NCBI GenBank assembly: GCA_015056925.1
Contig: SVFJ01000016.1
Location: 1 to 49,552, forward strand
DNA: 49,552 nucleotides
DNA from: Lachnospiraceae bacterium
GTDB lineage: Bacteria; Bacillota; Clostridia; Lachnospirales; Lachnospiraceae
Direction: 5' to 3'
Positions 1 to 49,552 of this stretch are shown piece after piece (position 1 is the stretch's first letter; every line of letters begins with the position of its first letter). Position numbers and translations under genes: made by a program. A model generated the notes under the pieces. That model saw only the letters and a list, made by a program, of their open reading frames with translations, was not told the origin of the DNA and searched no databases.

Positions 1-2
1 TT

Positions 3-116
3 ATAGGTGTAGAAATAAGCGCCAGTGATGTGCTAAAAACTTTTCATAACTTCGGCAGTCGAGCATACCACTTGGCTACACCAGTTCAATTAAATCCAAA
101 TTTAACAAAACAATGA
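3..116 (+). CDS. C-terminal end of an unidentified protein (partial)
   Basis: An open frame enters from the left edge and runs 37 codons to a TGA at 114-116. The visible residues include VEISASDVLKTF and YHLATPVQLNPN. I do not recognise a family. The frame is uninterrupted and its stop overlaps the -35 of the ECF promoter that follows, so it fits as the tail of an upstream gene. The fragment is short enough that it could be a chance reading frame. Confidence 0.4.
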   Translation: MGVEISASDVLKTFHNFGSRAYHLATPVQLNPNLTKQ

Positions 117-143
117 AACTTTTTATGTGAAAGAGCAGTCTAA
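114..143 (+). promoter_or_regulatory. Likely ECF-type autoregulatory promoter
   Basis: TGAAAC at 114-119, a 17-base gap, then AGTCTAA at 137-143. This resembles the TGAAAC / CGTC promoter class recognised by Bacillus SigV/SigM/SigX-type ECF factors. It sits about 75 bases before the ECF gene, the usual place for autoregulation. A vegetative-looking TATAAT at 144-149 overlaps the end but has no good -35 at 17 bases. Confidence 0.5.
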
Positions 144-218
144 TATAATAGAGCATAAAGTCGCTAGTAGAGAGTGAATATGTTACAATTGGCATAAGAA
201 CAAGGGAGGGATGAGACC

Positions 219-728
219 TTGCAGGTTTTTCAAGATAGAAAGAAGAGAAATGAGGAATTGATAGAAGAGATTATATTGGAACAGTATAATCAATACTATC
301 GCTTGGCGTACAGCTATGTGCATAATGAAGCAGATGCCTGTGACATTGTACAAAATGGAGCATATAAGGCACTAAGAAGCAGTCATACATTGCAGAAGCC
401 GGAGTATGCAAGGACGTGGGTGTATCGCATTATGTTAAATGAAGTGTTTACATATCTTAAGCAGCCTCAAATGGAGTCCTATGAATATATGCAGGAGATA
501 CAGGGGAATGTGGAAGAAGGAACAGAGGATTCTTATACAGATATAGATTTACAAAATGCATTGGATATGTTGCCTGCCAAGGATAAGGCAATTGTTACAA
601 TGAAGTATTTTGAGGATAAGAAGCTTGAAGAAATAGCAGATATCTTAAATGAGAATGTGAATACGATAAAAAGTAAGCTGTACCGAAGTATGAAAAAGCT
701 GCGAATACAGCTTATAGACGAAGGATAG
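219..728 (+). CDS. ECF-family RNA polymerase sigma factor (SigV-like)
   Basis: A 169-residue sigma-70 factor of the extracytoplasmic-function type. Region 2 lies roughly at residues 20-85 (YNQYYRLAYSYVHNEADACD, then RTWVYRIMLNEV). Region 4 lies at about 110-165 and contains the helix-turn-helix KKLEEIADILNENVNTIKSK. Length and two-domain layout are normal for the family. The start is a TTG at 219 with GGGAGGG eight bases upstream; the ATG at 211 is out of frame. The next gene is an RsiV-like anti-sigma factor, so this sigma is probably held inactive at the membrane and released by an envelope signal. In Bacillus the SigV/RsiV pair responds to lysozyme; that signal is only an inference here. 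Confidence 0.9.
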   Translation: MQVFQDRKKRNEELIEEIILEQYNQYYRLAYSYVHNEADACDIVQNGAYKALRSSHTLQKPEYARTWVYRIMLNEVFTYLKQPQMESYEYMQEIQGNVEEGTEDSYTDIDLQNALDMLPAKDKAIVTMKYFEDKKLEEIADILNENVNTIKSKLYRSMKKLRIQLIDEG

Positions 729-754
729 GACGTGGTAAAGGAAGGTTGCAGAAT

Positions 755-790
755 ATGAAGTATCCAAAACAGAAAGGTATGGGTTCGTAG
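755..790 (+). other. Eleven-codon mini-ORF fused in frame, via TAG, to the anti-sigma gene
   Basis: ATG at 755 is preceded by AAAGGAAGG (737-745) at a nine-base spacing, a better ribosome site than the one before the next ATG. It encodes MKYPKQKGMGS and ends with TAG at 788-790, which directly abuts the ATG at 791 in the same frame. It could be a translational-coupling leader, or the original start of the anti-sigma gene now cut by a nonsense codon. Confidence 0.4.
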
Positions 791-1690
791 ATGAAGTATC
801 AGAATGAAATACAAGGATTAAAAGAAGATTATATGAGACAGGAAATGACATTAGAACAACAGGAGAAACTGAAACAGACAATTTATATTGCAAAAAGAGA
901 AAATGCAAAAGATAGAGGTAAAGGGGTAATACAGGGATTTGTATCGGTAGCTGCTGTACTCGCAATGGGATTTATGATTCTGCAAGGTTCCTCCAATACA
1001 ATAGCATATGCCATGGAGCAGATACCGGCTGTGGTAGGACGACTGGTATCGGTCGTAAACTTTGGCAAGTATGAATACGAAGACGAAAGACATCATGCAG
1101 ATATGGAGATTCCACAGCTGGTTCTGAATGAAAATGCAGTGGATGAAGAAGTAAAAGAGGAGTTAGGTCATGCTACAGAGGAGATTAATCAAGAGATTTC
1201 GGAAAAGGTAAAAGGTATGATTGCCGAATTTGAGATGTATCTGGAACAGGAAAAAGGCTATTTGGATGTGGTAGTATCGAGTGATATTATAGTGTCCACA
1301 GAAGAATACTTTGTTTTAAAGCTGATGTGCTATCAGGCAACTGCGGATGGTGCACAGTGGAATGATTACTATACGATTGATTTAAGCACGGGAGAACGTT
1401 TGCAGTTAAAGGATATCTTTGAAGAGGGCACAGATTATATAACACCAATCAGCGAGAATATTAAGGAACAGATGCGGTCTCAGATGAAGAGGAGCTTTGG
1501 AGTGACATATTGGATTGATGATGAATTACAAGAATTGAATTTCGAGACAATAACAGAGGAGTCATCTTTTTATCTGAATAAGGATAAGCAATTAGTAATT
1601 GCGTTCAATGAGGGTGAGGTTGCACCGATGTCTATGGGTGTGGTAGAGTTTGTAATTCCTGATGAAGTGATAGAACATATTAGAAAGTAG
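791..1690 (+). CDS. RsiV-like membrane anti-sigma factor, DUF3298 domain
   Basis: A 299-residue protein with a short cytoplasmic N-terminus (about 1-50, charged and helical, presumably the sigma-binding part), one membrane segment at about 52-68 (FVSVAAVLAMGFMIL) and a large outside domain. The outside part has the layout of RsiV: a DUF4163-like stretch (about 110-200, starting MEIPQLVLNENAVDEEVKEE) and a C-terminal DUF3298 stretch (about 205-298, with DLSTGERLQLKDIFEEG and the ending VVEFVIPDEV). It lies 62 bases after the ECF sigma gene and is presumably cotranscribed with it. In Bacillus RsiV the outside domain binds lysozyme and triggers proteolysis. Whether this one senses lysozyme cannot be seen. 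The start at 791 has a poor, 13-base-distant ribosome site. Confidence 0.85.
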   Translation: MKYQNEIQGLKEDYMRQEMTLEQQEKLKQTIYIAKRENAKDRGKGVIQGFVSVAAVLAMGFMILQGSSNTIAYAMEQIPAVVGRLVSVVNFGKYEYEDERHHADMEIPQLVLNENAVDEEVKEELGHATEEINQEISEKVKGMIAEFEMYLEQEKGYLDVVVSSDIIVSTEEYFVLKLMCYQATADGAQWNDYYTIDLSTGERLQLKDIFEEGTDYITPISENIKEQMRSQMKRSFGVTYWIDDELQELNFETITEESSFYLNKDKQLVIAFNEGEVAPMSMGVVEFVIPDEVIEHIRK

Positions 1691-1702
1691 TGAAACTTTT
1701 TG

Positions 1703-1751
1703 CCTCTATATTTTATCTAAAAGATATCTAAATAAAATATAGAGGTTTTTT
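1703..1751 (+). terminator. Strong intrinsic terminator after the sigma/anti-sigma pair
   Basis: A perfect 14-bp stem (CCTCTATATTTTAT at 1703-1716 with its complement at 1732-1745) is followed by TTTTTTC. It separates the sigma pair from the transporter operon. Confidence 0.93.
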
Positions 1752-1855
1752 CTGCAAAAAATTGCAGGAAAATGCAACGCATAAGCATAAAAATCCTTTT
1801 TATGTTAATATAGCGAATGTTACAAAATTTAAAAAAAACTTAATAATATAGGTAG

Positions 1856-1884
1856 TTGTAAAATATAGTTAACAATGCTATGCT
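1856..1884 (+). promoter_or_regulatory. Possible promoter of the transporter operon
   Basis: TTGTAA at 1856-1861, a 17-base spacer, and TATGCT at 1879-1884, about 45 bases before the ATPase gene. The match to the consensus is moderate; the rest of the 1752-1930 gap is AT-rich with no better candidate. Confidence 0.4.
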
Positions 1885-1930
1885 ACTTATGTAAACATGA
1901 ATTACTGAAATTTGAAGGGTATGAACGGAA

Positions 1931-2662
1931 ATGACAGAAAAAACGAATACGGTTATTACGGTAAAAGACCTTTATAAAGTTTATCGAATTGGAGATAACA
2001 AGGTACGGGCTTTAAACGGAGTCAGTTTTACCATTAATAAAGGTGAGTTTTGCGCGATTGTAGGTACGTCCGGTTCCGGTAAGTCTACATTGCTGAATAT
2101 GCTTGCAGGCTTGGAGAAGCCAACGAAGGGCGAAATTATTATTGCAGGCGAACATATGGAGAATAAGACAGAGAATCAGCTGGTTAAGTTTCGGCGTAAG
2201 CATATAGGATTTATTTTTCAATCTTATAATTTAATGGGAACAATGAATGCAGTGGAGAATGTAGCATTGCCGCTGGTATTCCAGGGTGTGCCGAAGAAGG
2301 AGCGTATGAAGCGCGCGCGTAAGATGGTTCATCTGGTGGGTTTGGATAAGCATTGGAAGCATAAGCCGAATCAGATGTCCGGTGGACAGCAGCAAAGAGT
2401 TGGCGTGGCAAGAGCCTTGGTTGTTGAACCTAATATTATTTTTGCGGATGAGCCTACGGGTAATTTGGACTCAGTAACATCAGAGGAGATTATGGCTTTG
2501 ATGCGGAAGGTTGTTGAAGAGAAACAGCAGACCTTAATCATGGTTACACATGATAATCAGCTTGCGGAATATGCTGATAAGATTATCCGAATTAAGGATG
2601 GAAAGATTATTGAGTTAATCGATAAGAAAGCAGCGGCAGAGGCTGAGGCAGTAGAAGGCTGA
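1931..2662 (+). CDS. ABC transporter ATPase, MacB/LolD type
   Basis: A 243-residue ATPase. Walker A is GTSGSGKST (about 44-52), the Q-loop is in FIFQSYNLMG, the signature is MSGGQQQRVGVARAL, and Walker B is IIFADEPTGNLD, followed by the switch His in MVTHDNQ. DEPTGNLD is typical of the LolD/MacB/FtsE branch. It is first in an operon with an exported CARDB-like protein and a MacB-type permease, so it most likely powers a mechanotransmission-type exporter rather than classic import. The substrate is unknown. Confidence 0.93.
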   Translation: MTEKTNTVITVKDLYKVYRIGDNKVRALNGVSFTINKGEFCAIVGTSGSGKSTLLNMLAGLEKPTKGEIIIAGEHMENKTENQLVKFRRKHIGFIFQSYNLMGTMNAVENVALPLVFQGVPKKERMKRARKMVHLVGLDKHWKHKPNQMSGGQQQRVGVARALVVEPNIIFADEPTGNLDSVTSEEIMALMRKVVEEKQQTLIMVTHDNQLAEYADKIIRIKDGKIIELIDKKAAAEAEAVEG

Positions 2663-2698
2663 TATATTTAAGATTACATATATAAGGAGTGGGAGACT

Positions 2699-4375
2699 AT
2701 GAAAAAGAGTTTTAAGAAGTTTAGAAAGGTGCTGGCAATTGCGGCATGTATTACGACTATGCTGATGAACAGTATTATGGTATTGGCGATAGACGATTCT
2801 ACAAGACATCGTGCTAAGGATGAGTTGAATCAGTACTATACTGAGATGAAGTACATTAATGAAATTGATGAAGACATCAAGAAGAAGATGGATAAGGTTT
2901 ATGAGAAGGCAATGACCTTTATGACTGAGGCTGATTTTGATGAGGAGTCAGAGATTCAGGCATATCTTGAGACTGCAAAGGGTAATTTGGACAGACTTTT
3001 ATCTAAGAATCCGAGTGCAGGAAGTACTTCAAACTTTATTATGCTTTCCAATGAAATGCCGGTAATCACGGCAAGCTACGGAGAGGATACATTTGTGGTT
3101 CTTTCTTTGATGAATCTTGGCGTTGCGACAGTACAGGATGTTGTGGTTACACCTGTTGTATCAACAGATGTGAAGGAATATCCTTTTGAGATTAAACAGG
3201 CATATGACGCACAGTATATTGAAGGTATTGCACCGGGCTCTGATTTGGATGATGCGAATGCAAAGCGTATGGATATCGGCTGGATGATGACAGTTAGAGA
3301 GGACGCCTTGACAGGATGCTATCCGCTTCATTTCAATGTGCAATATTATGTTGCAGGTGAGTATGCTTCAACAGAGGTTACTACATATATTAATATTATG
3401 GGAAATGAGAAGAATGGTACTCTTGCAGGGGATAAAGAAGAGGAAGAGAAGCAGTCGAATCCACGTATTATCGTAACAGGCTTCAAGACTGAGCCGGAGA
3501 CTGTATATGCAGGTTCTGTATTCGATTTGACGGTAAGTGTACAGAATACTTCTGCGGAGACTGAGGTTAAGAATGTTCTCTTCCAGTTAGAGGCAGTTGC
3601 AGGTGGTAATGATTCTACATCTACTTCTGCAGTATTTTTACCAACATCAGGCTCTAGTGCTATTTATACAGGTAAGATTGCACCGGGTGAAAGCTATGAT
3701 ATTAAGCTTCAGATGGAAGCTAAGTCTGATTTGGCACAGAAGCCATATGTATTAACTATCAATACAAAGTATGATACAGAGAATGCGATTAATCTTACAG
3801 ATGTGGCAAATGTTTCTATTCCGGTGAAGCAGGAAGCTAAGATGGATGTTGGAACAGCAGAGATTATGCCGGGGTCTATTGCAGTAGGTGAGCAGTCAAA
3901 TGTTATGTTTAGCATCTTTAATACAGGTAAGACTACTCTTTATAATGTAAAGGTTATTTACGAGAGTGAGACTGTTGAAAGCGGTATGACTTATATTGGT
4001 AATCTGGCACCGGGAGCAACAGGTAATGTTGATTCCATGTTAACAGGTATTGCGCCTGATATGGGAGACGGTACAGTGCTTGCAGTGGTTACTTATGAGG
4101 ACGAGGCAGGTAATGAAACACGTTATGAGGTTCCGATAGCACTTCTTGTTTATGAGGATTATATGGAAGAAGAGGTATGGAATGACTATCCGATGGAGGG
4201 TGATATGTCCTATATGGGAGAGGAAGTTCCGGCAGAGTCAGGAAATGCAGGCGTTTTCATAATAGTAGGTATAGTAGCTGTTATTGTAATTATTATCGTT
4301 GTTGTGATTGTTGTTAAGAAGAAAAAGGCAGCAAAGCAGCGTAAGGAAGAGTTAGATTTATTAGATGAAGATTAA
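2699..4375 (+). CDS. Exported, membrane-anchored CARDB/S-layer-like protein of an ABC operon
   Basis: A 558-residue protein with a signal-peptide-like N-terminus (KKSFKKFRKVLAIAACITTMLMN), a long extracytoplasmic part, and a C-terminal membrane helix (about 517-540, IIVGIVAVIVIIIVVVIVV) followed by a basic tail. The middle holds at least two beta-rich repeats of the CARDB/COG1361 kind: one near RIIVTGFKTEPETVYAGSVF and one near MDVGTAEIMPGSIAVGEQS, each followed by a phrase like APGxS/T. Spacing to the ATPase is 36 bases and to the permease 15 bases, so it is part of the same transporter. It probably replaces the membrane-fusion partner found in MacAB systems, an inference from position only. 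Confidence 0.8.
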   Translation: MKKSFKKFRKVLAIAACITTMLMNSIMVLAIDDSTRHRAKDELNQYYTEMKYINEIDEDIKKKMDKVYEKAMTFMTEADFDEESEIQAYLETAKGNLDRLLSKNPSAGSTSNFIMLSNEMPVITASYGEDTFVVLSLMNLGVATVQDVVVTPVVSTDVKEYPFEIKQAYDAQYIEGIAPGSDLDDANAKRMDIGWMMTVREDALTGCYPLHFNVQYYVAGEYASTEVTTYINIMGNEKNGTLAGDKEEEEKQSNPRIIVTGFKTEPETVYAGSVFDLTVSVQNTSAETEVKNVLFQLEAVAGGNDSTSTSAVFLPTSGSSAIYTGKIAPGESYDIKLQMEAKSDLAQKPYVLTINTKYDTENAINLTDVANVSIPVKQEAKMDVGTAEIMPGSIAVGEQSNVMFSIFNTGKTTLYNVKVIYESETVESGMTYIGNLAPGATGNVDSMLTGIAPDMGDGTVLAVVTYEDEAGNETRYEVPIALLVYEDYMEEEVWNDYPMEGDMSYMGEEVPAESGNAGVFIIVGIVAVIVIIIVVVIVVKKKKAAKQRKEELDLLDED

Positions 4376-4390
4376 AGATAGAAAGGGGTT

Positions 4391-5743
4391 ATGCAGATGA
4401 GAATCATTGATTTATTGCGAATGAGCATAACCAGTCTCTGGAAGAGAAAGCTTCGAACCATCCTTACAATTCTGGGTGTTATCATCGGTACGACTTCTAT
4501 TGTTGTCATGGTTTCGCTTGGTAACGGATTAAAGGAATCTATTTTGGAACAGTATGAGACATATTCTTCGGTTACCGAGATTACAGTTTACTCAGGTGCT
4601 ATGTGGGGTGAGGATGTTTCAGAGGATATGATGCTAAGTGATGATTTGGTTGCACAGTTTGAAGCAATGGACCATGTTGTGGCTGTGCATCCAAAACTTT
4701 CATTCTCGGCATTGGCAAAGTCTGGAATCTATGCTACATATTTGAATATTCAGGGTGTATCAGAAGAGTATATGCAGTCTATGAATATACCGATTAAGGA
4801 AGGAGAGCTTCCAACTGCTGATGATGGTAAGCTTCGTTTCTTCTATGGAAGCAGTGTGATTACGGATTTCTATGTAGAAAAGACTTATGAATATCCGTAT
4901 TGGGAGAATGGCGAGCTCGTTGACATTGATTTAATGACAACGCCGATGTTTATCATTTTTGACCAGGATGCCTATTGGCAATCCCAGTACAGTAGTGGAA
5001 CAGGCGAGAGTGTGAAGCCGCCTAAGAAGTATTTGATAGAGACTGCCGGTGTTATGGATGGTAAACCGGACGAGTGGACGAATAATTCAAGCTATGTTTT
5101 CTGCGAGATAAATGAGTTGAAAGAGCAGCTGAAATTGATGTTTAAGAAGAAGGCGATACCCGGACAGCCAACGAGAAAGAACGGGAAGCCGTACAACGAT
5201 ATTTTCTATTCTCAGCTGACGATTCAGGTAGATGAGATGGAGAATGTATTGCCACTGACACAGACCCTGCGTGATATGGGCTTTGATGCAAACAGTTCAG
5301 CAGAGTGGATTGAGTCTGAAATGGAGCAGATGAATACCATTCAGGCTGTGCTTGGTGCCATTGGTGCGGTATCCATGCTTGTTGCAGCAATCAGTATTGC
5401 CAATACCATGATGATGTCTATTTATGAGCGTACCAAGGAAATCGGTGTTATGAAGGTGCTTGGCTGTAACCTTGGTAATATTCAGGGAATGTTTTTGATG
5501 GAGGCCGGATTTATCGGATTTATAGGCGGTATTATTGGGCTAGGGGTGAGTTATGGCCTGAGCTTTGCGATTAATTCACTGGTAGAATCAAGTGGTATGG
5601 GAATGGGCAGTATCTGTCGTATTCCTTTATGGCTGACATTCATGGCAATTGTGTTCTCAACGCTTATCGGTATGCTGGCGGGGCTGTTACCGTCCTTACG
5701 TGCGATGAGACTGAGTCCTCTTGCCGCAATTAGAAATGAATAA
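4391..5743 (+). CDS. MacB-type ABC transporter permease
   Basis: A 450-residue permease with the MacB/FtsX layout: a first membrane helix near residues 20-45 (LRTILTILGVIIGTTSIVVMVSLG), a large outside domain to about 310, then three membrane helices at the C-terminus with the FtsX motif SIYERTKEIGVMKVLG and the final LLPSLRAMRLSPLAAIR. It directly follows the CARDB-like protein. The chosen ATG at 4391 follows GAAAGGGG; an ATG two codons later is also possible. Confidence 0.92.
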   Translation: MQMRIIDLLRMSITSLWKRKLRTILTILGVIIGTTSIVVMVSLGNGLKESILEQYETYSSVTEITVYSGAMWGEDVSEDMMLSDDLVAQFEAMDHVVAVHPKLSFSALAKSGIYATYLNIQGVSEEYMQSMNIPIKEGELPTADDGKLRFFYGSSVITDFYVEKTYEYPYWENGELVDIDLMTTPMFIIFDQDAYWQSQYSSGTGESVKPPKKYLIETAGVMDGKPDEWTNNSSYVFCEINELKEQLKLMFKKKAIPGQPTRKNGKPYNDIFYSQLTIQVDEMENVLPLTQTLRDMGFDANSSAEWIESEMEQMNTIQAVLGAIGAVSMLVAAISIANTMMMSIYERTKEIGVMKVLGCNLGNIQGMFLMEAGFIGFIGGIIGLGVSYGLSFAINSLVESSGMGMGSICRIPLWLTFMAIVFSTLIGMLAGLLPSLRAMRLSPLAAIRNE

Positions 5744-5745
5744 AT

Positions 5746-5801
5746 GCTCGCTTCTGGCGAGCTGATGCAAAAACATGGAGCAAAATTGTTTCATGTTTTT
5801 G
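5746..5801 (+). terminator. Two stacked hairpins after the transporter operon
   Basis: A 6-bp stem GCTCGC/GCGAGC (5746-5751/5757-5762) is followed by a 10-bp stem CAAAAACATG/CATGTTTTTG (5768-5777/5792-5801), whose right arm supplies the T-run. It is probably the operon terminator. Confidence 0.6.
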
Positions 5802-5905
5802 TCATACTTTAAGGAAGATATTTTATAAGAGAAAGAGAGGGGATTCAAAGGAGGCAAAGTAGAAGGTTAAGTATTTCATAATTGTGTAATGTGTGTAGAA
5901 AAAGG

Positions 5906-5962
5906 AGGAAAATTCCTCTGCCTGCAAAAGTGGGCAGGCATTTTCCTTCGGAAAAAGGAGGA
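5906..5962 (+). promoter_or_regulatory. Leader hairpin ending at the ribosome site of the next gene
   Basis: AGGAAAA (5906-5912) pairs with TTTTCCT (5941-5947), and inside it TGCCTGC (5919-5925) pairs with GCAGGCA (5934-5940). The hairpin ends seven bases before the AAAGGAGGA (5954-5962) used by the gene at 5970. A second, upstream AAAGGAGGA (5902-5910) is partly buried in the stem. There is no T-run, so it looks more like a translation or stability element than a terminator. Confidence 0.4.
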
Positions 5963-5969
5963 ATTGGGT

Positions 5970-6362
5970 ATGGTAGGAGCGATTGGTGCTGTTGTAGTAT
6001 TAGGGATTTTATTTTATGTGTTGTACATCTATGGTTATATGGTGATTAATGCAAAAAGAGCAGTAAAGTTTATTGGCTCTATCCGAGGCTATGACAGCTG
6101 TAAGGCAAGTTTCACTTCCTGTGATGGATATATGAAACGTGTTATGAGGTTTGAAGCGAATAAAACCTATCGTTTTAAGCTTCAGACGGAGTTAACCAGG
6201 GGAACGATGTCAGTGGAGATTTTAGATTCTCATAAGCAGAAGTTGTTAGAACTTAACAGTGCTAAACCAAGTGATAGCATTGATGTATACAAAGGAGAAA
6301 GATACTATCTGGTTGTTCGATTCCAGTCAGCATCGGGAAAGTATGAGCTTATGTGGAATTAG
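5970..6362 (+). CDS. Small membrane-anchored protein of unknown function
   Basis: A 130-residue protein with an N-terminal membrane helix (about 2-25, VGAIGAVVVLGILFYVLYIYGYMV) and a C-terminal half that looks beta-rich (MSVEILDSHKQKLLELNSAK, then YYLVVRFQSASGKYELMW), suggesting a small sandwich domain outside the cell. I do not recognise a family. The start at 5970 is chosen for the strong AAAGGAGGA at 5954-5962; an in-frame ATG at 5889 would add 27 residues that read through the leader hairpin and is unlikely. Confidence 0.6.
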   Translation: MVGAIGAVVVLGILFYVLYIYGYMVINAKRAVKFIGSIRGYDSCKASFTSCDGYMKRVMRFEANKTYRFKLQTELTRGTMSVEILDSHKQKLLELNSAKPSDSIDVYKGERYYLVVRFQSASGKYELMWN

Positions 6363-6382
6363 AACTGTGAGGGCAGTGGAGC

Positions 6383-6745
6383 ATGAAATTAAAGAATGTT
6401 TTAATTGTAGTAAAGGATATTGAGAAGTCCAAGCAGTTTTATAAGGAACTGTTTGGATTGGATGTTATTATGGAAAGTGACGGAAATGTCATTTTGACGG
6501 AAGGGCTTGTGTTACAGGAAAAGTCTGTGTGGGAAGACGCAATCGAAAGAAATGTGCAACCGCAGAATAATGCAACATTACTTTATTTCGAGGAGACGGA
6601 TATGGATGGCTTTTTGAATCGTCTTTCATCATACAGTGAGCAGATTCAATATGTGAATCCGCCGATGGAGTTCTTATGGGGACAGAGAATGGTGAGATTC
6701 TATGATTTGGATGGGAATCTCATAGAAGTACGAACACCGAATTAA
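6383..6745 (+). CDS. VOC (glyoxalase/bleomycin-resistance fold) protein
   Basis: A 120-residue vicinal-oxygen-chelate protein with the two-repeat pattern of the fold: LKNVLIVVKDIEKSKQFYKE at the start and RFYDLDGNLIEVRTP at the end. The family covers metal-dependent isomerases, dioxygenases and drug-binding proteins; the substrate cannot be told. The metal position normally filled by an N-terminal His reads as Asn or Val here, while the terminal Glu (IEV) is present. It may be a non-catalytic or atypical member. Confidence 0.85.
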   Translation: MKLKNVLIVVKDIEKSKQFYKELFGLDVIMESDGNVILTEGLVLQEKSVWEDAIERNVQPQNNATLLYFEETDMDGFLNRLSSYSEQIQYVNPPMEFLWGQRMVRFYDLDGNLIEVRTPN

Positions 6746-6762
6746 TTGGAGAATTTGAATTT

Positions 6763-7884
6763 ATGAAAATATTAGTAGATGCAGATGCCTGTCCGGTGGT
6801 TCGAATCGTAGAGCAGGTCGCAAAGCAATATCATATTGAGGTTATACTTTTGTGTGATACAAATCATATACTGATGTCGGATTATAGCAAGGTGAAGGTG
6901 ATTGGCGCAGGGGCGGATGCAGTTGACTTTGCGCTAGTCAATCTTTGCAAGTGTGGAGATATCGTGGTAACACAGGATTACGGTGTGGCAGCAATGGCGC
7001 TTGGAAAAGGAGCTTATGGCATTCATCAGAGCGGTAGATGGTACACGAATGAGAATATTGACCAGTTGTTGATGGAACGCCATATGGCAAAGAAAGCCCG
7101 AATGGCAAAAAGCAAGCATCATTTGAAGGGACCGTCTAAAAGGACCGAAGAGGATGATAAACGTTTTAAGGAGAGCTTTGAGAAGCTGGTGCGAATGGTA
7201 AACAAAAGTTTATTAAAAACTACGCAGAATACAAGAGATTTAGGTGGATATACAACGAAGTCAGGAAAGGTAACAAAGTATCATTCGTTACTTCGAAGTG
7301 ATGTGCAGAACTATCAGGATGTGGAAGATTTTGCATATTTAAAACAGCATGGTATCACAACGGTAATTGATTTACGAGGACAGAAGGACATAGAGAGAAA
7401 GCCAAGCGGATTTGCTGATTGTGAAGGAATTTCATATTTTAATTTTCAGATAGATGAAGGAAGTGGCGTTCCCGAGTCAGTGGAGGCAGTTCCAAGAAGC
7501 TACGTAGATATCGCATGCGCTAAGGCTATGCCGGATGTGTTTCGTTGTATTGCCAATGCGCCGGCAGGTGTCATGTATAACTGTACAGCAGGCAAAGACA
7601 GGACGGGTGTTGTGTCAGCGGTATTACTGTGCCATGCAGGAGTGAGTGACAGGGATATTATTGAGAATTATGTGCTTACGCGTGAGTATGGAAGAGAGCG
7701 ACTTGAATTAATTCATAAGAACTTTCCTGAGATTGATATGAATATTGTGACACCAAATGAAGTATATATGGAAACGTTTTTAATGCTGTTTAGGGAAAAG
7801 TTTGGTGATACAGAAAAGTATTTTAAGGAATTGGGATTAAGTGAAGAAGAGATAAAGAGGATTCGCGAGAAGCTGGTTGAATAA
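6763..7884 (+). CDS. Fusion of a YaiI/YqxD (UPF0178) domain and a tyrosine phosphatase-like domain
   Basis: A 373-residue two-domain protein. Residues 1-148 form a complete YaiI/YqxD (DUF188) domain, starting MKILVDADACPVVRIVE, with the conserved GAGADAVDFAL and VTQDYGVAAMAL. From about 149 an Y_phosphatase3-type domain begins (NTRDLGGYTTKSGKV, typical of the LipA/Siw14-like group). It carries the P-loop NCTAGKDRTG with catalytic Cys274 and Arg280 (CX5R). The two halves are normally separate genes. There is no stop or frameshift at the join, so it is a real fusion in this sequence. Alternative: a recent fusion after loss of a stop codon. Confidence 0.88.
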   Translation: MKILVDADACPVVRIVEQVAKQYHIEVILLCDTNHILMSDYSKVKVIGAGADAVDFALVNLCKCGDIVVTQDYGVAAMALGKGAYGIHQSGRWYTNENIDQLLMERHMAKKARMAKSKHHLKGPSKRTEEDDKRFKESFEKLVRMVNKSLLKTTQNTRDLGGYTTKSGKVTKYHSLLRSDVQNYQDVEDFAYLKQHGITTVIDLRGQKDIERKPSGFADCEGISYFNFQIDEGSGVPESVEAVPRSYVDIACAKAMPDVFRCIANAPAGVMYNCTAGKDRTGVVSAVLLCHAGVSDRDIIENYVLTREYGRERLELIHKNFPEIDMNIVTPNEVYMETFLMLFREKFGDTEKYFKELGLSEEEIKRIREKLVE

Positions 7885-7921
7885 GGAAAAGAAAAGAGAT
7901 TACTTACAGGAGAGAATAGCT

Positions 7922-8541
7922 ATGTCAAAATACCCGATAAAAAAGGAGTTGTTCAATATCGTTTGGCACCGAAGCATCCCTTCCCTATTCCTGCGGAGGA
8001 TTGCTATGAGTCATTAAAATGGGCGTATGAGAATTCGGAATTACTGGGAATTAACCGAGAAAGGATTGCCTTAGGTGGTGATAGCGCAGGCGGTTGCCTT
8101 GTAGCTGCCGTAACACAAATGGCAAGAGACCGTAGCTTGGGTGTCAATATCCGGTTTCAAGTGTTGATTTATCCTTTTGTAGACCAGAGTATGACAAGTG
8201 AAAGTAACCGCAGATTTACGGATACTCCGGTGTGGAACAGTACATTGTCAAAGCATATGAAGAGAGGCTATGTGCAAGATGCAAATATTGAGAATTATGT
8301 ATATGCTTCTCCGATTGAAGGCAGCTGTGAAAATCTTCCGCAAGCATATATTGAAACAGCAGAGTTTGATTGCCTGCATGATGATGGAATACATTATGCC
8401 GAGAAACTGCGGAATCAGGGGATTGCGGTAGAAATGAATGAAACTAAGGGGACCATGCATGGATTTGATATTGCGCAAAAAGCACCAACTACCAAGGCAG
8501 CGGTTACTGCGCGAATTGATTATATGCGAAGGAAGTTTTGA
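7922..8541 (+). pseudogene. Alpha/beta hydrolase (lipase/esterase type), N-terminally deleted
   Basis: An ATG at 7922 after CAGGAGAG starts MSKYPIKKE, but the hydrolase frame begins only after a shift of frame, at VVQYRLAPKHPFPIP (from about 7948). From there the Abhydrolase_3 domain is intact: GDSAGG nucleophile elbow, an Asp in AEFDCLHDDG and the His in MHGF. Missing is the first part of the fold, including the HGGG oxyanion motif that precedes YRLAP in the family. A deletion between the true start and the core explains both the shift and the loss. The frame from 7963 (TTG) to 8541 could still make a 192-residue stub, probably inactive. Confidence 0.75.
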
Positions 8542-8579
8542 GAGGTTTACGAATTAATTTCAAGGTAAGGAGAAGGATT

Positions 8580-8930
8580 ATGTATGCTTTATTATTGCTT
8601 AATTTAATTTTACCGTTTGTTTTATATCTTGTTGGCTATATCCTAAAGCAAAAGCCGGTAACCGATATGAGTTCTCAGAACGGATATAACACACCGACAT
8701 CGAGAAAGTCGCAGGAACACTGGGATTATGCGCAGAGTATTGCGCCGGATATTTTCATGTCATTAGGAATGGTATTGGTTGTTGTTGAGGCTGTGATTAG
8801 TATAGCTTCGTTCCTTTTACAGATAAAAGTGATGTTAGGCGTGGCGATTGGAATGTGTGTTGGGTTCGGGTTTATGTTTTTCGGATTCTATACGACAGAT
8901 AAGAAGATAGAAGAGAAGTTTGGGAGATAA
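8580..8930 (+). CDS. SdpI-like small membrane protein
   Basis: A 116-residue protein with about three membrane helices (ALLLLNLILPFVLYLVGYIL, DIFMSLGMVLVVVEAVISIASFLL, MLGVAIGMCVGFGFMFFGFY). The loop NGYNTPTSRKSQEHWDYAQ matches the SdpI-family signature (GYRTP..MKSEETW). SdpI confers immunity to the SDP toxin in Bacillus, but most family members have no known toxin partner, and none is visible here. The start at 8580 follows TAAGGAGAAGG; an in-frame upstream ATG at 8538 overlaps the preceding gene and is less likely. Confidence 0.65.
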   Translation: MYALLLLNLILPFVLYLVGYILKQKPVTDMSSQNGYNTPTSRKSQEHWDYAQSIAPDIFMSLGMVLVVVEAVISIASFLLQIKVMLGVAIGMCVGFGFMFFGFYTTDKKIEEKFGR

Positions 8931-8945
8931 GTGAAGGAATTGATT

Positions 8946-9572
8946 ATGAAAGAGAAAAAAGAGAAGAAGTTAAGTAAGGCAGAGTTAAAAAGAAGAGAAG
9001 CATTTGAAAAAAAGAAAGGGGAGTACGAGGCGCAGGGATATCAAACTCAATTGCTTAAAATTGGAGCATTAGAGGCTAATGTGTTTGCTGTTATTTTAGC
9101 CATTCCTTTTATTATTGGATTTGTGTTTTGGTATCAGGCGGCGGGAAATAGTTTTGAGACAGAGGCGGTAGAATTCTATATTGCCTTTTTGGTATTGCTG
9201 GTATTAATGGTAGTGCATGAACTCATTCATGGAATTACATTTTCTCTTATGGCAGAGAATGGTTGGAAGTCAGTTTCGTTTGGAATTATGTTGAGCAGTC
9301 TGACACCATACTGCAATTGTAATCAGCCAATGAAAAAAGGTCAGATGATAATAGCAGCTCTTATGCCGACAGTTATTCTTGGATTTCTTCCGGCGGTAAT
9401 TGCAGTCATGAATGGTTCATCTTTCTTATTGTATGTATCGATGTTAATGATTATAGGTGGAGGTGGTGATTTTTTAATTGTTATTAACTTGTTGAGATAT
9501 AAGAGTTTAGCGAAGGAAGTTATATTTTTGGACCACCCATATGAAATAGGTACAGTGGTGTTTGAAAGATAG
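8946..9572 (+). CDS. DUF3267 putative zinc metallopeptidase-like membrane protein
   Basis: A 208-residue membrane protein with four or so hydrophobic segments and a HELIHG motif (HExxH) within the second (VLMVVHELIHGITFSLM), as in the DUF3267 family, which resembles site-2-type metalloproteases. A Cys pair follows (YCNCNQP). The N-terminal 40 residues are very lysine-rich. ATG 8946 after GAAGGA is preferred; a GTG at 8931 in the same frame is possible. Substrate and role are unknown. It follows the SdpI-like gene closely, so the two may be cotranscribed. Confidence 0.8.
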   Translation: MKEKKEKKLSKAELKRREAFEKKKGEYEAQGYQTQLLKIGALEANVFAVILAIPFIIGFVFWYQAAGNSFETEAVEFYIAFLVLLVLMVVHELIHGITFSLMAENGWKSVSFGIMLSSLTPYCNCNQPMKKGQMIIAALMPTVILGFLPAVIAVMNGSSFLLYVSMLMIIGGGGDFLIVINLLRYKSLAKEVIFLDHPYEIGTVVFER

Positions 9573-9587
9573 TTTGGAGATGGAGAT

Positions 9588-10541
9588 ATGAAAAAGTTAT
9601 TTGGTGTTGTGATTAGTATTGTAGTAGTTCTTTTATTGGCATATGGATTTATTGATTATAGTGTGAGAAGTGCAAAGCCGGATTTTGCATATACGGAAGA
9701 GGAGCAATTAGATAAGCTTTTATCTGAGACTGTGATTAGAGATGTTGCAGTACCGATGGCAGAAGAATCTGGCATGGAGGAGAATACGACAGAACAGGAA
9801 ACAGAGGTTGAAGCGGAAGTGATTGAACAGCCGATTGTTAGATATATTAATTTTAGAGAAGCAGATGAAATGATGGCAAGCGCTGAGAACGCTGCGAGTC
9901 CAATTACTCTTTCTCTTGTTTCAGAGCAAGGAAATGGAGTTTCAGATATAGAGCCTTGGGTTGAGGAAAATGAATTGTCTTTGCCGATGCTTGAAGGCGC
10001 CTTATCTTGGCACATGGAGCCGAGAGAGGATGCTCCGATAGTGGATAGCAACATTTTATTTTATGATACGGCATTTTATGATGAGAATTATATCTATCAT
10101 TGGTCTCCTGATACTTTAGATATTTATGATAGAGAGAATTGCAAGCTACTGTATGTAATTTCCTATGAGTCTGACAGATGGTATCTTATGGGTAACTGCG
10201 CATATTTAAGAGATGGAATACTTTATATAGGAAATCTATACAACGGCTATGCCATGCCTAATACCTGCTTTATTGTGGCGTATGACATTGAAAAGGATGA
10301 AATCTTATGGCGAAGTGAAGACCAGACCTTTAATACGATGAACTTTATTGTAAAGGGTGATGTGATTCTTTCGGGTTATGGTTTTACCAGTGAAAAGGAT
10401 TATATTTATCAGATTGATATCAATACAGGAAATGTAATCAGCAAAACAGAGTTGAGCAAGAAGCCTGATATGCTGATAGAGAAGGACGGCCAGTTATACG
10501 TGCATACATATAGTATTGATTATGTGTTTGATATGGAGTAG
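9588..10541 (+). CDS. Membrane-anchored beta-propeller-like protein, unknown function
   Basis: A 317-residue protein with an N-terminal membrane anchor (LFGVVISIVVVLLLAYGFI), an acidic, threonine/glutamate-rich linker (about 45-85) and a C-terminal half made of PQQ-like repeats: YHWSPDTLDIYDRENCKLLY, CFIVAYDIEKDEILWRSED, YIYQIDINTGNVISKTEL. Each pairs a beta hairpin with a D..T/K-G turn. That predicts an extracytoplasmic propeller fragment. No enzyme motif is visible. It starts 15 bases after the DUF3267 gene. Confidence 0.65.
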   Translation: MKKLFGVVISIVVVLLLAYGFIDYSVRSAKPDFAYTEEEQLDKLLSETVIRDVAVPMAEESGMEENTTEQETEVEAEVIEQPIVRYINFREADEMMASAENAASPITLSLVSEQGNGVSDIEPWVEENELSLPMLEGALSWHMEPREDAPIVDSNILFYDTAFYDENYIYHWSPDTLDIYDRENCKLLYVISYESDRWYLMGNCAYLRDGILYIGNLYNGYAMPNTCFIVAYDIEKDEILWRSEDQTFNTMNFIVKGDVILSGYGFTSEKDYIYQIDINTGNVISKTELSKKPDMLIEKDGQLYVHTYSIDYVFDME

Positions 10542-10615
10542 AAATATGTAAGCAGATTTTCTGCGATTGATTTACCTGCTGTGCTGATGTTTTTAAGAGA
10601 TAAAGGACTATAATT

Positions 10616-11080
10616 ATGAACTTAACATATAAAAGAGCTACTCTTGATGACTTAGATATATTGACGGAAACGAGGATAACCGTATTAAGAGCTGCTAATC
10701 AACTGTCAGATGAAGAGGATATGGCAGAAGTAAAAGAGCAGTCCTATGAATATTATAAAAATGCGTTACAGAACGATATTCATATCGCATACTTGGTGTT
10801 TGACGGCGACGAATTTGTTGGTGCAGGAGGAGTCAGCTTCTTTCGGGTAATGCCAACCTTCCATAATCCAAGCGGCGAGAAGGCGTATATCATGAATATG
10901 TATACAAAGCCTGAGTACCGTAGACAAGGGGTTGCTATGAAAACCTTAGATTTGTTGGTATCGGAAGCAAAGAAAAAGGGTGTACATACGATTTCATTAG
11001 AAGCAACCGAGGCAGGACGCCCGCTATATGAGAAGTATGGCTTTGTGAGTATGAAGGATGAGATGGAGCTGGTGGAATAA
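10616..11080 (+). CDS. GNAT-family N-acetyltransferase
   Basis: A 154-residue acetyltransferase. Acetyl-CoA binding motif A is visible as MNMYTKPEYRRQGVAMKTLDLL (R-R-Q-G-V-A), and the family-typical ending YEKYGFVSMKDEMEL is present. The N-terminus TYKRATLDDLDIL is the usual first strand/helix. The substrate is not deducible. Confidence 0.88.
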   Translation: MNLTYKRATLDDLDILTETRITVLRAANQLSDEEDMAEVKEQSYEYYKNALQNDIHIAYLVFDGDEFVGAGGVSFFRVMPTFHNPSGEKAYIMNMYTKPEYRRQGVAMKTLDLLVSEAKKKGVHTISLEATEAGRPLYEKYGFVSMKDEMELVE

Positions 11081-11122
11081 CAAGGAAATATCAAAATATA
11101 TCAACCGGAAAGGAATAACACA

Positions 11123-11680
11123 ATGTACTATCATGCGTCACAAATACCTAATATTAAGGCTTTAGAGCCAAGAATATCTAATCACAACAAAGCCTTAGTA
11201 TATTTCTCAACGAAAAGAGAAAATGTTTTGGTGTATTTGAGCAATGCAGTTGAGAAATACTGCAAGGAAACCGGATTTCCATATGATGGAAACTGGCAAA
11301 AATGGGGACCATACGGATTTGAAGCAGATGGAATATTGCGTTTAGAGGAGTATTATCCCAATGCCATAGAGGATACCTATAAAGATGTTTCCGGCTATAT
11401 ATATTTTGTAAAAGAGATACCCAATCCTCAAGAGAATATACAAATCAGTAATGCCGTGACCACGACAGCGTGTGTGCCCGTGGATGGATGTGAATATGTA
11501 GCAGATGCCTATGAGGCTATAATGGAAGCTGTGGAACAAGGGCTTATTACGCTTCAAAGATATGAGGAAATGAGCGAGCAAAAGCTTGCATGGATTGCGA
11601 AAACCATGAAACAGGAGTATGAAGATTCTTATAAGCATCCTGAATATAGACATTTTTTAAATGGTAAGTTTCATGTGTAA
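11123..11680 (+). CDS. Uncharacterised protein, possibly ADP-ribosyltransferase-like
   Basis: A 185-residue soluble protein. It opens MYYHASQIPNIKALEP, a Y-H-x-S/T start also seen in small ADP-ribosyltransferase-fold proteins (for example Arr begins around YHGT), and continues ALVYFSTKRENVLVYLSN, which would suit the NAD-pocket strand. I do not see a convincing catalytic triad, so this is only a hint. The start has GGAAAGGA upstream. No partner gene is obvious. Confidence 0.5.
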   Translation: MYYHASQIPNIKALEPRISNHNKALVYFSTKRENVLVYLSNAVEKYCKETGFPYDGNWQKWGPYGFEADGILRLEEYYPNAIEDTYKDVSGYIYFVKEIPNPQENIQISNAVTTTACVPVDGCEYVADAYEAIMEAVEQGLITLQRYEEMSEQKLAWIAKTMKQEYEDSYKHPEYRHFLNGKFHV

Positions 11681-11780
11681 AGGGAAAGTTATCATAGTAA
11701 ATCGTATAGAAAAGCATTGTAACCCATAAGAAAAATGATTAAGATTAATACATAGTAAAAAGGGAAGAGAGGAGTACTTT

Positions 11781-12698
11781 ATGAAGATAGAAAAGGTAGC
11801 GTTACTTGGCGCAGGTGCAGTAGGTGCATATTTTATATGGGGACTTATGGACAAGCTTGGTGAGAACTTTTGTGTAGTAGCTAAGGGAGCGCGCAGGGAA
11901 CGCTTGCAAAACGACGGACTTGTCATAAATGGCAAACACTACGTATTCCCGGTAAAAGAACCACAGGAAGCAGGTGTTGCAGACCTGATACTGGTATCAT
12001 GCAAGCAGGATGCGTTACCGGAGATTATAGAGGATATAAAGCCATTGGTCGGTAAAGAGACAATGGTGATTAGCTTATTAAATGGCGTAGCATCGGAAGA
12101 AATGATAGGTGCTACAATAGGAATGGAGCACATGCTGTATTCAGTTATGCGTATTGCGTCTGTAAGAAAAGGTAATGAGATTACATTTGCTCCAGAGTAT
12201 ACAGCAGGTGTGTTCATCGGAGAAAAGGATATCAAAGAGCCGACAGAGAGATTGCTTGCAGTGGAGGAACTGTTTCGTGATACAGGGGTTCGTTACAATT
12301 TTATGGAGGATATCATCTACGATATGTGGTTTAAGTATGCCAGCAATATTTCGCAAAATCTGCCGCAGGCAATCTTAGGAGTTGGCTTTGGAGCCTATTA
12401 TGACAGCGAGCATGTACTTACCGTAGCGAAGAACCTTTGGAGAGAAGTATCCCAAGTGGCAAATGCCAAGGGAATTGCGCTGGAAGAGGAGTTTGTGTAT
12501 TTTAAAGGACCAAATATGAAGGCGAGATTTTCGACACTGCAGGACTTAGATGCCAAGAGACATACGGAGATTGAGATGTTTGCCGGTGAGATGATTCGCA
12601 TGGGCAGGGAGTATGGAATAGCTGTGCCATATTGCGAATATACCTATCATTTGATAAAGGCATTAGAAGAGAAAAATGATGGGAAGTTTGAGTATTAA
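11781..12698 (+). CDS. 2-dehydropantoate 2-reductase family (PanE/ApbA)
   Basis: A 305-residue NADPH-dependent ketopantoate reductase-type enzyme. The Rossmann motif is GAGAVGAYF (about 10-18); later LVSCKQDALPEII and SLLNGVASEE match the conserved K and N-G of PanE, and NISQNLPQAILGVGFGAY is in the C-terminal helical domain. True PanE makes pantoate for CoA synthesis, but no other pantothenate genes lie here, and this subfamily includes paralogues with other ketoacid substrates. Confidence 0.85.
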   Translation: MKIEKVALLGAGAVGAYFIWGLMDKLGENFCVVAKGARRERLQNDGLVINGKHYVFPVKEPQEAGVADLILVSCKQDALPEIIEDIKPLVGKETMVISLLNGVASEEMIGATIGMEHMLYSVMRIASVRKGNEITFAPEYTAGVFIGEKDIKEPTERLLAVEELFRDTGVRYNFMEDIIYDMWFKYASNISQNLPQAILGVGFGAYYDSEHVLTVAKNLWREVSQVANAKGIALEEEFVYFKGPNMKARFSTLQDLDAKRHTEIEMFAGEMIRMGREYGIAVPYCEYTYHLIKALEEKNDGKFEY

Positions 12699-12715
12699 TA
12701 AGTGAGGATTATGAA

Positions 12716-13144
12716 ATGTTTGAGAAGTTGAAAGAGTTATTTAAGAAGTATGAAGAGATAATTGTGTATTTGATAGTAGGAGTAATTACTACAATTGTTT
12801 CCTGGGCATGTATGTTCTTTGTAAATATTGTGATTTTTGGTAATCCACTGCATCCGACTGCAACACAAAATCTTGTATTAAGCGCTGTGAGCTGGACGTC
12901 AGGTGTTGCGGCAGCATATCCGATGAATCGTAAGTTTGTATTTAAGAGTCAAAATGCCAATATCATGCAGGAGCTTGGTAAGTTTATCATGGCAAGAATT
13001 TCAACCTTGATTTTAGAACTTGTTTCCAGACAGATTTTGGGTGCAATTGGCGTTGATGTATTTGTTACAACTCTGATTGTTGCAGTATTGGTTACGATTG
13101 GAAATTATATCTTTAGCAAGCTGATGGTATTTCGTAAGAAGTAA
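12716..13144 (+). CDS. GtrA-family small membrane protein
   Basis: A 142-residue protein with four membrane helices and the GtrA signature IVYLIVGVITTIVSWACMFF at the start, MNRKFVFKSQ in the middle and YIFSKLMVFRKK at the end. Family members are thought to help move lipid-linked sugars across the membrane for glycan or teichoic acid decoration. No glycosyltransferase partner is next to it. Confidence 0.9.
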   Translation: MFEKLKELFKKYEEIIVYLIVGVITTIVSWACMFFVNIVIFGNPLHPTATQNLVLSAVSWTSGVAAAYPMNRKFVFKSQNANIMQELGKFIMARISTLILELVSRQILGAIGVDVFVTTLIVAVLVTIGNYIFSKLMVFRKK

Positions 13145-13155
13145 GAGGGCAGATT

Positions 13156-13917
13156 ATGAGAACAGATTTACACATTCATACAGAGTTTTCCTGTGATTCA
13201 GACGCTGATATGGAGCAGTACATTCTCAAGGCGATAGACGAGAATGTACAGGTGCTATGCTTCACAGACCATGTTGATATGAATAAAGATGATTATGGAT
13301 TCAACTACTATAATCCGCAGAGATACTTTGAGAAATACAATAGTTTAAGAGAAAAATACGGTCAGCAGATAAAACTATTGTCCGGCATTGAGTTTGGAGA
13401 ACCACATTTGTATTCTGAAAAGCTGGCAGAGCTATCAAGATTTCCGTATGACTTCATTATCGGAAGCATTCATTGGATTGGAAATATGTTCCCATGCTTA
13501 AGTGTCAGAGAGAAATTTTCTGCGAAGGAGTTCTTTACATGGTATTGGGAAGAGATGTTGAAAACAGTAAAGCATGGCGGTTTTGATGCACTGGGACACA
13601 TAGATTTTCCAAAGCGATACTATGGAGAAGTTTATTATACTGAGCAAATGTTAAATGAGATTTTTAAGTATCTGCTGGATAAAGATAGGATTATTGAAAT
13701 CAATACTTCGTCTCTGCGAAAAGGACATAGTGAAACTATGCCGGGCAGTGAGGTATTAGAGATATATAAGTCAAATGGTGGAAGATATGTAACGATTGGT
13801 TCGGATGCTCACGTAGTTGAAGATTTGGCGGCAGATTATGCCGTAGCAAAGGCACATATCGAGAAGCTGGGATTACAAGAGGTAATCTATGAGCAGAGGA
13901 AACGTGTTGACGTCTGA
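13156..13917 (+). CDS. PHP-domain phosphatase, histidinol-phosphatase type (HisJ-like)
   Basis: A 253-residue PHP phosphoesterase. Metal-binding motifs are DLHIHTEFSCD (residues 4-14), FTDHVD, the Glu of SGIEFGEP, GSIHW, GHIDF and the final SDAHV. Sequence and size fit the HisJ family that makes histidinol, but no his operon is present. The final residues (RKRVDV) run into a remnant of a different gene, so the last few codons may have been replaced at a deletion junction. Confidence 0.85.
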   Translation: MRTDLHIHTEFSCDSDADMEQYILKAIDENVQVLCFTDHVDMNKDDYGFNYYNPQRYFEKYNSLREKYGQQIKLLSGIEFGEPHLYSEKLAELSRFPYDFIIGSIHWIGNMFPCLSVREKFSAKEFFTWYWEEMLKTVKHGGFDALGHIDFPKRYYGEVYYTEQMLNEIFKYLLDKDRIIEINTSSLRKGHSETMPGSEVLEIYKSNGGRYVTIGSDAHVVEDLAADYAVAKAHIEKLGLQEVIYEQRKRVDV

Positions 13918-13992
13918 AATGCTCTACCAAAGGTAAAGGAAGTAGCAGATGTGGTAATTGGAACTAATGATGAAGATGGAATTGCAAAGTGA
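13918..13992 (+). pseudogene. Remnant of a Cof-type HAD hydrolase, last 24 codons
   Basis: Directly after the PHP stop, the same frame reads NALPKVKEVADVVIGTNDED then GIAK and TGA. This matches the extreme C-terminus of Cof/YidA HAD phosphatases (GNA.P.VK..AD.V..SNDEDGVA). The rest of that gene is gone. It is a scar of a deletion that joined the PHP gene to the tail of a HAD gene. Confidence 0.7.
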
Positions 13993-14012
13993 TTTGTTGG
14001 AAGGATGGTTAG

Positions 14013-15134
14013 ATGTTCAATAAGCAGGATATTGCAAGAAATGAATGTATGCTGGTAAGAGGTCAGGCAAAGTGCGGTTATGACTGGTGGTGGCATTCCT
14101 TCACCGGACGTCATGCGGTGACAGGTGAGGAGAAGCCCTTTTTTATAGAGTTCTTCCTTTGTAATCCGGCAAGTGGGACCGATGAACCGATATTAGGACA
14201 GCTAGCTACTAACAAAGAAAAGGGAATCAAGCCGTCCTATCTTATGGTGAAGGCAGGTGCGTGGGGTGAGGATGCTGCGCAATTACATAGATTTTACGGT
14301 TGGAAGAAGATAGATGTGAAATGGGGTGCACCATTTAGCGTGTCTGCGGATGAGTGCTATTTGGATGAGCATAAGACTTATGGTCATGTGTGCGTGAGCA
14401 AGGAGGATGCAGATGCGCACCCTGAGTATATGTGCGGTGCCGGTGAAATGAGCTGGAATCTCAAGATTGATAAGCAGGTGGCATTCAATGTGGGGTACGG
14501 CGCAGGCAAATTATTTCGTGCATTGCAGGCGTTTGAAATGTTCTGGCATGTACAGGGTATGAAGTCAGAATTCTCTGGCGAAGTGATATGGAATGGTGAG
14601 AAATATATTGTAGATGAGGCAACAGGCTATGGTTATGCGGATAAGAACTGGGGCAAGAGCTTTACTTCGCCTTGGGTTTGGTTATCGTCCAATCATCTTG
14701 TAAGTAAGGTGACAGGGCAGAAACTTGAGGATAGTGTATTTGATATTGGAGGCGGCAGACCAAAGGTTGGACCGATTGCTTTAAAACGTAAGCTCTTATC
14801 TGCATTCTGGTATGAAGGAAAATGCTATGAGTTTAATTTTTCAAAGTTCTGGACATTTACAAGAACAAGCTTTGATTGTAAGGAAACAGACACACAGATT
14901 ATTTGGCATGTTGAACAGAAGACTTGGCGTAACAAGATGGTTACAGATATTACCTGCGAAAAGAAGGACATGCTCTTAGTGAACTATGAAGCACCGAATG
15001 GTGAGAAACGTCACAATCGTCTTTGGAATGGCGGTAATGGTAAGGGTACAGTGCGCCTGTACCGTGACGGCAAGCTGATTGATGAGATAGAGGCAATGAA
15101 TGTAGGCTGTGAGTATGGGGAGTATGATTCATAA
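14013..15134 (+). CDS. Tocopherol cyclase-like protein
   Basis: A 373-residue protein of the Tocopherol_cycl family (plant VTE1 relatives): GYDWWWHSFTGRH near the start, and the family hallmark GYGYADKNWGKSFTSPWVWL (about 209-228) followed by SSNHL and DSVFDIGGGRPKVGP. A lipocalin-like two-half fold is expected. Anaerobic bacteria do not make tocopherols, so the substrate is probably another lipid or quinone-like compound, or the protein is a binding protein. It follows a good GGAAGGATGG ribosome site. Confidence 0.8.
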   Translation: MFNKQDIARNECMLVRGQAKCGYDWWWHSFTGRHAVTGEEKPFFIEFFLCNPASGTDEPILGQLATNKEKGIKPSYLMVKAGAWGEDAAQLHRFYGWKKIDVKWGAPFSVSADECYLDEHKTYGHVCVSKEDADAHPEYMCGAGEMSWNLKIDKQVAFNVGYGAGKLFRALQAFEMFWHVQGMKSEFSGEVIWNGEKYIVDEATGYGYADKNWGKSFTSPWVWLSSNHLVSKVTGQKLEDSVFDIGGGRPKVGPIALKRKLLSAFWYEGKCYEFNFSKFWTFTRTSFDCKETDTQIIWHVEQKTWRNKMVTDITCEKKDMLLVNYEAPNGEKRHNRLWNGGNGKGTVRLYRDGKLIDEIEAMNVGCEYGEYDS

Positions 15135-15157
15135 GAGGAGAAGGGGAGCGAAGTCAG

Positions 15158-15481
15158 GTGAAGAAAAAGTTAATCATTTTTATTGTAGCAATATTAGTAA
15201 TTGTTTGTATTGTACCATTACCAAGACAGGTAGATTGTAAAGTGGATAATGTGCAGGTAAACGGTTGGTATCTGGATTTTTTGTTGTTTGCTGACAGATT
15301 TTATGGTGAGACTATCATTGATGGAAACGAATACAAGCCTAGTGATAACCATTTTGCAACAAAGCTGTTTGGAGATATCTATATGTTAAGTGTCTACAGA
15401 TATCGTGCAGAAACTAATGATGTGGATATGCGGACTATTTATTTACAGTCTGATTTGAAGACGGTATATGAGTGGGATTAA
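15158..15481 (+). CDS. Small exported or membrane-anchored protein, unknown
   Basis: A 107-residue protein. An N-terminal hydrophobic segment (KKKLIIFIVAILVIVCIVPL) serves as signal or anchor, followed by a short hydrophilic domain (VNGWYLDFLLFADRFYGETI and YRYRAETNDVDMRTIYLQSD). Start is a GTG at 15158. No family recognised. Confidence 0.5.
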   Translation: MKKKLIIFIVAILVIVCIVPLPRQVDCKVDNVQVNGWYLDFLLFADRFYGETIIDGNEYKPSDNHFATKLFGDIYMLSVYRYRAETNDVDMRTIYLQSDLKTVYEWD

Positions 15482-15501
15482 GGTTAAGGATATACAAAAA
15501 G

Positions 15502-16182
15502 ATGAAGAAATTGCTAATGTTTGATGCATATGGAACATTGATATCAACAGGAAATGGTTCAATAAAAGCAACTGAAAAAATACTTGAATTACAGGATAAA
15601 AAGATAGATGCAGTAGTTTTTTATTCTGATTGGAAAAAGTATCATAGAAAACATATTGATGAATGCAATCTAGGGGATTTTGTGACGGAACAAGATATAT
15701 TTGCAAGAGATTTAAGAGTTCTGTACGAGAAATATGAGATTGACAGACCATACGAGCAGGATGTACATATTATGCTTGATAGTCTTCGGAATAGAAGGGT
15801 ATTCCCGGAGGTTATAGAGACAATTGAACAGCTACGTAGAGAATATCGAGTTGTAATAGCTTCGACTACTGATACAGACCCTTTGATATTTAATATGAAG
15901 CAAAATAATCTTGTTGCAGATGCGGTTTACACATCAGAGATAATAAAGAAATATAAGCCTTCACAATTGTTTTATCAATATATATTGAACAGCGAAAAAT
16001 ACAAAGCAGAGGATGCAGTTTTCGTAGGCGATTCGTTACTTGATGATGTAGAAGGTCCGCAAGGTATTGGAATGACAACAATTTGGGTGGACAGAAAAAA
16101 CAAGTATACCTTAAATGAAAGGGTAAAACCCGATTATATAGTAAATAATATAGCAGAGATTTTAGATATAAAATTGGATTAA
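15502..16182 (+). CDS. HAD-family hydrolase
   Basis: A 226-residue HAD phosphatase. Motif I is MFDAYGTLIS (nucleophile Asp near residue 7, in the DxxGT form), motif II is VIASTTDTDPL, and motif III/IV are KKYKPSQLFY and VFVGDSLLDDVEG. The cap domain between is helical, as in the haloacid-dehalogenase-like subgroup. Start at 15502 (MKKLLMFDAYG); an ATG 30 bases upstream overlaps the previous gene. Substrate not deducible. Confidence 0.87.
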   Translation: MKKLLMFDAYGTLISTGNGSIKATEKILELQDKKIDAVVFYSDWKKYHRKHIDECNLGDFVTEQDIFARDLRVLYEKYEIDRPYEQDVHIMLDSLRNRRVFPEVIETIEQLRREYRVVIASTTDTDPLIFNMKQNNLVADAVYTSEIIKKYKPSQLFYQYILNSEKYKAEDAVFVGDSLLDDVEGPQGIGMTTIWVDRKNKYTLNERVKPDYIVNNIAEILDIKLD

Positions 16183-16200
16183 AACTATAGCGGAGGCAAT

Positions 16201-16890
16201 ATGGAACACAAACAGGTGCAGCAATTTGCAAAAGATACAATAGAATATATAAGAACTGTAATTAAGTCTGGTATGAATCTTTTGGAAATCCGACAGAAGT
16301 GTGAGGACAAGCTCTTAGAACTTGGCGCAGATTCCTTTTGGTACTGGGATATAGGTGCATTTGTGTTTGCAGGAGATGAGACTACTCTGTCTGTGTCAGG
16401 AAGAGAGTATGTAACATCGGATAGAATCATAGGCGAGAATGATATTATTACCATAGATTTGAGTCCACAGAATCATGATACATGGGGCGATTATGCAAGG
16501 ACAATCATTATTGAAAATGGAAGAGTGGTTAATTTCCTCGAAGATATTGGTAATAGAGAGTGGCAGAATGGACTTTTGATGGAAGAAATGTTACATAGTG
16601 AGTTGATAAAGTTTGCAACACCAGATACTACTTTTGAAGAGCTGTATTATCATATGAATGAGTTTATTGTAGAAAAAGGATTTATCAATTTAGACTTTAT
16701 GGGGAATTTAGGTCATTCTATTGTTCGTAATAAGAATGACAGAATCTATGTTGAAAAAGGTAATCAGCATAAATTAAGTGAAGTTAGTTATTTTACATTT
16801 GAACCACATATTAGTGTTGAAGGCTCAAGATATGGATATAAGAAAGAAAATATCTATTATTTTTTTGATGGAAAGCTAATGGAATTATAG
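16201..16890 (+). CDS. M24-family metallopeptidase (Xaa-Pro peptidase-like)
   Basis: A 229-residue pita-bread-fold protein without the usual N-terminal domain. The five metal ligands are readable: Asp86 and Asp97 (DLSPQNHDTWGDYAR), His172 (GNLGHSI), Glu201 (FTFEPHIS) and Glu216 (YKKENIY). The ligand set argues for an active di-metal enzyme; short members like this act on dipeptides or related amide bonds. The ATG follows GCGGAGG at close spacing. Confidence 0.85.
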   Translation: MEHKQVQQFAKDTIEYIRTVIKSGMNLLEIRQKCEDKLLELGADSFWYWDIGAFVFAGDETTLSVSGREYVTSDRIIGENDIITIDLSPQNHDTWGDYARTIIIENGRVVNFLEDIGNREWQNGLLMEEMLHSELIKFATPDTTFEELYYHMNEFIVEKGFINLDFMGNLGHSIVRNKNDRIYVEKGNQHKLSEVSYFTFEPHISVEGSRYGYKKENIYYFFDGKLMEL

Positions 16891-16922
16891 AAAATTGATA
16901 CCAATGAAATGGAGGGGAAGCC

Positions 16923-17423
16923 ATGGATTTATTATTTTCATTAGATAGCAAAAATTATACTGATGATATGCCGGTATTCGAGCGTTTTGGTGTGAGAGCC
17001 TTGATTTGCAGGGATGGACTTTGGGCGATGCAGCAAAGTAAATATGGAGATTATAAGATTCCCGGGGGTGGTGTAGAGAAGGGTGAGAGCTATCATGATG
17101 CTTTACACAGAGAGGTTTTGGAAGAAACCGGCTTACATATTTTGGAAGATTCCATAAAGGAAATCGGCGAGGTGTTGGAAATCCGCAAGGATAATAAGAA
17201 TGAGAAGCAGAAGTATATTGCACATTCTTATCATTATTTTTGTGATGTGGATGGCAACGTTTCAGAGCTTGCGTTAACAGAGAGCGAACAGAAGCTGGGC
17301 TATCATCTGGCGTGGGCGACTTTGGATGAGATTATTGCTACTAATCAGAAAGTGGTTGAGAGACCCGAGCAGAATAGGGACTTAAAGTTCCTGATATGGT
17401 TAAGGGAGTATTTGAAGGGGTAA
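16923..17423 (+). CDS. Nudix hydrolase
   Basis: A 166-residue protein with a complete Nudix box at residues 49-71 (GGVEKGESYHDALHREVLEE then TGL), matching GX5EX7REUXEEXGU. It is expected to cleave a nucleoside diphosphate-linked compound. The ribosome site is GGAGGGG. Substrate unknown. Confidence 0.92.
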   Translation: MDLLFSLDSKNYTDDMPVFERFGVRALICRDGLWAMQQSKYGDYKIPGGGVEKGESYHDALHREVLEETGLHILEDSIKEIGEVLEIRKDNKNEKQKYIAHSYHYFCDVDGNVSELALTESEQKLGYHLAWATLDEIIATNQKVVERPEQNRDLKFLIWLREYLKG

Positions 17424-17449
17424 TATTAGATGAAAAATCCGTATATTGA

Positions 17450-17650
17450 AGTATTAGAGAATCAATTAATGTTACGGAAGAAGGCAGAGGAAAAGGGATT
17501 GGTGCCTATGTGACTTCTGCATTGAAGGATGAAGTTCTAAAGCGTGGTATTGTCCCAACCTATGCTACGGTAGAGAGTCATATTAAGTCTCAGCAGGTTG
17601 CGTTTCGTGCGGGATTTGAACCTGCTTTTTATGAATTGTTTTCGGAGTAA
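17450..17650 (+). pseudogene. C-terminal remnant of a GNAT acetyltransferase
   Basis: After the Nudix gene, one frame reads VTEEGRGKGIGAYVTSALKD (acetyl-CoA motif G-R-G-K-G-I-G), then SHIKSQQVAFRAGFEPAFYE and TAA at 17648-17650. This is the second half of an FR47-like acetyltransferase. A frame stop (TGA at 17447-17449) and absence of the first 150 or so residues show it is broken. An ATG at 17430 starts a different frame that stops at once. Confidence 0.7.
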
Positions 17651-17677
17651 AAGAGCTTTTTACAGGAGGAAGGACAG

Positions 17678-18226
17678 ATGAATGTAGCAATGAAAAAAGT
17701 TCTGTTAAAGAATGGAAAAGAATGCATTTTGCGTAGCCCAAAGGCAATGGATGCTCAGAATCTGATTGAATATATGAAGAAGACTGCGGAAGAATCTACA
17801 TTTCTTCTTCGTTATCCGGAGGAAGTGGACATGACGGTAGAGGACGAGGCGTACTTTATTCATGGAATGAATGAGTCGCCGGATTCTTTTATGATATTAG
17901 CCGAGGTAGACGGCCGGCTTGCAGGTAATTGTTCGCTATCTGCACTTGGTTCCAGAATACGCATGAAGCATCGATGTAACATAGCGATTGCATTATATGA
18001 AGAATTTTGTAGTCAGGGTATTGGCAAGGCGATGATGGAATATTTACTGGAAGAAGCAAAGAACATGGGCTTCGAGCAGGCAGAACTGGAAGTTGTTGCC
18101 AGAAATGAAAGAGCGATTGCTTTATATCAGAAGCTTGGTTTCAAGACGGTAGGCATAATTCCGAATGCTATGAAGCATAAGGATGGAAGCTATGAAAGTT
18201 TGTTGATGATGGTGAAGGCGTTATAA
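17678..18226 (+). CDS. GNAT-family N-acetyltransferase
   Basis: A 182-residue acetyltransferase. Motif A reads IALYEEFCSQGIGKAMMEYL (Q-G-I-G-K-A), motif B is ARNERAIALYQKLGFKTVG, and the end (NAMKHKDGSYESLLMMVK) is typical of the RimI/PhnO-like group. The ATG follows CAGGAGGAAGGA. Substrate unknown. It lies directly after the GNAT remnant, but the two are different subtypes by their motif A sequences. Confidence 0.9.
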   Translation: MNVAMKKVLLKNGKECILRSPKAMDAQNLIEYMKKTAEESTFLLRYPEEVDMTVEDEAYFIHGMNESPDSFMILAEVDGRLAGNCSLSALGSRIRMKHRCNIAIALYEEFCSQGIGKAMMEYLLEEAKNMGFEQAELEVVARNERAIALYQKLGFKTVGIIPNAMKHKDGSYESLLMMVKAL

Positions 18227-18244
18227 ATATTGGAGCGATTAATT

Positions 18245-18997
18245 ATGAACGATAAGATATTGAAAAAAGAATTCAGAAATATAGGTGTTTTTATATATGT
18301 GATATCCATTTTGATGGTTTCTCTTGCTACTTATTTTGATGCAAAATTAGTAGAAGTATTTTCTCTTATGTATTGGGAAGATAGCAGGCTTATTCATTGG
18401 TGGTCTTATTTTACATATATTTTTGAGCATAGTATTTACTTTGATAGACCAAGTGCCAATCATTGGTTTTTGTTTGTTCATATGGGGACAAATCTTTCGG
18501 TGATATTTCTATATGGAATATTAACTGAGAGACGTATGGGAACAAATCATTTTCTTATTGTTTCATTCTTGGCGTATATTTCGAATCTTACATTTATTCT
18601 TGTAGAGAGACGGCTTGCGCTTTTGGGTGTGGCTGGTTCTGTTGCAGGTGCATCAGGGGTAGTTTTTTCTTATATTCCATTGGGAATATATTTTCATATC
18701 AAAAACTGTAAGGAAAATGGAAAAAGTATTATTAAATCTATAAGAACGTGGCTGATTTTGATTTCAATTATCTTTTTATATGGTGTTATTTCATTCATAG
18801 CAGGAGCATGGACCACAATATGCCACCTGTTATCAACAGTAGTTGGAGCGATTTATATATTGGCGGTAAGGAAAAACGTACAGGTAAAATATTCAAGATG
18901 TTATCTGCTAGTACTGTTAATTCCATTGTTCCTTGCTGGAATATTAGTAGCCTATAAAATGGGGAAAGTACCTATATATTATAAGCTTTGGATATAA
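18245..18997 (+). CDS. Rhomboid-family intramembrane serine protease
   Basis: A 250-residue polytopic protein. The rhomboid catalytic motif GASG is at 135-138 (Ser137) and the paired His is His194 (AGAWTTICHLLSTVVGAIY). The upstream helix has H79-x3-N83 (FVHMGTNL), as in rhomboids. Six membrane helices are predicted by eye. The start at 18245 follows GGAG; an in-frame TTG at 18230 is less likely. It probably cleaves membrane-anchored proteins within the bilayer; the target is unknown. Confidence 0.75.
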   Translation: MNDKILKKEFRNIGVFIYVISILMVSLATYFDAKLVEVFSLMYWEDSRLIHWWSYFTYIFEHSIYFDRPSANHWFLFVHMGTNLSVIFLYGILTERRMGTNHFLIVSFLAYISNLTFILVERRLALLGVAGSVAGASGVVFSYIPLGIYFHIKNCKENGKSIIKSIRTWLILISIIFLYGVISFIAGAWTTICHLLSTVVGAIYILAVRKNVQVKYSRCYLLVLLIPLFLAGILVAYKMGKVPIYYKLWI

Positions 18998-19057
18998 TTG
19001 TAGTAGCGTATTGTAGGAAGATTGGTTATCAAGAAATATTATACGGTGAGGCAGTTT

Positions 19058-19720
19058 ATGGATAAAGAAGAATTTTTAAAGCGACTAGACGAGGATGAAG
19101 AATTTTCGCCAGGCTGGCAGGCGATAGATGACGTCTTTGATAGCTTATATCCTAGGCAGAAACCTGCTCATTTTGGAACAAATATGGTGAATCGGGCAAT
19201 TTTTGGTGGGGATGAATATTTGGATGGATATTCGTTTTATACATCGAATAAAGGCTATAAGCATCTTGTTACATATGGCATGACTGTGTTATATGGTGAT
19301 GAAGAAGCCTTCGGCGGAGAGTGGAATGGTTGGGGCTATGAGATGACAATGAAATTGAAGGAAGACGATGTGCAAGATTGCATGTGGGCAGTTTCGTTAT
19401 TATCGAATTTTGCACGATATACATATAAGACAAATAATTTTTTCCAACCAAATCAATATGTAATTAGTAAAAATATATTAGCTCAGTTAGGTGTGGAATC
19501 GGATATTATAGCCTTTCTTTTGGTAGAAGATACAGAAGCTCATGCGACAGAAAGTGTTTATGGAAAGACAGAGTTTATTCAGTTGGTCGGAATAACAGAA
19601 AAAGAGTTTGAGGCTGTTCAGAAGGATTTGGATAATATGAAACGGATTATTCAAAAAATGAAAGAGGATGGCAACGTGGATTTGGTGACAGATATGAAGC
19701 GGACAAAGTCTTATCTTTAG
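19058..19720 (+). CDS. Suppressor-of-fused (SUFU) domain-like protein
   Basis: A 220-residue soluble protein with the bacterial SUFU-domain pattern: AIDDVFDSLYPRQKPAHFGT near the start, then YGMTVLYGDEEAFGGEWNGW and MWAVSLLSNFARYTYKTNNF. Bacterial SUFU proteins are often immunity partners of polymorphic toxins, but no toxin gene adjoins it, so its job is open. Start at 19058; an ATG-like start at 19022 is out of context. Confidence 0.75.
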   Translation: MDKEEFLKRLDEDEEFSPGWQAIDDVFDSLYPRQKPAHFGTNMVNRAIFGGDEYLDGYSFYTSNKGYKHLVTYGMTVLYGDEEAFGGEWNGWGYEMTMKLKEDDVQDCMWAVSLLSNFARYTYKTNNFFQPNQYVISKNILAQLGVESDIIAFLLVEDTEAHATESVYGKTEFIQLVGITEKEFEAVQKDLDNMKRIIQKMKEDGNVDLVTDMKRTKSYL

Positions 19721-19747
19721 GCGAGAAATGCAAGGAGACTGACAATA

Positions 19748-21124
19748 ATGAAGGAAAAAACAAGTATGCAAAAGATAGACTTCTCGCAGGGGCCTGTGTG
19801 GAAGTGTATCATAGCGCAGGCTGTTCCACTGACGATAGCGCAGCTGGTTCAGCTTTTTTATAATGTAATAGATAGAATATACATAGGACATATGGGAGAG
19901 GGAGATAGTCTTGCCTTGACAGGTGTAGGGCTGACATTTCCCATTGTTACGCTAATTATGGCATTTACGGCTTTGTTTGGAATGGGTGGAGTGCCCTTGT
20001 TCTCCATGGCTAGAGGAGAGGGAGATGAAGAAAAAGCCGCTAAAATCATTGGAAATTCTTTTGGATTACTGTTAATTAGTTCGGTCATTCTTACCGTATT
20101 AGGCTATGTATTTTGCAAACCGGTTTTATTTGCATTTGGTGCAAGTGAGGATTCTTATGTATATGCCAGGGAATACTTAAACATCTATCTGATTGGTACG
20201 GTGTTTTCTATGATGACCACCGGAATGAACGGATATATCAATGCGCAGGGTTTTCCTAAGATAGGGATGTTATCCATTATTATTGGAGCGGTGGTAAATA
20301 TTATATTAGATCCAATCTTTATTTTTGCTTTTGATATGGGTGTTGCAGGAGCTGCATTGGCTACGATTATCAGTCAGGCGATTTCAGCTATTTGGGTATT
20401 ACGCTTTTTGTTTATAGAGGCAATTGTACCGATTCGGATGAGAAATATTAGAATCCATAAGACAATAACAAAGGATATTTTTAAATTGGGAACTTCCAAT
20501 TTCATTATGCAGGGAACAACCTGTGCAGTCCAGGTTGCCTGTAACGCTACTTTGCAAAGCTATGGTGGAGATGTCTATGTCGGTATTATGACTGTGGCAA
20601 ATTCGGTTCGTGAGATTTTAATGCTTCCTATCGGGGGAATTGTAAATGGCGCACAGCCGGTTATCAGCTTTAATTATGGAGCTAAGAAGTATACAAGAGT
20701 AAAGCAAGGAATCCGATTTAATACCTTCATCGGTTCAGCGTATACGATGCTGGCATGGGGCTTGATTATTCTGTTTCCGCGATTTTGGTTTAGCATCTTT
20801 TCTGATGATTTGCAAATGATAGATGTTGGAATTGAGATGCTAAAGATATATTTCTTTGGTTTTGTTTTCATGGCTTTGCAGTTTGCAGGACAGTCAACCT
20901 TCCAGGCACTTGGAGATGCCAAGCATGCTATATTTTTCTCACTGCTTCGTAAGGCGATTATCGTTGTGCCATTAACGTTGCTTTTACCGGCAGTGGGCTT
21001 TGGCGTGAAAGGCGTATTTCTGGCTGAGCCAATTTCAAATGTGCTTGGAGGTATCGCTTGTTATTTAACAATGAGAATGACGTTGTATAGAAAATTGGAG
21101 ATGCAGATTAGGGAGAATAGGTAA
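19748..21124 (+). CDS. MATE-family efflux transporter
   Basis: A 458-residue protein with about 12 membrane helices in two related halves. MATE markers include PLTIAQLVQLFYNVIDRIYI at the start, GMNGYINAQGFPKIGMLSII, and GAQPVISFNYGAKKYTRVKQ at the start of the second half. The family exports drugs or metabolites by Na+ or H+ antiport. Close to full length. Confidence 0.93.
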   Translation: MKEKTSMQKIDFSQGPVWKCIIAQAVPLTIAQLVQLFYNVIDRIYIGHMGEGDSLALTGVGLTFPIVTLIMAFTALFGMGGVPLFSMARGEGDEEKAAKIIGNSFGLLLISSVILTVLGYVFCKPVLFAFGASEDSYVYAREYLNIYLIGTVFSMMTTGMNGYINAQGFPKIGMLSIIIGAVVNIILDPIFIFAFDMGVAGAALATIISQAISAIWVLRFLFIEAIVPIRMRNIRIHKTITKDIFKLGTSNFIMQGTTCAVQVACNATLQSYGGDVYVGIMTVANSVREILMLPIGGIVNGAQPVISFNYGAKKYTRVKQGIRFNTFIGSAYTMLAWGLIILFPRFWFSIFSDDLQMIDVGIEMLKIYFFGFVFMALQFAGQSTFQALGDAKHAIFFSLLRKAIIVVPLTLLLPAVGFGVKGVFLAEPISNVLGGIACYLTMRMTLYRKLEMQIRENR

Positions 21125-21137
21125 AGGAGTAGAATCC

Positions 21138-21815
21138 ATGGGAAGAAAGGTGAAAGGTGCTAGAGGAGTCAGCATAATTGGTGGTGCTGATGGGCCGACT
21201 TCAGTTTTTATATTGTCAAAGAATAAGAAAATGACATTAAAGCAACGCATACATAAGTGGAAATATCAGCGTAGAAAGACATGGTTTGAGAAGCATATCG
21301 TAGCTGGCAGTCATACGATGGACGAGGTATGTCAATATGTTCAGAAGGAATTGGGGTATACAGCGGTATCTTTCGACGATGAAGAATATCAACGGATGTA
21401 TAAAGAAATGCGAAGTTCTTTTATCATGCAATTTGCCCCAGAGCTATTAGGTGAATATCAGGATGCTCCCCGATTAAAGAGTCATAGTGAAGAAGATGTG
21501 AAGCATTTTATGGAAGAACTGGATGTTAGACAGAGGGTAGCGCAAGAAGTTCCCAAGGATATATTTGATATTGAGTATCATTGCTTTAGAAAACAGATAG
21601 ACGCTACGAAGTATGAAATATGTATAGAAAAGCGTTTTGGATACATAGGTGGCGGATACATTGGCGGTGGAGCTAATAGAAAAAGCAAGAAATTAGCAAA
21701 GCAGTTTGGGGATGAATTTAAGAAGGTTTATCAATATTATGGTGTAACACAAGAGGATATTGATAACAAATCAAAAAGGTATGAGGAGTTACTGCGGACA
21801 CTAGCAATGAGATAA
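21138..21815 (+). CDS. Soluble protein with a GGADGPT (Na+-decarboxylase beta-subunit) motif
   Basis: A 225-residue protein. Residues 10-27 read GVSIIGGADGPTSVFIL, the signature found in the membrane beta subunits of oxaloacetate/glutaconyl-CoA decarboxylases, but nothing else of that 11-helix protein is present. The rest is soluble and charged: a basic helix (MTLKQRIHKWKYQRRKTWFE), a helical middle, and a glycine run YIGGGYIGGGANRKSKK before a helical tail. It starts 13 bases after the MATE gene. The function is unknown; calling it a decarboxylase subunit would be wrong. Confidence 0.7.
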   Translation: MGRKVKGARGVSIIGGADGPTSVFILSKNKKMTLKQRIHKWKYQRRKTWFEKHIVAGSHTMDEVCQYVQKELGYTAVSFDDEEYQRMYKEMRSSFIMQFAPELLGEYQDAPRLKSHSEEDVKHFMEELDVRQRVAQEVPKDIFDIEYHCFRKQIDATKYEICIEKRFGYIGGGYIGGGANRKSKKLAKQFGDEFKKVYQYYGVTQEDIDNKSKRYEELLRTLAMR

Positions 21816-21848
21816 GAAGTCGTAAGGAGTGGAAAGAGAGGGCCGGCG

Positions 21849-22463
21849 ATGAAGAAAAATAAAGTAACTAAAATTCTTTTTGGAATATCGGTAATATTAG
21901 TAATCACATTTGTTGTTGCTACAATTATTGATTACGCAAGATATTCAACTACATTAAACTCAGCACCTTTTTATGTTTTTGTGCTTTTTAATGCGATTAT
22001 GTATGGAATTCCAAGTTTGATTTGTGCAGTGATAGGACTGATTCTTGAGAAGAAAGGCGAAAGAAATAAGAATATACTGGATATATTAAAGGAAAATGTC
22101 GCAGATAAGAAATGCTTAGATGAACTTATAAGTGCGTTTGAGGATATGTGCAAAGTTCACATTGAAGCTGAGAATAAACATGAAAAGATGATTTTATTTG
22201 AAACGGGAACTTTTTCTTTTTCTGGAAATCCGATGTTTTATATGTCGCTGGTTAGACAATATCCTAATGAAGAAGATGAGTTTTATCAATTACACTTAGA
22301 TATTATGTATGAACCCACATCAGAAAATAGTGTTTATGAGCAAGCGACATGGAGTTTCGAGTTAGAAGAAAATATCTTTGAATACATAAGAAGCTCGGAG
22401 GAATATATGCTATTGAAGGATGTTACGATTACTAAAATAGATGTTTATATTGATGAAACGTAA
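21849..22463 (+). CDS. Membrane-anchored protein of unknown function
   Basis: A 204-residue protein with two N-terminal membrane helices (FGISVILVITFVVATIIDY and YVFVLFNAIMYGIPSLICAV) and a cytoplasmic C-terminal domain of about 120 residues rich in acidic residues (YPNEEDEFYQLHLDIMYEPT). No recognised family. It follows the GGADGPT protein by 33 bases and may share its transcript. Confidence 0.6.
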   Translation: MKKNKVTKILFGISVILVITFVVATIIDYARYSTTLNSAPFYVFVLFNAIMYGIPSLICAVIGLILEKKGERNKNILDILKENVADKKCLDELISAFEDMCKVHIEAENKHEKMILFETGTFSFSGNPMFYMSLVRQYPNEEDEFYQLHLDIMYEPTSENSVYEQATWSFELEENIFEYIRSSEEYMLLKDVTITKIDVYIDET

Positions 22464-22741
22464 AAGGGAAATTTGAATATGATAGTGAGATTACATGAAA
22501 ATTATTTTGCCTGATAAAGGTAAGAATAGAATGAAGAACTTTTGGTTCAATTCAAGAAATGACCCGATTTGTTTTTGGGGAAATTATACTTGTTCTTTTT
22601 GAACATTCTGAATCTTTACATGCGTGATGCACGACGCAATCTTTCTGCGCCCATTTCAATTGACATAGGATTTTTGCATCGGCAGTGAAATACAGCCAGT
22701 TTTATTACATATAATATAGAAAACTATCTGAGGTTGCTAGT

Positions 22742-23641
22742 ATGGAAAAAGCAGCAATCTACGTCCGCTTAAGTAAGGAGGATGACCAAAAGGATAAGGA
22801 CTCAGCCAGTAAAAGTATAGAAAATCAGAAAAATATTCTCTTGCAATATGCAAAGTCACATGACTATGAAGTGTACGACTATTATTGCGATGATGATTAT
22901 TCAGGACTTTACATGGAAAGACCCGGTTTTACCCGGATGCTTACAGATGCCGCAAATCATTGCTTTACCACCATCCTTGCAAAGTCCCAGTCAAGGCTTT
23001 CCAGAAATATGGAGCATACGGAGTATCTGCTACATGATTTGTTTCCGGGCATGAATATTCGGTTTATCGGGGTAGTGGATGGTGTAGATACCTTTCAGAA
23101 GTCAGGGAAGAAAGCCAGACAGATTAATGCGCTAGTCAATGAATGGTATAGTGAAGATTTATCGGAAAGCATACGTGCCGTATACAGGAGGAAGATGCAG
23201 ATAGGAGAATATCTGGGAGCATATGCGCCTTACGGTTATCGAAAGTCACAAAGCAATACGCACCGGTTGGAAATCGTAGAAGAGGAAGCAAGGTGGGTCC
23301 GCCAAATCTATCAGTGGTATTTGGATGGAAAGAAGGTGACGGAGATTCAGCAGATATTAAATGCACAGGCGGTTTTGCCACCGAGTGTCCGCTTGGGACG
23401 GATTTCTAACGTTGGTTGGAGTACATCTACGATTAAAAAGATTCTTTCAAATGAAACTTATACAGGTGCGGTGGTTCAAGGAAAAAGTGAGAGAAAAAGC
23501 TTTAAAGACAAGGGTTTACATTATAAGCCGAAAGAAGCATGGACGATTGTGGAAAACTGTCACGAAGCCATTATAGATAAAGAAATTTATGCACAGGTTT
23601 GTTCCATTAGAACAAAACGATGCCGGCGAAAAGGGAAATAG
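22742..23641 (+). CDS. Serine recombinase, short (lacks zinc-ribbon/coiled-coil end)
   Basis: A 299-residue recombinase. Residues 4-150 form the resolvase catalytic domain: IYVRLSKEDD with the nucleophile Ser, KSQSRLSRN with the active-site Arg pair, and EWYSEDLSESIRAVYRRKM. Residues about 160-270 are the Recombinase domain (PYGYRKSQSNTHRLEIVEEE). It ends at YAQVCSIRTKR just where large serine integrases continue into a zinc ribbon and coiled coil, so it is either a truncated large integrase or a naturally short one. It marks a past mobile element; no other element genes are nearby. Confidence 0.85.
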   Translation: MEKAAIYVRLSKEDDQKDKDSASKSIENQKNILLQYAKSHDYEVYDYYCDDDYSGLYMERPGFTRMLTDAANHCFTTILAKSQSRLSRNMEHTEYLLHDLFPGMNIRFIGVVDGVDTFQKSGKKARQINALVNEWYSEDLSESIRAVYRRKMQIGEYLGAYAPYGYRKSQSNTHRLEIVEEEARWVRQIYQWYLDGKKVTEIQQILNAQAVLPPSVRLGRISNVGWSTSTIKKILSNETYTGAVVQGKSERKSFKDKGLHYKPKEAWTIVENCHEAIIDKEIYAQVCSIRTKRCRRKGK

Positions 23642-23668
23642 GGATAAAATATTGACTAGAATAATACA

Positions 23669-23714
23669 TGGCTGTCGCACCAAGATAATTAATATATCTT
23701 AGGTGTGACAGCCA
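23669..23714. repeat. 46-bp imperfect palindrome beside the recombinase
   Basis: TGGCTGTCGCACC (23669-23681) pairs with GGTGTGACAGCCA (23702-23714) with one G-T wobble, and inside AAGATA pairs with TATCTT. Neither side has the T-run of a terminator. It lies 28 bases after the recombinase stop and could be an attachment-site half or a weak terminator. Confidence 0.45.
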
Positions 23715-23771
23715 TCAATTTATTCCATATGAAATTATTTACTCCTATAGCATATTATTTTATATCATCTA

Positions 23772-23939
23772 TTATGCTCTCATTAACTTATGTAAGAAGT
23801 TTAAAATCGGATGTGAACTTACCTTCTCAAGGAAGCTGCTGTAATCGCGGATTCCTTCATCTCTTGCCCATGCAGGAATCGCTTCATTATTATAAGAATC
23901 ATAGCTGTGAGTTAAAATATAATCGTTACATGTCATCAT
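23772..23939 (-). CDS. Possible small or truncated protein on the minus strand
   Basis: A 55-codon frame that starts MMTCNDYILTHSYDSYNNEA and continues IPAWARDEGIRDYSSFLEKV. On the minus strand the start is preceded by ATGGAGGA, a strong ribosome site at seven bases. The protein is acidic with no membrane segment. It may be the head of a longer gene cut off near the recombinase, or a real small gene. No family recognised. Confidence 0.4.
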   Translation of the reverse strand: MMTCNDYILTHSYDSYNNEAIPAWARDEGIRDYSSFLEKVSSHPILNFLHKLMRA

Positions 23940-24086
23940 AAAACATTCCTCCATTTCTTTGGTGTCCCATATTGGGTGTGAATAAGTTTGTATCTGAAAT
24001 TGTCAGTTATCTTGTGTTGTTAATATTATGATAGCACATATATAGATAAAAACGATATTGTATAAGCACAAAAATATATCTAAAAA

Positions 24087-24120
24087 TTGTGCTGACAGCA
24101 CAAAGGAATGGCGATATAAT
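24087..24120 (+). promoter_or_regulatory. Promoter of the PucR gene with an operator-like palindrome
   Basis: -35 CTGACA (24092-24097), 17-base spacer, -10 TATAAT (24115-24120). The 17-base palindrome TTGTGCTGACAGCACAA (24087-24103, 7-bp arms) covers the -35. A further half-site AGCACAA is at 24065-24071. The layout suggests repression of the following regulator, possibly by itself. Confidence 0.6.
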
Positions 24121-24194
24121 AAAAATAGAAGATTATATTATACAGATGTCTTTGTACAACGGACAAAAGCTCGATGGAAAGGTGGGGGATTGCT

Positions 24195-25352
24195 ATGAGT
24201 ATTTCAGTTAGAGATGTGCTATCGGAGGATTCGGCAAGATATAGAGTACAGCTTTTGGCGGGGAAAAGAGGTGACCAGCGTTCCATCAGCTGGGTGCATG
24301 TAATAGAAGATTCTACCATCATACAGAATTTCTGGGGAAATGAGCTTGCTGTTACACTCGGAATCGGATTTCCGACTGCGGAGGCGTTGATTCATATTAT
24401 AGAGCTTCTGATAAAGAAGAGATGTAGCGGACTAATCATTAATACGGGAAAATACATTAAGGAAGTACCAAGAGAAGTTATTGATTATTGTGATGACCAT
24501 GATTTTCCTTTGATTACAGTGCCTTGGGAGGTCTATGTTTCGGAGATGGTAAAAGATTTTTGCATGCGTATTTTTGAAGAGGAACAGAATGAGAAGCGCT
24601 ATGCAAGAGCATTTTTGCAGGCAATCCGCACACCGGAGAATTTGGAAACACCACGTAAGATATTGAAGGGGGCCTATCATTTAGAAGGAGAATTCAAGGT
24701 ATTCATTATGTATATTAATGAATCAATGCATGATGATTTAATGATGTTAAGAAAAATGGAATCCAGAGTTCGGGCAATGTTGGAGCGTCATGGATATTCT
24801 TATTGTTTGTTTGATGAAGAGGGCTATTACATATTGATATTAAATGATGCCAATAAGACGCAGGCAAAGCAGATTCTTGAATTTATCACTTCGCAAAATA
24901 AGGGAGCAGCAGATATGAATGTGCATATCGGAGAGGGAACAACCGTAACAGGGCTTGAAGATATCCACAAAAGCTTTATCCGTGCAAGAGCGGCAACCCG
25001 TATGGCAATTATTCAGAAGAGGCGAAGTGTTTCCTATGGGGAGATGGGCGTGAACAGTATTTTCTATAATGTAGAGGATGAGGGGATTCTTAGAGAGTAC
25101 TATGATAAGCTGTTGGAGCCTTTACTTTCTTATGATAAGAAGCATCAGGGTAATTATGCGGAGACCTTGCGGCTTTATTTGGAGTATGGAGGCAGCCTTC
25201 AGGCAGTGGCGCAGGAGATGTTTACCCATAAGAATACAGTGAACTATCGTATGCATAAGATATATGAGTTGTTGGGGACAGAGCTTGAAACAGCAAGTAA
25301 GCGATTTCCCTATGAAATGGCATTTTGTATTAAAGATGTATTAGGCGAGTAG
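24195..25352 (+). CDS. PucR-family transcriptional regulator
   Basis: A 385-residue regulator. The N-terminal PucR sensor domain is at about 1-125 (SISVRDVLSEDSARYRVQLL), a GGDEF-like/CdaR middle at about 165-285, and the C-terminal HTH_30 helix-turn-helix at about 325-370 (SLQAVAQEMFTHKNTVNYRM). PucR-type proteins usually control nearby catabolic genes by sensing a small molecule. Here the only close neighbour is a beheaded subtilase, so the target is unclear. ATG 24195 follows AAGGTGGGGG; the ATG at 24174 would put that site inside the gene. Confidence 0.88.
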   Translation: MSISVRDVLSEDSARYRVQLLAGKRGDQRSISWVHVIEDSTIIQNFWGNELAVTLGIGFPTAEALIHIIELLIKKRCSGLIINTGKYIKEVPREVIDYCDDHDFPLITVPWEVYVSEMVKDFCMRIFEEEQNEKRYARAFLQAIRTPENLETPRKILKGAYHLEGEFKVFIMYINESMHDDLMMLRKMESRVRAMLERHGYSYCLFDEEGYYILILNDANKTQAKQILEFITSQNKGAADMNVHIGEGTTVTGLEDIHKSFIRARAATRMAIIQKRRSVSYGEMGVNSIFYNVEDEGILREYYDKLLEPLLSYDKKHQGNYAETLRLYLEYGGSLQAVAQEMFTHKNTVNYRMHKIYELLGTELETASKRFPYEMAFCIKDVLGE

Positions 25353-25355
25353 AAA

Positions 25356-26135
25356 GGACCTTACACACATGTGTGTGGTATATTGGCGGGAAGCGGAAGG
25401 CTGTCCAAGGGACGCTATCAGGGGATTGCACCCGAGTGTGGTCTCATATGCGGAAAGGTTTTGGATGAAAAAGGAAATGGTGATTTGGCAAAGCTTTTGC
25501 AGGCATTGGATTGGGTTCTTACATTATGTAAATATTATCCCGTTAGAATCATCAATATTTCAATTGAGATGGGAACTGAGCAGTCATGGAAGCTGTCTGA
25601 ATATCAGCAGTTGTTACAGATGATGGAGCATTTATGGAAAGAGAATATTATTACAGTTGTTGCGGCAGGGAACAGAGGACCTGACAGTATGTCTGTATCA
25701 CCTTTGGGAGTGTCGCCGCATTGTATCTGCGTAGGCTGTCATGATGAAGGATTCAAGGGACGTGATGGCAAGAACTGCATGGAGTATTCCGGGAGAGGTC
25801 CGGCAAATGTGATGGAAGGTATTTTTCTTGGAAAGTCTGCGTTAAAGAAGCCGGATATTGTAGCACCGGGAACACAAATCATGTCCTGCTGCCATAGGTT
25901 TCAAAGTCGCAGACAACAGTTATATCATGCATACATTGATAAAAGCGGAACATCTATGGCAACACCGATTGTAAGTGGAGCCTTGGCATTAGGAGTGCAA
26001 AAATATCCACAAATTACGAATGAAGATTTAAAGAGAAACTTATTGTTATCTGCAAGAGACCTTGGCGATAAATGGTGTATACAAGGCGCAGGGATGCTGG
26101 ATATACATAAGTTTCTTTCTTTGATAGGACAATAA
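25356..26135 (+). pseudogene. Subtilase (S8 protease), N-terminus deleted through the catalytic His
   Basis: Right after the PucR stop the frame reads GPYTHVCGILAGSG, where S8 proteases have HGTHVxGI with the catalytic His first. The His and everything upstream, including the catalytic Asp, are missing. What remains is otherwise intact: the oxyanion Asn101 (AAGNRGP) and nucleophile Ser195 (SGTSMATP), counted from the GTG at 25371. The break point lies within about 15 bases of the PucR stop codon. A 254-residue product could be made from GTG 25371, but it cannot be a working protease. Confidence 0.8.
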
Positions 26136-26199
26136 AATACATATTTTACGCATTTTTAAGGTACTATGGAATAAATTTACATTTTTATGTATATTTACG

Positions 26200-26228
26200 T
26201 TGACAGCTTCGGTATAATTGTATACAAT
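26200..26228 (+). promoter_or_regulatory. Promoter with a GntR-type operator over the -10
   Basis: -35 TTGACA (26200-26205), 17-base spacer, -10 TACAAT (26223-26228). The perfect palindrome ATTGTATACAAT (26217-26228) covers the -10; this form is typical of FadR/GntR-family operators. The second gene of the cluster is a GntR/FadR regulator, so autoregulation is likely. A further palindrome, ATGCATTTTTATGCAT, lies at 26258-26273 in the leader. Confidence 0.7.
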
Positions 26229-26293
26229 GATACATAAATACAGAGAAACAAAAAGATATGCATTTTTATGCATGTTCCAAAGGAGAGTTAACA

Positions 26294-27715
26294 ATGGAAA
26301 ATAAGGAATATTTTGAAAATCGACCGGTCACCATGAATCATAAGAACAATCTTCTTCAGATTGAAGAGCATATGTATACATTGCAGGATGTTGAGAAGCC
26401 AAATGCATTCCGTAATATGTTCCCATATGATGAGATTCCGAAGATTCCTTTTAATGATAGAGTAGTACCTCACAATATGCCTAAGAATATCTGGATTACA
26501 GATACTACCTTTAGAGATGGTCAGCAGTCAAGAGCACCATATTCTACAGAGCAGATTGTAACAATCTTTGATTACTTACACAAGCTTGGCGGACCAAACG
26601 GTATGATTCGTCAGAGTGAGTTCTTCTTATATAGTAAGAAGGATAGAGATGCGGTTTATAAGTGTATGGAGCGTGGTTATCAGTTCCCTGAGGTTACTTC
26701 ATGGATTCGTGCCAGCAAGGAAGATTTCAAACTTGTTAAAGAGATTGGTATGAAGCAGACAGGTATCTTGGTAAGCTGTTCTGACTATCACATTTTCTTA
26801 AAGCTTAAGATGACAAGAAAGCAAGCAATGGAGCACTATTTATCAGTAGTTCGTGACTGTCTTGAGGAAGGTATCAGCGTAAGATGTCATTTAGAGGATA
26901 TCACAAGAGCAGATATCTATGGATATGTAGTTCCATTCTGTGTAGAGTTAATGAAGCTTTCACAGCAGTATAAGCTTCCAATCGTAGTTCGTGCCTGTGA
27001 TACTATGGGATATGGTGTTAACTTCCCAGGTGCAGTTATTCCACGAAGCGTACAGGGTATTATCTATGCAATCAACGTACACGCAGGTGTACCAAGTGAG
27101 TGGATTGAGTGGCATGGACATAATGACTTCTATAAGGCTGTTTCTAACTCAACAACAGCATGGTTATACGGATGTTCAGGTGTTAATACATCACTCTTTG
27201 GTATTGGTGAGCGTACAGGTAATACACCACTTGAGGCTATGGTATTCGAGTATGCGCAGTTAAAGGGTGATTTGAATGGTATGGATACAACAGTAATCAC
27301 AGAGCTTGCTGAGTACTATGAGAAGGAGATTGGATATCATCTTCCTTCAAGAACACCTTTCGTAGGTAAGAACTTTAATGTTACAAGAGCCGGTATCCAT
27401 GCAGATGGCTTATTAAAGAATGAAGAGATTTACAATATCTTTGATACAGAGAAGTTCCTGAACAGACCTGTATTATGTGCAATTTCCAATACATCCGGTC
27501 TTGCAGGTATTGCACATTGGATTAATACATACTTCAAGCTTCCTGAGGAACAGAAGATTAATAAGAGCTCTGAGCTTGTAGCTTACATCAAGAAGTGGGT
27601 TGATGAAGAGTATGAAGGCGGACGTGTAACCGTATTAACAGATGAAGAGTTATTAGCAGTTATCAGTGAAGGCTGCGATAAGCTTGGTGTGAAGCTTGTT
27701 AAGGAAGAGAACTAA
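26294..27715 (+). CDS. Re-citrate synthase (isopropylmalate/homocitrate synthase family)
   Basis: A 473-residue HMGL-like enzyme. It has the family motifs ITDTTFRDGQQSRAPYSTEQ at the start of the barrel and the metal-binding WHGHND. Segments such as MIRQSEFFLYSKKDRDAVYK, SDYHIFLKLKMTRKQA and EDITRADIYGYVVPF agree, as far as I recall it, with the Re-face citrate synthase described from Clostridium kluyveri rather than with LeuA. It would join acetyl-CoA and oxaloacetate to citrate. Support comes from the isocitrate dehydrogenase two genes on. ATG 26294 follows AAAGGAGAG; the ATG 36 bases earlier is within the leader. Homocitrate or isopropylmalate synthase cannot be fully excluded. Confidence 0.75.
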   Translation: MENKEYFENRPVTMNHKNNLLQIEEHMYTLQDVEKPNAFRNMFPYDEIPKIPFNDRVVPHNMPKNIWITDTTFRDGQQSRAPYSTEQIVTIFDYLHKLGGPNGMIRQSEFFLYSKKDRDAVYKCMERGYQFPEVTSWIRASKEDFKLVKEIGMKQTGILVSCSDYHIFLKLKMTRKQAMEHYLSVVRDCLEEGISVRCHLEDITRADIYGYVVPFCVELMKLSQQYKLPIVVRACDTMGYGVNFPGAVIPRSVQGIIYAINVHAGVPSEWIEWHGHNDFYKAVSNSTTAWLYGCSGVNTSLFGIGERTGNTPLEAMVFEYAQLKGDLNGMDTTVITELAEYYEKEIGYHLPSRTPFVGKNFNVTRAGIHADGLLKNEEIYNIFDTEKFLNRPVLCAISNTSGLAGIAHWINTYFKLPEEQKINKSSELVAYIKKWVDEEYEGGRVTVLTDEELLAVISEGCDKLGVKLVKEEN

Positions 27716-27756
27716 TTTTGTGTTTGAATGCCTAGAGAGTCGAATGGAGATTTTGT

Positions 27757-28446
27757 ATGAGTGAATATGATGTAAATCATGATACCTCTGATAAGTATTC
27801 CCTTCGCGGACGTGTATTCCGTAAGGTTAGAGAAGATATTTTAAATGGCAGATATCATGCAAATGATGAGCTTAAGGAGGCTACGATTGGGGAAGAGCTG
27901 GGAGTGAGCAGAACTCCTGTCAGAGAGGCTTTTCGTCAGTTGGAGCTGGAAGGACTGATACATATTGTGCCTAATAAGGGAGCATATGTAACAGGAATCA
28001 CTTCATCCGATGTTGCAGAAATCTACGAGATAAGAGAATTGTTAGAGGGCTTGTGTGCCAGAAGAGCCACAGAGCGAATTACCAAGGAACAGCTCGATGA
28101 GCTGGAAGAGATTATTATGCTGAGTGAGTTTCATTTGGCAAAGGGACATGCAGAGCAGTTGATTGAGTTGGATAATCGTTTTCATCAGCTGTTATATGAT
28201 GCATGTCAGAGCAAGAAGCTTCTTCATTTGTTGAAGGACTTCCATCATTATGTGCAAAGAGAGCGTCAGAAGACACTTTCAGATATGGAGCGAAGCAAGG
28301 AAGCGGTTGCCGAGCATAAGGCAATAGTAGATGCAATTCGTGAGGGAGATGCGGCTAAGGCTGAGAAGCTTGCGGATGCGCATATTTGCAACGCATATAG
28401 AAATATGGTAAAATGCGGTTTGGGTGACCAAACACAGGATAATTAG
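27757..28446 (+). CDS. GntR/FadR-family (FCD) transcriptional regulator
   Basis: A 229-residue regulator. Winged helix at about 15-80 ([20 protein letters not shown], then [20 protein letters not shown]), followed by an all-helical FCD ligand domain ([53 protein letters not shown]). FCD proteins usually bind a carboxylate metabolite; a TCA intermediate such as citrate would fit the neighbours. It sits between citrate synthase and isocitrate dehydrogenase. Confidence 0.9.
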
Positions 28447-28456
28447 GAGGCTTATT

Positions 28457-29662
28457 ATGGAAAAGATTCAGATGACCACTCCACTCGTTGAGATGGATGG
28501 CGACGAGATGACCAGAATTTTATGGAAGATGATTAAGGACGAGTTAATCCTTCCTTACGTTGACTTGAAGTCAGAATATTATGACCTTGGTCTTGAGTAT
28601 CGTAACGAGACAAATGACCAGGTAACAGTTGATTCGGCAGAGGCTACTATGAAGTACGGTGTAGCTGTTAAGTGTGCAACTATCACACCAAACGCTGCAA
28701 GAATGACAGAGTATAACCTTAAGGAGATGTGGAAGAGTCCTAACGGTACAATCAGAGCTATGCTTGACGGTACAGTATTTAGAGCACCAATCATTGTTAA
28801 GGGTATCGAACCATGTGTTAAGAACTGGGAGAAGCCAATCACATTAGCAAGACATGCATATGGTGATGTATATAAGAATACAGAGATTAAGGTTGATAAG
28901 CCGGGTAAGGCTGAGCTTGTATTTACAGCTGAGGACGGAACAGAGGTTAGAGAGTTAATTCATACTTTCAAGGCACCGGGTATCTTACAGGGTATTCATA
29001 ATACAGATGCTTCTATCACAAGCTTTGCACATGCATGCTTTAAGTATGCTTTAGATACAAAACAGGATTTATGGTTTGCTACTAAGGATACCATTTCTAA
29101 GAAGTATGACCATAACTTCAAGGATATCTTCCAGGAGATTTATGATGCTGAGTACGCAGAGCAGTTTAAGGCTGCAGGTATTTCATATTTCTATACATTA
29201 ATCGATGATGCTGTAGCTCGTGTTATGAAGGATAAGGGTGGCTTTATCTGGGCTTGTAAGAACTACGATGGAGATGTTATGAGCGATATGGTAAGTTCTG
29301 CATTCGGTTCACTTGCTATGATGACTTCTGTATTAGTATCACCTTCAGGTGTATATGAGTACGAGGCAGCTCATGGAACAGTTCAGAGACATTACTACAA
29401 GCACTTAAAGGGTGAAGAGACATCTACTAACTCAGTAGCAACTATCTTTGCTTGGACAGGTGCATTAAGAAAGCGTGGAGAGCTTGACAACATCGCGGCG
29501 CTTTGCGAGTTCGCTGATAAGCTTGAGGCAGCTACTGTAAAGACAATCGAAGATGGTAAGATGACAAAGGACCTTGCAGCGATTACTTCTTTGAAGGATG
29601 TAACTGTATTAAACAGTGCAGACTTCATCAAGGCAATCAGAGCAACATACGACGCAATGTAA
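28457..29662 (+). CDS. icd: NADP-dependent isocitrate dehydrogenase
   Basis: A 401-residue enzyme of the dimeric, eukaryote-like NADP-IDH branch. It begins [20 protein letters not shown], has [20 protein letters not shown] for substrate binding, and [20 protein letters not shown] for the metal Asp residues. It converts isocitrate to 2-oxoglutarate with NADPH, most likely for glutamate synthesis in an anaerobe with an incomplete TCA cycle. Aconitase is not in this window. ATG 28457 follows TAGGAGG; an in-frame GTG at 28424 overlaps the GntR gene and is less likely. Confidence 0.95.
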
Positions 29663-29668
29663 TTTAGA

Positions 29669-29700
29669 GGCTGTGCACCTTAGGGGTGCGCAGTCTTTTT
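29669..29700 (+). terminator. Terminator after icd
   Basis: GGCTGTGCACC (29669-29679) pairs with GGTGCGCAGTC (29684-29694) with two wobbles, then TTTTT. It separates icd from the repeat array. Confidence 0.8.
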
Positions 29701-29746
29701 GCTTGTTAGCGTATAGGGCGTATGCTAATTGGTTTTATTATGTTTT

Positions 29747-30097
29747 ACGGAAAAATTGGAAGGTTGTACCGGATTTTTCCGTACCGAATTCAATTTTATG
29801 AGGTGAATGACGGAAAACACTGGAGTTAGGCTTGAAATTTTCCGTGCCGACTTTTGTTTTATGAGGTGAATGACGGAAAAAACAAGGGATAACCTTTATA
29901 TTTTCCGCCTTGAGTTGTATTTTTGAAGACTCAATACGGAAAAAATAAGTAGTATACTCATATTTTTCCGTAATATGCATATCTCATGGACTATCGAAGA
30001 CGGAAAATGTGAGATATTCCTACTGAATTTTCCGTTTTATCTTTGCGGATACGGAGTATATCACGGAAAAACAAGATTGTTTGCTGATATTTTCCGT
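29747..30097. repeat. Six-unit array of ACGGAAAA...TTTTCCGT inverted-repeat modules
   Basis: Six modules, each opening with ACGGAAAA and closing with its complement TTTTCCGT (TTTTCCGC in the third): 29747-29782, 29810-29845, 29873-29908, 29936-29971, 30000-30035 and 30063-30097. Module length is 36 (35 in the last) and linkers are 27, 27, 27, 28 and 27 bases, so the period is 63-64. The 20-base cores differ; the only column the same in all six is T at core position 10. Linkers 1 and 2 share 16 bases at their right end and linker 3 partly matches them; linkers 4 and 5 do not. No gene fits in the stretch. It lies between the icd terminator and the promoter of the methyltransferase. Confidence 0.93.
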
Positions 30098-30114
30098 AAT
30101 AAACTTTGAAAGAC

Positions 30115-30143
30115 TTGTTTACATAATTGGAAAAAGATATAAT
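30115..30143 (+). promoter_or_regulatory. Promoter of the methyltransferase gene
   Basis: TTGTTT (30115-30120), 17-base spacer, TATAAT (30138-30143), 65 bases before the ATG. It starts just beyond the last repeat module. Confidence 0.55.
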
Positions 30144-30207
30144 CGAATATAGTGTTAAAATTGGAATGATAGAAGCATAGTCATATCAACTTGGAGGATA
30201 AATACAA

Positions 30208-30966
30208 ATGAAAGATTATAGTATTCAAAATAAAAAAGCATGGGAATATAATGCGTACGATTTCTGGGTAAAAGAAGATGGAAGTCCAGCTGAAAGAGCA
30301 CAAAAGGATAAAGAAAATCCGATAGGGATGTTAAGGAAGTATGCAAATTATTTTGATACATATGAAGGTGTTAGAATTGCGAATATATGTGGTTCATGTG
30401 GTAAGAAAGCTATTCCTTTGGCAATCTTAGGAGCAGATGTCACTGTTTTCGATATTTCAGAGGATAATAAGAGATATGCCCTTGAAGTGGCAGATGCGGC
30501 TAATGTAAGTATTTGCTATGAAGTTGGTGATGTTTTAGAAATTGATAAAAGAAAATATGAAGGATACTTTGACGTGGTTTTCATGGAAGGTGGAGTATTA
30601 CATTATTTTCATGATATAGATGAATTTATGCAGATTATGTATAGTTTGTTAAAGAAGGGTGGAAAAATTATATGCAGTGATTTCCATCCATTTACAAAAA
30701 TATCAGATGCGTTGGGTTTGGAGCAGGCTACAATGAGTTATTTTTCGACAGATGTATTTGAGGGCGAGATGGCCCATGCTCGCTTCTATGTTGAAGAGAT
30801 TAGAAGTCAAATGCCTAAATGTAGTTATAGAAAGTATACGATTAGTGAAATTATTAATGCGATGATTCGATGTGGTTTTGCATTGGAAAGATTTGATGAG
30901 CATCCCGCATGGACGAATCCTAATTTTCCGGGTGAATTTACGGCTGTGGCGTATAAAGGAATGTGA
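30208..30966 (+). CDS. SAM-dependent methyltransferase (class I)
   Basis: A 252-residue methyltransferase. Motif I is an atypical IANICGSCGKKAIPLAILGA, motif II FDISEDNKRYALEVA, then YFDVVFMEGGVLHYFHDIDE and the motif VI-like LLKKGGKIICSDFHPF. The target is not deducible. The ATG follows TTGGAGG. Next to it is a GNAT gene spaced 10 bases away, likely the same transcript. Confidence 0.87.
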   Translation: MKDYSIQNKKAWEYNAYDFWVKEDGSPAERAQKDKENPIGMLRKYANYFDTYEGVRIANICGSCGKKAIPLAILGADVTVFDISEDNKRYALEVADAANVSICYEVGDVLEIDKRKYEGYFDVVFMEGGVLHYFHDIDEFMQIMYSLLKKGGKIICSDFHPFTKISDALGLEQATMSYFSTDVFEGEMAHARFYVEEIRSQMPKCSYRKYTISEIINAMIRCGFALERFDEHPAWTNPNFPGEFTAVAYKGM

Positions 30967-30976
30967 GGAAGAAATT

Positions 30977-31483
30977 ATGAGAATACGACCATACTTAGAC
31001 AAAGACTTTGATACCATTTCCACTTGGATAACAGATGAGCGTTCTCATGCCTTGTGGTGTGCGAACCGAATTCCTTATCCGCTTAAAAAAGATAGCTTCA
31101 ATAAGTTTTTAATAGAAATTGGTAATTGTTTTTGTGACAATGCTTTTGTTGCAACAACAGATGGTGGCGATGTGGTAGGTTTCTTTTGCTTTTCTGTTAA
31201 TATAGATAAGAATGAGGGAATGCTTAAGTTTGTAGTAATCGACAATACCATGAGAGATAAAGGATATGGTAGTGAAATGATTCGTCTTGCAGTAAAGTAT
31301 GCCTTTGAAATCGAAAAAGCAAATACTGTACAGTTGAATGTATTCCCTGAGAACATCGGCGCTAAGAAGTGTTATGAAAAAGTAGGATTTCAAGAGAGAA
31401 GCCTTGTTGAGAGGGCATTTGTATTTCAGGATGAAGCATGGGGCAGATGTAATATGGTTATTTGTAATAGAGAGTTAGTTTAA
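30977..31483 (+). CDS. GNAT-family N-acetyltransferase
   Basis: A 168-residue acetyltransferase. Motif A is VVIDNTMRDKGYGSEMIRLA (R-D-K-G-Y-G), motif B NVFPENIGAKKCYEKVGFQE. The start at 30977 (MRIRPYLDKDFDTI) follows GAGGAAG; in-frame ATGs further up lie inside the preceding gene. Substrate unknown. Confidence 0.9.
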   Translation: MRIRPYLDKDFDTISTWITDERSHALWCANRIPYPLKKDSFNKFLIEIGNCFCDNAFVATTDGGDVVGFFCFSVNIDKNEGMLKFVVIDNTMRDKGYGSEMIRLAVKYAFEIEKANTVQLNVFPENIGAKKCYEKVGFQERSLVERAFVFQDEAWGRCNMVICNRELV

Positions 31484-31490
31484 TATTTGC

Positions 31491-31518
31491 TTGACATCTT
31501 CTCAAATTGTATTATAAT
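31491..31518 (+). promoter_or_regulatory. Promoter of the T-box/thrS transcript
   Basis: TTGACA (31491-31496), 16-base spacer, TATAAT (31513-31518). Transcription would start near 31525, just ahead of the T-box leader. Confidence 0.85.
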
Positions 31519-31529
31519 TTCATTAATAA

Positions 31530-31796
31530 CATAGGAAAAGCGAAGACGGAAAAAGTAGTTTATCGGAAGCATCCAGAGAGAAGGACAGATTGGTGGAAGT
31601 CCTTTATGAAAGAAGATAGATGAAAACCATTCCAGAGCTGTAACGCCTAAGATTTTCGGATTGTTAAGTGTTACCGTATGCCTGCGTTAAAGGATAGGAT
31701 TTGATGGAATCTGAAGTGAAAAGTAAGGTGGAACCGTGCAATTATTGCACCCTTTGATAAGCATGAAGAATGCTGTCACGGGGTGCTTTTCTTATG
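31530..31796 (+). promoter_or_regulatory. T-box riboswitch leader (threonine)
   Basis: The T-box sequence AAGGTGGAACCGTG is at 31725-31738, followed by the antiterminator/terminator choice: GCACCC (31747-31752) pairs with GGGTGC (31781-31786) around an inner AGCAT/ATGCT stem, then a T-run. Upstream is the stem I region with GAGAGAAGGA. A likely specifier ACC (Thr) is in AAAACCATTCC near 31628. Uncharged tRNA-Thr would let transcription go on into thrS. Confidence 0.92.
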
Positions 31797-31859
31797 TTAG
31801 AAAATTTTATTAACCTATTGGTTTAGGCATGTAGGAACATGCGAGAAAGGAGCATAAGA

Positions 31860-33617
31860 ATGAAAGTAATTAGCAGAAACAACGAGATTCAAGAGGGTAA
31901 TTTTGAGGATGCATGGGTGAAGGAGGCGTTTTGGCATACGTCAGCGCATGTGATGGCACAGGCAGTGAAGAGATTGTACCCCGATACGAAATGTGCTATC
32001 GGACCAGCCATTAATCAGGGTTTTTATTATGATTTTGAGTTTTCTTTTGCCTTTGGAGATGAGCACTTGAAGCAAGTAGAAGAGGAAATGAAGAAAATCG
32101 TAAAGGAAGCGCTCACACTGCGAGTGTATGAGATAGGAAAAGAAGAAGCAATTGCATACATGAAGGAACGCAATGAGAGCTACAAATTGGAGATGATTGA
32201 AAATCTTCCTGAGAATGAAGTGATTTCCTTCTATCAGCAGGGCGAATACGCAGAATTTTGTGCGGGTCCGCATATTTCGAATACATGTCATATAAAGGCG
32301 TTTAAGTTATTGTCTATCGCAGGTGCTTATTGGCGTGGCGATGAAAAGAATAAAATGCTTACAAGAATTTATGGGATATCCTTTCCTAAGGCTTCAGAGC
32401 TTGAGGAATATCTGAAAATGATAGAAGAAGCAAAGCTTAGAAACCATAGAAAGCTTGGAAAAGAGCTGGGCTTATTTACGATTTTTGAGCAAGGTCCCGG
32501 ATTACCGGTATTCCTGCCCAAAGGAATGATTTTGAAAAATCTTCTGATTGACTACTGGAGAGGAATTCATCGTAGAGAAGGATACATGGAAATATCTACG
32601 CCAATTATGCTTGACCGCAGTCTTTGGGAAACGTCAGGACATTGGGAACACTATCGTGATATCATGTATACGCTCAAAGTGGACGAAGCTGATTATGCGA
32701 TTAAGCCAATGAGCTGCCCGGGCGGCATGCTGGTATACAAATCTCAGCCAAGGTCATATAAGGAATTACCTATGAAACTTGGAGAATTAGGACTTGTGCA
32801 TCGCAATGAGAAATCGGGAACGTTGCATGGTTTGATGCGTGTTCGTTCATTTACGCAGGATGATGCGCACATTTTCATGACGGAAGACCAAGTAATTGAA
32901 GAGATTCAGAAGGTAGCAGGACTGATTGATGAGGTCTATGCGAAGTTTGGGTTTGAGTACTTTGTTGAACTTTCTACAAGACCTGAGAACAGCATTGGAA
33001 CAGATGAGGAGTGGGAGCTTGCAACGGATGCTCTAAGAAATGCAATGGATGCCATCAACGTATCTTATATAATCAATGAAGGCGATGGCGCATTCTACGG
33101 TCCGAAGCTTGATTTTCATTTGAAGGATTCCATTGGCAGAACATGGCAGTGCGGAACGATTCAATTGGATTTTCAACTTCCTCAAAGATTCGATGTTTCT
33201 TATATTGGTCCGGACGGAGAACCACACCGCCCGATTATGATTCACCGAGTATTGTTTGGTTCGATTGAGAGATTTATTGGTATTTTGATTGAACATTACG
33301 CTGGTAAGTTCCCTCTGTGGTTATCACCAGTGCAGATTAAGATTTTGCCGATAGCAGAGCGTTTTCATGATTATGCGGACGAAGTAACAAACGAGCTTAA
33401 GCAGGCAGGCTTAAGATGTGAAATTGACTATCGGGTAGAGAAAATCGGATATAAGATTCGAGAAGCACAGCTTGATAAGGTTCCATATATGCTTATCATT
33501 GGACAGAAGGAAGTGGACGCTGGAGAGGTGTCAGTGAGACGTTGTGATAGAGGGGATTTAGGAAGCATGTCGGTTTCAAAGTTTATAGAAGATTTATTGG
33601 ATGAAATGAGTAGTTAG
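31860..33617 (+). CDS. thrS: Threonyl-tRNA synthetase, without the TGS domain
   Basis: A 585-residue ThrRS. It starts directly in the editing domain (HTSAHVMAQAVKRLYP with HxxxH, later CAGPHISNTC), so the usual N-terminal TGS domain of about 60 residues is absent. The catalytic core has motif 2 (VHRNEKSGTLHGLMRVRSFT) and motif 3 (PHRPIMIHRVLFGSIERF), and a C-terminal anticodon domain (SPVQIKILPIAERFHDY). ATG 31860 follows AAAGGAGC; the ATG 21 bases earlier is in the same frame but lacks a site. It charges tRNA-Thr; the T-box leader controls it. A second, TGS-bearing ThrRS may exist elsewhere. Confidence 0.95.
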   Translation: MKVISRNNEIQEGNFEDAWVKEAFWHTSAHVMAQAVKRLYPDTKCAIGPAINQGFYYDFEFSFAFGDEHLKQVEEEMKKIVKEALTLRVYEIGKEEAIAYMKERNESYKLEMIENLPENEVISFYQQGEYAEFCAGPHISNTCHIKAFKLLSIAGAYWRGDEKNKMLTRIYGISFPKASELEEYLKMIEEAKLRNHRKLGKELGLFTIFEQGPGLPVFLPKGMILKNLLIDYWRGIHRREGYMEISTPIMLDRSLWETSGHWEHYRDIMYTLKVDEADYAIKPMSCPGGMLVYKSQPRSYKELPMKLGELGLVHRNEKSGTLHGLMRVRSFTQDDAHIFMTEDQVIEEIQKVAGLIDEVYAKFGFEYFVELSTRPENSIGTDEEWELATDALRNAMDAINVSYIINEGDGAFYGPKLDFHLKDSIGRTWQCGTIQLDFQLPQRFDVSYIGPDGEPHRPIMIHRVLFGSIERFIGILIEHYAGKFPLWLSPVQIKILPIAERFHDYADEVTNELKQAGLRCEIDYRVEKIGYKIREAQLDKVPYMLIIGQKEVDAGEVSVRRCDRGDLGSMSVSKFIEDLLDEMSS

Positions 33618-33629
33618 CGAGGTGATTTG

Positions 33630-34121
33630 ATGCAAGACAAGGCCTTATATGTCCTGGCAGGATATGATGATGATACAGAAAAATATCTAGCTGGAATCCA
33701 AAACAAATTATATGAGCAAGGTTTTTTTGGAAGACATACTAAGAACATTCCGCAGCATATAACATTAGGTTTCTTTCCGGTAGAAAAAGAAGAGGAACTA
33801 AAAGAAATGCTTCAAAAGCTAGGTGAGACACAATTATCCTTTGAAATATCCTTCAATCATGTTGGTATATTCGGGGGGTCAAATGTTTTGTTCGTTGCAC
33901 CTGATAGTAATAAGGAATTGCTAGAGCTGAAAGAAAAGTTCGGCGAAGGCTTTGGGTGGACTCCTCATACGACAATGATAATAGATGAGCCGAATGTCAT
34001 ATTAAAAGCACTTCCGATAGTGATGAATGAGTTTATGTCATTTGAAGGCAAAGTAACAACGCTGCATCTATATGAGTTTTGGCCGACACGACATATTTTA
34101 TCGGTGGAACTTTTAGGATAA
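33630..34121 (+). CDS. 2H-family phosphoesterase (2'-5' RNA ligase-like)
   Basis: A 163-residue protein with two HxT motifs: His43/Thr45 in PQHITLGF and His113/Thr115 in TPHTTMII. This pair defines 2H phosphoesterases, which act on cyclic phosphates or 2'-5' bonds. ATG 33630 follows GAGGTG. It begins 12 bases after thrS and may share its transcript. Confidence 0.85.
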   Translation: MQDKALYVLAGYDDDTEKYLAGIQNKLYEQGFFGRHTKNIPQHITLGFFPVEKEEELKEMLQKLGETQLSFEISFNHVGIFGGSNVLFVAPDSNKELLELKEKFGEGFGWTPHTTMIIDEPNVILKALPIVMNEFMSFEGKVTTLHLYEFWPTRHILSVELLG

Positions 34122-34157
34122 AATACCATATGATTTGACTCATATTTTAGTGATTAG

Positions 34158-34192
34158 AGCACTCTCGGGGTAGAAACTTGGGAGTGCTTTCT
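34158..34192 (+). terminator. Terminator after the thrS unit
   Basis: AGCACTC (34158-34164) pairs with GAGTGCT (34182-34188), with more pairing inside, followed by TTTCT. Moderate strength. Confidence 0.7.
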
Positions 34193-34250
34193 GTATAATA
34201 AAGATGTTTTATTTGTAATGATAAGTTGATTACATAGATGGAGGTGCTTG

Positions 34251-34991
34251 ATGGAATATCTGAACGCAAATGATATCTTGCCAGCTGAATTATTGGAGCA
34301 GGTAAAAAAATATGCAGCGGGAAAATATTTGTATGTTCCACAGAATGAATCGGATATGAAGTCATGGGGGGAACTGTCAGGATACCGCAAGCAGCTGTCA
34401 AAACGCAATCGCATGATTATTAATAAATTTAAATATGGTATTACAATAGAAGAGTTATCTAAAGAATATTTTTTATCAGAAGAATCCATCAAGAAAATCG
34501 TGTATTCTAAGAAGCATACAGGAGAATTACGTTTTTATCCTCATATTGATTCGGCAAAGGAATATGATGAGCAAGGACTTTTAGAGGAGTGGATACATAC
34601 TTATTTACTGTTTGAGAGAAAGAATAAAGCATTTTCAGACGGCTTATATCAGGAAGAACGTTATTTTATCGGCCCGATTATAATGCCGGTGCAGCTCTTT
34701 CATAGAAGCTCGGGGCCGGAGGAGGGAATGAAGTGGCGTGTGGATGAGACAGTTTTTGAGGAAAGAACAAAGAGCTGGATGGAAAAGCTAGAGCAAAGTG
34801 AGAAGCTACCACCATTAATAATAAGCTATTTTAGTGATACATTTGAAATCAATTGTAATAGTCCGTTGCATGAAGCGTTGGTGCGGATGAATATAAAGGA
34901 ATTTCCTGTAATTATTTGGATTACGTTGAGAACGGATTATGAAGATTTTAAACAAAAATATAATGAATATGTAAAGTTTGATTATAAATAA
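34251..34991 (+). CDS. CD3324-like HTH fused to a ParB-like domain
   Basis: A 246-residue protein. Residues 1-85 match the CD3324/Mor-like HTH family (YLNANDILPAELLEQVKKYA, WGELSGYRKQLSKRNRMI, ITIEELSKEYFLSEESIKKI), giving a DNA-binding helix-turn-helix. From about 115 it carries a second domain (SDGLYQEERYFIGPIIMPVQ, then PPLIISYFSDTFEINCN and FPVIIWIT) that is clearly related to the protein encoded 0.9 kb downstream at 35894. There the same place reads NDGRHRLEMY, a ParB-like DGxHR motif; here it is NSPLHEAL, so the key residues are lost. It may act as a regulator whose sensor has lost catalysis. Confidence 0.65.
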   Translation: MEYLNANDILPAELLEQVKKYAAGKYLYVPQNESDMKSWGELSGYRKQLSKRNRMIINKFKYGITIEELSKEYFLSEESIKKIVYSKKHTGELRFYPHIDSAKEYDEQGLLEEWIHTYLLFERKNKAFSDGLYQEERYFIGPIIMPVQLFHRSSGPEEGMKWRVDETVFEERTKSWMEKLEQSEKLPPLIISYFSDTFEINCNSPLHEALVRMNIKEFPVIIWITLRTDYEDFKQKYNEYVKFDYK

Positions 34992-35070
34992 AGAATGCAT
35001 ATATACTATTGAATCGATGGTTTATAATACGGTTGATATAAAGAATACTAAACTAGAAGAGGAAGCCGCA

Positions 35071-35934
35071 ATGAAGACCATAGATATTCATGTGAAAAAT
35101 AATATATACCAGCATATTGAGGTTTTGAAAAACAATCGAAATAAGAGATATAAGCATAAAGAATTTTTTGTTGAAGGAGTACGCAATATTAATGCAGCCA
35201 TAGAAAAAGGCTGGCGTATCAAATCCTTCATATATGGAGAACGAGGTTTATCTGATTGGGCAAAGGATATTCTCAAGAACACACGCACGGAAGAAAATTA
35301 TCGTCTGTTCAACAATTTGGCGGTGGAGTTAAGCAGTAAAACTGATACATCGGAACTAATGGCAATTGTAGAAATGCGAGAAGACAAAGAGATACTGGAA
35401 AATCTGGAAGTGACGGATTCAACCGTTATGGTGTTGTTTGACAGACCTTCAAATAAAGGTAATTTGGGAACGCTAATTCGTTCTTGCGATGCGTTTGGTG
35501 TGGATATGCTGATTTTAACAGGACATTCTGTAGATTTATATGACCCGGATGTGATTTCTTCATCGATGGGGTCATTTTTTAATCTTCAGGTGGTCAGGAT
35601 TTCTGAATATGACACCTTGAATCATTTACTTGAAGCTGCAAAAAGGCAACAGCCTGGTTTTAAATTGATAGGAACTACAGCACATCAAGCTGAAGCAATA
35701 GACCATGCGGATTTATCTTTGCCATTGATGTTTATGGTAGGAAATGAAACAATGGGATTGAATAAAACATATAAAGCCTTGTGTGACAGATTATGCACAA
35801 TTCCTATGGATGAGAATGCGAATGCATCTTCGTTCAATGTAAGTTGTGCTGCATCAATTATTATGTATGAGATTACAAGGCAAAGGAGGAGTTATGAAGT
35901 ACGGAACACTTACACAGGCGAAATACTATCATGA
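35071..35934 (+). CDS. SpoU/TrmH-family RNA 2'-O-methyltransferase
   Basis: A 287-residue SPOUT methylase with an N-terminal RNA-binding stretch (FFVEGVRNINAAIEKGW) and the three SpoU motifs: NKGNLGTLIRSCDAFG, then MFMVGNETMGL, and ASSFNVSCAASIIMYEI. It probably methylates ribose in rRNA or tRNA. Start at 35071 after GAGGAAG. Its last 41 bases overlap the next gene. Confidence 0.92.
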   Translation: MKTIDIHVKNNIYQHIEVLKNNRNKRYKHKEFFVEGVRNINAAIEKGWRIKSFIYGERGLSDWAKDILKNTRTEENYRLFNNLAVELSSKTDTSELMAIVEMREDKEILENLEVTDSTVMVLFDRPSNKGNLGTLIRSCDAFGVDMLILTGHSVDLYDPDVISSSMGSFFNLQVVRISEYDTLNHLLEAAKRQQPGFKLIGTTAHQAEAIDHADLSLPLMFMVGNETMGLNKTYKALCDRLCTIPMDENANASSFNVSCAASIIMYEITRQRRSYEVRNTYTGEILS

Positions 35935-36331
35935 TAACGGAAAGATAGATGAATGGTTGCAATTGTTTTTACGAAATGATGGGAAGAATCTTGCGCTTGC
36001 AGATGGATTGCTGCTTGAAGAGAGAGAATATTTAGGGCTGATAAAGTTAAATATGTCATATTTTAAGAATGTAAAGGCAGGTACACCAGAGTATCTGACA
36101 CAGGAGAATGATATCGAATATTTTTTCTGGATTGTTGACCATATGAAAAGTGATTTTGGAAATTGGGATGTTCCGCCATTGATTGTAGAGTTTAGAGATG
36201 ATGACTTCCATGTCAATGACGGAAGACATCGTCTGGAAATGTATCGACAAATGGGGATAGAGGAAGTTAATGTTGTATTATGGACAACAGGAGATGAGAA
36301 TAAAGAGAAACTACAGGCAATTTTAGATTGA
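35894..36331 (+). CDS. ParB-like nuclease-fold protein
   Basis: A 145-residue protein. It shares GLLLEEREYLGLI, PPLIVEF and VVLWTT with the C-terminal domain of the protein at 34251, and keeps a ParB/Srx-like motif VNDGRHRLEMYRQMGIEEVN. It probably belongs to a ParB-like fold group; the biochemical activity is unknown. ATG 35894 follows AGGAGGAG and lies inside the SpoU gene end, so translation is likely coupled. Confidence 0.65.
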   Translation: MKYGTLTQAKYYHDNGKIDEWLQLFLRNDGKNLALADGLLLEEREYLGLIKLNMSYFKNVKAGTPEYLTQENDIEYFFWIVDHMKSDFGNWDVPPLIVEFRDDDFHVNDGRHRLEMYRQMGIEEVNVVLWTTGDENKEKLQAILD

Positions 36332-36340
36332 AATATTTTA

Positions 36341-36360
36341 CCTGTGGCACAGGGTTTTTA
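36341..36360 (+). terminator. Weak terminator-like hairpin
   Basis: CCTGT (36341-36345) pairs with ACAGG (36349-36353) around a 3-base loop, then GTTTTTA. A short stem; may be only a partial terminator between two close genes. Confidence 0.35.
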
Positions 36361-36385
36361 GGAATTGGAAAGGCAAGGTTATTTT

Positions 36386-36991
36386 ATGATAGAAATATGT
36401 TCTAAGTGTGGAAACTATGATTGGGATAAGGAAGTGACAGGTAATGTAATTCGTTGTCCGAAGTGTGGAGATGAATGGGAATTTCGTTTAATGCCATTAT
36501 TTATTCTGACAGGGTGCAGTGGAGTAGGTAAGACTACGACTGCAATTGATATTATGCGAAGAAATGTAGACTTTGTAGTGCTGGATGCAGATATCTTATC
36601 GGGCTTTGTGAACTGGGAGGATGAAGAATCATGCAATGACTGGATTGAAACAATCATATGTCTCTCAAAGGATATTATGCAGTCAGGAAAGCCGGTTTTA
36701 TGGACAATGGCAGGGTGTTTAGACCGTTTGCCAAGGGCCTATAATAATCGTTATATAAGTAAAATCAATTGCCTTGCATTAGTATGTGAGGAAGAGGCTT
36801 TAATAAAGCGCATGCGTGAAGGAAGAGGAATCACAGACGAGAACTGGATTAAAGGTTCTTGTGATTATAATCGCTATTTTATGGAGCATGATAGTCTTGA
36901 AGATACTACATTCGATAAGTATAATATTACAGGAAAAACACCTAAAGATGTGGCTGATTATGTGATTGATTGGGTTGCTAGAAACATATAG
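36386..36991 (+). CDS. Zinc-ribbon/P-loop nucleotide kinase-like protein
   Basis: A 201-residue protein. The N-terminus is a zinc ribbon with two CxxC pairs (CSKCGNYDWD and RCPKCGDEW), followed by a P-loop GCSGVGKTT and a kinase-like core (DFVVLDADILSGFVNWEDEE, later CLALVCEEEALIKRMREGRG). It resembles AAA_33-type small-molecule or nucleotide kinases. Substrate unknown. Start 36386 follows AAGGCAAGG. Confidence 0.75.
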   Translation: MIEICSKCGNYDWDKEVTGNVIRCPKCGDEWEFRLMPLFILTGCSGVGKTTTAIDIMRRNVDFVVLDADILSGFVNWEDEESCNDWIETIICLSKDIMQSGKPVLWTMAGCLDRLPRAYNNRYISKINCLALVCEEEALIKRMREGRGITDENWIKGSCDYNRYFMEHDSLEDTTFDKYNITGKTPKDVADYVIDWVARNI

Positions 36992-37029
36992 TTGATAACG
37001 TTGATTTTAAACAGTTACGAAAAGATAAA

Positions 37030-37066
37030 TGGACTATGTCATGCGAACATAGTCCATTTCATTTAG
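37030..37066. terminator. Bidirectional terminator between convergent genes
   Basis: ATGGACTATGT (37030-37040) pairs perfectly with ACATAGTCCAT (37048-37058). On the + strand TTTCATTT follows, and on the minus strand TTTATCTTTT follows. It serves the kinase-like gene and the ABC-F gene running toward each other. Confidence 0.85.
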
Positions 37067-37087
37067 TAGATTAAATATACAAACATC

Positions 37088-38992
37088 TTACTCCGATAAC
37101 TCTTCCCACTTCACATACAGCTCTTCAAGCTCTTCATCAATCTTGGCTCTTTCATTTGCTAATTCCTGAAGCTTTACACTATTTGTGGCAACTTCTGGCT
37201 TAGACATTTCTTCGTCAAGAGCCTTACCCTTATCTTCAAGAAGCGAGATGCGGTCTTCACATTTCTTTAAGTCGTTTTCCTTCTTTCTTTGCTTTGCCTG
37301 CAATTCCTTTTGCTGCTGCCAGTCAAGCTTCTGCTGAGTTGGTTCTTCTACAGTAACTTTCGTAGCAGTAGGAGCCTCAGGAGAAAGAATTTGTTGTTTT
37401 TCCAGATAATAATCGTAATTACCGATATAATTAATCAATTCTTTATGATGCAAATCCATAATGCGTGAAGCTGTCTTATTAATGAAGTAACGGTCATGTG
37501 ATACATAAAGTATCGTTCCTTCATAAGCATTTAATGCATTTTCCAAGATTTCCTTTGAAGTAATATCCAAGTGGTTCGTAGGCTCGTCGAGGATGAGGAA
37601 GTTTGACTCGGAAAGCATGAGCTTTGCAAGTGAAACACGTCCGCGTTCACCACCGCTTAAGGAACTGATTTTCTTAAATACATCTTCGCCTGTAAATAGG
37701 AATGCGGCGAGAGTATTACGAATCTCTGTATTGGTCAGGTGAGGATAATCGTCACTGATTTCCTCGAACAAGGTCTTGTCCATATGTAACACATGATGCT
37801 CCTGGTCGTAGTAGCCGATTTCCACGTTAGAACCAAGCTTAATGGTACCCTTATCCGGTGGAAGAATTTCATTTAATATCTTGAGAATCGTTGTCTTACC
37901 TGTTCCGTTATCACCGATAATGGCAACATGTTCACCACGCTTGATTTCAAAGTTAATATCAGAGAATAATTCTAAGTTACCAAAAGACTTTGCAAGTCCG
38001 GTAACGCTCAATACATCGTTACCACTCAGCTTATGAGGAGTCAGACGAAGCTTCATATCTGCCTTAACCTCTGATGGCTTATCAAGACGCTCAATCTTAT
38101 CCAGCATTTTTTCACGGCTTTCTGCACGTTTGATGGATTTCTCACGGTTAAATGACTTTAGCTTTTCGATAACCTCTTCCTGATGTTTGATTTCGCGCTG
38201 TTGATTGAGGTAAGCATTCATTCGTTCAATACGAAGCTGTTCTTTTTGCTTTGCGTACTGAGAGTAGTTACCCTTGAAGGCAGTAACTTCACCATTATCT
38301 ATTTCAATAATCTTAGTTGCAATCTTATCAAGGAAATAGCGGTCGTGAGAAACGATGATAACTGCACCCTTATAGTTTAAAAGATAATTCTCCAACCATG
38401 CAATAGAGTTCATATCCAAATGGTTGGTCGGCTCATCCAACATAATCAGGTCGGGGCTTTGTAACAAGAGCTTACCTAGTGCAACACGAGTCTTTTGTCC
38501 ACCGGAAAGAGTGTCAATCTTCTTGGTAAAATCTTCCTCGGTAAAGCCAAGTCCCTTTAAGATACCTGTAACCTCACTCTTATAGGCATAGCCGTTAATG
38601 GATTCAAAGCGCTGGGTCATGCTGGTATATTTCTTTAAAAGCTGCTCTAAGGCATCGCCCTCTAATTCCTTCATATCGTGTTCCGCCTGTCGGATGCCTG
38701 CCTCTAAGTCCAGAACCTCCTGCTTCACGGTAAGAAGCTCGTCAAAGATAGTATTTGCACTGTCTACAGACTGGTGCTGTGCCAGATAGCCAAAGCTCTT
38801 ATCCTTTGCAAAGGTAACAAGACCTTCGTCAGCAGGAAGCTTTCCGATAATAATTTTAAGAAGAGTAGACTTACCAGCGCCATTAATACCGACGATAGCA
38901 GCTTTCTCATAATCTTCTATATGAAATGAAGCATTTTTAATGACATGATTGTCAACAAATGTTTTATTAATGTTACTGCATGACAGAATCAT
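37088..38992 (-). CDS. ABC-F family ATPase (duplicated ATPase, no membrane part)
   Basis: A 634-residue protein with two ABC ATPase domains. Domain 1: GINGAGKST, LSGGQKTRVALG, LIMLDEPTNHLD. A linker of about 80 residues rich in basic and coiled-coil sequence (RIERMNAYLNQQREIKHQEE) matches the P-site tRNA interaction motif region. Domain 2: GDNGTGKTT, LSGGERGRVSLA, LILDEPTNHLD. A C-terminal coiled coil (after KVTVEEPTQQK) is like that of Uup/YdiF. It acts on the ribosome, not in transport; whether it gives antibiotic resistance cannot be told. The start has GAAAGGACAGG upstream on the minus strand. Confidence 0.93.
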   Translation of the reverse strand: MILSCSNINKTFVDNHVIKNASFHIEDYEKAAIVGINGAGKSTLLKIIIGKLPADEGLVTFAKDKSFGYLAQHQSVDSANTIFDELLTVKQEVLDLEAGIRQAEHDMKELEGDALEQLLKKYTSMTQRFESINGYAYKSEVTGILKGLGFTEEDFTKKIDTLSGGQKTRVALGKLLLQSPDLIMLDEPTNHLDMNSIAWLENYLLNYKGAVIIVSHDRYFLDKIATKIIEIDNGEVTAFKGNYSQYAKQKEQLRIERMNAYLNQQREIKHQEEVIEKLKSFNREKSIKRAESREKMLDKIERLDKPSEVKADMKLRLTPHKLSGNDVLSVTGLAKSFGNLELFSDINFEIKRGEHVAIIGDNGTGKTTILKILNEILPPDKGTIKLGSNVEIGYYDQEHHVLHMDKTLFEEISDDYPHLTNTEIRNTLAAFLFTGEDVFKKISSLSGGERGRVSLAKLMLSESNFLILDEPTNHLDITSKEILENALNAYEGTILYVSHDRYFINKTASRIMDLHHKELINYIGNYDYYLEKQQILSPEAPTATKVTVEEPTQQKLDWQQQKELQAKQRKKENDLKKCEDRISLLEDKGKALDEEMSKPEVATNSVKLQELANERAKIDEELEELYVKWEELSE

Positions 38993-39045
38993 AATAACCT
39001 GTCCTTTCTATTATAAATATTTGTATTTTAAACATAATCTTTACT

Positions 39046-39074
39046 ATTATATAAAAAACTAAAAGTCTTTGCAA
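39046..39074 (-). promoter_or_regulatory. Promoter of the ABC-F gene
   Basis: Reading the minus strand: TTGCAA (39074-39069), 17-base spacer, TATAAT (39051-39046), about 55 bases before the start. It is divergent from the rex promoter. Confidence 0.65.
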
Positions 39075-39179
39075 TGATTTATACTTGCGTGAACTTAAGA
39101 AAAACGCTATAATGCCAAAGGATTATCTAAAATGTTCAAAAATATCCTTATTATGTAAGGGTTGTATGTCAAAAATGCA

Positions 39180-39208
39180 TTGACAAGGATTTAACAAAGA
39201 TATATACT
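39180..39208 (+). promoter_or_regulatory. rex promoter with a Rex operator
   Basis: -35 TTGACA (39180-39185), 17-base spacer, -10 TATACT (39203-39208). TTGACAAGGATTTAACAA (39180-39197) matches the clostridial Rex site TTGTTAA-N4-TTAACAA, with a perfect right half. It overlaps the -35, so Rex would repress itself when NADH is low. Confidence 0.75.
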
Positions 39209-39316
39209 TTAAATTAAGTAAGACTGTATATTAATGTGAAAGATTAAAAGGGGTCTTATTTGTGTGAAAGAGTGAAATATAAGAAGAACAAAGGATTGGT
39301 TTGGAGGCAGAGTATT

Positions 39317-39955
39317 ATGGAGGACAAGATAATTTCGCAGGCCGTAATAGGCAGACTTCCGAGATATTACAGATATTTGGGAGATTTGAAGGATAGCGGT
39401 ATTGAGAGAATATCTTCACAGGATTTGAGTAAGCTAATGAAGGTAACGGCATCTCAGATTCGTCAGGATTTTAATAATTTTGGTGGATTTGGTCAGCAGG
39501 GCTATGGCTATAATGTTGAGTATTTATATAATGAGATTGCTAAGATTTTAGGACTTCATTATAAGCATAATTTAATTATTGTAGGTGCCGGTAATTTAGG
39601 ACAGGCACTTGCTAACTATGTAAATTTTGAAAGAAGAGGCTTTATTGTTAAGGGTGTATTCGATATTAATCCTGAGCTTCATGGCAAGGAGTTAAGAGGA
39701 GTACCTGTTCAGCCGATAGAGAATATAGAAGAGTTTGTTAAGGCAAATGATATTGATATTGCAGTGTTAACCATTCCTAAGGATGGTGCGGTTAAGACTG
39801 CTGAGGTGCTGGTAAGATGTAACATTCGTGCGATTTGGAATTTTGCGCATGTGGATTTGAATGTTCCTGACAGTATTGTCGTTGAGAATGTCCATTTATC
39901 GGATAGCTTGATGAAGCTTTCCTATGGAATCAGTAAGTTTGATAATTCCAATTAG
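39317..39955 (+). CDS. rex: Redox-sensing transcriptional repressor Rex
   Basis: A 212-residue Rex. Winged helix at about 15-70 (RLPRYYRYLGDLKDSGIERI, then SQIRQDFNNFGGFGQQGYGY), Rossmann NADH domain at about 85-190 with GAGNLG at 90-95, and a C-terminal swapped helix (HLSDSLMKLSYGISKF). It senses NADH/NAD+ and controls fermentation genes. Start 39317 follows GGAGG at ten bases; the ATG-like start at 39260 would add 19 basic residues. Confidence 0.97.
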   Translation: MEDKIISQAVIGRLPRYYRYLGDLKDSGIERISSQDLSKLMKVTASQIRQDFNNFGGFGQQGYGYNVEYLYNEIAKILGLHYKHNLIIVGAGNLGQALANYVNFERRGFIVKGVFDINPELHGKELRGVPVQPIENIEEFVKANDIDIAVLTIPKDGAVKTAEVLVRCNIRAIWNFAHVDLNVPDSIVVENVHLSDSLMKLSYGISKFDNSN

Positions 39956-39998
39956 TGAATCGACTTATTGAATGTGGTGTATAGAAAGTAGGGGTAAT

Positions 39999-40643
39999 AT
40001 GGCAAAGGATAAGGAAGCCTATATGCTGGCATTGGCAGGTAAGAAGCTGCCGATATTGGCATTGGACCATAAGTGGCATCAGCTTTTTACGCAGACGGGG
40101 GATAACGAGAAGCTTTTGCAGTTAGAGGAAGTGTTGAAAGAACACTTGAAGCGTGAGAGTAAGATTAATACAGAGCTTAAGAGCTTGGCGACTTATAAGA
40201 AGAAGCTAATGCAGGAGATTGTTGAATACATGGACCTTCCGGAGGGCTCTACTCGTGACAGTGTCATGGAGGAGAAGAAGCGTCTGATTGAAGAAGTGAA
40301 TCAGAAGATGGAAGATTACAAAGATGAATTATTGGATTTGCCTAGAGAGATAGATTCTGCTAATATAGAGTTAATGTTAGCGACCATGGAGGTCTGCTAT
40401 AACAGATTACAGAAGAATACAGCGGATATTGAGGCAATTAATCAATGGATTAAAGAATTCAGAGTTCAACTCAAGAAGCAGGTTATTAAAAAGCAACAGA
40501 AAGAAATATGGAATGATGAATTATATTCCTATATGCATGCAATCTTTGGACCGGATGTGATAGATTTATTTGACCTTAAATATGACCCGTCCAAGGTGCG
40601 TCAGAAGGAAGAGGCAGAAGTTCCGAAGACTACAGACACCTAA
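39999..40643 (+). CDS. Coiled-coil protein of unknown function
   Basis: A 214-residue, highly charged, helical protein. Long heptad-rich stretches run from about 40 to 180 (LQLEEVLKEHLKRESKINTE, MEDYKDELLDLPREIDSANI, ADIEAINQWIKEFRVQLKKQ). There is no membrane segment or signal. It begins MAKDKEAYMLALAGKKLPIL. It follows rex by 43 bases. Its position between rex and nnr suggests it is a conserved small gene of this clade, but the function is unknown. Confidence 0.75.
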   Translation: MAKDKEAYMLALAGKKLPILALDHKWHQLFTQTGDNEKLLQLEEVLKEHLKRESKINTELKSLATYKKKLMQEIVEYMDLPEGSTRDSVMEEKKRLIEEVNQKMEDYKDELLDLPREIDSANIELMLATMEVCYNRLQKNTADIEAINQWIKEFRVQLKKQVIKKQQKEIWNDELYSYMHAIFGPDVIDLFDLKYDPSKVRQKEEAEVPKTTDT

Positions 40644-40665
40644 GCCGTATGGTTTGGGTGTTTTT
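40636..40665 (+). terminator. Terminator-like hairpin overlapping the stop of the coiled-coil gene
   Basis: ACACCTAAGCC (40636-40646) pairs with GGTTTGGGTGT (40651-40661) with wobbles, then TTTTT. The stop codon TAA (40641-40643) is inside the stem, so a ribosome finishing the gene could melt it. Possibly a translation-sensitive attenuator before nnr. Confidence 0.55.
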
Positions 40666-40687
40666 CAAACGCTTAAGGAGAATAGGC

Positions 40688-42205
40688 ATGAAGTATGTAT
40701 TGACATCAAAGGAAATGAAGGACTGTGATACCAAAGCCATAGAAGAGTTCGGCATAGCTTCTCTGGTATTAATGGAGCGTGCGGCATGGCAGACAGCGCA
40801 GATTATTATGGAGCGGTTTGGAACAGATATATGTGTAGGTGTAATTGCGGGTACAGGCAATAATGGCGGTGATGGAGTTGCCATTGCAAGAATACTGCGT
40901 GAATACGGAGTGCATACAGAGCTTCATTTGATAGGGGATGAAAGGAAATGTACACAGGAAACAAGGAGGCAGCTGGAAACAGCAATTAAGCTGGGGATTG
41001 CAGTGAGCTATGGCGCTTCCGAACATTATGTATATGATGTGATTGTAGATGCACTCTTTGGTATAGGGTTGACAAGAGTGGTAGAAGGCAGATATAAGAC
41101 AGCGATTGAGGCAATGAATGCATCAAAGGCAAAGGTTGTGGCAGTGGACATTCCTTCAGGAGTCAGTGCGGACGATGGCACAATTATGGGCAGTGCCGTG
41201 CAGGCGGATATCACGGTTACTTACCAGTATCGTAAGCTGGGACAGCTATTATACCCGGGAGCACTGATGACCGGTGAGCTGATTTGTGTGCCGATTGGTA
41301 TTCCGGAGGAGACATTGGATACCAGACAAATTGGTATTGCAACCTATACAAGAGATGATTTTTATATGCCCCTAAGAAGACCTGATGGCAATAAAGGAAC
41401 CTTTGGAAAGGTGCTTTTGGTAGCAGGTTCCAGAACGATGGGTGGTGCCTGTCAGCTGTCTGCATTAAGTGCATTTCGCATTGGCGCAGGGATGGTAAAG
41501 GTATTTACGGCAGATGTAAATAGAGACAGTCTGTTGAAAAAGGTTCCGGAGGCAATGATAGCAACTTATACGGATGATGGAAGATGCGGATTAAAGGAAG
41601 AAGAACTGGCAGAACTACGTACATCTATGGAATGGGCTGATGTTGTGGTAATTGGTCCGGGATTATCCGTATCACCAAAAGCAAAGTCAATCCTTGAAGT
41701 GGTAATTTATGAGAATAAGGTGCCTCTTGTAATGGATGCAGATGCATTAAATCTTTTGGCGCAGGATGAGAAGCTGCTTTCCTTTTTTGAATATGCCAAT
41801 GCAGCATCCGCCTATGAAACGGTTATTACACCGCATATGGCAGAGTTTGCAAGGCTAATTAAGCATCCTGTTTCGGAGATTAAGAAGGATGTATTGGGAT
41901 ATTGCAGAAGCTTTACGAATAAATATAATATGACGCTGGTGTGTAAGGATGCCAGAACCTTTGTGTGCAAGAGGCATAAGAAAATATACCTGAATACAAG
42001 CGGTAATGATGGTATGGCAACGGCAGGTTCGGGAGATGTTCTGACAGGCATCATTGCAGGAATCATGGCACAGGGAACAGATTGTTTTGAAGCGGCTGTT
42101 ACAGGAACTTATGCACATGGATTAGCCGGGGATATTGCAAAAGAGCAAAGTTCGTCGTATTATTTAATGGCACAGGATATTATCCAGGCGCTAAGAATGA
42201 TATAA
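40688..42205 (+). CDS. nnr: Bifunctional NAD(P)HX epimerase/dehydratase
   Basis: A 505-residue repair enzyme. Residues 1-210 are the YjeF_N epimerase domain (KEMKDCDTKAIEEFG, GTGNNGGDGVAIAR, then VDIPSGVSADDG). Residues about 225-500 are the ADP-dependent dehydratase (GKVLLVAGSRTMGGACQLSA, VVIGPGLSVSPKAK, DALNLLA, SGNDGMATAGSGDVLTGIIA). It repairs hydrated NADH/NADPH. ATG 40688 follows AAGGAGAATAGG. Confidence 0.95.
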   Translation: MKYVLTSKEMKDCDTKAIEEFGIASLVLMERAAWQTAQIIMERFGTDICVGVIAGTGNNGGDGVAIARILREYGVHTELHLIGDERKCTQETRRQLETAIKLGIAVSYGASEHYVYDVIVDALFGIGLTRVVEGRYKTAIEAMNASKAKVVAVDIPSGVSADDGTIMGSAVQADITVTYQYRKLGQLLYPGALMTGELICVPIGIPEETLDTRQIGIATYTRDDFYMPLRRPDGNKGTFGKVLLVAGSRTMGGACQLSALSAFRIGAGMVKVFTADVNRDSLLKKVPEAMIATYTDDGRCGLKEEELAELRTSMEWADVVVIGPGLSVSPKAKSILEVVIYENKVPLVMDADALNLLAQDEKLLSFFEYANAASAYETVITPHMAEFARLIKHPVSEIKKDVLGYCRSFTNKYNMTLVCKDARTFVCKRHKKIYLNTSGNDGMATAGSGDVLTGIIAGIMAQGTDCFEAAVTGTYAHGLAGDIAKEQSSSYYLMAQDIIQALRMI

Positions 42206-42233
42206 TTTTTTGAGTAGAAAGGGCATTAAATAA

Positions 42234-43394
42234 ATGAAGCATTATGACAGAGTATGGGCAGAGGTAGATTTGGATGCCATTATAGATAATGTCAAAAGTA
42301 TAAAACAGAATATAAAAGAAGATACACAGATTATTGCCGTGATTAAGACAGATGGATATGGACATGGTGCATTACCGATAGCAAGGGTAATGCAGAATGA
42401 ACCGGGTGTATGGGGATTTGCGGTTGCAACAGCTGAAGAAGCAGGACTTCTTCGTGAGAATGGAGTGAAGAGTAATATCCTGATTTTGGGATATACATTT
42501 CCTTATTCCTATGAGCAGCTGATTCAGGATAATGTACAGCTTGCTGTCTTTATGCCGGATGTCGCAAAGCAGTTATCGGATAAGGCGGTTGCACTCGGAA
42601 AGACCTGTAAGATTCATATCAAGGTAGATACCGGTATGACTAGAATCGGTATTACGGCGGATGAAGAGGGATTGTCTTTTATTAAGGAAATTCAGGCACT
42701 TCCGGGATTAGAGATAGAGGGAATCTTTACGCATTTTGCAACAGCGGATGAGCAGAATAAGGAAAAGACTTATAAGCAGTTAAAGTGCTTTACGGAGTTT
42801 GTAGATTTGGTAGAAAAGGAATTGGCAATTAAAATTCCTATGAAGCATTGCTCTAACAGTGCGGGTATTATTGATATTCCGGAGGCAAATCTGGATGCGG
42901 TAAGAGCAGGCATTATTTTATATGGTCTGTGGCCATCAGCGGAGGTGAACCGTAGTAAGATATCTTTGCAACCGGCACTTAGCCTGAAGTCGAAGATTGT
43001 TTATGTGAAAAAGGTGCCTAAGAATCAGGAAATCAGCTATGGTGGTATTTATACGACTTTTAGAGATACACAGGTTGCTACAATTTGTATTGGATACGGA
43101 GATGGTTATCCAAGAAGTCTTTCCAATGTAGGACATATTTTAGTGAATGGACAGAAGGCGCCGATTATCGGACGTATTTGTATGGACCAGTTTATGGTAG
43201 ATGTAACGGATGTGGAAGGTAATGTCTGTGTGGGCGATACGGTAACACTCATCGGTCGGGATGGCGATATGGAGATTACCATGGAGGAGCTCGGAGACCA
43301 GTCAGGCCGCTTTAATTATGAGCTTTCCTGTGATTTGGGTAAGAGAATTCCGCGAATTTACAAATATGATGATACACTAATTCAGGAAAAATAA
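42234..43394 (+). CDS. alr: Alanine racemase
   Basis: A 386-residue PLP enzyme. Lys38 in AVIKTDGYGHG binds PLP (the usual motif is VKANAYGHG, so TDG replaces ANA). The second catalytic Tyr is in ISYGGIYTTFRD, and the C-terminal beta domain ends with CMDQFMVDVTDVE and RIPRIY. It makes D-alanine for peptidoglycan. It is followed by mazF, as in Bacillus (alr-ndoAI-ndoA). Confidence 0.95.
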   Translation: MKHYDRVWAEVDLDAIIDNVKSIKQNIKEDTQIIAVIKTDGYGHGALPIARVMQNEPGVWGFAVATAEEAGLLRENGVKSNILILGYTFPYSYEQLIQDNVQLAVFMPDVAKQLSDKAVALGKTCKIHIKVDTGMTRIGITADEEGLSFIKEIQALPGLEIEGIFTHFATADEQNKEKTYKQLKCFTEFVDLVEKELAIKIPMKHCSNSAGIIDIPEANLDAVRAGIILYGLWPSAEVNRSKISLQPALSLKSKIVYVKKVPKNQEISYGGIYTTFRDTQVATICIGYGDGYPRSLSNVGHILVNGQKAPIIGRICMDQFMVDVTDVEGNVCVGDTVTLIGRDGDMEITMEELGDQSGRFNYELSCDLGKRIPRIYKYDDTLIQEK

Positions 43395-43495
43395 GATAAG
43401 TTTCAAAATTTTGAATCCTTTGTATAAAACTTCTTTAACAGGCAAAACTATGATTACGAAACAATGATAGAAATAGTTAGAGAAGGAGTATATAA

Positions 43496-43837
43496 ATGAG
43501 ACGTGGCGATGTTTATTATGCAGATTTGCGTCCGGTTGTCGGCTCAGAGCAGGGCGGCGTCAGACCGGTATTGATTATACAGAATGATATAGGGAACAGA
43601 CATAGTCCGACGGTGATATGTGCTGCAATTACAAGTAAGATGAATAAGGCAAATCTGCCGACGCATATTGAATTAAGCGCGGGTAATTATGAGTTGGTTA
43701 AGGATTCGGTAATTTTACTTGAGCAACTCAGAACAATTGATAAAAAGCGATTAAAGGATAAGGTGTGCCACCTTGATACCCCGATTATGCAAAGGGTGAA
43801 TAAAGCATTACAGATTAGCCTGGAGTTGAATACATAG
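43496..43837 (+). CDS. mazF: MazF/PemK-type mRNA interferase (EndoA-like)
   Basis: A 113-residue toxin-fold protein: [20 protein letters not shown], then [20 protein letters not shown] and [15 protein letters not shown]. It is close to EndoA of Bacillus and would cleave mRNA at short sites. The 101-base gap after alr holds no antitoxin gene; only ATG-started frames of a few codons are seen. The antitoxin must lie elsewhere, or the protein is regulated another way. The ATG follows GAAGGAG. Confidence 0.93.
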
Positions 43838-43856
43838 GCTTTTAGGATGCAGATAG

Positions 43857-43891
43857 GGAATTCTTCTTCGAGTTGAGGAGGGATTCCTTTT
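43857..43891 (+). terminator. Terminator after mazF
   Basis: GGAATTCTTCTTC (43857-43869) pairs with GAGGAGGGATTCC (43875-43887), allowing wobbles, then TTTTG. It closes the alr-mazF unit. Confidence 0.7.
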
Positions 43892-43908
43892 GTTGTTGAG
43901 CGGGAATA

Positions 43909-43937
43909 TTGACGATTTTTTCAAGGAGTGATATAGT
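43909..43937 (+). promoter_or_regulatory. Promoter of the CNNM/HlyC gene
   Basis: TTGACG (43909-43914), 17-base spacer, TATAGT (43932-43937), about 60 bases before the start codon. Confidence 0.75.
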
Positions 43938-43995
43938 AGATAAGATAGAGTTTCTATTGTTTTATAAAATATATACAAAGGAGTGGATGAAATCC

Positions 43996-45354
43996 ATGGA
44001 TGATGGCGCGTCGGCCAGTATCATAATACTGTTTTTTGCTTTGCTGTTATTTGATGCTATTTTATTTGGCTTTAGTAAGGCACTTCATTTGATGAATGAC
44101 AAGGAGATTGAGCGTAGGGCAGAGGAGGAAAAGGACAAGAAGTCAATTCTTCTGGATGCGATTGCAAAGCGTTCAACCATACATGATAATTCTATTCAAA
44201 TGATTATAACCCTTATCAATCTCGTGATGGGTTACTTTTATTTACCAATATGGGCGGATTTCTTTGAGGAACTGTTGGTTCCGCTACAGTTATTGGAGGA
44301 GACAGGTTGTCATTACCTTGCGGTACTGATTGCGGTTGTCTGTCTGATGTATGTAGTGTTAACTTTTGGGATTTTAATTCCTAAGAAGCTTGCACAGAAG
44401 TATCCGGACCAGTGGGCGTATTTTTTTGTGAAATTTATTCATTTTCTGAGAACTGTTTTATATCCTCTTACCTGGGTGGTTGCGGTATCTGCGAATCTGA
44501 TTTTAACGATATTCAGACTACGTACGGCAGAGGAACAGGTGGATGTTACGGAAGAGGAAATCATTTCAATGGTTAACGAAGGCCATGAACAGGGAGTATT
44601 GGAGGCCAGTGAGGCTGAGATGATTAACAATATCCTTGATTTTGGCGAGAAGGAAGCCAGTGATATTATGACACATCGTAATAGTATTATGGCGATTGAC
44701 AAGGAAATGCTTTTGATGGATGCCATCCAGTTTATGCTTGAAGAGGGCAATAGCCGATATCCTGTTTTTGAGGAGAATCTTGACCATATCGTAGGTGTTC
44801 TGCACTTGAAGGATGCTATGAAGATGCATACTGCAGAGGAAGGAATGAATAAGCCGATTGGCAAGCTTAGCGGCTTGGTGCGTGAGGCGGTGTGTGTTCC
44901 TGAAACGAAGAATATAGATGATTTGTTTAAGGATATGCAGTCACAGAAGCTTCAGATGGTTATCGTTATGGATGAGTACGGACAGACAGCAGGTCTTGTT
45001 ACGATGGAAGATATTCTCGAGGAAATCGTTGGTAATATTATGGATGAGTATGATACAGACGAGAATCATATCGAAGAGAAGGGCAATAACGAGTATCTTA
45101 TCGAGGGTATGACAAGACTCGAGGATTTAGAGGAACGTTTTGGTCTGGATTTCGGTGAAACGGATTTTGATACATTAAATGGTTATCTGATTTCCAAGCT
45201 GGAGAGAATCCCGGATGAGGATGAAAGCTTTGAAGTACAGTTTGGCGGATATCATTTTAAGATTATGAGTGTTGAGAAGAATGTAATTCAGTCAGTTTTG
45301 GTGACTAAGTTGCCGGAGCCTGAGTTGATAGAGGAAGATTCGACACAAGAATAA
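43996..45354 (+). CDS. CNNM/HlyC-type membrane protein (DUF21 + CBS + CorC_HlyC)
   Basis: A 452-residue protein. The DUF21 membrane domain is at about 1-180 with three or four helices (SASIIILFFALLLFDAILFG; LAVLIAVVCLMYVVLTFGIL). Two CBS motifs follow at about 200-320 (DIMTHRNSIMAIDKEMLLMD; LQMVIVMDEYGQTAGLVTME), and a CorC_HlyC domain at the end (LEDLEERFGLDFGETDFDTL). Family members move or control Mg2+ or Co2+. ATG 43996 is preferred (AAAGGAG at 43977-43983); ATG 43987 is too close. Confidence 0.92.
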   Translation: MDDGASASIIILFFALLLFDAILFGFSKALHLMNDKEIERRAEEEKDKKSILLDAIAKRSTIHDNSIQMIITLINLVMGYFYLPIWADFFEELLVPLQLLEETGCHYLAVLIAVVCLMYVVLTFGILIPKKLAQKYPDQWAYFFVKFIHFLRTVLYPLTWVVAVSANLILTIFRLRTAEEQVDVTEEEIISMVNEGHEQGVLEASEAEMINNILDFGEKEASDIMTHRNSIMAIDKEMLLMDAIQFMLEEGNSRYPVFEENLDHIVGVLHLKDAMKMHTAEEGMNKPIGKLSGLVREAVCVPETKNIDDLFKDMQSQKLQMVIVMDEYGQTAGLVTMEDILEEIVGNIMDEYDTDENHIEEKGNNEYLIEGMTRLEDLEERFGLDFGETDFDTLNGYLISKLERIPDEDESFEVQFGGYHFKIMSVEKNVIQSVLVTKLPEPELIEEDSTQE

Positions 45355-45377
45355 AGAAAGAGTTAGGAGAAGAAAAG

Positions 45378-46106
45378 ATGTCAGGACATTCAAAATTTGC
45401 AAACATTAAACACAAGAAGGAAAAGAACGATGCCGCTAAGGGTAAGATTTTTACTATTATCGGTCGTGAAATTGCAGTAGCGGTTAAGGAAGGCGGTCCT
45501 GACCCTGCTAATAACTATAAGTTGGCACAGATTATTGCAAAGGCAAAGGCTAACAATATGCCTAACGATACCATTGACAGAGGTATTAAGAAGGCTGCAG
45601 GAGATGGAAATAGCGTTAATTACGAGAAGGTTACATACGAAGGCTATGGTCCTAATGGTATTGCGATTATTGTAGATGCTCTTACAGATAATAAGAACAG
45701 AACAGCAGCTAATGTAAGAAGCGCATTCACCAAGGGTAACGGAAGCATCGGTACACAGGGTTGTGTATCCTTCATGTTCGATACAAAGGGACAGATTATC
45801 ATTGATAAGGAAGAGTGCGATATGAGCGCAGATGACCTTATGATGATTGCACTTGACGCAGGTGCAGAGGATTTTGCAGAGGAAGAGGATAGCTTTGAGG
45901 TATTAACAGCACCGGATGATTTTGATGCTGTATTCAAGGCTTTAGAGGAGAACAAGATTCCTATGGCAAGCGCTGAGGTTACTATGATTCCTCAAACTTA
46001 CGTTACATTAACAGACGAGAACGCAATCAAGAGCCTTAATAAGACACTTGATTTACTTGATGAAGATGATGACGTTCAGGCTGTATATCATAATTGGGAT
46101 GAGTAA
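45378..46106 (+). CDS. yebC: YebC/PmpR/TACO1-family protein
   Basis: A 242-residue protein with the family hallmark SGHSKFANIKHKKEKNDAAK at the start, then NPNDTIDRGIKKAAG-like PNDTIDRGIKKAAGDG and YEGYGPNGIAIIVDALTDNK. YebC proteins were long called transcription factors; recent work on relatives links them to translation of difficult peptide stretches. Very close to full length. It lies 23 bases after the CNNM gene. Confidence 0.96.
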   Translation: MSGHSKFANIKHKKEKNDAAKGKIFTIIGREIAVAVKEGGPDPANNYKLAQIIAKAKANNMPNDTIDRGIKKAAGDGNSVNYEKVTYEGYGPNGIAIIVDALTDNKNRTAANVRSAFTKGNGSIGTQGCVSFMFDTKGQIIIDKEECDMSADDLMMIALDAGAEDFAEEEDSFEVLTAPDDFDAVFKALEENKIPMASAEVTMIPQTYVTLTDENAIKSLNKTLDLLDEDDDVQAVYHNWDE

Positions 46107-46126
46107 GAATATTGTTTTAGCTTTTG

Positions 46127-46157
46127 AAAGGTGTTGCGTGATGCAACACCTTTTTTT
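46127..46157 (+). terminator. Strong terminator after yebC
   Basis: AAGGTGTTGC (46128-46137) pairs perfectly with GCAACACCTT (46143-46152), then TTTTT. Confidence 0.93.
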
Positions 46158-46190
46158 GATGCAGCAATTAAACATCTTTGATAAAAATAC

Positions 46191-46251
46191 TTGACATAAG
46201 TTGAGCAAGTGCTTAATATATAAATAAATATATTGAGCATTTGCTCAATAT
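46191..46251 (+). promoter_or_regulatory. tetR promoter with two palindromic operators
   Basis: -35 TTGACA (46191-46196), 17-base spacer, -10 TAATAT (46214-46219). A first operator-like site TTGAGCAAGTGCTTAA (46201-46216) fills the spacer. A second, stronger one has 10-bp perfect arms (ATATTGAGCA at 46230-46239, complement at 46242-46251). Both share TTGAGCA/TGCT-type half-sites. The TetR made just downstream is the likely ligand. Confidence 0.75.
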
Positions 46252-46268
46252 TATGCATGGAGGTAATC

Positions 46269-46844
46269 ATGACTAAGAAAGAAGAACAGTATGAAATTCG
46301 TAAATGGCAGATTTTAGATATTGCATTAAGCCATTTTATTCGATATGGATTCTATGGAACATCCACCAGGAAGATAGCAGAGGAGGCAGGGATAAGTTCT
46401 GGACTCATGTTTCACTATTTTCCTAATAAGCTAGCACTTTATGAATCGTTGGTGGAGATTGGCTGTGAGAAGCTGACAATCGATAGTGGTGAAGGTGAGT
46501 CTCCGCTAGTGTTTTTTGAGAAGCAGATAGAGTGGTTTTTGTCTGTTGCATCAAAGAATAATTTCGCATCAAGAATGTTTGTTTTTATGGGTTTGGTAGC
46601 AATTAATGCAAGTGATATTTCGGATCGTGCAGCAGAGATGATTAAGAACCATGACGTTGAGGCGATGAGTGTTCCTTATATTGTAAGGGGACAGAAACTA
46701 GGAGAAATCAGACCAGGAGATCCGACGACACTTTCTGTATTGTTTTATGCAAGTATTCAGGGATTTGCAGAGACATTAGTTTATAGAGATGATGTGGAAT
46801 TACCGGAGAAAGAATGGTTTTTGGATATATTAAGAAAACGATAG
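46269..46844 (+). CDS. TetR-family transcriptional regulator
   Basis: A 191-residue regulator. The N-terminal HTH is at about 12-58 (ILDIALSHFIRYGFYGTSTR, then KIAEEAGISSGLMFHYFPNK), followed by a helical ligand-binding domain. It probably represses itself and the CPBP protease gene 15 bases downstream. ATG 46269 follows GGAGG; the frame start at 46233 lies within the operator. Ligand unknown. Confidence 0.92.
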   Translation: MTKKEEQYEIRKWQILDIALSHFIRYGFYGTSTRKIAEEAGISSGLMFHYFPNKLALYESLVEIGCEKLTIDSGEGESPLVFFEKQIEWFLSVASKNNFASRMFVFMGLVAINASDISDRAAEMIKNHDVEAMSVPYIVRGQKLGEIRPGDPTTLSVLFYASIQGFAETLVYRDDVELPEKEWFLDILRKR

Positions 46845-46859
46845 AATGGCGGGACGAGT

Positions 46860-47720
46860 ATGAATGATAAGATGAGAAAACGTGATAAAATCACGCTGGC
46901 AGTATTTGTGTTTGTATCACTTACGGCAGGAAGCTTTGGATATTTGGTGGATCAAATACTGGCAGAACAACCAGAGGGTAATTCGCTTGGAATGGGATTG
47001 TGGTTGGTGCTGCCTTTTTTGACAAGTATGGTAATGCGAATTATAAACAAGAATATGAAAGAAATGGGTTTTCGACTATGTTTTAGGGGCAACGGGAAGT
47101 GGTATGCAGTAGCTGTTTTGGTTTTTCCTGGGATTACTTTGTTTTGTGGATTGATTGCGTGGATTACAGGTGGCTTAGTGATAGGTGATGTAGAGGTAAT
47201 GGCATTAATAGTATTGATGCTTTCGACATTTTTAGCAAGTTGCATTCAGAGCATATTTGAAGAATTTGCATGGCGAGGATGCCTTGTTCCATATCTGGTG
47301 AAAACAGGGATGAACGATTGGTATATATATTTTCTTTCAGGATTGGTTTGGGGAGTGTGGCATATTACATACTATTTGTATTTTCTGCCGGAAGAATATT
47401 TTGTAGATACGAGTAGAGAAATGATGGTGGTATCAGGAATTGTGATAATGGTTTTGTGGTCGCCGTTATTCGTTGAATTACGAAGAGTAGCTGATTCGGT
47501 TTGGCCTTGTGTGATTCTGCATTCTATGCAGGTTGCCGTGCCGACCTTGTTGTTTGTGACAGAGAAAATATTGAGGATGGAAGAAAGCCATTCTTTTATA
47601 CTAAATCCGGTATCAGGTATATTGCAACCAGTAGTTATCTTTGGTTTAGGATTACAGTTAAGAAAATATCGGTTGAAGCAGCAGGTTAATAAAGTGAAAT
47701 GTATGGAGGTAGAACAATGA
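46860..47720 (+). CDS. CPBP-family intramembrane metalloprotease (CAAX/Abi type)
   Basis: A 286-residue protein with about eight membrane helices. The active-site motifs are EEFAWRG (EExxxR, near residue 138), then VWGVWHITYYLYF with the metal-binding His, and ILHSMQVAVPT with the last His. Bacterial CPBP proteins often take part in bacteriocin self-immunity or membrane protein processing; no bacteriocin gene is next to it. Confidence 0.85.
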   Translation: MNDKMRKRDKITLAVFVFVSLTAGSFGYLVDQILAEQPEGNSLGMGLWLVLPFLTSMVMRIINKNMKEMGFRLCFRGNGKWYAVAVLVFPGITLFCGLIAWITGGLVIGDVEVMALIVLMLSTFLASCIQSIFEEFAWRGCLVPYLVKTGMNDWYIYFLSGLVWGVWHITYYLYFLPEEYFVDTSREMMVVSGIVIMVLWSPLFVELRRVADSVWPCVILHSMQVAVPTLLFVTEKILRMEESHSFILNPVSGILQPVVIFGLGLQLRKYRLKQQVNKVKCMEVEQ

Positions 47721-48085
47721 TTGCTATAGTTGGTGCATGCTTATGCTTGTTTATAGTTGTTTTAAGTATTCTTTTGATTTTGGGATTGCCGATAGGGGAA
47801 TTAACAATGGGGGGGCAATATAAAGTTTTTCCTGTGAAATTAAGGTTTTTATTATTCCTTCAATTGTTTTTGCAAATTTTCTTTATTATAATCATTTTGC
47901 AAATGGGAGGCTGTATGCCATTATGGTTTTCGTGGAAGACTACACGAACCATATGTATTGTATTTGCAGCATATCTTTCGCTCAATACGATTATGAATTT
48001 CTGCTCAAGAAGTAAGAAGGAAAAATATATCATGACACCGCTCGCGTTAGTGACTGCGATTTGTTTTTGGGTTACAGCATTGTAA
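47717..48085 (+). CDS. Small membrane protein of unknown function
   Basis: A 122-residue protein with four membrane helices (IVGACLCLFIVVLSILLILG; LLFLQLFLQIFFIIIILQMG; ICIVFAAYLSLNTIMNF; TPLALVTAICFWVTAL). It overlaps the stop of the CPBP gene by 4 bases (ATGA) and has ATGGAGGTAG as its ribosome site, so it is translated with it. No family recognised. Confidence 0.7.
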   Translation: MIAIVGACLCLFIVVLSILLILGLPIGELTMGGQYKVFPVKLRFLLFLQLFLQIFFIIIILQMGGCMPLWFSWKTTRTICIVFAAYLSLNTIMNFCSRSKKEKYIMTPLALVTAICFWVTAL

Positions 48086-48120
48086 GGAAGAAAGAAAAGT
48101 AGACGCTTTAGAGTGGTAAT

Positions 48121-48915
48121 TATACGATTCTCGCTAGAGTGGATTGTGGTTTGGATATTGGTGTGCTCGAGAATCTTTCGACTGTTCTTGGAATAAGCAT
48201 ACAGGATATAGTAACCGGAAGTAGTGGGGAAGCGGATTATGATTCGATAAAGGAAGTTCTGAGAATTGCTAAGATTCAAGCAAAACAAAAGATGATGCAA
48301 TGCTTGACAAAAGGTGTTGGTGTTATTTTATTTGCTTATTTGTTTGTGAGAGGTTATTTGACTTTTAGTTGTAAGACATCATATATCTGGCAGACAAATA
48401 CATATTATTATTCTTTGGCTATTATATTGGTGTGGATATTAGGTCGAAGTATTTTGGATAAGAAGAGAATACAGTTGTTTCAGGATAAAGTGAGTACGTG
48501 GATTTTTGTTGTTGGCATGGTATCAATCGTATATGTGCTAGGTATATTCTGGAGTATGATCAGTATTATTAAGCAAGGGAAAATACCGTTCAATATGGAA
48601 GTGTCTTCGATAGGCCTATTTATGAATAATCAACTAATTTTTGCTTTCTTGGTAAATATAATTGCTTTATTCATCGATTTTGTAAGATATGTAAAGGATA
48701 TAGGAAGTGCACATTTGGGAACCTATATTTCGGTAACGGTATTGCATTTGGTTCTAATATATGGCGATTTATTACATTATTCTTCGGCGATTGGACCGCT
48801 TGGGCAAAGGTTGTTTAATAGTGCATGTATTTTTTTTGTGGAAGTTATAGTGATAATTGTATTTGCAACTGTAATAAAGATAAAACTATATAAGACGAAT
48901 ATGGAGTATAATTGA
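48121..48915 (+). pseudogene. XRE-type regulator with membrane tail, N-terminal HTH deleted
   Basis: From 48121 the frame reads YTILARVDCGLDIGVLENLS then TVLGISIQDIVTG. The second part is the end of an XRE HTH domain of the kind (WERGxxxPDIxxLExLxxxLGVSVxELLxG) joined to a membrane domain. The helix-turn-helix itself, about 40 residues, is missing; a stop codon (48118-48120) precedes the frame. The rest has five membrane helices (VGVILFAYLFVRGYLTF and others). A product could start at GTG 48139, but it could not bind DNA. Confidence 0.65.
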
Positions 48916-49086
48916 AACTGGTGAAATAGCTATGGGGGTAAAAGTTATTGTATGCTAGTCTGATGAAAGAATAAGTTACAGAATGGTCGAGAGTTTTGCT
49001 GGTATATGTGCAAGGACAATTGAGATAAAGTTAAAATTGTTACGCAATTTCTACAATTCAAGTCTGAAATATGATTGTGTGTTAGC

Positions 49087-49118
49087 AAAAAGCCCTTTTT
49101 TAAAGGGCTTTTTCGAAT
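49087..49118 (+). terminator. Terminator before the rRNA promoter region
   Basis: AAAAAGCCCTTT (49087-49098) pairs perfectly with AAAGGGCTTTTT (49102-49113), giving a stem with a T-run on both strands. The gap from 48916 to 49086 shows no gene. Confidence 0.9.
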
Positions 49119-49152
49119 ATTACAAAATACGAAAAAAAGCTACAATTTATGG

Positions 49153-49181
49153 TTGACATTCCTACAAGGAGATGATAAGAT
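49153..49181 (+). promoter_or_regulatory. rRNA promoter P1
   Basis: TTGACA (49153-49158), 17-base spacer, TAAGAT (49176-49181), about 320 bases before 16S. Position and near-consensus -35 fit an rRNA operon promoter. Confidence 0.75.
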
Positions 49182-49270
49182 AACATTCGTCGCTGAGAGA
49201 TATAAAGTCGAGAGCGATGATAACGAATAAGTTTCTACATAAGAAAATGGAAAGTTATGTAAATTAATGC

Positions 49271-49300
49271 TTGACAAAAGATGGCAAGATATGATAAGAT
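49271..49300 (+). promoter_or_regulatory. rRNA promoter P2
   Basis: TTGACA (49271-49276), 18-base spacer, TAAGAT (49295-49300). It shares the element GATAAGAT with P1, as tandem rRNA promoters often do. The stretch after it (about 49310-49500) is the 16S leader and includes a hairpin AATTCTT/AAGAATT near 49378-49394. Confidence 0.7.
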
Positions 49301-49499
49301 ATCAAAGTTGCGTCTGACAGACAAGTAACAAGAAAAGAAACAGAACCTTGACAAATAAACAGTAATGCAACCCTGAAAATTCTTAAAAAAGAATTGTTCA
49401 GAGAACAAAACCTAAAAACAGTAAATGTGATTAGAGATAGTCACAGGATACAAAAGCCGAGAAATCGGTAGCCAGTTATAACTGGAACAGAATCAAAAC

Positions 49500-49552
<53 letters not shown>

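Follow-up and report, generated by a model that had tools for sequence, protein, structure and literature searches.

Six inverted-repeat modules in a 49,552-nucleotide stretch of a Lachnospiraceae genome (the window, meaning the whole stretch that was analysed) are probably one of several dispersed copies of an array targeted by a single member of a putative PD-(D/E)XK/Vsr-like nuclease family. The cognate gene of this array is likely the one at positions 1210-2001 of another contig of the same assembly (C136), where it lies downstream of another copy of the array. We read the arrays and the family genes together as a two-part repeat/nuclease system, for which we infer binding, cleavage and array spread.

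Structure of the window array

The unit of the window array is ACGGAAAA-N19/20-TTTTCCGT, present in six copies (Table 1) that are separated by linkers of 27, 27, 27, 28 and 27 bp. A recount confirmed the coordinates, arms, module and linker lengths and single changed arm that had been given in a first-pass annotation of this DNA. Eleven of the 12 eight-base arms are exact, and a search for ACGGAAAA-N15-25-TTTTCCGT returned five exact matches in the window against none in any of 100 shuffles. Six of the 19 window copies of CGGAAA and six of the 14 copies of TTTCCG lie inside the array. A lone exact left arm, ACGGAAAA, occurs outside it at 31546, at the start of a T-box leader (31534-31757; Rfam RF00230, 96.7 bits) that stands upstream of an ORF at 31839.

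Table 1. Features of the window array and its surroundings; the left arm of each module begins at the first position given
Feature	Position	Strand	Basis
Six-module inverted-repeat array, period 63-64 bp	29747..30097	.	pattern search
Module 1, 36 bp	29747..29782	.	
Module 2, 36 bp	29810..29845	.	
Module 3, 36 bp, right arm TTTTCCGC at 29901-29908	29873..29908	.	
Module 4, 36 bp	29936..29971	.	
Module 5, 36 bp	30000..30035	.	
Module 6, 35 bp	30063..30097	.	
Left neighbour ORF, 412 aa, outside the system	28424..29662	+	ORF calling
Terminator-like stem-loop, between left neighbour and array	29666..29698	+	
Right neighbour ORF, methyltransferase domain, outside the system	30208..30966	+	Pfam Methyltransf_25

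The cores and most of the linkers have diverged. Core pairs are 15-58% identical; linkers 1 and 2, at 81% identity, still bear the mark of a tandem duplication, and the remaining linker pairs are 15-44% identical. Diverged cores and linkers beside exact arms are the outcome expected if selection acted on the arms and their spacing. The T that the first-pass annotation had noticed at core position 10 is present in six of six window modules and is a majority base only in the wider set from this genome (0.73 at position 12 among 15 distinct 24-base cores).

From its sequence, we take the left neighbour to be an isocitrate dehydrogenase. The earlier observation that no gene adjoins the array holds locally, at the window, but not for its copies, because a gene of the cognate type stands beside another copy on C136; the earlier reader could not see this gene, since it lies outside the window. 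A TTATGTAAAC-like motif was also seen, in either orientation, close to several arrays of this genome (window 30108-30122, L016 and L018).

Copies of the array in the same genome

The search of the genome for paired arms that the first-pass annotation had proposed was carried out on the assembly under study (G000; 3.5 Mb, 183 contigs). We found 25 exact paired-arm modules against none for a reversed control and, allowing at most two mismatches per arm pair or arm, eight tandem arrays with 40 modules in total. These comprise four modules on C36, six on C37 (the window array), five on C74 at the contig end, five on C118, three on C132, five on C133, and two arrays of six on C136. With up to three mismatches, 43 matches with 19-base cores were obtained against 55 in the control, and 68 with 20-base cores against 46; on these counts, single modules outside arrays are not above background. 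The arrays of C118, C74 and both of C136 are homogeneous, which indicates recent tandem duplication.

Wherever arrays were examined by ORF calling, here or in other genomes, they are intergenic. They stand in several gene orientations, including between convergent genes (L090, L091), and their neighbours have no common function. A coding repeat, in which 63 bp would be 21 codons, was rejected because periods of 62 and 64 break the frame (C36, C118, C132, one C136 array and the window). Near an ACGGAA array of C136, we also observed a TwoAYGGAY RNA match (L020, 6709-6840) that is cut by the contig end.

A nuclease-like protein family beside the arrays

One C136 array ends 33 bp before the gene at 1210-2001, whose 264-aa product has a putative PD-(D/E)XK/Vsr-like C-terminal domain and belongs to no Pfam or NCBIfam family. 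Related genes stand beside ACGGAA arrays in other genomes, 49 bp before the array on C34 of a Clostridiales metagenome-assembled genome (MAG; G456) and 96 bp after it on C18 of Pseudobutyrivibrio sp. YE44 (G212). With a profile search of 30 genomes, we detected family members in 21 (2-12 matches each, counting fragments and long frames); the nine genomes without any are all same-genus relatives of G000, of which ten were searched. The profile search also placed members beside ACGGAA arrays in G476 and G483. We took 35 further members with their flanks, namely six of the seven other G000 hits (a 1,122-residue frame was excluded), all other hits of G212, G456 and G589, five of seven from G476, six of 11 from G483, two of eight from G457 and four of eight from G459.

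The two parts of the protein differ in conservation, with a mean pairwise identity of 21% over residues 1-139 and 40% over residues 150-264. No variation was seen at R157-E161, D192, F193, E207, H208, G210 or E244 in any of 31 members. This contrast fits a putative recognition part at the variable N terminus and a putative catalytic part at the fixed C terminus. The PADLOC model PDC-S68 matched the C-terminal domain in all 31 members, and there was no Y1_Tnp among their Pfam hits up to an E-value of 0.1. Weak PHROGs matches, to families of resolvases and endonucleases, were seen in at most 12 of the 31. The best Foldseek E-value was a weak 1.6e-3, obtained with a model of the homologous domain from viral contigs and not of the family itself, and a sequence search of solved structures returned nothing credible.

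Carriage by viruses or plasmids was considered and rejected. Eight viral-contig loci, three of which were inspected individually, match residues 150-264 only, within frames of 747-966 codons, and the matches in four plasmid records are confined to the domain and all stay below 80% coverage. An unverified 4.2-kb faecal 'phage' scaffold encodes a full-length homolog covering 88%, with no clear array, which counts against the proposed pairing.

Paralogs and their words

Family members in G000 and seven further genomes adjoin arrays of alternating inverted words, and the word differs between paralogs. The words and periods found included CCGACTG (53 bp), TTGGTCT (51), GTGGTAC (61-62), TACTATC/TACTACC (52-53), GCAGTAC (52), ACAAGGA (52-54), GACAAGA (54), CATATAA (74) and TCATATG (84-85), together with CTACGGT, a single array of which combines steps of 73, 52 and 63. 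Several arrays end approximately 20-70 bp from the start codon of a family gene.

An upstream array score of at least 11 was reached by 24 of 38 members and by none of 109 control regions. The control set was 110 of 134 eligible upstream regions, 109 of which scored 10 or less; the excluded one (L092, score 13) is, through an overlapping locus, the upstream region of the family gene L140. Adding downstream regions at a score of at least 12 raised the count to 27 of 38, leaving 11 members under both thresholds, and in the lower-scoring members L131, L165, L161 and L100 arrays are visible by eye. When the five members known beforehand to stand beside arrays (L019, L090, L100, L148 and L154) were removed, the count was 23 of 33, including two ortholog pairs. 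In an earlier scoring that allowed low-complexity words, five of 24 shuffled regions reached 11-13, and real control regions are therefore the better guide.

Words go with protein clades: a maximum-likelihood tree of 37 members places the TACGGAA members from four Pseudobutyrivibrio genomes in one starred clade and the three TACTAY members in another. Word and clade are not one to one, because ACGGAA, the word by which the search was made, is common to three separate protein lineages, those of G000 and G456 standing apart.

Spacing and the helical repeat

The idea of phased binding sites, raised in the first-pass annotation, gained support, with the sites remaining putative: same-orientation spacings cluster at whole helical turns in many arrays, and the symmetry of the modules comes without covariation of their halves. 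Among 39 hand-collected spacings from 25 array families, R was 0.79 at 10.6 bp and the mean phase was approximately 0 at 10.5 bp, which none of 20,000 jittered sets matched; this set omits short or irregular spacings (e.g., 83, 92, 93, 70 and 208) and those of L138, L140, L143, L145 and L157. Uncurated successive spacings of 40-110 bp (47 values) gave R 0.48, again best at 10.6 bp, a value equalled by one of 5000 jittered sets. With one mismatch allowed per word (68 values), R was approximately 0.37-0.38, best at 10.3 bp and equalled by three of 5000 sets. Periods of 50, 60 and 71 fit whole turns poorly. Array spacing near whole helical turns is thus supported, not settled. In a deep side branch of the family (L138, L144 and L145, from G456 and G589), array-like words with periods near 60 or 71 lie downstream of the gene.

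Arrays in other genomes and their turnover

Scanning genome contigs with a three-arm pattern returned six stretches, four of which have period-63 modules. Pseudobutyrivibrio sp. YE44 accounts for two of these, and a Lachnospiraceae MAG (L028, genome G455) and the Clostridiales MAG (L029, genome G456) for one each. The remaining two, L024 and L027, have no period-63 array, and the same pattern had no matches in viral contigs. ACGGAA-N22-25-TTCCGT modules numbered 31 in G456, 27 in G212 and three in G455, against 0, 2 and 0 in the respective controls; G589, from the family of G456, has arrays with seven matches against none in controls. Across eight loci of G456, 30 of 30 distinct cores are 24 bases long (a count that omits a single 35-bp module at C37, L092) and 36 of 37 linkers are 27. 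Most arrays of this genome open with a right arm and close with a left arm, and their linkers are palindromic (CCCTTTT...AAAANGG). In G212, larger steps of 75, 84, 96, 159 and 169 also occur.

The distribution of this word is patchy, because the search used one word. By the three-arm pattern, no ACGGAA array was found in any of 37 same-genus relatives of G000. The word was found in five of 29 Pseudobutyrivibrio genomes, in six of 397 family genomes (four of them with a single match) and in four of 115 genomes in the family of G456 (two with a single match). A single common origin of the ACGGAA arrays was rejected, as their partner proteins belong to distinct lineages in G000, in G456 and in Pseudobutyrivibrio. 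In G212, insertion sequences adjoin arrays: L096, L101 and L105 adjoin copies of an identical 332-333-bp stretch with a transposase-like ORF, and L095 and L097 share another stretch of 95 bp.

A second word, TACTAYC, has 7-64 matches in 13 of 29 Pseudobutyrivibrio genomes (controls 0-5) and 0-3 in the other 16. In G460, two homologous arrays with modules in the same order enclose the partner gene, and in G467 array matches flank the gene on both sides. At an orthologous site of G458 and G459 (flanks 96% and 87% identical), one sister has four TACTAYC modules and the other has two, after which the variant word TACTGCC is repeated at length. In L178 of G459 (1945-3000), a TACTAYC array continues as TACTGCC/GGCAGTA at an unchanged period, which looks like a word in the course of change.

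At the mfd site, compared in 13 genomes, TACTAYC arrays are present in two (G458 and G467), and a gene that we take from its sequence to be prsA-like adjoins mfd in the other 11. A clean array gain was not found at this site, where G458 carries two more ORFs with its array; in L176 of this genome (2372-4855), the array lies between mfd and the prsA-like gene, with two ORFs absent there in 11 genomes. In G467, the prsA-like gene was not found in the 3 kb examined, so this is not a clean insertion either. Arrays may sit in turnover hot spots. The suggestion in the first-pass annotation that the modules are mobile elements stands insofar as arrays of one word occupy several loci, some as homologous copies; no clean insertion was found at the mfd site.

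Proposed mechanism and alternatives

A fuller reading, which we offer tentatively, is that the genes and arrays form a selfish two-part element, in which homing-type nucleases each keep and spread their own helix-phased array. The array would serve as recognition site, copying substrate and control switch, and the words would diverge along with the N-terminal part into natural protein-word pairs. In the main reading, which we hold as probable, the variable N-terminal part would most likely recognize the half-site ACGGAAAA. Since half-sites alternate in orientation and those pointing the same way return every six helical turns, putative bound proteins would lie on one face of the DNA and could build a regular assembly along the array. 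The conserved C-terminal domain would most likely nick or cut DNA at or near arrays, and recombination repair of the breaks could let arrays grow or shrink by whole units and copy them to new intergenic places. An array just upstream of the gene would probably let the protein limit its own expression. Half-site binding in alternating orientation and the alignment on one DNA face draw on sequence evidence, and the later steps are extrapolated from REP/RAYT and homing systems.

It is unlikely that the protein is instead a DNA-binding regulator or chromosome organizer, with the arrays as operators or anchoring sites and the nuclease-like domain used for binding only. The position of the C136 array, 33 bp upstream of the gene, is operator-like, as is the closeness of several other arrays to start codons, and whole-turn phasing suits regulators and nucleoid proteins. 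However, the arrays stand in all gene orientations, including the convergent pair at L090 and L091, beside genes without a common function, and all 31 members keep the candidate catalytic residues (E161, D192, E207 and H208) unchanged. Operators bound to promoters only were rejected because of the several gene orientations; when C136 and the window were scanned for promoters, none was detected in the interval from array to gene, and values lay below the shuffle mean.

We regard as quite unlikely a role in defence or self-recognition, in which the nuclease would attack foreign DNA and the genomic arrays would restrain it or mark self. PDC-S68, which points this way in all 31 members, is a candidate defence model, but its match is limited to the C-terminal domain, the helicase part is missing, and no defence cluster was recognized by eye among the genes listed around the arrays.

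Neutral tandem repeats that lie near family genes by chance, with spacing kept only through whole-unit slippage, would explain the homogeneous arrays of C118, C74 and C136 with their recent tandem duplication. Against this decidedly improbable explanation, the window array has diverged cores and linkers beside its 11 exact arms, words pair with protein clades, array scores separate members from controls (24/38 against 0/109), and the same 63-bp period arises from modules of 36 plus linkers of 27 bp in G000 and from 35 plus 28 bp in G212.

The first-pass annotation had also considered a chain of RNA hairpins, which is very improbable. The arms are complementary, and by eye some G212 cores extend the stem; however, left-right pairing fell below that of shuffled partners in seven of seven core and linker sets from three groups (total z -0.4 to -3.3), and only two single positions of approximately 80 had p < 0.05 (G000 core 9 and G000 linker 1). 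Because the halves do not covary, hairpins are not selected, and the symmetry of the arrays is that of a putative binding site, not of a stem. Rfam searches of eight sources at the gathering threshold found only T-box and TwoAYGGAY RNAs, neither on an array. The likening of the array to a CRISPR turned inside out found no support, and a CRISPR-like memory of palindromic repeats with spacers of 18-20 bases has, judged on array structure, a practically negligible chance of being right: cores that vary in sequence but not in length, a regular period near 63 and the repeat-like linker half at both ends of most G456 arrays recall CRISPR, but the linkers differ within arrays (15-81% identical in the window) instead of forming nearly identical direct repeats, related arrays differ by whole tandem units, and homologous arrays keep diverged cores in the same order, which argues for inheritance and not new capture.

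Comparison with known systems

As a two-part repeat/nuclease element, the system is nearest to REP/BIME sequences with their RAYT (TnpA-REP) genes. RAYT genes are described as flanked by their REPs, which are short intergenic repeats, and selection for complementary mutations has been reported in REPs (PMC2817692). The likeness lies in short dispersed repeats of alternating orientation and regular spacing with a gene family alongside, in different gene clades having different repeats, and in the intergenic placement of the repeats (eight G000 loci; TACTAYC in 13 of 29 genomes). Flanking on both sides, a REP/RAYT feature, was seen here in G460 and G467, and usually on one side among the 38 members scored. 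In contrast to RAYTs, the present family has no Y1/HUH transposase match and its domain resembles PD-(D/E)XK/Vsr nucleases; in contrast to REPs, the halves do not covary and the spacing appears to follow whole helical turns.

Homing endonucleases of the EDxHD (Vsr-like) type, such as I-Bth0305I, differ in that no intron or intein was seen here and that the candidate targets, spread over many loci, are arrays of several units. PDC-S68 shares the C-terminal nuclease-like domain, but matches are confined to about 100 residues at the end of profiles that are approximately 1200 long, and the family has a short, fast-changing N-terminal part instead. Searches confined to open-access papers found no account of such a repeat/nuclease pairing. 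We rate the pairing as new: judged from sequence, both the enzyme and the DNA logic appear to differ from those of REP/RAYT, and the genomic logic alone is REP/RAYT-like.

If this reading is true, the family would represent a second, independent solution to the REP/RAYT arrangement, built on another nuclease superfamily and with a DNA logic set by the helical repeat. Its many paralogs with different words would supply natural protein-site combinations from which a recognition code could be read, and the upkeep and spread of bacterial repeat families would become directly testable.
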